In this document: piece by piece, positions 1 to 64,000 of the stretch
How positions within the stretch are numbered: position 1 is the first letter of the stretch
How the letters are laid out: the number at the start of each line of letters is the position of its first letter
DNA from: Brassica napus
Lineage: Eukaryota; Streptophyta; Magnoliopsida; Brassicales; Brassicaceae
Direction of reading: 5' to 3'
Length of the DNA: 64,000 nt
Assembly (NCBI RefSeq): GCF_020379485.1
Contig: NC_063452.1
Coordinates: 9,651,065-9,715,064 of the forward strand
Translations under genes and position numbers: made by a program
The notes under the pieces: model-generated
Told to the model about the DNA's origin: nothing
Database searches by the model: none
Seen by the model: the letters and a program-made list of their open reading frames with translations, nothing else

Positions 1-1087
1 TAAATTAATTTTATAATATATTAATGTATTAAAATTTATAAATTAGTTTTAAAGGCTTATAAATCAATCTAAAACAATGTACAAATGATAATAAATAATT
101 TAATAATATTTAATGACTTTTAGTGATAAAACCCTTCAACTATTTTTGAATCGTAAAAAAAGACCCTCAACAAAGTTTTCAACATTATAAACCCTCAACT
201 TATAAACCGTTAACATATGTCACCCTCCGTCGGTGTTTTTTAGACGGAGGGTAACATATGTTAACATAATTAAAGTTGAGGGTTTATTTCACAGGATTTT
301 TAGTTGAGGTTTTTTTTTACGATTCATCTTTAGTTGAGGGGTTTAATTACTAAAAACGCTAAAATTAATAACTATATATTGGTTTACCGTCTGTTGTAAG
401 AATTCAATTAGTCAACAAACTTACCAACAAAATTCATAGATTAGATTCCCAAATTTAAGTGGATTGTCAAAACTATTAAACTTGACTGTATGAAAAATCT
501 ATATATTGACAGATCAGTTAGATTTGCAAAGGCATAAAATATGATTGGACTATATTAACAAGTCCTAGGATTATAAACTACAATAAACAATAGGCCATAT
601 CTTTTTTCAGTCAATGTATAGATTTTGTTCAAATGAATCCAAAACAAGCCTTTGACTAGATTCTAAATTCGTACCAAACCTATTGTATGCCTAACTACAT
701 GCGTTATGATCCATACGTCTCTAACTCTCTTTGTGTAAAACCACGAAATACTTTCTTTTCTTTTTTTTGCTAAAACACGAAATACTTTCTTTTATGAAAT
801 GTTATCTAATTAATGTGTAACCAATTATGTAGTGTGTCTCTTTCATTTTTTCCTTTGATAACTGATATTTTCTATTACGATTAAAACCATGTGAATGTAT
901 TGTTCTAGGCTGACAATATTTCATAGAAATTCAAATTTTGACATATTTGGGGGTGCTAAAGTACAAAAAAATAAAATTTATTTTCTATATAGAGGAAAAT
1001 GAAAGGAAATTCCTAATTTAAGAACTGGCCAAGAAAGATTTCGTAAATGCTGAATAAATTCGAAGATCTTAATAGATAGAAATCTAA
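1..1087. other. AT-rich non-coding left edge (possible CKX intron 2)
   Basis: No exon is recognisable here on either strand. Because the CKX gene at 2001-3297 is read on the minus strand and breaks off after exon 2, this stretch is probably intron 2 or lies just beyond it. The third and later CKX exons, which would carry the substrate-binding domain, would then lie left of position 1. It contains one foldback MITE (117-358). Confidence 0.5.
117..358. mobile_element. Foldback MITE, about 242 bp
   Basis: The two halves are inverted copies of each other. The left end (TAGTGATAAAACCC...CAACTA) mirrors the right end (TAGTTGAGGGG...ACTAAAAA), and the centre pairs CCCTCCGTC with GACGGAGGG around 223-251. 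The whole element can fold into one long hairpin, as non-autonomous terminal-inverted-repeat DNA transposons do. I could not define a target-site duplication, so the superfamily is open. Confidence 0.75.
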
Positions 1088-3297
<2,210 letters not shown>

Positions 3298-3370
3298 TTT
3301 TCTTCTTCTTTTACTCTCTCGTAATGAAAGATGAAGAAGAGAATTTGTAAGGAACGGATTGATTATCACT

Positions 3371-3379
3371 ATTATATAG
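3371..3379 (-). promoter_or_regulatory. Probable TATA box of the CKX gene
   Basis: On the minus strand this reads CTATATAAT, about 75 bases before the ATG at 3297, a normal distance for a plant core promoter with a short leader. Helitron 2 starts only about 315 bases further upstream, so the proximal promoter is short or was interrupted by it. Confidence 0.5.
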
Positions 3380-3693
3380 TATAATATTAATTTGTTAGTT
3401 ACTCATGCAGTAATAGATATAGCTTAATTTAAACGTGAAAGATTAGCTATATTTGTAATTAAGGCAATATATCATATAATTTCGAAGTCAAATGAAATTT
3501 TGATTTTTTTTGCCAAAAATAAGATGCAATCTTTGAAGTTATTCAACATCTTGAATTAGTTACCTTAAGGACAATATTAGGCATATCTTCATGTATATTT
3601 GAATATATAATAACTATTTTTGACTGCATTTCTTGGATCTATCTTCCATAAATACTACTGATATACGACGTTTTAAATCAATTTTCAATCTAA

Positions 3694-4835
3694 TCTATTA
3701 AAAGAGAAGTACAAATTAGGACTAATTCTTAAACAATTGTACAATATTTACAGCTTAATGCCACTGAAATAATTAAATGAACCTATTTTTGAGTAATCTT
3801 TTGTCTTTTCCAAAATTAATGAAGTAATAATTATTCCTAATTATATAATTATATGTTTTCCATGTCTTTTTCAAAATTAATAAAACATTTCCTAAATTAA
3901 ATTCACAATCAATTCAATATAAATCTTTTAACTTATCTATGTCATATTAATATTATAAACATTAATGAATATCAATAATATACAAAAAATATTTATGTAA
4001 CGATATAAGTTGCATTTTGTCTCATTCTCCCCCACAATTCATGTTACTCTTCTTTTTTTTTTTAACAAATTCTTCTTCTTACCAATATAAATATATTACA
4101 TGCACCATTATAATTATTTACAAACGTACCATGTATATAAAATAATTTATTAGACATTTTCATAAAATTTTGATCTACAAAAAATAAAATAAAACATTTA
4201 TATAGATGCACGGATCATATTCTAAAAATGGTGGTAATACAATTGACGGTTTATAAGATAAAATAAAATTAAAAAATATAAACTATAAAATTATTATGCT
4301 TATAAATGTTATTAAATAATTATTTAACACGTGTAAAATTTTAAAATACATATTATCACTTAGACAAAATAAATTTATATTTACAAAAATAAAAGCAAAC
4401 ATCCGCAAGGTCGTGGTTTAAATGTACAAAAATTTAAACTCATTTATAATTTCTTATCAGTTACATATTTTCTTACAAATTTAAATCTTAATTTGTATAT
4501 GTTCCAAATTTGATAGAAGTTTAACAATCATTTTATTTTCTTACAAATATTATAGCTAATGTTTCATTTATAAATAGTATGCTAATTCACAATTGTCTAT
4601 TTTTGTACTTTTTATTAAAAAAAATTGTTCGCTATATATCTTAGACATGGATCTTATTATATAAATGTTAGATTTGTTTATGTAATACCTAATATTGGTG
4701 ATACATTTTAGGCTAAAATATAAAATTAAGTACAAATATAACATTTAAATTTACAAATATGACTATTTTAACAAATATATCATTAAATACAAACACAAAT
4801 TAAATATTCGCGCGGTCGCGCGGATCAAAGTCTAG
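3694..4835 (+). mobile_element. Non-autonomous Helitron 2 (upstream of CKX)
   Basis: It shares its 5' end with Helitron 1 (TCTATTAAAAGAGAAGTAC). It ends in CTAG followed by T at 4836, preceded by the hairpin CGCGCG-GT-CGCGCG (4809-4822). It is 1142 bp, very AT-rich inside, and has no coding capacity. The same family and orientation as the element at 1088-1973 means two related insertions flank the first exons of CKX. Confidence 0.8.
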
Positions 4836-5217
4836 TTATATTTAAAAAGTACACGAGTTTTTGAATAGTTTGCACATCCTCATGCGGAACGCGGTCCTTT
4901 GAATAGTTTGCACACTTAAAAACAAATTCATCAGAAATTGCGAGATGACTCAATTCGTCCACTTGCTTGAATAACGATTTCAGAAGTTTCATTATGCACG
5001 TAATGTGAAAGAGTTTCTAGTTTGACCATTGGTCAAAATGACCGATGCAATTGATGACATGTTTCACAACTAGTATGCTCTTATTGCATGGCTCGCCTCA
5101 ACTTCGCAAACGTTTCCTTGAGTCTCAAACATGTAGTCTATAATTAATACATCAATCTACATTCTTTTGGAGGACCCCAACAACAAACTAAAAAAACAAC
5201 ACAACTTCTCCACGGAC
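4836..5217. other. Unassigned spacer
   Basis: No supported gene. The phrase TTGAATAGTTTGCACA occurs twice about 40 bases apart (4861 and 4903). The rest resembles decayed retroelement sequence, but no domain can be read. Confidence 0.4.
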
Positions 5218-5843
5218 TGTTGTCTTTAGCCAGATTGACGGATGCATCCGAGAAACCATTCTACCTCAAAAAGAGAAAAGGTTCCCATATACAAGGCATC
5301 CAACAACAAAAACTCACTCTGTCGACAAAATGGGAAGGTTCCCATATATATATACCACTTCGGATCTCTCTTTCTGCATGTTTGATTTGGAACACCATTT
5401 TACACTTAACCTCCGCAATGCTTACATCTTTTATAATTTTTTTCGTCTTAGTGTTTGACAATCTCTCATTAACCAAGATTAAACAATGCATAATAAAGCC
5501 TTAACCCAAGAAGCACAAGAAAGAACAAATATCTAGAAGTGGATAAAGATAAAGAAATACCGATAAGGATTAGAGAGTATTCTATAATTAGGTAGTACTC
5601 ACTCTTTACTAGTATAAATAGGGGTGCGTGTATCACTTGTAAGTTGTAATCATCAAACAAAAACAAAAACAAAGAAGGAGAAACACATTTAGAAAGAGTT
5701 CTACAAGAATTCTAAGAGAGTCTCCAAATACAAAGCTGTTGTAGAAAATCTCTTTTCTAAAATACAAAGGGTATCTTAAACATTAGTTGTATAATTCCCA
5801 TCTTAACCATGCGAAGAAATATTATTAGGGATTTTTTCCAACA
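5218..5843 (+). mobile_element. Copia-like LTR (solo or truncated element)
   Basis: The segment starts with TGTTG and ends with CCAACA, giving the TG...CA ends of an LTR. It carries a promoter-like TATA (TATAAATA, 5613-5620) followed by an A-rich leader. Immediately after the end, TTGTTTCAGAGCCATG (5846-5861) resembles the primer-binding site complementary to initiator methionine tRNA (usual form TGGTATCAGAGCC). No second LTR, protease, integrase or reverse transcriptase follows, so only one LTR plus a short internal stub remains. The exact left border is the weak point. Confidence 0.6.
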
Positions 5844-6880
5844 AGTTGTTTCAGAGCCATGTTCTTTACTAACATCAACATCTAGTGGAAGTGAAGATGG
5901 AGGCTACCGTTACTTTGGAAAGTCATTCAAGGGGCTTTACCTTGGGTGAAAAATTGGAGAAATGATGCCTTAGAACCTCTCACTGTGTGTCGTTGTGGTT
6001 TAAAAGAAATGCAAGTTTGCGGAGGAGGTCTGGAATTTGGTACGTGCCTCTGACTAATCTGTGCTTAATCACACAGTCTTCAGACTTTGTGTCGGGATTT
6101 CAGGCGATAAAATCTATCTCTTGATAGAACCGTATTATATAATCTACGGAGAACTGAATATTGTAAAAAATAAGATTGATAAAATTATATCAAAGATTAA
6201 GAAAATGATGATACAATTGCAAAGGCGAGATATTATCTTTTTTCTTATCTCAAAATACGTCTCGTAGTGCGACGGTTCGATAACGTAATGAGTCCCAAGA
6301 TACAACTGCAAAAAATCTTCTGATTTGCGTCACTCTATCAGAAGCCTGGCGAAAGTAGTTTTGTGTGTAATCTCATACTCAAAAGAAAAAATCTAAGAAA
6401 AAGAAATATGAAGGATTGTAAGCTCTTGCTTAGTCCAAGGAATTAAGATTACTGCAATGTTTCTTTTCTATTTATAAGACAAACGAAACACTTCGATACT
6501 TATGGAGTACTAACGTACATAGTCATTAATAGCAATAAAGGAAATTGATTCCCATGACTACGATTCAGAAACGTTAGTATATCAAGTCATAAAGTTGCAT
6601 TGACCACATCAAAAGCCAACAATATATTTTAATTGAGTTTATATTTTATATTTAACCAAATGCTAAAATATTTTATGAATAAGATTTAAAACAATTTTAT
6701 TGACATTTAAGTCTAATCAACTTATTAAATCTAAATTCGAACTCAAATATCTAAAGTGAAACATTTGTTAAATTTTATATTACCATATAATAGCTTTATA
6801 AGTTTTTCATGTCATTCACTTTAGACCTCTATTTCTCATTCAAAACAACTCCGATTTTGACCAACAAATACACTAACTCA
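5844..6880. other. Retroelement stub and AT-rich spacer
   Basis: After the primer-binding-site-like sequence, about 200 bases may be a decayed gag start, but frames are broken. The remainder is AT-rich, with only short chance reading frames. No RNA gene or regulatory signal is supported. Confidence 0.4.
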
Positions 6881-6984
6881 TAGTGTTCATGGTGACGATT
6901 ACATCGTGTCCAAATTTCGGTCTTTCCGACAGACGCCTCCGTCGAAAAACCCATCAAAAAATGGTCCACACCACTTTGTCAAAA

Positions 6985-7642
6985 ACAAGTTCCAACATCT
7001 CTTGCCTACATCCAACTGGGTATCAAATGGGATCTATCTTCCCTTGGGTTTGTTGGACGATTTGGATGTCAAGAAATTAAAAAGAAAATTAATGCAGGTA
7101 GTATTCACCAACTGAGACAATCACTGAAGCCCTCCATGATGCTAGAGAATGGCAGGAAGTTCAAACCGAAGAGTTTCAACAGATCAACCGCAAGCCGATA
7201 GAGCATGTAAGGACCAATCCATCTCGACCACATTTCAGTTGACACGAATGCGCGCGGCATGGAGTGAAGCGACCAACAGTGCAGGCCTGGCCTGCATTTT
7301 CACCGACTGGTCAGGAAGGACTTTACACAAAATCAGCGCAAAGGAAGATTTTATAGCGGAGGGCTTGGCGTTAAAAACAGCTCTCTTGCAAGCTTCAGAA
7401 CTCAGCATGTCAAAACTCTCTTTGAAGTCAGACGATCAAAATCTCATCAGAGCTATCAAGGAGCTTTTTGAAATTCTTCATGATATCCATGAGCTTAATT
7501 GTTCCTTTTCATCAGTTTTTTTCTACGTTATCCCTCGAAAAGACAATATCACTGCAGACTGTTTAGCCAAGGAGGCACTGAATAACTCTTCTGACATCTT
7601 GTAAACCTTTTAATCTATGAATGCATTTTCTGATAAAAAAAG
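6985..7642 (+). pseudogene. LINE (L1-type) 3' fragment with RNase H domain
   Basis: This is the 5'-truncated tail of a plant L1 retrotransposon. Near 7000-7075 the translation (MGSIFPWVCWTIWMSRN) matches the segment after the reverse transcriptase zinc-binding domain. The frame at 7149-7604 ends in a plant LINE RNase H (RVT_3) domain: AWSEATNSAGLA, FIAEGLALKTALLQASE, LSLKSDDQNLIRAI and ITADCLAKEAL are diagnostic blocks. The two pieces are in different frames with deletions between them, so it is dead. An A-rich end near 7636-7642 fits a LINE tail. It is the same superfamily as the long LINE at 55075. Confidence 0.8.
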
Positions 7643-8209
7643 GTTCCCTCACAATGTTTTTTTTTTAAATATTTTACTGGGAACAAAAATCTTTAAATTA
7701 GTAGTTGAAATATGAATAAAAATAATTTATTCAAGAAGTATTTATAGGAAAAGTTCTGGAAAATACTAAGGGTGGACATTCGGGTTCAGTTCGAGTTTAT
7801 TCAGGTTTCAGGTTTTCGGAGTTAAAGATTTTTGTACATTTCGAATATTTATAAATTTCGGTTTGGTTTGGATCTTTCCAGGTCTGGTTTAAATTTTTTT
7901 TATATATTATATATAGTTTAAATTTCTATAAATTTAAAAATAAAATAATGTATTAGATATAAATTTGAATAATGTATGTCAAAATACCTAAACTTAACAT
8001 ATAAATTGGTTTGGAATGAATATTTGGATAAATAATCAATAGATATTTTAAGTATTTTTGGTGTTGTGAGTATTGTTTAGTTATTTTAGATATTTACATT
8101 TGATTATTTTTAAATTATAAGTATTGTGGACAACTTTAAAATATCTTATACATTTTCGAGATTTGTTTATATATTAAATTTAAAAATAATTAATATATTT
8201 AAGTATATA
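7643..8209. other. AT-rich spacer with a possible decayed hAT-type end
   Basis: Around 7771 the sequence GGGTGGACATTCGGGTT resembles the terminal repeats of hAT MITEs common in Brassicaceae, and CGGTTTGGTTTGG-type motifs follow. No matching opposite end was found. No gene is seen. Confidence 0.35.
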
Positions 8210-9171
8210 TCCCTTATATACTAAAACACAAGTCACTTGATCAACAAAATTTGACATTGTAATTTCTTTTCAAAGCTGTAAAAAAAAAAGTAAACTGTTT
8301 TCAAAAAGTTAAAATTTAACATATTACAAAAAAAAAGTTCAAAACTGTCTCACATTCGTTTAGTTTTATGTAACTGCAAAAAACGATATCAAATGTCATA
8401 AAGCAGTTTATAATGGCATTTTCAAATTGTAATTATAGCAATTTTCCCATTTGTGTATTGGTAATTTCAAACCTTTTTTTTCATTGAACAACCAATATAA
8501 TAGTTAATAATTTCTTCTATTATACATTTTGTAATGATAATACAGTTATGTGAGTTGCAAATACATTCATGTATACAAGATTGACAAATAAAAATCTATA
8601 CTAATAAAATAGACTTTTTGAGCTCCATGGGATGTCCACATAAACGAAAAAAACTTATCCCGAAAAATAACATGTGACATTATTACTAAAAGATAAAAAA
8701 TAAGTAAATATACAATATAAGGAAAAATAAATGATAAGTAAATATATAATATAAAAAATAGAAATATTACATTAAGCATCTCTCTAAAAAATCTATAGTA
8801 GAATAACTAATAAGTAAATATAAAATATAAGAAATACAAATATTATATTAAACATCTATCGTAATATTAGAATAAGTAAATATACGATACAAGAAAAACT
8901 AATCAATAAGTAAATATACAATAAAATAAATATAAATATTACACTAAACATATAGCATAATATTATCATTTGATATAAAAGCAAAAAAAAAATAGAATAA
9001 TTAAATATACAATAAAAAAAATAAACAATAACTAAATATACAATAGCAAAAATGAAAAAAACTAAATGAAACATCTATCTGAAAAATGTATAATAAATAA
9101 ATAATAAGTAAATATATAATATGAGAAATAAAAATATTACACTAAATATCTATCGTAATATTAAAATAAAA

Positions 9172-9501
9172 ATGGAGGTGGAGGCGTTAATATGGGCAAT
9201 GGAGTGTATGAGGAATTTGCGTCAGTTTCAGGTCACGTTTGCAACAGATTTTCCTCAATTGGTGAAGATGGTTTGAGAACCAGAAAAATGACCAGCATTT
9301 GAAAGTTATCTAGAAGACATCAAGATTTTGAAAGAAAGTTTCATCAACTCAGAGATCATTCATGTACCTCGGACGGAGAATTTAAGAGCGGAGAGTCTAG
9401 CACGTAGTGTCAAAAAACATTTGTCTTTCATCGTTCACATGGATTTAGAGTTACCAGTTAGGTTTACAAAGTCGGTATGAGTCTGTAAAAGTCGATTACA
9501 A

Positions 9502-9535
<34 letters not shown>
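9172..9535 (+). pseudogene. LINE RNase H fragment inside the AT-rich array
   Basis: One frame from 9172 to 9480 reads through two TGA codons and matches the plant LINE RNase H domain: EVEALIWAMECMRN, VTFATDFPQLVKM, PAFESYLEDIKILKESF and IIHVPRTENLRAESLARS. Both TGAs fall where tryptophan or a similar residue is usual. The piece ends in a TAA-type tandem tail (9501-9536), as in plant LINEs that carry simple repeats instead of poly(A). It is 5'-truncated and non-functional. Confidence 0.8.

Positions 9536-9536
<1 letters not shown>
9501..9536 (+). repeat. (AAT)n microsatellite, about 12 units
   Basis: A pure trinucleotide run of AAT. It lies exactly where the 3' tail of the LINE fragment should be, so it probably arose by expansion of that tail. 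Confidence 0.9.
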
Positions 9537-10162
9537 GTAAATATATGATACAAAAAATAGAAAAACTACATTGAAAATGTGTAGTAAAATAAATAATAAA
9601 TAAATATAAAATATGATGACAAAAAAATGACAAAAAAGTAAATATAAAATATAACAAATGAAAAAATACATTAAACATCTATCTGAAAAATATATAGTAT
9701 TACATTTTTATTATTTTCAAATATTTTAATAAGTAAATATACAGTATAGGAAAAAATTAATAATAATTAAATATACAATATAAGAAACATAAATCTTAAA
9801 TTAAACATTTATCGTAATATTATAATAAATAAATATACAATATAATAACAAATAAATAATAAGTAAATATACAACCTTCGCAAAATTTACTGTAGAGCAT
9901 ATCTGTTCAAATTTTCTCTGATCCCTCATATGGTGTTCTTGAATCAGCTTTTATTTCTTATACTAGTCTCCAGTAAGCAAAAATAATTTCTAAAATATTA
10001 AGTTGTATTTTATTTCATATGGTAAATCTTAATAAATTATTTTTGTTTTCATGTATAAAGGGTAAATCTTATAAAGTTGTAACAGTTTTCTAACAACCAA
10101 AATATATTTTATTTCATAGGGTAAATCTTAATTAATCTTAATTATTTTTGTTTTTATTTATT

Positions 10163-10760
10163 TCTCTTATATACTAAAGCACAAGTTACTTGACCAATCA
10201 AAATTTGACATTTGTAATTTCTTTACAAAGCCTTAAAAATCAAAAAAGTAAAGTAAACTGTTTTCAAAAAGTTAAAATTTAACATATTACAAAAACAAAT
10301 ATCAAAAGTGTCTCACGTTCGTTTAGTTTTATATAACTACAAAATAAAATTTCCTATTCATTTAGGTTACTTTAAATACTACGTATTTATGCATATACTA
10401 TTTTAAAGTTTGTTAACTCTACTAATCTACCTATGAAATTTTTGCAGATATATAATTTGGATATGAAAACGTGTGTGCAGGTATATTCATTTAAGAGATT
10501 TTAATCACAGTTAACATACATTTGATATTAAACATATTCTGTGAAATCTGTACTTTTATAATTTGTGCTAAGTTTATGTGCCAATGTGAAATCTATATTT
10601 TTATACAATGTGCAAGTTTAGGTGACTTTGATTTGAAAAAAAATATGGGATTAAAATAGTAATTTATTTTTATATGTTGATAATCATTATAGTTTTGTGA
10701 TAAAAAATTTTGGAATAGTAAAAATGATTGACATGTGCGAAGCACATGAAGTAATACTAG
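10163..10760 (+). mobile_element. Short Helitron-like element, 598 bp
   Basis: The 5' end TCTCTTATATACTAAAGCAC matches the end at 8210, and about 180 bases after each are similar. The 3' end is CTAG followed by T, preceded by the hairpin ATGTGC-GAA-GCACAT (10735-10749). The base before the 5' TC is T rather than A, which weakens the left border. No open frame. Confidence 0.55.
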
Positions 10761-11116
10761 TACAACTCTATTTGGACACATTCAGGTACCACGAAATACT
10801 ACAGTTCGGTTTGGATTCGGTTCCAGTTCTCTAAATACCAAAATTTTGAAATCCTACAGATATTTAACCAATTTTGTTTTGAATTTGGTACTACTTTTTG
10901 AATCATATTCGATTCGGTTAGGTTCTTTAGATTCACGTTTTTTACCTAGCACTAGAAAATACATTCTAATTATGTACCAAAATATGAGGATATGCTTGAA
11001 AACTTCATGATTTTTGATCTTTGTGTAACTAATAACACAAAAATAATTTTACTTCCAAATTTAGAGATATGGATATTTCCATATTTATAATATAATTAAA
11101 GCAGAAGTATTTTAGT
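10761..11116. other. Spacer upstream of the first LBD copy
   Basis: Contains repeated CGGTT/GGTTCGGTT-like words that suggest an old transposon end. Nothing else is supported. It is not part of the duplicated LBD unit, whose similarity to the second copy starts at about 11117. Confidence 0.4.
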
Positions 11117-12208
11117 CAGATACATAATCTAAAAATAATTTATATTTAATTCTTTGACAAATTTTGAAATTAAGAACACTTTAATTTGACTATATATAGT
11201 CATACTTTAGATGCAAAATATAGTAAAAAAAAGTTATACCAATTTCAAAACTTGTCAATTACTTTGGCAAGAAAATCTTGTCAATTATTTGATATATAAG
11301 GGATTTGATAATTTTTATCTCACTATAATAATTTAGTTTTAATTATATTATAGCCATAATTATTCATATAGTTTTAAACTTGGATCTGATGACTTTTGAG
11401 TTATTAATTACACAAAATCATTAACTATTTAAGCATATCCTCATATTTGGATATATATATATAATTAATTTTTTGTGGACTGTTTTTCCACAATTTCACA
11501 TATAAATACTACTCTGATCAATTTTTTTTGATGCATCTTACTTAATAATCTACATATTTCTTCCAAAGCAAAAAAACATTGTGATGGAAGCTCTCGGAAC
11601 CGATATTAAACATGGTCGTTGTTGCGTTTGCATCGAGAAAAACAAAATATGTACCAAAAAATGTGAATTTGCTGCATATTTTCCAAATGAAGTGTATATA
11701 TTTTCTTATACTTTATAATATGTATTTTCTCTTATTGTGTTAGACATGATTTTTAAACTAGAATTTAATGTTGATGTATTGTTAAATTAATCTTTTATAG
11801 GCAAAGCGATTATGAAGCTGCTACTAAATTGTTTGGTACAACAAATATTATAAGCATGATGAAACTTGCTCCTCATGAACAAAACCATTTGTTAGCATCA
11901 TCGATACTCAAAGAAGGTGCTGCATGGACCGATGATAATATCAGAGGTGGATATGGAGTTATCCAAAAGCTGATGTGGGAGATCAAATTACATGAATCCT
12001 ACCTCTCTAAGATAAAGAAGAAGATTTCAGAAGAAAAGAAACAAATAGTTCTACTTTTGAATCAGTATATATAATGAAATTTATCTATCTTCATTTATCC
12101 AATAATAATTACGCAATGGTTAATCATATAAAATGTTGAAATTTAAAACACACCATAAGCAAAATTTAATTGTTGCGAGTTAATCAATTAATTGTGCATG
12201 CGTTATAA
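11117..12208 (+). repeat. LBD tandem-duplication unit, copy 1
   Basis: This segment (upstream region, both exons and 3' flank) is almost identical to 19549-20624. The shared sequence runs from CAGATACATA to GCATGCGTTATAA. In copy 2 it continues directly as TGATCATAAAA. In copy 1 a TC follows instead, and TGATCATAAAA reappears only at 18462. The two copies therefore form a tandem duplication interrupted by Helitron DNA. Confidence 0.85.
11584..12074 (+). CDS. LBD8: LOB-domain (LBD/ASL) protein, copy 1
   Basis: LBD proteins are plant-specific nuclear DNA-binding regulators of organ boundaries and other development. Exon 1 is 11584-11693 and exon 2 11801-12074, joined GAAGT|GTATAT...TTTTATAG|GCAAAGC to give 127 residues. 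The C block CX2CX6CX3C is intact (Cys13, 16, 23, 27), followed by AAYFPNE and a GAS-like block with LFGTTNIISMMKL. The usual GAS glycine context is altered to FGTTN, and no leucine zipper is present, as in class II members. The later LEREAD-like region (KLMWEIKLHE) ends in a lysine-rich tail. The protein is short for the family but uninterrupted. It lies next to CKX2, where Arabidopsis has LBD8 (remembered), which is the reason for the symbol; the exact member is unverified. No promoter element is obvious. Confidence 0.8.
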
Positions 12209-14254
12209 TCTATTATATATAATATAATAGGAGAGTTTCTCTTTCCCCTGAGGGGACAGCAGCGTGGGTCCCATTTTTTGTTTTTGTTTTTGTTTTTTTG
12301 GGCTGTTTGTTTTCGGATCTATTTTTAATTGTTTTTGGGCTTCTACAGATTGATCCCGTGAAGCATGAGGGTTTCCTCATCTCTTCCAGGTCTTCGTATA
12401 CCCAAGAAGCTTCCACATTCGACTCAAGTGTCGTTAACTGCTGACGATTCGAGTCCTCCCGTAACGCCTATATAGGAGGGGGTCACGCCTCCTCTCTTCA
12501 CCCTTACTTTTAAACCTTTTCGTCTCCAAATCCTCAGAAAATGAGTAACACCTCGCCGATCTTAGTGCTGGTAAAACCTCCTCTCCGATTACACACTCTT
12601 TCTGAGCAGTATACGTTTCTTCTTAACTGATTCTTAAACCCTATTTTGGCATGGTTGCTCCTGACTGTTGTACTATCGTTGCGCGTCCTGATAGTGTAGA
12701 CACTTTCTTGGTTGTTTCGTTTTTAGTAGAATTATGGTGTTTATATGTTTTTTTTTGTTATGTGTAATCCACAGAACAACCTGCAGAATCTGGCTGGGCA
12801 GCTTTCTGATGTGCTTGAGAATCTGTCCCCTATAGTGAGAGCTCGTGTTTGATGCCTTGAAGAATATACTGGTCAATCTGATCTTGGTTATGTATGTGCA
12901 ACCACCTTTTTTTTCTTCTATATGAGTGTATTCGAATGTCAAGTTTCATATTAAGGTTGATTAACCAGTGACTTCTTTCAACGCAGAGCCAACACGATGA
13001 ACTTGAGGCTAAGTTCCGTGAGGAGAGAGCTGTTCTTGAAGCCAAGTATGAGAAGTCGTATCAGCCTATTTATGCAAAGGTAATTGTTACCTGAGAAAAT
13101 GTCAGCCTTATCTCTTCTTTTCTGCAGTAGTGTAAGTCATATATATCTAAAAAGTTTCTCATGAATTCTACTTGGTATCTTGTAATGTACAGCGTTATAA
13201 TATTGTGAATGAACTACTGAAATCGAGCTGACTCAAGAGGATACGAAGATGGACGAAGGGGAGGACAAAACTTCTCAAGGTTACTTCAGAAACACAGTGC
13301 CTTCCTCTTTTTGTCTTGGGAAGATAAACAAAATACAACATTGTTTTATGTGTTCCATCTCAGAGAGAGGAGTTCTAAGTTTCTGGCTGACTGCTTTGCA
13401 AAATAATGATGTTACTTCCCACGAGGTGATATCGCACATATAGTTTTTGTATTTAATTATGTATATGTACAATTCAATCATAGCAATCTCTTTCCTGTTA
13501 GGTCACAATGCATGATGAAGAGGCTCTCAGGTATCTTAAAGATATTAAGTGGTGCAAGACTGAAGAGCCTAAAGGATGCAAACTTGAGTTTCTCTTTGAC
13601 CCAAATCCCTTTTTAAAAAACAGTCTTGACAAAGTCTTATCATGTGATTGATGAGGACGAGCCACTACTTGAGAAGGCTATTGGGTAATTGCTTATGCTC
13701 TCCAATGATTGCACTGATGAGCTGTAGATATATTGCTTATATTATTTCCTTTACTTCAGGACTGAAATTGATTGGTATCCTGCAAAGTGCCTAACTCAGA
13801 AGATTCTTAAGAAGAAGCCTAAGAAAGGTTCAACGAACCCTGCACCATTCACTAAAGTGGAAGACTGTGAAAGCTTCTTCAGCTTCTTTAATTAATCCTC
13901 CAGAATTCCCAGATGAAGATGAAGATATCGACGAGGACAGAGTAAGATAGTGATTGTTGTAAAAGCTTGTCAAACTTTTTAGTTAACGTATTTAGTAATG
14001 CCTCATGTTCTTTGATGCATGCTGAGGAACTTCAGAATCTGATGGAGCAAGATTATGAGATTGGGTACGTCCTCTTCTGAAAATACTTGGTTTCTGTTGT
14101 GTTATGAATTTACTTTTGAACCTACTTTATGAGGTTCTAACTTTTGATTATCCTTATTTCTTCCTGCAGATTTACTATTCGAGACAAGATTATCCCGCAT
14201 GCCGTTCATGATTTACTGGTGAGGCTGTGGAAGGACATGAGTTTAACATGGTCT

Positions 14255-14830
14255 TCAGTTGTATGGCTTAAGAAGCGAATACCAAATGCACGCTTTCATT
14301 GTATGGCTGGTAATGAAAGATCGAATGCTGACTCGAGATGGAATGATATGGTGGGGTTTTGATATTTCACCGATGTTCTTACTTTGTGGAATTGAAATTG
14401 ATCCAGCAAGCCATATATTCTTTGATTGTCAGTTTCTTATGCAGTATGAGTAGATTATTAGAAAGAAGTAGACTTAACTTTCTTACACCTCTAGCAGAGA
14501 TCACTGCTTGGATCACACATCATCTCAGGTGGAAGGGAAAACAAAAACAATTTTAACACTCATGTTTCAGGCTGCCGTTTATTCTGTATGGAAGGAGCGT
14601 AACTCCAGGTTACTCAATTGGATTATAAGAGCATTGGATTCCACTGTCAAGGAGGTACAGCTCCAACTCAGATCAAAGCTGTTTGCTTTTGATAGAGAGG
14701 ACGATCACACATTCCCACATTCTTCACATCATCATACAACACCAACTTCTTCTCAGTCCAGGACCTACGTTTCACACCTTCTGATAAAACAATGTATTTT
14801 TAATTGCATTAGTCAGAAATAGTATCCAGA
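14255..14830 (+). pseudogene. LINE fragment inserted in the NAP1 pseudogene
   Basis: The translated pieces match the reverse-transcriptase zinc-binding region and following segment of plant L1 elements: HAFIVWLVMKDRMLTRDGM, FLLCGIEIDPASHIFFDC, then AAVYSVWKERNSRLLNW and KEVQLQLRSKLFAFDRE. It uses at least two frames with an internal stop, so it is inactive. It replaces the NAP1 reading after the EGHEFN-like residues at about 14250. Confidence 0.75.
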
Positions 14831-15037
14831 TTTTTTTTTAAAAAGAAAAGAAAAAAACAGACAAAAAAGCTATGTCAGCGACTGCCATGAAAAGGTTTGG
14901 ACACAATGCATAGGTAACTTTTTTTTTTTTTTTATAGCCAAATAGACACAGGTTCGTCCGCAGAGAAGTACAATTTCGTTTCATCACCCAGTATATTCAT
15001 GAATTTCTTTAAAATGTTAGTCTTCATGGGTCTTAAT

Positions 15038-15598
15038 TAGGCCTGGGACGGATCGGATATCCGGGCAATTTTAAGGTATCCGGATCTTTATCCGGCGGAT
15101 CCATAATTTTATTATCCTTATCTGGATCCGGGGTTCTCGGATATCCGGGTGTCGGATATCCTCCTAAAAATTGTAATATCCGGCGGATATCCGGATCCGG
15201 ATTTGGATCCTTAAAATAAATAAAAAATAATATTAATATATATATATATATAATATTAACAATAATTTAATATATATATATATAACATCTTTAATTATTT
15301 CTATGTACAATATTACAAAATTTACATAAAATTTATATATATTATTATAAAAATGAAAATATATTAAATAAAATTAATTTTTATATATAGATATTACTAT
15401 TTTTGAAATATTTATTAATAAAACTTACGGATCCGGATATCCGGACTTAAAAATTAAGATATCCGGATCCGGCTTTGACGGATCCAACATTTTACTATCC
15501 GGATCCGGATTCGGCCCCTCCGGATATCCGGATTTTCGGATCGGATCCGGATCGAATCTCGAATCGAATCCGAATCTCGGATAAAAGTCCCAGGCCTA
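15038..15598. mobile_element. hAT-like MITE, 561 bp, rich in GGATATCC/GGATCC motifs
   Basis: Terminal inverted repeats TAGGCCTGGGAC (left) and GTCCCAGGCCTA (right) are the same as those of the element at 27841. The GC-rich arms consist of reiterated GATATCCGGATCC-type words, and the centre is AT-rich. Unlike the 27841 element, no 8-bp target duplication can be seen, so the flank has changed or the insertion is old. Confidence 0.75.
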
Positions 15599-16370
15599 AC
15601 TATAACATTGTCACAACGCATAAAATACAATAGAAAATAATTCCTAAAAAGTAACTGCCAGTTATAATATAAACTAATATTTTTTTCACTAATCATATGG
15701 TTTTGCTCAATTACACAAACAGAGATGTTACTATAAGAAAAATATACCATATATTTAACGAAACAGAGCCACAGGTTCGTCCTTACTTGCATTTTTATTA
15801 AGGAGCTGCGGGGTTTTAATATTTAAACAGCATAGTGACGAGATTCATATCTTTTTTTTTTTTTAATTATCTGTAAAACTTCCCGTCATACACTCAAAAT
15901 GACAAATATTTATTTAAAATGCAGTCATGAACAAATATCTCCATGTTCTTATATAACAACTCATCATACTCATTGTGAGTATTGTATTTGCCATTTCTAC
16001 TGATTGATAATTTTAGGTCTCAAATGTATTATATTTGAATCATATGCCTAAGTGAATATTAGTTAGCTTCCTCTTTTCTTTCAATTTGTGTACGTTTATC
16101 TCATAACTATCGTAGTGAACGGTGACGATGATGAAGAAGATAGTAAGACTAAAAAGAAGGTATGAAGTGCTCAAAATAAATCAAACCTAAAGAAAACTAT
16201 CAAAAGTTTCAGGCTGGACATGGTCATGAGACCCTAGAATAGATCCGGCTCCGCGCTTGCGCGGAGACTACACCCTAGTGATTATAATAGATCAGTTTTT
16301 GCTCACTCCTCAGCGCGCCACGTCATCGTTTTGTGGGTCTCACTTTTAAAACATGTAAAAAAGTGTCAGC

Positions 16371-16432
16371 CCCATGGCTCGAACCCGGGTTATTGAGATA
16401 TAAACACCAACATTTATACGACTAAGCTAACT
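16371..16432 (-). repeat. tRNA-like pol III promoter (SINE-like)
   Basis: Read on the minus strand, TAGCTTAGTCG (16419-16429) fits an A box and GGTTCGAGCC (16376-16385) a B box, at tRNA-like spacing. There is no acceptor-stem pairing, so this is not a tRNA gene. It may be the head of a tRNA-derived SINE. Confidence 0.45.
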
Positions 16433-16878
16433 GATACCTTTGTACATTGATGGCCGAACCTAATATATATTTATGAAGGTTGGAAGCCCTTGCTTCTTCA
16501 GCTTCCTCTGAGGGTCGGACCTACAAGTGTGTTATGGATTTCATTTTTAAATGGGATTCATCACGTTATATGAAAAAAGCTTAAGTTTGCAACAATTATG
16601 GTTTTCCTATATTGTAAACTGTTGTAGTTTAATATGGGTTCTTTTCATCATTGCCTCAAACAAGTCTGAGTTACAGAGTTGCGCCGTGTGTATGTTCGTA
16701 ATCTATTTTTTCACCGGTGAACTCTTCATGTCCCCTTCTTAAATCGCTTGGTCATAAATGTTCCTGATTTGTAGCCCCTCTGTAAACCATATATATATAA
16801 TTCTCATCTTTGATGAACCCAATCTGCATCTCCACAAAACTCATTGATTCCTCTTAGCTTTAACCATCTTCTAGAAAA

Positions 16879-17800
16879 TGTTTCTCTCTGCCTCCCCAGT
16901 TCGTCAAACCGGCGTCCCGGCGTCCGTCACTCAACCTTCGAGTCTCTCCATCTTAGTCTTAGTAGTCAGAGCATAGCCTCTGGCTTCCTCCGCTTCTGAG
17001 ATTCCCTGAACTTCAAGAAAGACAGGGAGTTTGTGGGAATCACGGTTCTTTTCCTCGATGAAAAGGTAAGTTAATCTTTGATCTTTCACACTTATTTAAC
17101 ATAATTGTTTTAATTTATTTCATGATTCTTTGTTGGATAATACTATTTGCAGATTCCGTGATTCATGGGTTTACTCCCGTCGGACGTGCTAATCATTACA
17201 TGCCATCTTTGAAAGCAGATTCCATTGTGAAAGTCGATCGTTTTGAGGTTGCTAGGTGCTCCAAGTGATTGCGAACACAAACCTAGAAATTGGTAAACAT
17301 AGCATATTTGGCAGCTCCAAGCAAGATTACAATCAGTCAAATTCAAGTGGAATGACATACCAACAATTGAAACTGGTAATTAGTCAACAACTTATCCCAT
17401 ATTTTCCTTATCTGAAAAAATCTACTGTGTTTCTGATCTATTTTTTCATCTACGCAACTTTAGCCTCTGTCATGGATAGCTATCTCCCAAGAATTGCATT
17501 GACTATGGTTTATGGGAAGAAAGATCTTGTTCCTGAAAAAAGACCGTGATAACCCTGTTGTAAGATTTTAGTTTGTGCAGAACAAAAAACCTTGATTTAT
17601 TTTCTATTTAGTATAGTGATAGTTGTTGACAATCATTAGTTATTTGCCAATATGTTTTTTATGCGGCATTTCAGAACTCTCCATTCCAAGCGGAACAGCA
17701 GATGGAAGCTAATTTTTCTGGAACCTCCTCGACTCCAAGACAGAATCAGAAGATAGATGTTGGTGGGAGGTTAATCAAGGGAATACTTCAGAGAAGTGAG
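16879..17800 (+). pseudogene. RPA-like OB-fold protein fragment
   Basis: Exon pieces read EFVGITVLFLDEK|GTAAG (about 17030), then IHGFTPVGRANHYMPSLKAD and VKVDRFEVARCSK (17160-17268), then VIANTNLEIGKHSIFGSSKQ (17262). These match the replication-protein-A-like OB-fold proteins that abound in Brassicaceae and often travel with Helitrons. Stops and frame changes separate the pieces, for example TGA after CSK at 17269. It lies wholly within Helitron E. Confidence 0.65.
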
Positions 17801-18461
17801 ACGGCCTAGCCAGACTTCACCTTTTGTACAGTCTGAGCAAAAAGTGGAACCCACAAAACACGAGAGAAGAAAAAACAAAACACGAAATTAACATATTCAG
17901 ATCTTCTCTCTTGCATGTCTAACATCTAGCGCCGACGAAACTCAACACCCACGGCAGACGAAGCTGATGCAAGTAAACCTCTCATCAATCATGCTTAAAA
18001 ACAATCTACGCTTTTCAATCTCACAAACTAAGAAACAATTTTACCTACATGAATCGGGAAATTAGTGCCCACATTCCCGACATAGAGAAAAAAAGGAGTT
18101 GAAGTCCTAACAGTTTTTTCAGTATTAGACTAAACTACAGATTCAAAGCCCAATTATTTTGAAACCCTAACATTTTAAATCCAAATTTATTATCTTTTTT
18201 CATGCACTATTTGATTTATATACAAACAACTACCTAAGTAAACACTAACAAGTTCCATCACCCTCAACTTTGAACATATAAGATATAAAAATATCAACAT
18301 ATGACTTCGTCGTTCATTCTTATATCAAACTCATCAATCTATGTAATATCCAAAGTCCCATCAATCACATTATAGACAAAAAAATAATAAAATCCCGTAA
18401 ACAAAACTATATAATACACCTAAAAATGTAGCCGACCCCAGCGCGGGGACTATGCACCTAG

Positions 18462-19548
18462 TGATCATAAAATAAGAGACACTTTGAAACCTAAAAATGA
18501 TATCAAATGTCGTAAAGCAATTTATAATGGCACTTTCAAATTGTAATTATAGCAATTTTCTCAATTGTGTATTGAAAATTTTAAACTTTTTTTTCATTGA
18601 ACTACCAATTCAGTAGATAATAATTTCTTCTATTATACATATTGTAATGATAATACAGTTATGTGAGTTGCAAATACATTTATGTATATAAGATTGACAA
18701 ATAAAAATCTATACTAATAAAATGGACATTTTGGGGCTACATGTTATGTCCACATAAGCGAAAACATTTCTCCAGAAAAATGTCACATGGCATTATTACT
18801 AAAAATAAAATAAAAAATAATAAGTATACAATATAAGGAAAAATAATAAGTAAATATATATATAAAAATAAAAATAGATCATTAAACATCTATCATAATA
18901 TTATTATTTGATATAAAAAATTAGAATAAGTAAAATATAACATAATAAAAAATAAATATAAAATTAAGAAATGAAAAAAATAAATTATACATCTATCTTA
19001 AAAACATATAGTAAAATAAAAAATAAGAAAATATACAATATACAAAGTAGAAATATTATATTAAACATTTATTGTAATATTAGAATAAGTAAATATAAAA
19101 TATAAGAAAAAAATATACAATAAGTAAATATACATTCAAGAAAAAGTAAGTAAATATAAAATATAAAAAATAAAAAACTAAATTAAACATCTATCTGAAA
19201 AATATATGGTAAAATAAATAATAAGTAAATATACTATATAAAAAATAAAATTATTACATTAAACATCTGTTATAATATTAGAATAAGTAAATATAAAATA
19301 TAAGAAAAATAGATAATAAGTAATATATAATATAAGAAATAGAAAACTACATTAAACATTTATCTGAAAAATGTATAATGAAATAAATAATAAGTAAATA
19401 TATTGTCTAAGAAATAGAAATATTACATTAAACATCTATCCTAATATTAGAATTTGTTATAAAAGCAAACAAATTAGAATAAATAAATATACAATATATG
19501 AAAAAATAAATAATAAGTAAATATACAATATTAGAATATGTAAATATT
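18462..19548 (+). repeat. AT-rich modular array downstream of LBD copy 1
   Basis: It begins TGATCATAAAATAAGAGACA and the leader with GATATCAAATGTCGTAAAGC. It then passes into AAGTAAATATA, TTAAACATCTATC and related modules until LBD copy 2 starts. It is colinear with 20625-21079 after copy 2. No coding sequence. Confidence 0.8.
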
Positions 19549-20624
19549 CAGATACATAGTCTAAAAATAATTTATATTTAATTCTTTGAAAATTTTTGAA
19601 ATTAAGAACACTTTAATTTGACTATAGTCATACTTTAGATGCAAAATATAGTAAAAAAAAAGTTCTGTGAATTTCAAAACTTGTCAATTACTTTGGCAAG
19701 AAAATCTTGTCAAATTATTTGATATATAAGGGATTTGATAATTTTATCAGACTATAATAATTTTTTTAAATTATATTATAAATTTAATCATCCATATAAT
19801 TTTAAACTTGGATCTGATGAATTTTGAGTTTTTAATTACACAAAATCATGAAGTTTTTAAGCATATTCTCATATTTGGATATAATTAAATTTTTGTTGAC
19901 TGTATTTCCACAATTTCACATACAAAAACCTCTTTGATAAAATTGTTTTGATGCATCTTACTTAATAATCTACATATTTCTTCCAAAGAAAAAAAATATT
20001 GTGATGGAAGCTCTAAGAACCGATTCTAAACGTGGTTGTTGTTGCGTTTGCATCGAGGAAAACAAAATATGTACCAGAAAATGTGAATTTGCTGCATATT
20101 TTCCAAATGAAGTGTATATATTTTCTTATACTTTATAATATGTCTTTTCTCTTATTGTGTTAGACATGATTTTTGAACTAGAATTTAATGTTGATGTATT
20201 GTTAAATCAATCTTTTATAGGCAAAGCGATTATGAAGCTGCTACTAAATTGTTTGGTACAACAAATATTATAAGCATGATGAAACTTGCTTCTCATGAAC
20301 AAAACCATTTGTTAGCATCATCGATACTCAAAGAAGGTGCTGCATGGACCGATGATAATATCAGAGGTGGATATGGAGTTATCCAAAAGCTGATGTGGGA
20401 AATCAAATTACATGAAGCCTACCTCTCTGAGAGAAAGAAGAAGATTTCAGAAGAAAAGAAACAAATAGTTCTACTTTTGAATCAGTATATATAATGAAAT
20501 TTATCTATCTTCATTTATCCAATAATAATTACTCAATGGTTGATCATATCAATTGTTGAAATTTAAAACATACCATGAGCACAGTGTAATTGTTGCAATC
20601 ACTTAATTGTGCATGCGTTATAAT
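19549..20624 (+). repeat. LBD tandem-duplication unit, copy 2
   Basis: Almost identical to 11117-12208 across upstream region, exons, intron and 3' flank. Its junction GCGTTATAA|TGATCATAAAA is uninterrupted and gives the ancestral, Helitron-free state of copy 1. Confidence 0.85.
20004..20494 (+). CDS. LBD8: LOB-domain (LBD/ASL) protein, copy 2
   Basis: Exon 1 is 20004-20113 and exon 2 20221-20494, with the same 107-base intron length as copy 1 and also 127 residues. The C block CX2CX6CX3C is kept (Cys13, 16, 23, 27). Differences from copy 1 are few: LRTDSKRGC for LGTDIKHGR near the start, IEENKICTRKC for IEKNKICTKKC, Ser for Pro in LASHEQ, and AYLSERKKK for SYLSKIKKK. All are substitutions; no frame is broken, so both copies could still be translated. 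The upstream flank matches copy 1 for about 450 bases and beyond that is AT-rich array. The LBD8 assignment rests on position next to CKX2 and family features and is not certain. Confidence 0.8.
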
Positions 20625-21079
20625 GATCATAAAAGAAGAGAAACTTTGAAACCTAAAAATGATATCAAATGTCATAAAGCAATTTAAAATTGCACTTTCA
20701 AATTGTAATTAAAGCAATCTTCTCATTTGTGTATTGAAAATTTTAAACTTTTTTTCATTGAATTCAGTTGTTAATAATTTCTTCTATTATACATTTTGTA
20801 ATGATAATACAGTTATGTGAGTTGCAAATACATTTATGTATACAAGATTGACAAATAAAAATCTATATTAATAAAAGAGACATTTTGAGGCTCCATGGAT
20901 GTCCATGTAAGCGACAAAAATTTCTCCCAAAAAATGCCACATGGCAATATTACTAAATAAAAAATAATAAGTAAATATAAAATATAAAATATAAGAAAGA
21001 ATAAATAATAAGAAAATATACATAAAAGAAAAATAAGTAAATCTACAATATAAGAAATAGAAAAACTAAATTAAACATC
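20625..21079 (+). repeat. AT-rich leader and short array after LBD copy 2
   Basis: The same leader as at 18462 (TGATCATAAAA..., GATATCAAATGTCATAAAGC, ATCTATATTAATAAAAGAGA) followed by about 140 bases of array. It is cut at 21079 by the CACTA element, whose 3-base target is ATC in the module TTAAACATCTATC. Confidence 0.8.
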
Positions 21080-21679
21080 CACTACAAGAAAACATAAATT
21101 TTACGAGGGCGGTTTTCCTCGTGAGTTCGTCGTAAAAGAGGCTTTACGAGGACTTAGCGAGGAAACACGTTTTGTCGTTACTCATTCGTCATTACACATA
21201 TTTCCTCGCAAATTCGTCGTAAATTAGCGAAAAAAATATTTCGTCGTAAAAACGAAGAAAACAAATCGTCGTAAAGACCACTTAGTCAGTCGACGTAAGA
21301 ATGTCCCTACCGTTCCTCGTAAATACCACGAAAGCATTTCCTCGTAAACGACAAGTACATATTTCCTCGTAAAATTCACGTAATTACCTTGAAATGTTTT
21401 CCTCGTAATTTTCACGTAAATACCTTGAAAGTATTCCTCGTAAAATATTCGTTTAACATTTCTCGTGATTTCCTCGTAAAATGTTCAACGTAAATAAGTC
21501 GAAGATTAGCTACGAATTTACTTCATTTTATTATTTAACAAATTTAAAAATATAATTAAAAAATATTTAAAATTATTTAAATTATTACTAAAATTAAAAT
21601 TTTAAAAATAAATAAATACGCAAATATTTTAAATATAAATAAGTTTTGAATTTATAATACAACCACGGAAAAAAAAGAA

Positions 21680-23525
<1,846 letters not shown>

Positions 23526-23586
23526 TACGAAATGGAGAGGAAGTGGAGAGGAAGTAGAGAGGAAAGAAAGAGTGAGCCCTCGGGGG

Positions 23587-23594
23587 TATATATA
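23587..23594 (-). promoter_or_regulatory. TATA box for the Transposase_24 gene
   Basis: TATATATA on the minus strand, about 60 bases before the ATG at 23525, fits a core promoter. Between it and the plus-strand TATA at 23768 lie copies of the TTCCTCGTAA/ACGACGA repeats that also occupy the element's subterminal region. Confidence 0.55.
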
Positions 23595-23704
23595 AGATTA
23601 CATATCGTCGCAAATTCCTCGTAAGGTTACGACGAAATAGCGAGCAGTTACAAAGGCTCGTGTTTTATTGTACGAGGAAATAGCAAGGAATTACAAAGAC
23701 CCGT

Positions 23705-23767
23705 GTTTTTATATACGGGGTATTAACGACGATTTTGTTTACGTGGAATTGACGAGCCGCGCTTTCC
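23705..23767 (+). repeat. Direct repeat flanking the hairpin cassette, left copy
   Basis: This stretch (TATACGGGGTATTAACGACG ... ACGTGGAATTGACGAGCC) is about 85% alike to 23999-24061 (ACAACGGGGTATTTACGACG ... ACATGGAATTAACGAGCC). A third partial copy is at 24106-24140. The two copies bracket the TATA box and hairpin. Confidence 0.75.
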
Positions 23768-23775
23768 TATAAATA
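23768..23775 (+). promoter_or_regulatory. Plus-strand TATA box before the hairpin
   Basis: CTATAAATA is a near-ideal plant TATA box, on the strand opposite to both transposase genes. About 30 bases downstream (near 23800) the sequence becomes a C/A-rich leader of the type usual at plant transcript starts. The hairpin begins about 75 bases after that. No protein-coding frame follows. Confidence 0.65.
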
Positions 23776-23875
23776 TACCCACAACTCTCATTCTCAAACC
23801 ACACACAAACTCTCAAATCACACCCTATCTCAAATCACACTCCTCAGCAAAATCCTGTTCAAATTATAAATATTT

Positions 23876-23990
23876 AAAAAAAGGAAAAGAAGAAGATATT
23901 AGAATTCATGTGGGCGAGACTTACTTATTATAATTGCTGGAAGTCTTGCCACATGTGAATCTGATATCTTTCTCCTTTTTCTTTTTTTTT
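23876..23990 (+). ncRNA. Candidate microRNA precursor hairpin in the CACTA element
   Basis: The 5' arm (about 23881-23922) and 3' arm (23941-23985) pair over roughly 40 bases around an 18-base loop. GAGACTT at 23916-23922 pairs with AAGTCTT at 23941-23947, ATGTGG with CCACAT, and AAGATAT with ATATCTT. A few single-base bulges, a two-base bulge and several G:U pairs interrupt it. This length, imperfection and single loop fit a plant MIR foldback rather than a perfect inverted repeat or MITE. It follows a TATA box at 23768 and an apparent short leader. The likely 21-22-nt products would lie about 23896-23918 and 23945-23966. No known microRNA family is recognised and no target is assigned. It could instead feed siRNA production, or be a chance foldback. 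Confidence 0.6.
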
Positions 23991-23998
23991 CTAGTTTT

Positions 23999-24061
23999 TA
24001 CACAACGGGGTATTTACGACGATTTGCGCTTACATGGAATTAACGAGCCCCGCGTTCTTTA
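23999..24061 (+). repeat. Direct repeat flanking the hairpin cassette, right copy
   Basis: Partner of 23705-23767. After it the plus strand continues with more ACGAGTCC/ACGACGATTT words and then the 3' untranslated region of the transposase gene on the other strand. Confidence 0.75.
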
Positions 24062-24235
24062 TTTTTATATTTCGTCGTTATTTTCTCGTTGACTTACGAG
24101 TCCTTTACGACGATTTTTACTTACGTGGAATTAACGAGTGTTATGTTTAAATTCCTAAAATCCGAAACCCCAAACCCCATATTCCTTATTTTCTACTTCA
24201 TATATTACAAACCCCATCTTTATTTCCACTCCAAA

Positions 24236-24355
24236 CCACAATTACCACATTTGCTTATTCATAAAACAAACTCCCACATTACCTTATTCATAAAACAAAC
24301 CCCACATTACCTTATTCATAAAACAAACTCCCACATCTTATTCATAAAACACACT
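24236..24355. repeat. Tandem repeat of about 29 bp in the transposase 3' region
   Basis: Four imperfect copies of a unit containing TTATTCATAAAACAAACTCC and CACATTACC, just past the stop codon of the minus-strand transposase gene. Probably 3'-UTR repeat expansion. Confidence 0.8.
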
Positions 24356-24372
24356 ACACAAAATCAAATACA

Positions 24373-27300
24373 TCAATCGGATACATCGACATTCTCGTCA
24401 TCACTAGAAACATCATCATTTTCATTAAACTCATCTTCAACAGCTTCGTCTGTGGCTTCATCGGTAAAATCTTCGTACTCGTGATTATGCGGATCAATGA
24501 GAAGGATGTCATCAATTTCTTGTTCAGGTTCCTCGACTTCATTTATCTGTTCTTCTTGCAATGGTGGTTCTTCTCCACTGATGATTCGTCCTCGAGGTGT
24601 AACTTTGATCACTACTAACCAATTTATACCTGAATCTCTCATCCGAGGGTATGGAAGGAAGCTAACTTGGTCTGCTTGTGAAGCTAAGATGAAAGGCTCG
24701 AATTTGTTGTACCTTCGTCCACCGTTGACATCAACTACACCAAATTTGTTAGACCGAACACCTCTGTTGATGACGGGGTCGAGCCATTCACATTTGAAGA
24801 GGACGCATTTCAGCTTCAGTATCCCTGGAAATTCGACTTCAATAATCTCCGTCAAGATCCCGTAGAAATCTGTTTCCCCTTTCACACATATTCCATAGTT
24901 ACTGGTCGCCCGCTTTCTACCATACTCATATGTGTGAAAAGTATAGCCTCGTGTGAAATACATCTGTGATGTGGTGACCTTTACAAGTGGAGGTTGAATT
25001 ACTTCGTGTAACCACTTAGGATAATCTGCATCGTCGTCATAATCAACCTGCAAAAATAAAGAGAATGTTAATGAAATACAAATCATGTATGAAAAAAGAG
25101 TTTGAGTTAATACCTGATTCCGCAACCACTTAATGAAGTGTTGATCTTTCCTTTTGTCTACGTCACTTGTGGATATACCAGAAAATGTTTCTTCGACTTG
25201 AGAAACAAATAGGCTGTAAAAGCACATTTTATAGGAATGAATCTCTCGCAATTATATAATTAATTATACTTATATCTGTTTCGAAGTGTCCATATATGTT
25301 ACCTTTCAAAATAACGCATCACTGGATCCTCGCAATTGAGTAGAATATAGGTGTGTGCACTATGAGCGTCTTGTTCACTCGACCACCAAACCTCTTTAGA
25401 CTTCCCACCGAGTCGCCCAATCTGGCTAAAGATGTCTGGAGCACCAGCAACTGCATATGTTGGCGCAACACCACCATCATCATATCTTCTTGGAGCTCTT
25501 CTCCGGGTACGTACTTTTGACGCAAAGTAGTACGATGTGAAGTGAGAAACTTCTTCCGTCAAACTTCCAGCAATTATAGAACCTTCAACTATGGCGAGGT
25601 TCTTTGCTTTTCCCTTCAAATATTTCATGGCTCGCTCATACTGATACATCCATCCGTAATGTACAGGTCCACGAAGCAATGCCTCATATGGGAGGTGGAC
25701 AGCTAGATGCTCCATGCCGTCAAAAAATCCGGGAGGAAATATCTTCTCCAAGTTGCACAATAAGATGAGAATGTTCTCCTAAAGCTGTTTCACAACTTCT
25801 TCTTTAAGAATGTGTGTGCTCAGATCCCTGAAAAATGTTCCAAAGCCTTTTATATTCCAAAAAAAATTAAACACATTGTTAGTCATATATTATTTTACAA
25901 ATTAGACCGTTATAAAATTATTGTGATATAATACACTACGTACCTGCAAGTGCTTCATGTACGTTTGTTGGAAGTAGCTCCGCAAATGCAAAGGGCAGTA
26001 TTCGTTGCATAAAGACATGACAATCATGACTCTTTATCCCGGAGAACTTTTGACCATTTTCAACACATCTAGAGAGATTCGAAACATACCCATCGGGGAA
26101 CTTCACTTCTGATGCCACCCAGTTGAACAACACAGACTTTTTTCTGAAGATAATCTGAATATCGGAACGGGAACTTGTCCATTGCTTTTAATATGTAACT
26201 CGCTTTTTGAGAAAATATCCGGCAAGTCCAACCTCGATTTTATGTTGTCTTTTGTCTTCCATGGGACATTCAATATTGTATTCATGATGTTCTCAAAGAA
26301 ATTCTTCTCTATATGCATTACATCGAGGTTGTGGCGCAGAAGAAGTTTCTTCCAATATGGCAACTCCCAAAATATACTCTTCTTGTGTCAGTTGTGATGA
26401 ACACCGTAAGAATCATGCATATTACGAGGGACATGCCAATTACCACCCCAACGAACTGTTTCGTTAGCTCCGTAGTAGTCGATTTGCGCTTCAATTTGTT
26501 CTCCAGTTAGATATGGAGGAGGAGTGTCTCTCACAACCCTTTTGTGCCTAAACAAATTCTTGTTTCTTCGGTAAGGATGGCCAATGGGAAAAAATCAACG
26601 GTGACAATCAAACCAACTTGTCTTCCTACCATTCTTCAGTTGAAACGCATCTGTCGTTCCATTACAATATGGACAAGCTAATCTCCCATGTGTAGTCAAT
26701 CCAGACAACATCCCATAGGCAGAAAAATCATTTATGGTCCACAAAAGCATCGCTCGCATCGTAAAATTCGTCTTCGTTGAACAGTCATACGTCTTTACCC
26801 CTGTTGACCACAAATCCTTCAACTCTTTTATCAGTGGTCGTAGGAAAACATCCAGGGACCTTTTTGGATGGTTCGGACCAGGTATTAATATGGTCAAGAA
26901 TAGCAACTCCTGTTGCATGCATATCTCCAGTGGCAGGTTGTATGGTGTAAGAAAGACTGGCCACAATGAATATTGTCTCCCTGACATTCCGAACGGACTA
27001 AATCCATCTGTGCATAGTCCGAGATACACATTCCGGCTATTGCTAGTGAAATCCGGATGTACTTTGTTGAAATGTTTCCAGGCTCTTGCATCAGATGGAT
27101 GAGTCATCTCACTATCCGTCTGAGTATGCTCGGCATGCCATCTCATCTTTCCAGCAGTCTACTTTGATTGATACAATCTTTTCAATCTGTCTGTAATTGG
27201 TAGGTACCACATCCTTTGGTACGGTACCCTATTACGTCCCAGTCCTTGCTGCTTGAATCGTGGCTTCTTGCAGAATCGACATTCTTCTAGCTTCTCATCA

Positions 27301-27600
27301 TCTCCCCAATAGATCATGCAGTTGCCGATGCAAACATCTATCATCTCCGAAGGCAACCCAAGACTTTAAACCAGTTTCTGAATCTCATAATAAGAATCAG
27401 CAGACACATTGTCTTCCGGCAAATACTCTTTAAACAAGTCCGCCCATTCGTTCATGCAACTTTCAGGTAGATTGTGATCAGTTTTAATATTCATCATTCT
27501 AGCAGCTAACGAAAATTTAGAGAGACCTTCTCTACAACCACTGTAAAGTGGTTGATTCGCCGCGTTTAACATTTCGTAAAACTTTTTTGCATCTATATTA
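24373..27600 (-). pseudogene. CACTA transposase (TNPD, Transposase_21) pseudogene
   Basis: This catalytic protein would cut the element ends. Read leftward: AANQPLYSGCREGLSKFSL, the cysteine segment EECRFCKKPRF (27270), the Transposase_21 core (26595-27146: DGFSPFGMSGRQYSLWPVFL, LTIPGP-like LILIPGPNHPKRSLDVFL, LACPYCNGTTDAFQL), a DUF4218-like part (LDVMHIEKNFFENIMNTILN, 26300; HLPYEALLRGPVHYGWMYQYER, 25660), and a C-terminal DUF4216-like part and acidic tail (24373-25020). In-frame stops interrupt it near 27366, 27157, 26594 and 26396, and frame changes follow. The start is missing because the element is cut at 27648. It is dead as a transposase. Confidence 0.85.
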
Positions 27601-27648
27601 GGTTATTCATCTTCATCATGAGCTACGAATGCATCAGCTACCATATCA

Positions 27649-30584
27649 TCAACAACCAATTTAGTTGTTAATAATTTCTTCTATTATACATTTTGTCATG
27701 ATAATACAGTAATGTGAGTTGCAAATACACTTATGTATACAAAATTGACAAATAAAAATCTATACTAATAAAATAGACCTTTTGAAGCTCTACAGGATGT
27801 CTACATAAGCAAAAAAATTCTCCCGAAAAATGCCACGTGGTAGGCCTGGGCATCCGGCTCTTCGGGTCGGGTATTGTCGGATCCGGGTCCTTCGGGCCGG
27901 TTCCGGGTCGGGTCTTGTCGGGTCCGGGTCGGTTCGGGTCTATAATTTCAATACCTGTAAAATACCCAAAATTTTCGGGTATATTTCGGATCCGGGTCGG
28001 TTCGGGTATTTAGAACCCGGAATAGATCCGAAATACTCGAACTGGACCCGAAAACTCTAAAAATACCCGAAGAACCGCAAAAATACCCAAAATTTTTTTC
28101 AAAATCAGACCCGAAAACCCAAAACATACCCAAATTTTATCCGAATACCCAAATTATATTTTCTAAAAATCTAAAATTTCACCAAAAACCTACAATTATA
28201 TCCGAAAATTCAAATCCAAAACTTTAAAAAAAATCTGAAATACCAAAAATATACCCAATCACCCAAATATACCTAGTATATACAATTATGTTCGGGTACT
28301 TCGGGTACCCGAACGGGTCTCGGGTAGGACCCGGACCCGAACCGAGACCCGCGGGTCCAAAAAAAAAAGACCCAATAGGTACTTAGCATGGACCCGGATC
28401 CGGACCCGAACCTGTATTTTCGGGTCGGTTCCGGTCCGGGTCTTCGGGTCCGGGTAAAATGCCCAGGCCTACCACGTGGCATTATTACTAAAAAAATAAA
28501 TAATAAATAATAAGTAAATCTAAAATATTAGGGAAAAAATAATAAGTAATATATATAATATAAAAATAAAAATATTATATGAAACATCTATCATAATATT
28601 ATCATTTGATATATAAAAATAAAACTAGAATAAGTAAACATATAATATAAGAAAAAATAAACAAATAATAAATATAAAATTAAGAAATGAAAAATCTAAA
28701 TTATACATCTATCTTAAAATGTATATTAAAATAAAAAATAAGAATATATACAATATACAAAGTAGAAATATTATATTAAACATTTATTGTAATATTAGAA
28801 TAAGTAAATATAAAATATAAGAAAAAATAAGTAATAAGTAAATATACATACAAGACAAAATAAGTAAGTATACAATATAAGAAATAGAAAAACTAAATTA
28901 AACATCTATTTGAAAATTTATAGTAAAATAAATAATATGTAAATATACAACATGAAAGATAAAAGCAAAACAATTAGAATAAGTAAATATATTGAATAAA
29001 AAAGAGAAATATTACATTAAACATCTATCGTAATATTATAATTTGATATAAAGGAAGAACAATTAGAATAAGTAAATATACAATATAATAAAAATAAATA
29101 ATAAGTAAATATACAATATTAGAATAAGTAAATATTCAATATAAAAAAATAAACAATAAGTAAATGTACCATTAAGAAATGAAAGTAGATAAATTAACCA
29201 TCTCTCTGAAAAATCTATAGTAGAATAAATAATAAGTAAATATATAATATAATAAATAAAAATATTATATTAAACATGTATTGTAATACTAGAATAAATA
29301 AATATATTATACAAGAAAAAACTAAACAATAAGTAAATATATAATATAAGAAATATAAATATTACATTAAACATCTAACATAATGTAATCATTTTATATT
29401 AAATCAAAAAAATTGGAATAATTAAATATACAATATTAAAATAAACAATAAGTAAATATACAATATAAAAAATGGAAAAACTAAATTAAACATCTATCTG
29501 AAAAATGTATAATAAAATAAATAATAAGTAAATATAGAATATTGGAAATTAAAATATTACATTAAACATCTATCATAATATTAATGAATAAATAATAATA
29601 ATAAGTAAATATACAATATTAGAAATAGAAAAACCACATTAAACATCTATTTGAAAAATGTGTAGTAAAATAAATAATAAGTAAACATAAAATATAAGAA
29701 ATGGAAAAAAACATTAAACATCTATCTGAAAAATGTATAGTTTTACATTTTTACTATTTCCAAATATTTTTATAAGTAAATATAAAATATAGGAATAACT
29801 AAATAATAAGTAAATATACAATATAAGAAATAGAAATAGAAATATTAAATTAAACATCTATCGTAATATTAGAATAAGTATATATACAATATAAGAACAA
29901 ATAAATAATAAGTAAATATACTATATAAGAAATATAAAATATTACAGTAAACATATATCGTAATATTATCATTTGATTTAAAAGAAAAAAATTAGAATAA
30001 GAAAAAATAAAAATAAGTAAATATAAAGTGTAAAAATGGAAAAACTAAACTAAACATCTATCTGAAAAATGTATAATAAAATAAATAACAAGTAAATATA
30101 CAATATAAGAAATATAAATATTATATTAAACATTTATCGTAATATTAGATAAGTAAATATATAATATAAGAAAAATAAATTATAAGTATATATATAATAT
30201 AAAAATAGAAAAGCAACAATACAATAAATGGTTAAGCACCGATACCCCTTAGAAAAGTAAATTAGATACGTTTTGATATATGTTATTCCTTGTGTCATTA
30301 TTTCTATTTCCAGAAAAAATAATTGGTTAAGCACCAATACCACTTAGGTTAAACACACAAACATCGCAATAAAATTCAAACATAGCAGAAAATGATCACA
30401 TCAAAATTACAATACAATAATTTTGACCTACAAATATGAAAAAATCTATTACGCAAACTATAAATACAAAGCACTCATGTATTCATACAAACATATAATT
30501 CAGGATACAACGTCCAATAGAATAGTTACATAGTTAACATTTGAGAATCAAAATAGCCCGCACGTAACGCGTATTAACCCCTAG
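27649..30584 (+). repeat. AT-rich leader and long modular array ending in a Helitron-type CTAG
   Basis: It begins within the leader (ACAACCAATTTAGTTGTTAA), continues ATCTATACTAATAAAATAGA, then holds about 1.7 kb of AATAAGTAAATATACAATA, ATTAAACATCTATCGTAATA and ATTAAACATCTATCTGAAAA modules, the longest array in the window. A hAT MITE interrupts it at 27841. After non-repetitive DNA from 30200 it ends in CTAG followed by T at 30581-30585, with a weak GC-rich stem before it. The leader is 5'-truncated where it meets the CACTA remnant. Confidence 0.65.
27841..28471. mobile_element. hAT MITE, 631 bp, with 8-bp target duplication
   Basis: Ends TAGGCCTGGGC and GCCCAGGCCTA are inverted repeats flanked by the direct repeat CCACGTGG (27833-27840 and 28472-28479). 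The arms are built of repeated TCGGGTCGG/CCGACCCGA words. The host sequence without the element, TGCCACATGGCATTATTAC or close to it, survives in related leaders near 18780 and 20930, which confirms the insertion point. No coding capacity. Confidence 0.92.
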
Positions 30585-31154
30585 TTTATTTATAATAGTT
30601 TGGTCTCTTCTCAAAGACTCAACTCAGCATTGCCTGTCTCTTATAATGACGCGTATCTTATTCAAAATAAGTCATCCCAACGTTGATTTACTCATTGTGT
30701 TGTATTTATCAGACCAATTTTGGAGTACTGATTAATTCACAAGGCCTTACCAATTATGTAGACAAACCCATTAGTCTTTAGGATTTTTTTTTTTTTTAAA
30801 CTCCAGTCTTGAGGATTTCTACCGTTCATGTTGATGTAGTTTCGTTGCAGAACCGTCGTTCCTTTTGGGATCACATCGCTTCCGGCCACGCTTGTGTAAC
30901 TGCTACAATCATCATTGTTACGTCGTATTAAGTCGGACTTCTTCCTTCTCTCCTATTATCTACATAATTTTCTTCATATCTTTTCTTTATTATTTTGTTT
31001 TCTCTTATTATTCAAGATTTGTTATTTCCTTTCTTTGTTTAGCAAGAAATCTCTTCTTCTTCGTCATCCCAAGCAGTCTGTGACATAGCTCCGCCGTCAA
31101 GAAGAGAAAGAAGAATTCGGACTCTGCCGCCGCATTAACTACATTAAGCGTCTG
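30585..31154. other. Spacer upstream of the MED6-like fragment
   Basis: No supported coding region. A CT-rich stretch (30930-31050) resembles a plant 5' leader. Sequence near 30850-30920 is GC-richer and could be another captured gene piece, but no domain is readable. Confidence 0.35.
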
Positions 31155-32016
31155 GATCAGCTCTTACCCTCTTGACCGTTACTCTGTTTGTTTCTTGGAT
31201 AGTGTTGGAAGATCAAAGGATTGATCTTTGCTTTTAACACATTTGATTATAATTTTCTGTACAGGAAGATGACAGGCTTAGAGTATGTGATCAGTGATGC
31301 TACTGAGCCAAACCTGTTTGTCTTTCCCAAGCAAAAGAAAGATTGTCCTGAGAAGGTTACACCGAAGCTAGAGTATTATATCTTGGACAGTACTATATTC
31401 CAAGCTCCATATCGTTGCAGTGTCTTAATTTGCTGCTCGAGTTGTTTGTATGTTTCTTCACCCTTTCTATTTAGGTTCTTGTGTTTCTTAGAGGGCAAAG
31501 ACTAAGTGAAAGTTGACTGCTTTTTAGTTGTTGCTAAAGTGCTTTTGTATTCTGCTCTTTCTCCTTTAGGGTCGTGATATTCATAATATTTTGATGGCTT
31601 TCTCTGCTGATGCATCAAAGTTGGAGACCATTAGGCAGGGTAAGGTTTTGTTTTCTTCAGTTAGTTGGTTCTTGTCTCAATTCCATGTGTTGTAAATCTT
31701 TTCTGCTTCTAGGAGTTAGTTTCAAAGTTTGCTGCGAGCTCGACTAGCTGTGTCCATTAGACATGGCTGAGAAGTATACGTTCTCTTGTATGAACTGCTT
31801 GTAGATGCAAATGTAATAATACTTTTCAGTTAACTTAGGAATCTCATAGTCAATGCTGAACAGATTTATGAATTATAGTACTTTTGTACATGTTGGTCTT
31901 TGTTGTGCTTAACTTCATCGATCTTATGATATGATCTACGGTTTTCAGTTGATGCTAAAAACGAGAACGAGCCCTCCAAGACAAAAGCCCCCAATGCTAA
32001 CACCACTTCTCCTTCG
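31155..32016 (+). pseudogene. MED6: MED6-like (Mediator subunit 6) gene fragment
   Basis: MED6 is a head-module subunit of the Mediator complex. Pieces: SSYPLDRYSV (about 31157, cf. NSYPLDRNLVFDYF), [20 protein letters not shown] to [19 protein letters not shown] (31267-31415), DIHNILMAFSADASKLETI (31575-31638) and VDAKNENEPSKTKAPNANT (31949-32016). The order and introns agree with the plant gene, but the N-terminal exon, the downstream exons and a normal donor after CSVL (31430) are missing or mutated. Likely a captured or duplicated fragment; Arabidopsis MED6 lies on another chromosome as I recall. Confidence 0.75.
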
Positions 32017-32900
32017 GTAAGTATCTCCAATAAAAGTTAATGTTTTTCCTTAGTTGGGTTTTATGGGTTTGCTCTGTGACGAGGAATGGAATTTGAAGTT
32101 CTTAGATTCATTCAAAGAGGATATCGTTGTAAAAAACAGGAAGCAACACCTTGTGTAAGAAAAAAAACGCCATAAGGATATTCTTCTAAGACGATAAGTT
32201 TCCACAAACATCGGAAGTGAACAATATATATGTCGAATAAGTCAAGAGTTCTAAGAGCAATGCATTTCTTCAGGCTGATCTTGCTATAGTAGAGGACGGT
32301 AGTGATAAGATAGTAATCAGGTTAGCGTTAGGCCAACGAACCGGACCTGGTTTGCAGCATCTCATTATTCTTTTAATTATTGTTTTGATTGAGTTAGTTG
32401 TTAATAACGGAGACTGATTCTTCCTAATGTATTGGGACTTAATCGTCCCACTTTTTTCCATTTCCTCTTTGTAAGGGATCATGATCCCACAATTGTTCCA
32501 TGTAACTTTTATCTATTTAAATCAATGAAAACAATAAAAAGAGGTCGCCTTAACTACCTAAAAAAATAGTGTGTTCTTAGTTTGTTCTTGAGAAAATTCT
32601 CTTAGCTTTGAAGAGGGACCTTAATTGGTATTAAAACACATGTTTCTGGATCAACATTTAGTGATCCTGTTACCGGGACCTATCAGGTAGCATCGGCTCT
32701 TCTTCCGGTAACACGGCTCTTTCTACCCTTATTTTTGTAAGTTATGTCTACTCGCTTTGACCAAACCCATCTTCAGAATCACTAAGATTCTATTTTAAGT
32801 TTAGGTTTGTTTTTTCATGATTGTTGTTCTGTTTCTGCAGACACTTAATGGTAGCAAAATGCAGGGGATGGCAGAGCCGTTATATTTAGGAATGGTGAAG
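32017..32900. other. Unassigned region before the small CACTA element
   Basis: There are scattered GT...AG-like borders and a possible 3' end (AATGAAAACAATAAAAAGAG near 32523) but no recognisable product. A short frame starting ATGCAGGGGATGGCAGAG (32861) is cut by the CACTA insertion and reopens after it. Confidence 0.35.
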
Positions 32901-33837
32901 CACTACAAGAAAAGTGTATTAACAGCGACAAAACTTTCCGACAATTTATGTCATCAGAAAAATAGCTAGGATTTTCTAAGAATTTACTGAGAACATATTT
33001 ATTTTGCCGGAATCTGATCGGAAAATTCCGATGTAAAGAATTTGTTGGAAGTATCTCATAAACGTTTTCTGGTAATTTTGTCAGAAAATTATATATTACC
33101 CATAACGTATCTTGTTCTCGGTAAATGATTAATAAATAGACGCAAATTCGTCGGAGATGGTTATTAATTAAATTTTATTAACTTTGTCAATTGTTTATTA
33201 ATTTTAATAAGTAATTTAAAAAATTTACAGCCACTTCTTTCATCGATCTTTTTTAATTTCAATTGTTTATCTTTATCTTCATCTCTATTTCCTATCCTTC
33301 TTCTACTCTTCCTCTGCAATCTACTTCAACTTGTTCGAATCAATCATAATTTTAAATCCATCTATTCCTTAACTTCTCTACTCTTCTCTCGGTCTTTTTC
33401 CCAATCTTCTCCTTCGTTTCGTCTCTGGTTTATCTTTATCATTATTTAGAATCTTTTACTTTTTCAGATCTATTTTTGACAAACACCGCACATCATAATC
33501 TCAAACTTCACAACTGTTGTCGTTTTTTCGACAGTCACCACCGTCGCCGTTTCTTCTACTACTGCTACCGTCACCGTTTCTTCCACCAACTCCCAACATC
33601 CGCGTTTCTTCTATGGTCACCACCGTCGCAGTTTCAGCCACGACCACCACCATCGCCCCCGTCGCCGTTTCATCCGCGTCCACCACCAACGCCGTTTCAA
33701 CTGCGACCACCATCGATGTTGTTTCTTCCGCGACTACCACCAACATTGTAGATCCTTGCACCGGACCACCGCCGTAGTAGATTTAGTTTTATTATAGTTT
33801 ATGTATTTTACATTTTTATATATTGAATATTTGGTGA

Positions 33838-33888
<51 letters not shown>

Positions 33889-34142
33889 CATTTTTTGTTA
33901 TTTTTTTTAATTTATTTTTTTTAAATCGTCGGAACGCTCTCGGTATTTTCCGATAACCCTTAGCGACAAATTTACCGAGAACGTCTTTTTGTCGGTAACT
34001 TCCGAGAACATGCCGACTTCGTACCATTTCCGACCGTCAAACTCCGAGGTATTACATTTCTCGGAAGATCCTCGAAGATGAGGTCTTCTGATGATGCTCC
34101 GACAAAACCGAGCGTCGCTATGCGTGCCTTTTTCTTGTAGTG
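32901..34142. mobile_element. Non-autonomous CACTA element, 1242 bp
   Basis: Left end CACTACAAGAAAAG and right end CTTTTTCTTGTAGTG are inverted repeats. The 3-bp duplication AAG (32898-32900, 34143-34145) is the CACTA standard. Inside are TTCCGACAA/TCGTCGG-type subterminal words, a low-complexity ACCACC/GTCGCCGTTTC region (33530-33760) and an (AT)n run. No transposase. Its interior differs from the large element at 21080. Confidence 0.9.
33842..33888. repeat. (AT)n microsatellite
   Basis: An uninterrupted AT dinucleotide run of about 23 units within the small CACTA element. Confidence 0.95.
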
Positions 34143-34950
34143 AAGACATGTCTCAAGACCACAAACCAATCTACTTACCGGAAAGAAGAAAGTGGAAGAA
34201 GGTGGCGGCTTCGTCGATGACAGTTACTTAAGTGACTTTGCGATTGGGACATGAAACTACCACAAGGGTCACGATCTCCACTCATAGCAGAGCTAGTAGA
34301 TCAAAGAGATACGTTTAACGGAGGAAGAAAAGTTTCTGATGATGGGATCCGACGAGATTTGGGACGTTTTGACAATTTAAGAAGTTGTCAGTAATTCAGT
34401 ATCGTTAGGCATGGATTAAGCCACTTAATTCAGTAATCCAATGGAGAAGCAACGGTGTTGAAAAGATAATGACGTTCCATTTTGTTCTGTTAGCTGAGTT
34501 TTTTCTTGCTTTTGTATATTTGGTGTATGCATGTGAGCTATTATTTGTTTCGTGCATGGATTTAAAGTTTATATATCCATTTGGCTTATATATCTACATG
34601 GATTATATTTTAGGAAGACAATTTAATTTGTATGCTTGGTGGCCAATTACATACAAATTCAGTTAGTATGCTTGGTCGATATTTGTCCATTTTATCAAGC
34701 AAATAATTCGTAATAATCACGTCACACCAATTATCTGGTACAGAAATTTGCACAAAGATAATGATTCATTTGTAACATTTAAATAAATATACTTTTTTGC
34801 AGAAAAAAAAGTTTAATCCGGGTTTATTAAAGACACATACCTAACCCTTGGGTTAGAGGTGCAGTCCACAACAGGTCATCTCCCGGATATTCATACGGAC
34901 GTATCCGCAGCCGCAGCCGTGGTAAGTAGAACAATACGACTTAGTTTCCG
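34143..34950. other. Intergenic, no gene seen
   Basis: Begins with the right flank of the small CACTA insertion. The remainder is AT-rich with no conserved frame. Confidence 0.4.
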
Positions 34951-34954
34951 CAGT

Positions 34955-35025
34955 AGAAAGATCGAACCCAAAATGTGTTTGCATACAAAATCCGTCCACT
35001 ACCACTGGACCACGAAGCCTGCTCA
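34955..35025 (-). repeat. tRNA-derived SINE-like segment
   Basis: On the minus strand TGGTCCAGTGGTAG (about 34999-35012) matches an A box and GGGTTCGATCT (34959-34969) a B box, about 40 bases apart, typical of Brassicaceae SINE heads. Flanking acceptor-stem pairing is absent. Confidence 0.5.
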
Positions 35026-35517
35026 TAAATATACAATAAAAATGCTAATTTATACCAAGTATATTTGGTTCGTTCCGAAAATAAATTCACGCTTTGAAAT
35101 CGCGGATCAAAATCTAAAAACTCAGCATCTGTCTAGCGCGAAAATAATTTACATATTTGTTTACTTTTAGAAGACCATGACTATTTGTATTTGTCCACTT
35201 TCTCAAACAAGTAGTTTCGTAAGATGCACATTAACACTCTACATTATTCAAACACACTAAAGGTGAACTAAAAACTCTGTCCAACATGAAAAGTTTCTAT
35301 ATTTTTCATAAGACAATACCATTTCACTTTTTTAAAATAGTAGTATCCACACAAATTGCTACATCACTTGAATATCAAATTAAACAACAATACCAAAAAA
35401 AAATCATATCTAAATAACACAGAAACCAAACAACCTGCGTAGCTTGGACATACACTAATTATACATATATATGTATACTGTGCAATTAGAGGAAAAGCAT
35501 TAATTGCACATTTTTAG

Positions 35518-35595
35518 ACTAGTAGTTAGATTTGATCCATGGAAAAAGACTAGTAGTTAGATTTGATCCATGGAAAAAGACTAGTAGTTAGATAG
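35518..35595. repeat. 31-bp tandem repeat, about 2.5 copies
   Basis: The unit begins ACTAGTAGTTAGATTTGATC and ends CATGGAAAAAG. Copies start at 35518, 35549 and 35580; the first two are identical. Confidence 0.95.
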
Positions 35596-35789
35596 GTAAA
35601 TCACTCTTAGATATTTGTCAATAAAAATCTGGATTTGTTTTTTTTCAAAACAAATTCCATTACTAACGGTGCTCTGGTAGACCCATGACTTTCATTTATT
35701 GCTTCCAATCATCCGTTATGTTTTGAACGTTTTAATTTTTTATTCAATTGTAATAAAATATCAGTTTCACACTCTGTTCAAAAACGCGG

Positions 35790-35922
35790 CGTCACTTTTA
35801 GGTTTATTTCACCGCTCAGCGACAAAAGTCTCTTCGATTTTGAAAAGAAGAGAGCCTCCTCCTCCTCCTCCTCTCCATTCTCTGCTTCTGCCCATCACTA
35901 TCTCTCTCCATCTCTTTATCAG
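35790..35922 (+). promoter_or_regulatory. Probable 5' leader exon of the glucanase gene
   Basis: A CT-rich stretch with a (TCC)n run (35853-35872) and CTCTCTCCATCTCTTTATCAG ends at a GT donor (35923). It looks like a plant 5'-UTR exon. An acceptor (TTTCTCAG, 36790-36797) stands directly before the glucanase ATG, so a leader intron of about 875 bases is inferred. Confidence 0.45.
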
Positions 35923-36282
35923 GTTTACCAAAGTCGATTTCCGTTTGAAAAGCTTTCAACTTTTTTATTTTGATGTTTTGATTTAATTTGCATTTCCATT
36001 TCCATTTTTCGATTTGTGGGTTTGAAGTTAGGATTTGGTGTCTTCAAGCCTTGTTGTTGTGTTTATGTCTCTAAAGTTTTGGGCTTTATAGATATTTATC
36101 ATTGTTAAGCCTTTGATCAACACAGAGCGGTTTGATAACCGCTTTAGTGTTTCATTCTGTTACTTTTGTTGGTTTCAAATGATTTTTTTACAGATGCTTG
36201 CTTATCTGGATTCTTATTTGATAATGTCATTAGTTCTTATGCTAAGAGTTACCAATTATTGAATGTTGGTTTTGGGTTTAAT

Positions 36283-36668
36283 AGATAAGGATCCACAGCT
36301 TGAACAATTATGTATATATTTATGTTTTGTTTTAGAAAGTTGTCTCATGTTCTCTAAATTTCGTGAATATATAACATATCGCATTTGTATTTTTTATTGG
36401 TTGTGTGTCAGCAGATTGATTGTCAGCGTGCTCTATACTCGAATCATAGCGATTTGTGAAGTTGTTAAGCCAAGGGGTCTCTGGGACAGAGCACATATCT
36501 CACTCAGGTATAGGTACTTTGTTTACATATCTCATTTCATGAATTTACTTTTTGATGATAGCAAAACGCTGTTTTTGGATGTGTACTGATTAACAATTTA
36601 CAGTTGCAGCAACTTAACAAAGTCAGGACACTCCCAGAAAATACGAAGACACATACATATACAGTCCT
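36283..36668 (+). pseudogene. Decayed MSI4/FVE exons 2, 3 and 5
   Basis: Three pieces match successive exons of the FVE gene 3 kb downstream, still bordered by intron-like sequence. GATAAGGATCCACAGCTTGA (36283) matches exon 2 (WGPQLDQA). 36417-36510 matches exon 3, sharing CATAGCGA, TGTGAAGTTGTTAAGCCA and GAGCACAT, followed by TCAG|GTA. 36604-36668 matches exon 5, sharing CTTAACA, GTCAGGACACTCCC and ACAGTCCTGAT|GT. Exon 4 is gone and the reading frame is not kept. It lies inside the inferred leader intron of the glucanase gene. Confidence 0.8.
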
Positions 36669-36798
36669 GATGTAAGCGTGTTACTGTTTCTATTATTGTT
36701 ATGATCATTACAGCCTGGAATGCATTGGTTCCATTTCTCCATATTTGGCTGTTTTTTTTTTATTTTTGGAAATATCTCAAGCCCTCTCCTTTCTCAGG

Positions 36799-38535
36799 AT
36801 GGTGAATCCGTTGGCTCTTCTCGTCGGATTGACAATCCTTTTAGATCCTCTGAGTATAATGGTAGATGGGCTGGGAGTTAATTGGGGGACAATGGCCACA
36901 CACAAGCTCCCACCAAAGACAGTGGTTCAGATGCTCAAGGACAATAACATCAACAAGGTTAAGCTTTTCGACGCTGACGAGACCACCATGGGTGCGCTCG
37001 CCGGCTCTGGTCTGGAAGTGATGGTTGCTATCCCCAATGATCAGCTTAAGGTCATGGGAAGCTACGACCGAGCCAAGGATTGGGTCCACAAGAACGTCAC
37101 TCGTTATAACTTCAGTGGTGGTGTCAATATCACGTGAGTTTCCTCCTCACCTCTCTTCTTCCTTAGTTTGATTGTTACACATTGTTTCTTAGCTAACCTC
37201 TTGATGATGTGTTTCAGGTTTGTAGCAGTTGGGAACGAGCCGTTCCTCAAATCATACAACGGAACATTCATAAACCTAACATTCCCTGCACTTCAAAACA
37301 TCCAAAACGCTTTAAACGAAGCTGGACTAGGAAACTCCGTCAAAGCAACGGTCCCTCTAAACGCGGATGTCTACGACTCACCAGCAAGCGACCCCGTCCC
37401 ATCTGCTGGGAGGTTCCGTCCTGATATCCTCGGTCAGATGACTCAGATCGTTGACTTTCTCGGCAAGAACAACGCACCCATCACAATCAACATCTACCCT
37501 TTCTTGAGTCTCTACGGGAACGATGACTTCCCAATCAACTACGCCTTCTTCGACGGTGCTCAACCAATAGATGACCACGGTGTTAGTTACACAAACGTTT
37601 TCGACGCCAACTTCGACACTTTGGTATCTTCTTTGAAAGCTGTTGGTCATGGAGATATGCCGATCATCGTGGGAGAAGTCGGCTGGCCTACAGAGGGCGA
37701 CAAACACGCAAACAACGGTAACATATATCTCTTAGTGCTTTACAGCGTCGGCCCTGGGCAAAGCCAAATGAAACATTCCTACTCCTAAATTTTTTCGAAG
37801 AAAATTAAATATTATAGATCCTAAATTTATAATAAAAAAAGAAAAATTATTAAATTTTTTTTACTAAATCACCTACAGCCACGCAATGTTTGGTTTAGAT
37901 GCAATGTTTGGTTTTGAAGAATGGTTTTCTTTGCAGGCGAAGCTTATAGGTTCTACAACGGGCTATTACCGAGGCTTGGAACAAACAAAGGAACTCCATT
38001 GAGACCAACCTACATTGAGGTATACTTGTTCGGATTACTAGATGAAGACGCTAAAAGCATAGCACCAGGAGCGTTTGAGCGCCACTGGGGACTATTCAGA
38101 TTCGACGGGCAGCCAAAGTTTCCTCTAGACCTCTCGGGACAAGGACAGAACAAGTTGCTGATTGGCGCGCGGAACGTGACGTATCTACCAAACAAGTGGT
38201 GTATGTTTAATCCAAATGCCAAGGACTTGACGAAGCTGGCTCAGAACATTGATTTCGCCTGCACTTTCTCGGATTGCACGGCGCTTGGCTACGGGTCCTC
38301 TTGCAATGGTCTTGACGCGAACGGGAACGCTTCGTATGCGTTTAACATGTATTTTCAAGTGAAGAACCAAGATGAGGAGGCTTGTATCTTCCAAGGTTTG
38401 GCTACCGTTACTACGCAGAATATATCTCAGGGCCAATGTGATTTTCCTGTTCAGATTGTTGCTTCTTCCTCTTCTTATGTGTCTTGTTCTTTGGTCTGGT
38501 TGGTCGCTGGAGTTTTGTTTGTCTTGATGTTTTGA
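36799..38535 (+). CDS. ZETH: GH17 beta-1,3-glucanase with CBM43/X8 domain and GPI tail
   Basis: The family hydrolyses or binds callose at the cell wall; ZERZAUST-type members affect cell-wall organisation and tissue morphogenesis. Exons 36799-37133, 37218-37717 and 37937-38535 join in frame to 477 residues. A signal peptide covers residues 1-24 ([17 protein letters not shown]). The GH17 domain starts at LGVNWGTMA. The predicted acid/base Glu is E119 (VGNEPF) and the nucleophile Glu is E265 ([10 protein letters not shown]); both are present. A CBM43/X8 callose-binding domain (about 366-450) begins WCMFNP and has its conserved cysteines. The hydrophobic C-terminus (residues 452-477) fits a GPI-anchor signal. 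The ATG is chosen because an acceptor AG stands just before it. No defects seen. Symbol from remembered similarity to At2g19440; other GH17 paralogues are possible. Confidence 0.93.
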
Positions 38536-39503
38536 GGTTTAGATTGTATGAGGTCCTTATTTTGATTATATATATTTCCTTTTATCGTCCATGTAATAAA
38601 TGTTGGATTTTTTTTTTATTGGAAGAGTAACCATCATTTTTTAGATTTTCAAAATATTTACATGTTCTTTTATTCAGTTTAAATTATTTGTCGAATTGAG
38701 TTATAGAATGAGCTTTGGGTTAATCATCGTACAAGACGCAAAGAAGAAAAAAAATATTGTTGATATTATCTTATCCAAAAAGTATAGCATATAATTTGGT
38801 TAACTTCATAAGACTCGGTTTTTTCAGTTAAGTTGGTTATCTCTGAACCAGAATCACTCGGTTATAATTGGTTAATTACTCAATCCGTTTCTAAAAGATC
38901 AATATATTATAGATAAAACTTTTGTTTTAAAAAAATACATATTTTATATTTCCAATGTAATTTTTGTCAATTAATAATAAGAAATTGTAAAGTTCAAGAA
39001 CATTAATTGTTTTTTTTTAAATTTTATTGGTTTAAAAATATAGAAAATACAAAATTACAAAAAAACTATGCATTTATAGCTAAATTTTCTTAAAATTTTA
39101 TTGGTTTAAGAGTATGTTTTATTAAAAGTGCGAAAATTCTAAAACATGGATTTTTTAGGAACGGAGAGTACATATGAGCTATTGTTAATTCTCAGTTAAG
39201 GTTAAACCGATCGGTTCGTATATGCTGAATCATTGAATTTTCTAATCTTGCCGGTTGGTTCGTAAGTACAGCATTTCTTAAACCGAAAACAGAGAATAAC
39301 GGTTCGGTCCGTTCGGTTCACTTCGGTTAATTTATAATATTAGTTTCCATCCCATATTTAATAAATAATTAATTTACGGAAGAAAAAAACGACAAAACGG
39401 TGGCGGTTTGTTAGTAAAGCAGTGTAGAGAGGAGAGATACGGATACGGTCTTGTCTCTCACCGAATCGAATAAAACGACAAGAAAAGGAAGAGAGAGAGG
39501 AAA
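38536..39503. other. Glucanase-FVE intergenic region with FVE promoter
   Basis: AT-rich. From 38810 to 39330 it has many TCGGTT/GGTTCGG words, suggesting a decayed hAT-like element. The 150 bases before the FVE ATG hold the core promoter and leader, with a purine-rich GAAGAGAGAGAGGAAA just before the ATG and no clear TATA. Confidence 0.5.
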
Positions 39504-42455
39504 ATGGAGAGCGACGAAGCAGCAGCAGCAGCAGCAGCGTCTCCTCAAGCGAGCGGAGGAACCGTAACACCGGCGCCGAAGAAGAGAGGCCGGAAACCTA
39601 AGAGCAAAGACGAATCTCAGGAGCAGATAAGCGGTGGGAAGATGAAGGAGAGCGGGAAGAAGACGAAGCAGGAGGAGCAGAGTGTGGACGAGAAGTACTC
39701 TCAGTGGAAAGGTCTCGTCCCCATTCTCTACGACTGGCTCGCGAACCACAACCTCGTCTGGCCTTCCCTCTCCTGCAGGTCGCTTCTTTTCTCCCTACGC
39801 CTAGGGTTTCAGTTAATTTTGTCTTAGGTTAGATCTCGTGTTGAACGTTCTGATGTTGATTCCGGTTTAACCAGCAACAATGCACACACATAGTTGTTTT
39901 GTCTGAGGTTGAATTTGTTGTTTGGGTTTTCACAGATGGGGTCCACAACTCGACCAAGCTACCTACAAGAACCGCCAGCGTCTTTACCTCTCTGAACAAG
40001 TAGGCTTTTTTTACGTTCTACTGTATATTACTCGATCTAGCATTTCAGACATTTGTGTCTCAAGATCTCAGAATATTTGTATATATGTCTTCATCATTTT
40101 TTTGCTTGGTTGTGTCACTAGACTGATGGCAGTGTACCCAACACTCTAGTCATAGCGAATTGCGAAGTTGTTAAGCCACGGGTTGCTGCGGCTGAGCACA
40201 TTTCTCAGGTAGCTAGTGTTTTTGCTTTTAATCTTCTCGTGTGGCTTTTTTATTATCATGATCCTCGTTACAAATGTGTGTGTTCAGTTCAATGAAGAAG
40301 CACGTTCTCCATTTGTGAAGAAGTACAAGACCATCATTCACCCTGGAGAGGTTTGAACTCTTGTATCAATATTGTTGTCTCGCTGCTGTTTAAAAGTCGG
40401 TGCATGCATTTACTTGTTTTGCACTTTTGATGTGTATTCATGACTAATTCGCATTTGCAGGTTAACAGAATCAGGGAACTCCCGCAAAACAGTAAGATTG
40501 TTGCTACTCACACCGACAGTCCTGATGTATGTGCTGCTTCTTCTCTTTTGTTATGGTCACATCAACTTGATATGTGTCGTTTGCATACCTCCCTATTTGG
40601 CAAGCAAAGAGCATCCTTTGTTTTGGACTAACTTCTTGTTTCGGTTATCTGAATACTCTATATGTTGATTCCAGGTTCTCATTTGGGATGTTGATACCCA
40701 ACCAAACCGTCATGCTGTGCTTGGTGCTGCAAGTTCCCGTCCTGATTTGGTATGTCCACTTCTGAGCAAATCATTGCCTCTGCTTTATTCTTGTTTGTCT
40801 CAATTTCATCATTAGAAGTGATACTTGTTTGCATCATATGAACCTTTTCTTCTCGCAGATACTAACTGGACACCAAGACAATGCTGAATTTGCTCTTGCA
40901 ATGTGCCCAACCGAACCCTTTGTCCTCTCTGGAGGTCTGTGTTTCTGTCATTTTTTTTTAATGTCTGATCATGTGGTTTTACCAGTTTCTCATACAAAGG
41001 TTATATTCTCTTAAGGCAAGGACAAGATGGTTGTTTTGTGGAGTATCCAGGACCACATCACAACGGTTGGTACTGATTCCAAATCATCTGGATCAATCAT
41101 CAAACAGACTGGTGAAGGTGGCGATAAGACAGAGAGTCCTTCTGTTGGCCCGCGAGGTGTATATCAAGGCCATGATGATACGGTTGAAGATGTCGCATTC
41201 AGCCCGACTAGGTAACTTCTTAGAATAGTCTCCTCCTTTTGATCTCGCGTATTTAATGCAAATGCAGATTTTTTTTTCATGCTGTCTCTGATAAAATTTT
41301 TATGTCGTGAACTAGTGCACAAGAATTCTGCAGTGTGGGTGACGACTCTTGCCTTATACTGTGGGATGCAAGAACTGGTACTAGCCCTGTCACGAAGGTA
41401 CTGTGTCTTCTTGTTCCTAACCAAAATTTGAAGTTTTCACCTTCTTTTATCTTTTATCTTGTTTTTTTTTTGTTTACCAGGTTGAAAAGGCGCATGATGC
41501 TGATCTTCATTGTGTCGATTGGAATCCTCATGACGACAACCTGATCTTGACAGGGTATGGGGAAATAGATGATTAAGGCACACTTAGCATCTAATTAATA
41601 AAACTTTTAGTATATGCATACATGTACTTCATTAGATATAGTTTGAATGTTTCAGGTCTGCAGACAACACTGTCCGGTTGTATGATCGTAGGAGCCTTAC
41701 CTCAAATGGAGTTGGTACACCTATTTACAAATTTGAGGGCCACAAAGCTGCTGTTCTTTGCGTTCAGGTTTCAACACCTCCTCTTATGTTTTTTCTTAAA
41801 ATCATATTACTTGTACCTAATAAAACTTACTGATAACCATCTTCTTAATCAATCAATACAGTGGTCTCCTGATAAAGCATCTGTTTTTGGGAGTTCCGCA
41901 GAAGATGGTCTCTTGAACATCTGGGATTATGACAGGGTGTGTACTTAATTCACTCAGATATGTCTGAAATTAATCGTGTGTTTGCTATCATCACTGAAAG
42001 CTATTCATCTTACTCATGTTTGGTTCCATCAGGTCAGTAAGAAGTCTGATCGTGCAGCTAAAAACCCTGCGGGGCTCTTCTTCCAGCATGCTGGTCACAG
42101 GTTCGTAAAAGGACTTGATCCTAATTCGCTTGATTGCTTTCTCATCTTACTTGCCACTATTTATTATACTTTCTCAGGGACAAAGTTGTTGATTTCCACT
42201 GGAATGCGGCGGACCCTTGGACTATTGTCAGTGTTTCTGATGACTGTGAGACTACTGGTGGAGGTGGAACATTGCAGGTAAACACTTTGATTAGCATTTT
42301 TGTCAGATAAAAGTGAAATGTGTGGTGCTTATACTTATCTTCTTGATTGGCAGATATGGCGGATGAGTGACTTGATTTACAGACCGGAAGAGGAAGTTCT
42401 GACGGAACTGGAGAAGTTCAAGTCGCATGTCATGACATGTGCCTCCAAGCCTTGA
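39504..42455 (+). CDS. MSI4: MSI4/FVE, WD40 histone-binding (RbAp48-type) protein
   Basis: FVE/MSI4 is a WD40 scaffold of histone-deacetylase, Polycomb-type and DDB1-CUL4 complexes. It represses FLC in the autonomous flowering pathway and affects cold responses. Fifteen exons join in frame to 504 residues: 39504-39778, 39936-39999, 40122-40208, 40288-40350, 40461-40526, 40675-40749, 40859-40934, 41016-41211, 41316-41397, 41481-41554, 41656-41767, 41862-41936, 42033-42100, 42178-42277, 42354-42455. Domains: alanine tract (6-12, from a GCA repeat), AT-hook/NLS-like KKRGRKPK (26-33), histone-H4-binding N-terminal segment (YSQWKGLVPILYDWLANHNL), then about six WD repeats (LTGHQDNAEFALAMCP, YQGHDDTVEDVAFSPT, CSVGDDSCLILWDARTG, KAHDADLHCVDWNPHDDN, FEGHKAAVLCVQWSPD). 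All splice sites are canonical. Length agrees with the Arabidopsis protein (about 507). It looks functional. Confidence 0.97.
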
Positions 42456-43188
42456 GTGTGTGCAAAGAAATAAAAAGACCATTGTCTATCGCCTATACAT
42501 GGTCAAACTAATGCGGTTTAGTTGTCGGTTTAGCGAATAATCTTTTTTTTTTGCTAATCAAAACGCTGGGTTGTCTATTGAGATATTAGTAGTTTTTAGG
42601 ACCTTTCCAAATCTTGGTTCTTGATCCGATTTCGTCAAAGACTCTTGAAAGTGCTATTTTTCTCAACTTAGATCTTAACCGAATCGAGAACCAGCTGTGT
42701 TGGTTTGAGTTTGCAGTGAACATATGCCTGAACGAAATTAAAATCCATCTCAAACTAAAGCCGGTCACAAGACCCTAATTGCCTTTTTACTACATCGATT
42801 CTGTTGACTCCAATCAACAAACAGTTAAAGAAAATCTCTTATCAAACTTTTGGGTAACATAATAGTTTTGAAAAGATTTAGGAATTTAGATTAGTTTTCA
42901 GTAAACAGAGGGGGTATCTATGCAAGAGAGGTAATTTATTTGTGATTAGGTGTGATTTCGTTGACTATCTGTCTATCTGTTAACGAACTTTTGGGTTATA
43001 TTTTAAAATTGTAAGAGGTTTAGGAATTTGAGACTATTTAAAAAAAAACTAAAGGGTATATATGCAAAAGACGTAAAGTATTTGCTTAAACCCTAAAAGA
43101 AAATGACGAGCCTTTTAGCTGCTGAACTCAACCTCAACAACTTATTCACAAAAGTAGAGAAGAAGAAGAATCACAAGCGAAGGCGAAG
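42456..43188. other. FVE 3' flank and GRWD1-like promoter
   Basis: The FVE 3'-UTR probably ends soon after an AATAAAAAG signal at 42469. The centre is AT-rich. The downstream part carries the telo-box listed separately. Confidence 0.5.
43088..43096 (+). promoter_or_regulatory. Telo-box AAACCCTAA
   Basis: AAACCCTAA lies about 100 bases before the ATG of the GRWD1-like gene, and a second copy lies in exon 1 (43203-43211). Telo-boxes near the transcription start are typical of plant ribosomal-protein and ribosome-biogenesis genes, fitting the predicted function. Confidence 0.65.
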
Positions 43189-45647
43189 ATGGTTCGCAGT
43201 ATAAACCCTAAGAAGGCAAAGAGGAAGAACAAGGTTAGAATCTTCGATACCCCAAACTTCAATCTGATTTTGTCTCTCAAATCAAATCAGTAACCTAGAT
43301 AGCGTGAATTTGATTGTTGAAATTTTGATAGAAGAAGGGAGAAGCGTCTTCTTCCTCCTCGGTACCATCGATGCCAACAAGGGTTTGGCAGCCAGGTGTG
43401 GATAAGCTCGAAGAAGGAGAAGAGCTTCAGTGCGACCCTTCTGCTTATAATTCCCTTCATGGCTTCCATGTTGGTTGGCCCTGTTTGAGGTAATCTTAGA
43501 CGACGATGGTAGCTTGCTAAAAAGCTTGATTCTTTAGGGTTCAGTAAAGAGATTGTGTATGCACAGGCCGTTTAAATCATAAAGTTAAAAGACTTTTGAA
43601 TGGTTTAGTGACTTTGATTGTTTCTATTCCTTTTCTTTTCTTTTCCAGTTTTGACATTTTAGGTGATAAGTTGGGTTTGAACCGAACTGAGTTTCCTCAC
43701 ACATTGTATATGGTGGCTGGGACTCAGGTGAGTCTTTGAACGTGTTTTTGCTTCTTGATTCTCATGGTCAGTTGTGAATATAGTTAACCCTTCTCTCCCT
43801 TTTAGGCTGAGAAAGCACCTTTGAACTCCATTGGATTATTTAAGATCAGCAACGTATCTGGCAAGAGACGCGATGTAGTGCCCAAGACGGTAGTGAATGG
43901 TGATGATGCTATGGAGGATGAGGATGATGAAGATGAGGACAGTGATAGCGATGAGGAAAGCGAAGATGGAGCTTCCACTACTCCGATTATTCAGGTAATT
44001 TTTTGATTCTGTCTAACCATTATGTTATTCACTTATTCGTCTCTCAATTCGAGAGAGTCATCATCATCATGGTTAATACTTTTATCTCGAATGTTTTTGA
44101 TAAACAGGTCCGCAGAGTTGCTCACCATGGATGTGTTAACCGCATTCGTGCAATGCCACAGAATCCTCATATATGTGTCTCTTGGGCAGATTCGGGTCAT
44201 GTACAGGTAAGATAGTAGATAAGCCATGAAGATATGTTTATATGTGTCTCTTTGAATTTGGTTTGTGTTTTTGTATTTGTGGGCAGGTGTGGGACATGAG
44301 CTCTCATCTTAATGCTTTAGCAGAGTCAGAAACAGAAGGTAAAGATGGAACTTCACCGGCTCTAAACCAGGCACCCTTGGTTAACTTTTCTGGCCACAAA
44401 GATGAAGGCTATGCTATAGATTGGAGTCCTGCAACAGCTGGAAGACTTCTTTCCGGTAAAATTTGTCAGCAATACTCAGACAGTTACATGCTTTTCAACA
44501 TAGTCAGTGTATTTATTTATTTTTCTACACCGGTTAGGGGACTGCATGAGTATGATTCATCTGTGGGAACCAGCTTCTGGTTCATGGACTGTTGATCCTA
44601 TTCCGTTAACGGGACACACCGCAAGTGTTGAAGATTTACAAGTAAGACTGTTGCTCTTTGCTGCAGCTAAATTGTGTGTGCTAACTGTTACTGTCTCCTT
44701 TTGGGCTTAATATTCCTTTCCTCTGTTGCCAGTGGAGTCCAGCTGAAGCCAACGTGTTTGCGTCGTGTTCTGTGGATGGGACTATTGCACTATGGGATGT
44801 CCGAGTTGGGAAGACGCCTGCATTATCTTTCAAAGCACATAACGCAGATGTGAATGTCATCTCATGGAACAGGTTCTCTTTGCCACTTTGATATGTAACT
44901 TAATTTTTTTTTTCTCATTGGCTCATTCTTTGTTTTTTCCTCTTTCATGAAGGCTGGCTAGTTGCATGTTGGCCTCAGGAAGTGACGATGGAGCATTCTC
45001 TATCCATGATCTTAGAGTTATCAAGGTAGGTTTTATAATTTCCATATCAATATCTTAACGAGATTCTGATGTGATAAGCCTTTAAAAACTTGAACTAGGA
45101 GGGAGATGCTAAGGTAGCACATTTTGAGTATCATAAGCATCCTATCACGTCGATTGAGTGGAGCGCTCATGAATCCTCAACACTTGCAGTCTCTTCCGGC
45201 GATAACCAGCTCACGTAAGCCACAAAGTTTATACAGAAACACATAGATAGTCCGCTAAAATCATAGAGAAACTGTCTGATGGTTTTTGGCTATCTGTTGT
45301 ATCTGCAGGATATGGGATTTATCCTTAGAGAAGGATGAAGAAGAGGAAGCAGAATTCAAAGCACAGACCAAGGAATATGTTAACACACCTCAAGATTTGC
45401 CTCCTCAGCTTCTTTTCGTTCACCAGGTAACATCTTACTTCAACCTCTTTAGTACCGGTTATATTTCATTGATGTCTGTTTGTCTGAAAACTTTTTTTCT
45501 ATTCCGTAAAACCAGGGACAAAAGGACTTGAAGGAACTCCACTGGCACAACCAGATTCCAGGGATGATCATCTCAACTGCTGAAGATGGGTTCAACATCT
45601 TGATGCCTTACAACATTCAGAACACACTTCCTGATCTCGCTGCCTGA
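43189..45647 (+). CDS. GRWD1/Rrb1-like WD40 ribosome-biogenesis protein
   Basis: GRWD1 (yeast Rrb1) chaperones ribosomal protein uL3 and works in nucleolar assembly of the large subunit. Twelve exons join in frame to 473 residues: 43189-43233, 43332-43489, 43649-43727, 43806-43994, 44108-44206, 44287-44455, 44538-44641, 44733-44872, 44953-45025, 45099-45214, 45309-45426, 45516-45647. A basic N-terminus ([12 protein letters not shown]) is followed by the histone-binding-like segment [20 protein letters not shown], an acidic tract at about 127-150, and WD repeats ([63 protein letters not shown]) ending in a GRWD-type tail ([17 protein letters not shown]). The Arabidopsis match is probably At2g19540, next to FVE. 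No defect. An upstream ATG at 43103 opens a 33-codon frame overlapping this start. Confidence 0.93.
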
Positions 45648-48482
45648 AAAGCTTTTATCTTTTTTCCTGAAAAACTTTTGTAGTCTCTTGAGAGTTTTTT
45701 TTATTGTCCTCCCTGTTTTCAAGAACTATACTCTTTCATAACTTGATGTTTCATAACCGTCGGTTGGTTTCACTTTGTGACAAAATGTCAAAGTATGTTT
45801 TTACAAGCATTTTCTTCACTATGAGTGTATTATTATTATTTCACAACTTTTCAAGCGTTCATCATTGGTCGATTGATTTCAACTGCTACAAAATGTTGAA
45901 GGAGCAAAAGCCAACAATTCCTGTAACATATAGACTGTAAAAAAATCTGGATGTTCTAATCACTTTCCTATCATTCCTTATGACATAAAATCTATTAGAG
46001 TATCAAAAAGAAAAGTTAAAACAGGGTTTCTTAATACAACAATAAGGACGGTTATTCTGTGAGCCAACAGGCTTGCCGTTTAGTTTAGGGAAAGGATATT
46101 GTTTGCTTAGAACTACCATTTTGCTTTTGTGTGCCAAATAACCTTTTACAAGGTTTTTGTATATCAAGATCGTCATTATACATTCCACCTGCAATTTATT
46201 TTTATCAGAAATACCTATGACTTTAAAGAATTCATTCTAGTAATCTACAGAGACAAATGGGATGGAAACATAAGACAAATGTGATCCATGTCTATTTCTA
46301 GCCATCTAAGTGCATTGGCAAATTACTTCAAGCTTCAGCTGGTGAGCTCTTGCTGGATCACTCACTTCTGAATGATATAAACTATAACATTTGATAAAAA
46401 AAAGAGCTATTAAGCAACTGTAATCTTAGTATGTTCAATGGAACGATAGAGTGTATTAAATAAAGACTTCTTACATTTTCTTCATGAGTCTCTGATTGTA
46501 TTTCCAAGACAAGATACACACAGGACCTCAAGTACCTGAACGACATTAAGTTCTTTTTTTTTTAACGACATTAAGTTGTTCAGTGATATTATCTAAACTG
46601 ATAAACTTCTTTATTCAGTTCACCAAAGAACTACACATCATAGACCGACTTGACTAACGAGAGGATCTCTCAACCCTCCACTCAATTGCCACAACTTTCT
46701 TTTAACCTGTTAACTCAATAACAAGTTACAATCCACTACAAGCCATCTACGCTAATTGCAATGATCACTACAATCCGAATATTACAGAGTTAAAAATAGC
46801 AAGATATATTGGAGATGATCTTAAAATAAAAACAGGCGTTGTCAAACGCTAGATCAAAACCGATTCAAATTTGAAGGCTTTTGGGTTTAGTAGTGGAATC
46901 ATGTCACATGGATTGCCTTTTGAGGGCTTTGAAATCACGTTTGTGTTTTACAAACAGATATATTAGCAGTCGCCGTAACCTTGCATTGAACTAAACCGGC
47001 ATGAGCATGACACCGACTCTTTGTTGAATAAAACTTGTTGGTTTAGAAAAGGAAAACCTTAAACTGAAGAAAATAATATCCCATTCTTTAAAATCTAATC
47101 TCATACTTATTTCATGAACTGGGTAGGCATAGCTCTATTTCCATAACTATTTTGACTATACACATAATAAAATAGAAGTAGCAATTTCGTAGTATTGCAA
47201 TAAGCCAATAACTATTACGTTATGCAAATTTCGAACCCAGAGACATCAAGATATACTTAGTCCAATAAAACAAAACGAATATAAAATGAAGAACTCAAAT
47301 TCAACCAAACAAAACCAATAGGAAATTAAGAATTCAAGGATGCTCACGGATGTCCTTTACAACATCCTTCAGAAATATTGTTTGGAAAGTAATTTTAAAA
47401 ATTTGTATATATCATTAGCATTTTCATTTTCACTTTCACAAACTGATGCTAAAAATATAAAATAATATCTAAAATAACATGAACAATTTTATTTATGTAA
47501 ATTAACGTATTTGAAATATGGAATAACTATATATCATGATTAAAGTAAAAAGAAAATTATATGCACAATAATATAATTACAAACATACCAATTTTCCACT
47601 CAATAATATTTCACATTAGTTTAAGATATACAATATAGGTTCCTTCTTAGATTTGCCGGATTCACAGTTTTCTTATCCAAACTCCTATCTTGTTTCAAGC
47701 TTTTTAATGTTTAACTTTGATTGTATTATTGAACTCGACCTTTCTGGTATCAAGCTTTAAATTAATGGAATATTTGTGCACAAAAAAAAATATTTCTTTT
47801 CTTTTGTATATATGTATTTCTCCAAAATTAATTTTTTTAAGTGTCTTAATAAATAAATAAACTAAGAGATCATTAATAAAGTCAAAATTTAGTAGATACA
47901 TAAATGTTTAAATTATAAGTAAATCTATTAATCGGTGAAAACAACTAAGTTTCCAAATTGTTGAGCTTAGTCGTGTTTAATCACACTAAAATATAATAGT
48001 TGAGCTTAGCCGTGTTTAATCAGCCAAGAGGAAACGGTCAACGCGCCGGATGTCAACTATTTGAGTAACAACATGGACAGCCCAAAAGTTGAAGTACCCA
48101 ACATATCTCGTGGTAGGACGTAGCTCATTTGCAGGTTGGTTCATTAATAAATTAAATAATAAATAAAGAAACCAAACTTATAATAACTCTAAAGCTTGAT
48201 GGATGGTTGATGAAAATTCAAATTTATGTTGTTCGATCAGATGATGAAACAAATTAATATTGATATCTTTTTTAATTATAGTCATTTTAGGTTGTTATAT
48301 CAAATATGAAAAATATAGATCGTTGAAAAGTGAAATGAAGTACAATTTGTGCACAATTTTATTTTCACGAGCACTAGATCTCAAATCCTAAGCTTCCAAC
48401 TGGAAACATAACAAAGCTAGCATATATGATCTTAACACATGACTTACTACCTACGGCTTTCTATAATATGTTTTCGATTATA
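45648..48482. other. Gene-poor AT-rich intergenic region
   Basis: The first 300 bases are the GRWD1-like 3' flank. Beyond that there are only short, non-conserved frames. A sequence near 47960 (TTGAGCTTAG-CGTGTTTAATCA) is duplicated near 48000. No RNA gene or clear transposon end is seen. Confidence 0.45.
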
Positions 48483-49480
48483 AAGATGGATGGAGTATAA
48501 TGACCAAAATCTTAAGACAAAAGACTACAAAATCGAAAATAGATTCCCTACTCTCTACCCACAACTTACAAAGACAGAGAATTTTAAGACATGTCGGTTA
48601 ATATGGCTGTGGATGGTGACCGAGCACCATTTTAATGAGAAAGAAAATTACAACCTGCGACTTACAAAAGTCATTAGCTAAAGACTTTTAAGACGTCGGT
48701 TAAAAGACTTACAGATGGGAAATGTACTTAAACAATGTCTGTGAATGGGAACCTAGAACCACTTGAATGGGAAAAAACAACCAAACAGCGTAAAGAAGTC
48801 GTAAGGCAAAGACTACATGCCTGTTTTTTCAATTCAATGGATGGGAATAACGACCAAGAGTTGAAATAAGTCTTAAGATAAAGACCCCACGACTTTGTAA
48901 AATATATCGATGAAGTATAACGCCAAATAATTTAAGAAAGTCATGCACTGCCCACGGTTTAGGAAAGTCTTTAGAGCGATCAATAGCTGAAAAGGTCTTA
49001 AGTCAAAAAACACCATGGCTTAGCTTTCAATCTGTTGGATTGATATGACGACCAACGGTTGAAATAAACCTTACGACAGTCTATGAAACGAGGATAATTT
49101 CTTTTGTTGGAAACCACAAGGCTAGACGTGTCTAGTTTATTGACAATTTTGAATTCGTTGGATGGAAAAAAACGCCAACTATTGAAAAAAGTTGTAAGGC
49201 AAAGACTGAAATGGAAACAAGTTCGTATTGTGGCTTAGAAAAGACAATAATGTGCTGATTTACGACTAGCTGGATCGAAATAACGAGCAGGGGGCAGAAA
49301 AAAAGTCACAAGATAAAGACTGAAAGGAAAATAGATTCTTTATTTTAGAACTAAGAAAAGTTTTAATACAAAGACTGGATAGGTTTCGGCTTGTTGGATG
49401 GAATAAATGTCGAACTGGTGAAAAAGACTTGTAGGATGGAAGACTTTGATTTGATCTTTAAGCCAAAGACTGAAACAATT
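48483..49480. repeat. Degenerate tandem repeat, about 110-125 bp period
   Basis: Similar blocks recur, each with TGGATGGAATAACGACCAA, then GTTGAAAAA, then GTCTTAAGGCAAAGACT, near 48483, 48837, 48907, 49035, 49155, 49268 and 49392, with weaker copies near 48610 and 48712. Spacing is mostly 110-125 bases. Copies are heavily diverged, so the array is old. No coding frame runs through. Confidence 0.7.
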
Positions 49481-50104
49481 TTTTAAATCTCAAACCATAC
49501 AAAATTAGATTATGAACCTTAAAATTATAGTTAAACCTTGTAAAAAATTGAATTTCCGTCTAACTTTTTTTTTTGTTTTGAAACACTAATTTCCGTCTAA
49601 CTATCACTAATCTATAATTCTTAGACTCATTGTTAACAATTCATAGTAGGAGTTGCTTGTGGACCGACCATCTTAATTACATTCCCGCTCTTGGAAAACT
49701 TGGTCAAACAATTTTAAACGTGCAAATGCATCAATATGTACAATTATGTTTTGCCTTTTTCTTGTGTAAAGAGCGTTCGTATACCTTATTCTTTGAGATT
49801 CTAAGTATGTCTTAATTATTATTGATTATTGGTCACCTAATTCAGAATGTCGTAACTTGTAGTTAACCTTGAGATTTCGGTTTATTCCACATCCTTTTGT
49901 TTATTCAGTTCAGAAATATTGTACCGAATTAAGAGACTGGTTCGTTTGAAAAGACTGGGTCCTTTTCTATTTGATTTAAAGCTAAACAAACAAAAATGTC
50001 GTTTTATTCTGAGACTTGTATTGGTCGATTTGAGATTTATATACATACTAGTATTAACCCCGTGCATACACACAGTTTTATTTTTGTTAACAAATAAAAC
50101 CTAA
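49481..50104. other. AT-rich spacer
   Basis: No gene or repeat is supported between the tandem repeat and the MITE at 50105. Confidence 0.4.
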
Positions 50105-50299
50105 GAGCATGATTATTGGAGATGAAATTTTTATCGGAATATAAGAACCTGTTTCTTAACTTTTAACTAAAAAAATTAAGAACCGGCTCTTAAATAAGAG
50201 TTTTAAGAGACAATTCTTAGTTTTTTTAGTTAAAAGTTAAGAGACGGGTTCTTATATTCCGGTAAGAACCCCATCCTAAGAACCCCAATAATCATGCTC
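50105..50299. mobile_element. PIF/Harbinger-like MITE, 195 bp
   Basis: Inverted ends GAGCATGATTATTGG and CCAATAATCATGCTC are flanked by the 3-bp duplication TAA (50102-50104 and 50300-50302). The interior is also largely inverted (AAGAACC...GGTTCTT; GTTAAAAGTTAAGA), so the whole folds into a hairpin. The TAA duplication fits Harbinger/Tourist elements. Confidence 0.85.
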
Positions 50300-50302
50300 T
50301 AA

Positions 50303-51657
50303 GTTCAGTTATACATAGATAACTAAAATTACATGTATAAAATAACTAACTCTGGCTTATCAAAAAGAGATGAGTATACAAAAAAATTATTAACACACTT
50401 ATAACTGACTAACCACAAACATATAAAATCACTTCAATTTGTTTATAAAATTTCACTTTGATTTAAATTTGCTCTTTGCGTACAAATATTAGTATAAAGT
50501 TTTCTGTTTTATATCTTTTTGTCTTGCCTTGCATATTTAACATGTAGTTTATGGCTTCTTTGGTTTATTATATCCATTAGTGTATTTACTATTCCATCTT
50601 CAAACGAAAAAAATCTTACAGATCCAACCGAAAATATCAGCATGTAACAAAGAAACATCAATCTATGAAGCAATCAAGAAGTAAAAGTCAGTAAACAATG
50701 AAAAGTAATTAAATCTGAATATATAAGATAAACGATGAGCGTTACATAACACTTGACTAAACCATACAAACCCCAGTAAATATACTCTAAATATAAATGG
50801 TATGTTGATGTGAAAGCAAAGTTGAGAAATTATATGTATAGAGAACCGTCAAAATACGTTTGAGATTAAGAACATATATGAATTTGATTGTCTGAACGCC
50901 TATTTTCTGGGATGATGCACTCAATCTGAAGAATAATTTGAGATATCAAACACCTGAAACAAACAAACAAAAAAGTTGAAAGCAGCGAGATGGACAAATT
51001 TACCAAGATACGTCTGAAACAATTAACGCATACATGTAGCTAACATATACAGATCTCTGTTAATTTGTTTTAAAATTTAATCATTGTTCCTATAACAGCA
51101 CCATTGTCATCTTCAACACTTCACGTTTCTCTCGTCTCTGCAACCGTACATAAACCTGTTTATTTACGGGAAATCTGAAACATTGAAATTACAGGGGAAA
51201 AATGTTATTCCAAGTGTGTTTTCAACATATATCTGTGTAGCTGTGTAGTAGAAATACTCTTTAACAATCTGATCCTTTGGGAGGTGAATTAATAGAAGCG
51301 CTTAACTTTTTTAGAAAAGCCTTCCTGCGATTTTACCATGTTAGTGTCTGTTTTTTTATCTTCCGTCTTCTCTCTTTCTGACGGATCTTACCATGAATCT
51401 CCAGCAGTTCATATAATTCAGATCCACGCTTTCTCAAACCTTCTTGGTCCTAAACATGTTCTGATGAAGCAATAAGATAGTGTCACTGCTATATATGAGT
51501 TGTTGAGATACTTTTCTCAGAAATTGAACTCTGCTCTAGTTCAAAACATTCATTATGGCCCCAATTTTGAATTAGGGTTTTGAAATAGAAGAAGGAGCAT
51601 ATCTCTGTTATGACTGATTTGGAGTTTTTCTTTTGTTTACATATTGAATCTGGAAGA
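50303..51657. other. Intergenic, no gene seen
   Basis: AT-rich with only short chance frames. A pyrimidine-rich portion (51090-51400) could be a decayed untranslated region. Confidence 0.4.
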
Positions 51658-51665
51658 TATAGGAG

Positions 51666-52679
51666 TAGAGATGTCAAACAGGTTTACCCATCCTGTTCCG
51701 TTCCATACCGCGCGGGTTAGTCGTCGAGCGGGTTACAGCGGACATGTCCCGCGCGAGCTGCGGTCTTCAAATTGCCGGCCCAAACCCGTACCGCAGAATA
51801 TATAGGCCTTGCCGGACCGTCCTGCGGGACACCTCTTTATCAAACCGCCTGCTACAGCTTCTTTTATGAATGTTCAAGTAGAAGAATTGTGTAAGAGAGT
51901 TGAAGAGAGCTCATTAAGCTTCACTAAAGCCTTATCAAAATCAATGCCCCAAAGCTCCGTTTGTGCATGCGTTCTTGAGTTAAAACTTTCTTTTGTTATC
52001 AGCATAAGCTTTTGTTGAGTTTGAATCTGATTGAGTTGTTGTCTTTGTAATAATTTGGCTCTAAGTGTTGTATGTCTTCATCAAACTATTTTTTTTTAAT
52101 TATTTGAATTGCAAAAAAATTCGTGAATCACTTTGCCAAATTATACAAGTGACGTGATATACAACTAATTTTTCTCCCAAACAACACTATTGTAACCAAA
52201 TTTAATTTAAGAAAAACGCCACTTCACAATACTGAAAACAAAACCAATCAACTTAAACAAGAAATATCACATTGTTATAAAACAATTTCATAGTTGTGTG
52301 TAATAAAAAGAGAAAACCAAATCAAAACACCACGAGAGCTCGAATCGTCATCGCTGGAGCTGGAGTCGTCATCGCTGGAGCTCGAATCATCATCCCCGGA
52401 GCTTGAATAATCATCGCCGAAACTCCTTATGTTTTCTGGGGGAAAAGTCACAAGAATCGCTTTCTTCTCACTCTCTTTCTCGTTATTTTAGGTAAAATAA
52501 GAAATGAAGAAAAAAAATACGGGTCCATGTAATCCCACATGACCCGTTTCGGCCCATCACGCAAAATACCCAGTCCTGCAAAAACCCGTCCCGCGAGGCC
52601 CGCAAATTTACGGACCTAAGAAATCTCGTCTCAATACCGTACCGCAACAGTTCTTTACGGACCAGGACTGACATCTCTA
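51666..52679. mobile_element. hAT-like element, 1014 bp
   Basis: Ends TAGAGATGTCA and TGACATCTCTA are inverted repeats. The flanks GATAGGAG (51658-51665) and TATAGGAG (52680-52687) agree in 7 of 8 bases, as an aged 8-bp hAT duplication would. Arms contain CCCGCGCGAG/CGGGACGGG-type words (51715-51840, 52540-52660). The centre holds the 21-bp repeat at 52336 and a short plus frame (51809-52018) with no known domain. No transposase. Confidence 0.8.
52336..52419 (-). repeat. Four 21-bp repeats encoding an Asp/Ser-rich peptide
   Basis: Units such as GAGCTCGAATCGTCATCGCT repeat four times without gaps. On the minus strand each codes for a DDDSSSS-like heptapeptide, so it was probably captured from the acidic tail of a host gene. 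No full gene is visible around it. Confidence 0.8.
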
Positions 52680-53288
52680 TATAGGAGCAATGAAAATTGA
52701 AAAGAATAATATCGTGGATCATGGGCTATTCCAAGAAACGTTGATACGGTTAATTTTTTTCTTAAGCCTTTCTTTTTTTTTAAACATTATCTAGTTTAAT
52801 TTTTTTTAAATTGTAATTATATCTTATGTGGCAGAATTTGATTGGATATGTTAATTGTGATTTAGTATATAAATGATTTGATTTTGCGATGTGATAGCCG
52901 AAACTCAAATTTCAGAGGGGATAAAACAACAATTCAAAACCATATTTGTACTAAAAACTATATTGTGATCAACTAAAAATAATTAACAAAGTACATATCA
53001 ACATATTAATCGTATTAGACTAAAGTTTTAACACAAATAATTATCCATATTACAAATAACAAAAACGAATGAAGAAAAAGGAAAATTCTTATGATCTTAC
53101 GTGTCATCATCATTCACTGCAGACTCATCACTTTCAAGTTTCAATTTCCAGTAATTACAAATATTACTTCTCCATGCAACCAATAATATTACTTCAATAA
53201 TTACAAATATTACAATTATTGTGTTAAAAAAAGGTTCCAATATTTACTTCTCCATGCGACCGATAATATTACGAATTGAAATTCTTTT

Positions 53289-53687
53289 TTATTTTAAAGT
53301 CCTTTTTTTGTTCTTTCTTTTGGTTAATGGCAAAGGAAGACACTGAAATCGCATTTCGGCGATATCGTCTGAAGAAGCAATTGACGGCAATGTCCACACG
53401 GTGCGGCGGAGACGGCGAAGTGACGGAGATGACGCTCGTCGTTGAGGGTGAGGTTGGTGACGAGGAATTGCTCGGCGTGGATTGAGTGGTGGAGAGGGAG
53501 ACCTGGGAACTCGACATTGACTCCTAAGAAGATCCGAGTCCGACGGCTGCCACGTGGAATTTGGAGATTGGTGGGAGAGCGAAGGATTTCGCAAGCGACG
53601 GGAGGAGCTGGAGAACTGAGACGCCGAGTTGCGATTCGCGGCGGACTCAGCTTCTTCGGGTGAGATTACAAAGCTGGGCTTATCCAT
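53289..53687 (-). CDS. Hypothetical Ser/Arg/Pro-rich open frame
   Basis: A GC-richer patch with a 132-codon minus-strand frame beginning [19 protein letters not shown]. It is rich in Ser, Arg and Pro, with no domain or membrane segment recognised. Its composition differs sharply from the AT-rich flanks, and an overlapping frame (53269-53517) is also open, so this could be a first exon or a pseudogene. Upstream is CT-poor, A-rich DNA without a clear TATA. No function assigned. Confidence 0.3.
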
Positions 53688-53689
53688 AT

Positions 53690-55061
53690 TTTTTTTTCTT
53701 TTTTTAGCCAGCGGATTCTGGGTTGACCCGGTTTGGGTCGGGTCTTGGAACGAAATTGAGAGAGAGTAGGAGAGATCAAAGGAACTTTACCTAGTGTAAT
53801 AGTACGTGTCGACCACATTAAACTTGGTCAAATAATATGGTTTAATAAATTGAATTATAGCTAGTGTCAGCCTATAGGAAGGAAGGCCTTACTTTATGAT
53901 GATGAAAATCAAAGATCGAGGGACGAAAAGAGCTTTGTTCCATTAACTTATGATTTGTTCAAAGTTCAAAAAAGAAAACTTATGGTTTGTTTGTATCTTT
54001 AGAACCTCATACACTTCGATCATAAGATCAAGTGGAGACTTTGGGGGTGTTAGAGAGAGTTACATTTATAATAATTGTTAAAATTTAAAGAGTAGTGTTT
54101 ATTGGTTTATACATTTTCATATTCTCCCTAAAATCTGGTGTTATTGGTACGAAGATTTTCTAATTGTCCAATGGATATTTCTTAACCGGGCATTCTCAAT
54201 ATAAATGTATGTGTATGTATATGTAATTATTAATATATAATTGAAGCTATCTCATAATCATGATAATCCCACACCAAAGTATATCATATGAGTTATTTTG
54301 GTGTGAGGTTCTTACGATTTTGAGATACAGAACATGATAATTTATAATATTTCATATTTTATTGTACTTTGAGAACTTCTATTAGATATTCCCAACAAGC
54401 TTTTTTTTTTCGTAAACATTGAATCATTCATAGATGCAGAAATACATCAGTACAAAGTACAAAGAAAAAAAAGTAACTATGAAAAATATATCGAAACCAA
54501 TAGGTACCAATCAAATGGGGAAAAGCCGTACATCTAGAATTTTCTGATACATCGATCTTCGTCGAGGTGAAAAACAGTCGAACTGAGAACCACCAGGGTG
54601 TTAGATTACCCTTTCCGATTTTCCAAATCAACCAAAAGACTAGGGATGTTTTGTAAATCTCAATAAAAATGCTCCTGAGCTATTAAGGCTATGAAAACTG
54701 AAAACTGCTCAATGAACTCAAACCGCTATAACCCAAGACTGGTTTCAGAGATCATATGCTAGAGCTAAAGACCCAAGTACTCAAATTATAAGGAAAGCGT
54801 CTGGAACCAAAACAAAACAAAATAAAAATAATTGAACGACTAGAGATTAGAGACTAAAAACAAAACCTGATCAAGATGAAACCAAACCGGACTTGGTCGC
54901 TAGTGGTTAACATCTTATAAAGATGAAACCAAACCTGATCAAGAACAAAATCTTGCTCTTAGAGGGCCCAAACAAAGGCTAAGAGCCCAAACAAAGGATA
55001 ACTCTTTGTTGCTAGTGGTTAACATCTTTTTTAATTTGAAACTAACATTTTTATATGTCTG
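53690..55061. other. Intergenic region left of the LINE
   Basis: No supported gene. A phrase GATGAAACCAAACC and the phrase GCTAGTGGTTAACATCTT each occur twice between 54870 and 55030, suggesting a small local duplication just before the LINE insertion. Confidence 0.45.
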
Positions 55062-55576
55062 AACAACATCCCTAATGTTGCCCCACCTTTCAAATTATTC
55101 CCCAATCTGATATTATCCACCGGTCTGTTGTGTGCATTGAGGTCTTCTCACCGGGTTCTTCCCCCGACTAATGTCGGAGGGACAGCCATTGGCGCCGTTC
55201 CTCCCAGTCAGAAGCTACGCCGGTGTTTCCATGTCGATCTTACCTATTCCTCCACCAGCATTGGCAGATAAAAGATCTTCTGGAGCTTTGGACCGCTGGT
55301 CTGTTAACATCATCCAAGTTCTTGTTTGAGAGCTTATTCTGAGTTAGCTGGTGATTACCGGTGCTGATCTAAATCCTTTCAACAAATTTCTCCTTGGTTA
55401 AGGACGAGATACGTATCAACCGCTGCTCAGTGCCTCTCTTATACGACGCAAGCTACCTCACTCTCTACCGAACAATCTGTTCACCCTTCAACAAATCTTC
55501 TCTCCACCCTCCCTGTTTCAACGGTGGAGTTTGAACCATACCTCTATTAGGCTCTACGAGACATACCAGAATCAAA

Positions 55577-57442
55577 ATGCACCGAAGAATCTCCTCAGCC
55601 GAGAAAGGCAAGGCTGTTGCTCTGGAACACATACCAGCACCTCGAGTGGGACGTTTTCGGGTTTCCGAACCGACCAACCAGGCCGACAGTCAACGACACA
55701 CACTCTCTCTGATCGGTAGGGTGACAAACCCATCTGTGCAGAAGGTGTGGTCACTCATACCTTTCTTCACTGACCATTGGAAAGCTGACATCCCACCGAT
55801 TGGTACTGACTTGGGTATGGGTATGTTTAAGTTCCAATATGAACTAGAATCAGACTTGCTCACGGTGCTCGATAAAGGCCCGTACCACTACGCCCGCTGG
55901 ATGGTGATCCTACAGAGATGGGAACCTACTATCTCACCCAACTTCCCGTCGATGATTCCGTTTTGGATCAAAATACAAGGGGTCCCTATTCATCTCTGGA
56001 CTGAAGAAGTTGCTCGCGGCATTGGAAGCGATATAGGCACTTATGAAACAACAGACATCACAGAGCAAGCCTTACGTATGAGAGTTCACGTTAATGGCCG
56101 GCTGCCTCTTATTAAAACATCTGTCATCGAATACCCTAACGGCGATGAGGTTATTGCAACTCTTGTTTATGAAAAGTTAGAAAAACACTGTGTACACTGT
56201 GGAAGACTGGACCATGAGATGAGACACTGTCTAGAAGCAAAACACCAGAAAAAAGCATTCCTTGCGGAGCAAGAAGTCTCGCAAAAAACTGCAGATGATA
56301 CAGTCAATAAGGAGGACAGAATGCACCCCACACGTAGTTATGCGGGAGGTCCCCGAAGGCACTCCCCTAGAAGAGAAGACCGGTACAGACCCTATGCTAG
56401 GAATGACCAACCCCGCAGAGTTAATTACCCTAACTCCAGAGCTGTTGACAGGCAGAACTCTCGGAACGAGAAACATACCAAAGATGATTTACCTGCGGAA
56501 AGGCATGATCAGTCCCATTACCGCAGAAGGGATGATCGTAGCCCCTCTCGTAGAAGCTTACCTCCTCGCAATGTGTGTGAAACCTATAGTGGGGCGTCCC
56601 ACACAGCTATTCCATACGGGGGAAAAAGTCGATCTGGAAATCCCGCCTGTGAGGGAATGGAGTTTCCTCCGTCTCCTCCTCGAGCTGCTCTCTCTCTTGA
56701 GCAGCATAATCCACACCGATCTTGGTCTCGTGAAAGGAGATCGGATTGTATACCTCAGCTTGACCTGGATACGGCTAGAGGAGAGGTTAATGAAGTCATG
56801 CGCCAGTATACTAGTTGTGTGGACCCTTCGGAAAGTGCAGCTCGAAGGGAAAGAATCAGGATAGCGGAGGCTCAAGGAAGGCTCGAAGAATCTGCTGCTC
56901 TCATGGTTAGAGCATCTCGAGCACGCTTGGAAAATGCTACGACTCCTACAATACATAGTCCGCCAAGCAGAGAGACGCCAGAGCGCATTCCTATCTCTGA
57001 CAGGTTGGGTCCTATGCCTACTATACAATCTGCTACCACATCTACGCGTGTCCCTATTATGGCCAGGCTTGGCCCCCTGCTAGATGAGGTCAACATAAGT
57101 GATACTGAGCTCACTGAAACCTTACCTCAAGTGATGAAAAGGAAACTAGGACAACCTCCAGGAAGGAAGCAAGCTAATGCGAGTCCAGCACAAGGGACCA
57201 TCTCGAAGAAAAGACAGGTGCTCCAAGCAAAACCCCCTCTCAACAGGAGGAAAGCCTCTGGGGAGCAGACAAAGGTTAGCAAAACCACCAAAGGGAAGAG
57301 GAAGAGTAAGAACCCGTCTAAGGATGGAACCCCGAGGGAGGCGGAAGGCACATCATCAGAGAACTTGCCCATCGTTAATATGATACCGCCAGCGGCTCGC
57401 CGCAGGATGGATTTTCGGGTCCATCCCAAACCCGGTCCTTAG
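55577..57442 (+). CDS. LINE ORF1: DUF4283 and zinc-knuckle RNA-binding protein
   Basis: ORF1 proteins of plant L1 elements bind the element RNA. This 621-residue frame is intact. The DUF4283 region spans about residues 40-200 (SLIGRVTNPSVQKVWSLIPF, GMFKFQYELESDLLTVLDKG, PIHLWTEEVARGIGSDIG). A CCHC knuckle of pattern CX2CX4HX4C sits at 205-218 (CVHCGRLDHEMRHC). A long basic, Arg/Ser-rich segment follows, and the tail is Lys-rich. The ATG at 55577 gives the full domain; a separate 53-codon frame from 55170 lies in the 5'-UTR. ORF1 ends with TAG at 57440-57442, overlapping the start of the ORF2 frame. Confidence 0.9.
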   Translation: MHRRISSAEKGKAVALEHIPAPRVGRFRVSEPTNQADSQRHTLSLIGRVTNPSVQKVWSLIPFFTDHWKADIPPIGTDLGMGMFKFQYELESDLLTVLDKGPYHYARWMVILQRWEPTISPNFPSMIPFWIKIQGVPIHLWTEEVARGIGSDIGTYETTDITEQALRMRVHVNGRLPLIKTSVIEYPNGDEVIATLVYEKLEKHCVHCGRLDHEMRHCLEAKHQKKAFLAEQEVSQKTADDTVNKEDRMHPTRSYAGGPRRHSPRREDRYRPYARNDQPRRVNYPNSRAVDRQNSRNEKHTKDDLPAERHDQSHYRRRDDRSPSRRSLPPRNVCETYSGASHTAIPYGGKSRSGNPACEGMEFPPSPPRAALSLEQHNPHRSWSRERRSDCIPQLDLDTARGEVNEVMRQYTSCVDPSESAARRERIRIAEAQGRLEESAALMVRASRARLENATTPTIHSPPSRETPERIPISDRLGPMPTIQSATTSTRVPIMARLGPLLDEVNISDTELTETLPQVMKRKLGQPPGRKQANASPAQGTISKKRQVLQAKPPLNRRKASGEQTKVSKTTKGKRKSKNPSKDGTPREAEGTSSENLPIVNMIPPAARRRMDFRVHPKPGP

Positions 57443-60400
57443 CTATAACCAGCTGGAACTGTCAGGGGTTGGAGAATCCCCGGACAGTTCGACGATTGGG
57501 AGAGATATCAAAAAAGTTTGATCCCGATATGATCTTTCTTATGGAGACTAAAAACCCCAACGATTTTGTGCTCAAGAAGTTGGATCACCTTCACTATGAG
57601 TGCAATCACCTCGTCCCGCCATCAGGACATGGAGCGGGAGGACTGGCCTTGCTCTGGAAGCATGGACTTAATGTTCAGATCCTCGACTCTAACCCGAATG
57701 TAATTGATACTCTCATTGATTATGAAGGAAATTTTTTTTTTGCATCTTTTGTCTATGGGAACACTGATAGGAAACTGCGACTCAATCTATGGGACCATCT
57801 CCTCGGGTTAGCCCAAGCTCGGGATGACTCCTGGTTCCTCACGGGAGACATAAACGATATACTGTGTAGCGAAGAGAAAGATGGAGGTGTGATTCGGCTG
57901 GAAGGCTCTTTCTCTGATCTTCGAACGTTCTTCTCGGAAGGAGATTTGTTCGATCTACAACACACGTGAGATCCTCTTTCTTGGAGAGGTAAGAGGGGAG
58001 ATTTTGTGGTCCGGTGCAGACTTGACAGAGCAGCTGCCAACACTCGATGGGCAGAGTGCTTCCCCTCAGCTAGATGCCAGTATTTAGACTATGAGGGCTC
58101 GGATCATAAGCCTCTAATCTCCCTATTTGATAGGGGAGATAAGAGGAGAAGAGGCATGTTCCGCTATGATAGACGACTATGTAAGAATGAAGAGGCAAAG
58201 AATATTGTCGCTGATGCCTGGCTAGACGACCCGTTGGCTTCGGTGACTGAAAAATTGGCCAATGCGCGAAGTGTAATATCTGCCTGGAATAGGACCCAAC
58301 AAAAGAATAGCATGAAGATCATTGAGGAGAAGAGGAAAGAACTCAATGCTGCCTTATCTAGCCTTGTAGAGGATTCAGGTTTGATCCATGAAATCACGTC
58401 TCAGCTCAACTCGACTTATGCGGCAGAGGAAGAATATTGGAAACAGCGAAGCAGGCTCCTCTGGCTGAAACTAGGTGATCGAAATACCGGGTTTTTCCAC
58501 GCGGTTTCAAAGAATAGAAGAAGACGCAACGCTTTCTCAGTGCTAGAGAGAGAGGGGGGTGAGATGGTATATAAAGAGGAGGAGATTGCTCAAGTTATTG
58601 GTGAATACTTCGAGAAGCTCTTTACCACTTGCCCGGGGGAAAGAGCTGCAGCTGTGAATCGAGGGCTACATTGTATCATCACCGAGGAGGACAATGCGAT
58701 GCTGACAGCTATCCCGTCGCCTGAGGAAATTAGGGAGGCCGCTCTCTCCATCCACGTGGACAAAGCCCCAGGGCCTGATGGTTTCTCTGCGGGATTCTTC
58801 CACACGCATTGGAACCACATCGGCCCAGACATAGTCTCAGAGGTCCAGGAGTTCTTCAATGGAGCGCCACTCCCGGATGGTGTAAATGACACTAATATCC
58901 GGCTCATCCCCAAAGTCACCAACCCGCAAAAGGTTTCAGATTATCGTCCTATCGCGCTGTGTAATGTTTATTACAAGATCTACTCGAAGCTCCTGACGAG
59001 GAGACTGCAACCTCTCATGGAAAAACTTATCTCGAAAAATCAATCCGCTTTTGTTCCGGGCCGAGCAATTGGGGACAATGTCCTACTCACTCATGAAGTA
59101 CTACATTACTTAAAGACCTCAAAAGCTGAGCAACGATGTGCTATGGCGGTTAAGACAGAAATGAGTAAGGCGTATGACCGCTTAGAGTGGGACTTCATCG
59201 CTCTTGTTATGACTCGGTTGGGATTCCACCAAATCCTCATCGGTCTGATCATTCAGTGCATCTCTTCTGTCACATACTCCTTCCTCATTAACGGCTTGCC
59301 TAGAGGGAAGGTAGTACCGAGTAGAAGAATTCGCCAAGGCGACCCCCTCTCTCCCTACATATTTATTATATGTAGTGAAGTTCTCTCGGGATTATGTAGC
59401 AGAGCACAAGAGGAGGGTTTACTCCAAGGGATTAAAATCGCAAGAGGCTGTCCCCGGATAAATCACTTACTTTTTGCTGATGACACAATGTTCTTCGTCA
59501 ACGCTAATGAGAGTAACTGCAAGGCACTCAAGACTATCCTCCAAACATATAAAGAGGCCTCGGGCCAATGTATCAATGCGGAAAAATCAGCAATAACATT
59601 CTCAAAGCGTACCCCGGCGGACTTGAAAACACTGATCAAGACCTCTCTTCAAATTCAAAAAGATGGTGGAGTGGGCAAGTACCTTGGACTCCCGGAGCTA
59701 TTTGGCAGGAAAAAGCGCGATCTCTTCTCCTCAATTGTCGATCGCATCAAGCAGAAGGCACGAGGATGGTCAACTAAACTACTGTCTTCGGCTGGGAAGA
59801 TGGTTATGCTCCAGAGTGTTCTATCGCCTATCCCTTCATACTCAATGACCTGCTTCAAGTTGACAGTGTCGCTATGAAAGCGAATTCAGACTGTCCTCAT
59901 GCGATTTTGGTGGGATAACAATGAAAATGCCAAGAAGATGGCGTGGGTTGCGTGGGAGAAGATAGCAAAACCAAAGCCCGCCGGAGGGCTGGGAATGCGA
60001 GACTGCCAAAGCTTCAATGATGCACTGTTAGCCAAGATAGGATGGAGACTGTTGAATAATCCTAACTGCCTGCTGGGAAAGTTTCTAAAGGGCAAGTACT
60101 TTGCTGACTGCTCCATCTTACAAGCCACAGAAGCATCGGTTATGTCTCACGGCTGGCGTAGCGTTTTGATAGGGCGTGATCTTCTGCTAAAAAAAATGGG
60201 ATGGACTGTGGGGGATGGAGTGTCCATTAATATTTGGCAGGATCCCTAGCTTTGTTTAAACAAGCAGGAAAGACCTATGGGCCCGCCTTCAGAACAGAGT
60301 GTTGACCTCTGTGTTGCAGACTTGTTAGTCGATGGTGGTAAGCACTGGGATCGTCAAAAATTACAACTTCTATTCCCGGCATATGAAGAAAAAATTCTCT

Positions 60401-61470
60401 GCATCAAACCGAGTCTAACAGGCGCTCAAGATAAGTTAATCTGGTTAGGCACAAAGAGAGGAGAGTACTCTGTTAAGTCTGGTTACTATTTAGCCATAGA
60501 AGAAGAGCCGGATACTAGGAGAAATGATGCAGGTTTTAACTGGAAGAGGAATGTCTGGGCTCTGGACTGCGCCCCGAAGGTGAAGCTCTTTGCCTGGAAA
60601 TTACTTAAAGGTGCTATTCCCGTAGGCGAGCGGCTGCTCGAAAGACACATAGAAGTTGTTCCGAGATGCAAAAGGTGTGGAAACAACGAATCTATCACTC
60701 ACCTCCTCTTCCAATGCCAGTTTGCTCAAAAGGTTTGGCAGCTAGCCCCTTTACTTCCTGGTATGGACTCGAGTGGAATGTTAGATTTGATGGTGGTCTG
60801 GCTTTCAATATGTAACCAAAAAAGTCTCCCACCTGCGGGGGATGTTAATGGATCGGTGGTACCATGAGTCATGTGGTCGTTATGGAAAGCTCGCAACCGG
60901 TTAGTGTTTGAAGGATTCTCTGTCTCGCTTGAGGATACGCTATCTACAGCTATTAGAATGGCTCGTGAATGGAGCTTACAGAGCAAACCAGAGAAACCGG
61001 ACACTTCAAGGAGCAGGAAACCGGAGATGATAGCCCCAACTGGTACGAGGATAGTGCGCTCTGATGCTGCGTGGAGTGCGTCTAGTTTGACTGCCGGAGC
61101 TGGCTGGGTCATCCTTTCTTCCCCACAGAACATGACTTTTCAACAACACCTGGAGTTTGTAGCATCGCCTCTAATGGCAGAAGGTCTGGCCCTCCGGGAA
61201 GCGGTCCAAACCTGCCAGCGACTGAAGCTGCAACATATCAGATTTGAGTCGGATTCTGCTCAACTAATCAAGTGCCTTTCTTCAAATGAAACGATTGCAA
61301 AGTTGCATAGTGTAGTCTTTGATATCCTGAAGCTATCTGAGTTTTTTTATTCAGTGTCCTTTGTTTGGTTACCTCGTGAGAGGAATGTAGAAGCCGATGC
61401 CTTGGCTAAAGGAGCTTTAGCTCTGTTTGAACCCTTAGTGGTTGGTGAGATTGTTAATGCTCCCAACTAA
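57439..61470 (+). pseudogene. LINE ORF2: endonuclease, reverse transcriptase, RNase H (four stops)
   Basis: One frame of about 1340 codons is broken only by TGA 57967, TGA 59875, TAG 60247 and TGA 60865; there are no frameshifts. Domains: APE endonuclease (TSWNCQGLENP, FLMETKNPNDF, WFLTGDINDI, then GSDHKPLI), reverse transcriptase (KAPGPDGFSAGFF, IRLIPKVTNPQKVSDYRPIA, SKNQSAFVPGRAIGDN, RQGDPLSPYIFIICSE, LLFADDTMFF), zinc-binding region (WALDCAPKVKLFAWKLLKGA, CKRCGNNESITHLLFQC) and RNase H (RSDAAWS, AEGLALREA, FESDSAQ, VEADALAKGA) with its acidic residues kept. In RT motif A the usual Asp of DMSKAYDR is Glu (codon 59158-59160). Two stops sit where Trp is normal. No ATG is evident at the junction with ORF1. 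Confidence 0.92.
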
Positions 61471-61520
61471 CTGCTTTCATTATAATATATGAGTTCCAAA
61501 AAAAAAAAACAACATCCCTA

Positions 61521-62130
61521 TTATTTGTCTATACAGATTGTTTAATGATTTTCCCGATAATGTGGCATTTTGATTTAACAAATATTAACGGATTGTCAAC
61601 TCTTGAAATTTTAAGCGCTAAATAAACATTTTTAGTGAAAATTTTAATAACTCTTAATAATTTGAAACTTTTAAACTTGAATGTTAGTTCTTTAAATTTT
61701 GGAAACCAAAAACTAATATTTTATTGAATATCCATGATATATCGACCCTATAATGAGACTCAGGCAAGTGCCGATGACTCATGCAAAACTGCAATCTCTT
61801 CTCCCTCTTTTTCTGTTGATCACCAAATTTACTAAAGTTTGACTTTATATAGAGTAAAATCATGATTCTGTTTTAAAACAGTATAACACATTTGTCACTC
61901 CTTTGATGCTTTGTCTTGTAAATGGATTCTCCAATTTAAGTAAAACAAAGAAGAAGAAAAACGATACCTTCATATTCCAAGAAGTAACGAAGATTACATC
62001 TTAATTTAAAGGATTGACAACGCACAAATGGCTGTACAATAGAAAACTAACGTAACGCCCTTTTTTGTCACGATACGTAAGGTAACGCCTAATATACCAT
62101 AAATCAAGATTTGGTTATAAATTTCGTACG
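61521..62130. other. Intergenic, upstream of the cysteine-rich peptide gene
   Basis: AT-rich, no gene; contains the distal promoter of the following gene. Confidence 0.5.
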
Positions 62131-62138
62131 TATATAAA
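62131..62138 (+). promoter_or_regulatory. TATA box of the cysteine-rich peptide gene
   Basis: TATATAAA, about 70 bases before the ATG at 62208, matches the usual plant core-promoter spacing. Confidence 0.6.
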
Positions 62139-62207
62139 ATTAGTTTTGAGGAGAACATAGTCAAATTTATTATAAACAAAACACAAGACCGTTAGAGAGA
62201 GAAAGGG

Positions 62208-62486
62208 ATGACGAAGTGGAGTGTGGTGATGATGATAGTAGTGTTGGTGATAGCTACCATGGAACGAGAAGCAGAAGGAAGTGTATGTTTATTTAATTGC
62301 TTGAAAAAGTGCCGTCACAAGGATCCTTCCGTGAGAAGATATTGTATCTGCGAGTGTGTTTTCTTGTGCACTATCGACTTCAAGAGCCCACAAGGCAATC
62401 AACTTGCCGAAAGAAAATCTTTCTACCAAGCTCTGAACCAAACATGCGGCCAAACACCTAATGCTCCATCACCATCACCACAGTAA
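62208..62486 (+). CDS. Small secreted cysteine-rich peptide (thionin-like?)
   Basis: A 92-residue product. Residues 1-24 form a signal peptide (MTKWSVVMMIVVLVIATMER...) with likely cleavage after AEG. The mature part has eight cysteines in the order C-x3-C-x3-C-x10-C-x-C-x-C-x3-C, then a last Cys about 26 residues on (NQTCGQ), and ends in a Pro/Ser tail. The count and secreted form resemble plant thionin-like or other defence-type or signalling cysteine-rich peptides, but I do not recognise the exact family. A TATA box is at 62131. A possible 3'-UTR intron ends at GCAG 62820, and AATAAAAATCAATAAAATC at 62901 may be the poly(A) signal. Single coding exon, no defects. Confidence 0.75.
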   Translation: MTKWSVVMMIVVLVIATMEREAEGSVCLFNCLKKCRHKDPSVRRYCICECVFLCTIDFKSPQGNQLAERKSFYQALNQTCGQTPNAPSPSPQ

Positions 62487-63146
62487 TTATTTATTTGTAT
62501 TTGCGTTTATGTTTTTTTGGGGAAAAAAAGATATTACTTTTCATGTTCGTTCTAGATAATATTGAATATGAGGGAAATCCACACTCATATTTACTCTAGA
62601 TTTTGTTAGAGTACTTTATTTTACTCCACATTATTTTTCTCTCTTTCGTATTTTACTATTACTTCATCTTCGTTTTACCAATTTTTTACTCCATTTTTTA
62701 CTCAATTAATTAGAAGACGCAAGTAGACACTTAACAAAAAAAATTTAATACCTACGCATTTATTTTCTTGTGTTATGTGTATAGAGAAGCTGACAAGATT
62801 TATGCATGTTGATATTGCAGGATGAAAACAAGCTTTAGTAAAGAGATCCATACGAGAGAAGATGTTCATGGCTCAATTCTCTAGATTTTGTATAAGTGAA
62901 ATAAAAATCAATAAAATCTTCAAGTGTTTACTTTATTAAAGAGTTTTAGAGGTTTACACACTCCTATTAACAATGAGATTAACTTGACTGTATAAATTGG
63001 TTCAATTATCTTTTATTTCTTCACAAACAATCTAACATAAACATAAAAACCATAATTTTTTGAACACAAAGTAATAATATCACAAGCTATTTTTGAATAC
63101 TCCCAAAAAATGTATACACATGCACACTTTAGACCCAACCATGTTT
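62487..63146. other. 3' flanks of the converging peptide and tetraspanin genes
   Basis: The two genes converge here. Apart from the possible spliced 3'-UTR and a TTTTACTCCA-rich stretch (62610-62710) that may be a MITE remnant, nothing is supported. Confidence 0.45.
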
Positions 63147-63440
63147 TTATTTGCGGGAGAGATCCTCAGTCTGAGCATTCCTAAATGCACTACATGCAAT
63201 AACATAGACCCAAATGAGAACAACGACAGTGATGATAAGTATGAGATTTGCTTTACGCCAATCTTGTCTTAGGTTTCCCAAAATACCAGCTTTGCAGGAG
63301 TTGCAATTGTAACAAAGCTGGCTTTGATCGTTGCTCCATAGGTAACAGTCTGCATCTGCAGCCATGTTGGTTGGGTTTAACCACAGTGTCGGGTTGACGA
63401 AGTTGTAGCCACACGCGGTTGGTGGTTTGCAACAACCGGA
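63147..63440 (-). CDS. TET2: Tetraspanin, last exon (TET2-like, partial)
   Basis: Plant tetraspanins are four-pass plasma-membrane organisers. The exon starts at 63440 after a TTGTACAG acceptor and gives 97 residues. It holds the plant signature SGCCKPPTACGYNF of the large extracellular loop, further cysteines (DCYLWSND, LCYNCNSCKAGIL), the fourth membrane span (ANLILIITVVVLIWVYVIACSAF) and a short cytoplasmic end (RNAQTEDLSRK). Tetraspanin genes have their single intron just before the GCCKPP motif, so the exon with the first three spans should lie right of the window; none is found up to 64000. TET2 is favoured by the neighbourhood (Arabidopsis TET2 near FVE, from memory). Confidence 0.9.
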   Translation of the reverse strand, partial: SGCCKPPTACGYNFVNPTLWLNPTNMAADADCYLWSNDQSQLCYNCNSCKAGILGNLRQDWRKANLILIITVVVLIWVYVIACSAFRNAQTEDLSRK

Positions 63441-64000
63441 CTGTACAACACAAAGAAAATGCATAGTTAGCTATGTTAGTGGTAGAACATGGGAGATATG
63501 TAATGGAGACAAAGACTTTTGATTGTAATTATCGTATTTAATCATTGGTCCAAGTCCAATATTTGATAATGTCTAATTACTAATCATCTAGGCTTATTTA
63601 ATTATTAGTGGTTCCAGTAGTCTTGTTACGGTGTACTTGAATGCCAACTTGCTAGAACCTAAGAGCATCCACATTGAGACTTGTAAAGGGGTTCATGGGC
63701 TCAGTATCATAGGGCCGGAATTAAAAAAAAAATAGAAAAATGGGTTTTATTTTGCGAGCCGGGCCTTCCCAGTGACCCCGTAGGAGACGGGTTCACGCCA
63801 GATGTCACACAGCTATTGGCGACGCGTTATTGACGTGAGGAGAAGGATCGCGTGTAGAGAATCACTTTCCCTCATTTCTGAAAAAATCTAGGGTTTGCTC
63901 CCGAGAGGCGATTTCTCGAGCGATCGTCTCCTCTCATCTCATTTCTTCAAATTTCTTCACTATTCTTCATCGATTCGAGTAGAGAGTGTCTCCTCCACGT
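63441..64000. other. Tetraspanin intron and right-edge sequence
   Basis: No first tetraspanin exon is seen. From 63662, GAGCATCCACATTGAGACTT resembles a MITE terminus, and 63760-64000 is GC-richer with leader-like TCTAGGGTTTGCTC and CT-rich runs. This could be a transposon inserted in the intron that continues past the edge. Confidence 0.35.

Follow-up and report, generated by a model that had tools for sequence, protein, structure and literature searches.

A CACTA transposon of Brassica napus carries, between its two transposase genes and on the opposite strand, a unit composed of a TATA box, a leader and a long hairpin, which we read, with a probability of roughly 0.6, as a non-coding gene that the element has in addition to these two: a cassette for a MIR-like hairpin RNA, whose transcript would be diced to trans-acting small RNAs. 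The observations behind this reading are the hairpin, the recurring TATA-leader-hairpin unit, paralogous hairpins, compensatory changes and a high copy number. The hairpin is a family feature of the CACTA element. Judged from its sequence it is real and conserved, and the reading as a transposon gene, which the initial annotation had put forward, is better supported than before. The window, by which we mean the whole 64,000-nt stretch of DNA analysed, contains the following features of the element:

21080-27653, minus strand: CACTA (En/Spm-type) element with truncated right end, recognised by its 5' terminus and by 92-97% identity of its main blocks to copies L015 and L016
22328-22696, minus strand: part of a TNPA-like gene (Transposase_24; Pfam PF03004, E 2.8e-7)
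23601-23760, no strand: short CG-containing repeat block separating the TNPA-like promoter side from the cassette, sharing words with both element ends
23767-23775, plus strand: TATA box of the hairpin cassette, CTATAAATA, from reading the sequence
23779-23875, plus strand: CA/CT-rich leader (leader motif in 71 of 72 loci)
23876-23925, plus strand: 5' arm of the hairpin, core 23894-23924, from the fold
23926-23938, plus strand: hairpin loop, without counterpart in other subfamilies
23939-23988, plus strand: 3' arm of the hairpin, core 23940-23970, from the fold
24005-24140, no strand: second CG-repeat block on the hairpin's far side, recurring in other copies
24373-27146, minus strand: remains of a TNPD-like gene in several separate frames (DUF4216, DUF4218 and Transposase_21; Pfam PF13952, PF13960 and PF02992)

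The location inside a CACTA element, claimed earlier, is borne out by the 5' terminus (CACTACAAGAAAAC, at 21080), by the Pfam domains and by complete copies elsewhere in the genome. Of 20 copies retrieved with 9 kb each, two have both termini and equal 3-bp target-site duplications, namely L015 (7325 bp, duplications GTC/GTC) and L016 (7112 bp, TCG/TCG, with one mismatch in the right terminus). The Transposase_21 domain matches with E 3.2e-77 in L015, where a single 663-aa frame holds both Transposase_21 and Transpos_assoc, and with E 1.3e-67 in the window. CACTA termini, a 3-bp target-site duplication and a tnp2-type transposase thus place the family among the CACTA (En/Spm) elements. The window copy lacks its right end, its similarity to the complete copies stopping at 27653, and no second CACTA terminus indicative of a nested element was found within 20001-30000. 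Because the Transposase_24, Transposase_21, DUF4216 and DUF4218 matches are all on the minus strand, the plus-strand cassette, which separates the 3' end of the TNPD-like gene from the beginning of the TNPA-like gene, runs opposite to both transposase genes, as had been proposed.

Folding of 23860-24000 gave a single-loop hairpin with 47 pairs and a 13-nt loop, its stem interrupted overall by six single unpaired bases. Its minimum free energy is -51.0 kcal/mol, compared with -21.9 +/- 3.5 in 200 shuffles, none of which was as low (z -8.4). The initial annotation had described an imperfect single-loop stem of about 40 bp (23881-23922 and 23941-23985) behind a TATA box and a leader; this layout was confirmed, and the stem proved slightly longer. 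The same stem is folded by the window copy and by all 39 of the other top copies. With one loop, a length below 300 nt and few unpaired bases in the 21-nt duplex, the hairpin has the shape of a MIR-gene precursor. No open reading frame of at least 120 aa, the lower limit of the listing, overlaps it, in agreement with the earlier statement that no protein frame is present. A search of 20000-29000 against Rfam gave nothing at gathering score, the hairpin's only match being mir-361 at 20.3 bits against a required 70, and no catalogued precursor family for the hairpin was found in Rfam. Inspection by eye recognised no upstream promoter element of the Pol III type.

We searched a genome of 997 Mb. 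The 223-base query found 39 other matches at 94-97% identity among the 40 scored out of 830 candidates. They are spread over nine large contigs, 48-74 Mb long, and a small one of 18 kb; ten further large contigs appear in the pattern listings, with A-type hairpins on five (C1, C38, C79, C96 and C234). Sets of nine and ten large contigs would fit the C and A subgenomes of Brassica napus, and we label them C-like and A-like. An 18-mer from the 5' arm occurs at 332+332 genomic places at up to one mismatch, the reversed-pattern control at 1+0, and within the length fetched the sequence surrounding the hairpin matches the element at all 20 exact 18-mer places examined outside the top 40. As a separate probe we used a tag of 23 bases from the beginning of the TNPA-like gene, some 400 bp away from the hairpin; allowing one mismatch, it occurs 424+410 times (control 0+0). 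Among the tag matches listed on contig C243, 21 of the 27 copies have a hairpin where one is expected: comparison of coordinates put the exact 18-mer at about 400 bp in 17, and the remaining ten, fetched at the hairpin position, have a hairpin in four and lack one there in six. The four comprise one with a single changed base (L100), two of another hairpin type, HPc (L103 and L108), and one with an extended stem (L106). In L106 (115-231) the apical stem is greatly extended, nearly perfect and apparently contains repeated arm pieces. Five of the six hairpin-less copies (L099, L101, L104, L105 and L107) have a CCGAAACCC-type array at the expected position, so this hairpin-less structure was multiplied too; L102 has neither hairpin nor array there. 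On the A-like contigs (C1, C38, C79 and the first 12.4 Mb of C96, with the hairpin listing complete to two mismatches and the tag at none), an A-type hairpin lies within about 430 bp of the tag in 18 of 21 copies by coordinates and is missing from the listing in three; the nine negative copies of both counts were judged at the expected position, displaced or more altered hairpins falling outside that check.

Other hairpins were found by searching for the complement of the 3' arm, followed by fetching and folding. Six types resulted: HP1, the type of the window, HP2, HP3, HPa, HPb and HPc. The related subfamilies share the TATA box and leader and differ in their hairpins, of which some have two or three in tandem. 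HP2 and HP3 follow HP1 in L048, L073, L074 and L075, and the L076 stretch has the HP2/HP3 pair without HP1. Five A-like loci (L068, L069, L070, L072 and L082) have HPa and HPb as a tandem pair, HPa alone passed the filter in L071, and HPc occurs once in each of the 1-kb stretches L077-L079, L081 and L085. A single CACTA copy can thus hold three tandem hairpins of different types, as in L048 (434-1240) and likewise in L073, L074 and L075; in L048 the extra hairpins lie beyond the second CG-repeat block, and the two at 920-1240 fold with -130 kcal/mol (z -13). Across 89 hairpin segments folded, the stems have 41-53 pairs, and in five of the six types the terminal loop is only 4-6 nt. In five of the six types the 5' arm has one additional G (GUGGG against CCAC), a feature unsuited to homogenisation as a palindrome.

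The claim that the arms are kept better than the loop held for one comparison and failed for another. Between the window and six A-like loci, 26-27 of 31 positions of the 5' arm and 23-24 of 31 of the 3' arm are identical, whereas 0 of 15 loop positions align; arm sequences had served to find the loci, which biases the arm identity upward. In the young C-like burst the variation is about the same in arms and loop, with a mean minor frequency of 0.022 and 0.023 for the arms and 0.017 for the loop. In the sample drawn with the 18-mer (20 loci and the window) the values are 0.007 for the 5' core outside the probe, 0.027 for the 3' core, 0.019 for the loop, 0.060 and 0.101 for the outer stem, 0.040 for the leader and 0.074 upstream. 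The same six A-like loci match the window at 77-87 of 95 leader positions, 17 of 20 in the TATA region and 115-120 of 160 in the adjoining repeat block. Since the 5' side of the TNPA-like gene matches at 135-136 of 151 positions in the two A-like loci covering it, the leader, at about 90%, is about as well kept as this neighbour and not better. The idea that the 3' arm is the more conserved was dropped: the six types give 9 changes in 30 positions for the 5' arm and 11 in 28 for the 3' arm (HPa arms entered with two overlapping bases), and the least variable 21-mers, with 6 and 5 changes respectively, clearly favour neither.

Changes within the stem tend to preserve pairing. In 34 distinct hairpins, hand-picked from the 89 so that each type and variant is represented, 91.6% of 1155 cells are paired, equally in the outer stem (280/306) and the core (778/849). 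Changes on both sides of a pair occur in 34 cells, a number reached in none of 500 shuffles and compared with 3-13 in slid controls; 21 of these cells lie in 9 outer pairs and 13 in 25 core pairs. The covariation score of 0.143, against 0.111, was likewise reached in 0 of 500 shuffles. Two further measures are not exceptional, the number of pairs with a both-side change (6, reached by 75 of 500 shuffles) and that of further pair types (matched by 497 of 500). RNAalifold predicted 27 pairs, 6 of them with compensation. As read from these alignments, the arms persist with compensatory changes, and the window-type loop lacks a counterpart in the related subfamilies.

The promoter-like part of the cassette recurs with the hairpins. 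In 72 loci (three more did not cover the region), TATAAATA lies 60-200 bases 5' of the first hairpin, exactly in 67 and with at most one mismatch in 71; 40 of the 72 had been picked by a similarity that includes the TATA box (37 of them exact), and among the 32 picked without it the motif is exact in 30 and within one mismatch in 31, the exception being L076. From the position of the TATA box, transcription would be expected to start near 23797-23802. The CG-containing short words form three clusters in L015 and L016, at the left end, around the cassette and at the right end, the list of words for this search having been chosen by hand. En/Spm biology provides the ground for proposing that a TNPA-like protein binds such CG-containing repeats, and we consider it probable that the repeats of this element are bound in this way.

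The reading that we favour assumes that a Pol II promoter, with the TATA box at 23767, drives a short transcript divergent from the TNPA-like gene. This transcript would consist of the leader and one hairpin here, and of the leader and two or three tandem hairpins in the related subfamilies. Dicer-like enzymes would cut the hairpin into small RNAs of 21-24 nt from the conserved arms, and these may act in trans, a transcript of the host being the likeliest target. The earlier attribution of a plant MIR layout stands as far as the precursor shape is concerned; as to the product, with a stem that is long and close to perfect and, in five of the six types, a terminal loop of 4-6 nt, a source of hairpin siRNAs is as compatible as a strict microRNA. 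It is possible, if on balance rather unlikely, that the hairpin is such a source and nothing else, with DCL2/3/4 dicing the stem into numerous siRNAs of 21-24 nt, none of them a defined mature species, which would feed methylation of the element's own copies, either as self-limitation or as a host trap. The 41-53 pairs of the 89 segments, the short loops and the extended hairpin of L106 would suit this well, and maize offers a precedent in transposon miRNA-like structures that correlate with small RNAs and methylation (PMC10760457, as far as its available text goes). Against such a source speak a TATA box and leader that recur across subfamilies, and central arms that are kept while the outer stem changes with compensation, although many of the loci were picked through arm sequences.

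A hairpin that acts by its structure and yields no small RNAs, as a terminator or insulator between the transposase units or as a palindrome at the DNA level, would fit its location, with the 3' end of the TNPD-like gene on one side and the beginning of the TNPA-like gene on the other, and inverted repeats can survive without an RNA function; we nevertheless hold it to be improbable, given the TATA box and leader upstream on the hairpin strand, the sequence conservation of the central arms and the extra G retained in five of six types. Least probable of all is that the hairpin is a mere passenger whose apparent conservation stems from the recent multiplication of a few masters. The 94-97% likeness of the top copies, the equal variation of arms and loop within the burst, the multiplication of the hairpin-less structure seen in five tagged copies and a leader that is conserved no more than the TNPA 5' side are all what a passenger would produce, but arms, TATA box and leader persist between C-like and A-like subfamilies and in six types, and none of the other five has a counterpart of the window-type loop. 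The MIR-like cassette can be extended to a fuller and more speculative proposal, which we think rather doubtful as a whole. In it, a Brassica CACTA lineage would own a third gene devoted to RNA, a group of small-RNA hairpins driven by a promoter, which was retained and varied in the course of its history and is controlled by repeats that the TNPA-like protein probably binds. Its trans-acting small RNAs would weaken a silencing or growth function of the host, thereby helping the element to reach hundreds of copies. The hairpin-less copies offer a natural control.

We assign no target, as scoring of a few genes and of the matches listed gave no convincing site. The complement of the 5'-arm 18-mer in non-transposon context has 136+167 places at up to three mismatches (control 26+24), and among the 100 matches listed none has 0-1 mismatch and three have two. 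Two of these, the homeologous-looking pair L086/L087, were rejected with open frames of at most 77 aa, and the third (C485:44977740) resembles a recurrent sequence in the same listing. For the 3' arm, the 18-mer complement has 368+387 places (control 63+91), and L080, L083 and L084 were discarded with open frames of at most 65 aa; a second 3'-arm pattern has 146+126 places (control 23+33). Among the matches to this second pattern, a homeologous host pair, L097/L098, has a site with two mismatches on the sense strand of a 306-312 aa open frame in both members, with a marginal Pfam match only (KNTC1 ARM domain, 27.7 bits against a cut-off of 27.3). By rough arithmetic this site is probably at chance level, and because about seven such sites are expected and one mismatch lies near the expected cut position, we do not claim the pair as a target. 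The element's own TNPD-like gene was also rejected (24939-24956, minus strand, 18 nt with 4 mismatches, 3 in other copies), and the best plant score in the complete elements L015 and L016 outside the hairpin was 7.0, compared with 4.0-7.0 in 20 shuffled arm sets.

CMT3, DRM2 and MET1 had been suggested among the genes to examine, and for these the suggestion found no support: the best site in the CMT/MET1/DRM stretches scored 5.5, compared with 3.5-7.0 in 20 shuffled arm sets. In three DRM loci, scored for the sense strand across 6.5 kb in one and 3 kb in each of the others, the best site reached 7.5, compared with 5.0-7.5 in 40 shuffled sets. Matches in the PDB identify L093 as DRM2 and L088 as methyltransferase 1. 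The best chains for L091, namely 9mvy, 7ubu and 4fsx, are labelled methyltransferase 1, and we take them to be plant CMT enzymes; L089, L090, L092, L095 and L096 were assigned by their PF00145 match alone.

In rice, according to the available text of PMC3459959, miR820 lies inside CACTA elements, is 22 and 24 nt long and targets OsDRM2; its precursor is homologous to a stretch of OsDRM2 and has five copies in Nipponbare. A review describes it, in the part available, as an anti-silencing factor (PMC5943564). Like miR820, the Brassica hairpin is a precursor-type fold in a CACTA DNA transposon that was multiplied with its carrier (PMC3459959, same text). The analogy drawn in the initial annotation holds for this layout and not for the target, as no DRM2-type site in the three DRM loci exceeds the shuffled arms. 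Unlike rice miR820 with its five copies, the Brassica hairpin exists in hundreds of copies, belongs to a TATA-leader unit, has tandem hairpins in its relatives, lacks DRM complementarity in the three loci and is known from sequence alone. In the available part of a maize survey, 32.5% of CACTA elements have hairpins by one method, with a bias to the terminal repeats, and miRNA-like structures in transposons correlate with small RNAs and methylation (PMC10760457); the Brassica hairpin is similarly a stable transposon fold able to enter dicing, whereas its position is internal, behind a TATA box. If its role were a trans-acting counter-silencing encoded by the transposon, the anti-silencing VANC proteins of VANDAL elements, as described in the accessible text of PMC10398659, would be analogous, with the difference that VANC is a protein, whereas the Brassica cassette would yield an RNA, with a hypothetical counter-silencing role. 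B. oleracea has 4850 CACTA loci, 9% of them fixed (PMC7459127, available portion). A search of the literature on CACTA microRNAs and hairpins, Brassica included, found no report of this hairpin in the parts of the papers covered, and six plus six 14-mers from the arms occur in no paper text searched. Bot1 is reportedly a high-copy CACTA family in a Brassica genome, to which we liken the present element by description, as a CACTA element of high copy number in Brassica, and not by the Bot1 sequence.

In the literature examined, as far as its text was available, rice miR820 is the only transposon-borne microRNA acting on host silencing that we met. The Brassica cassette, if our reading is true, would be a second, independent case, built as a recurring promoter-hairpin unit instead of a captured gene fragment, and would mean that DNA transposons keep RNA genes among their own equipment.

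The surroundings of the element contain further repeats and genes. A direct repeat of 133 nt (93%) flanks the remnant at 20761-20893 and 27658-27790, its right copy directly after the transposase remnant, which points to a rearranged right end. Beside the element, at 27826-28486, lies a CGGGTC-rich inverted pair of 28 nt (96%) with a spacing of 605 nt. Farther along the plus strand, frames with Glyco_hydro_17 and X8 domains at 37168-38535 probably represent a host gene, and pieces of a LINE-like retroelement occupy 55577-60867 (DUF4283, zf-CCHC_4, reverse transcriptase and zf-RVT).
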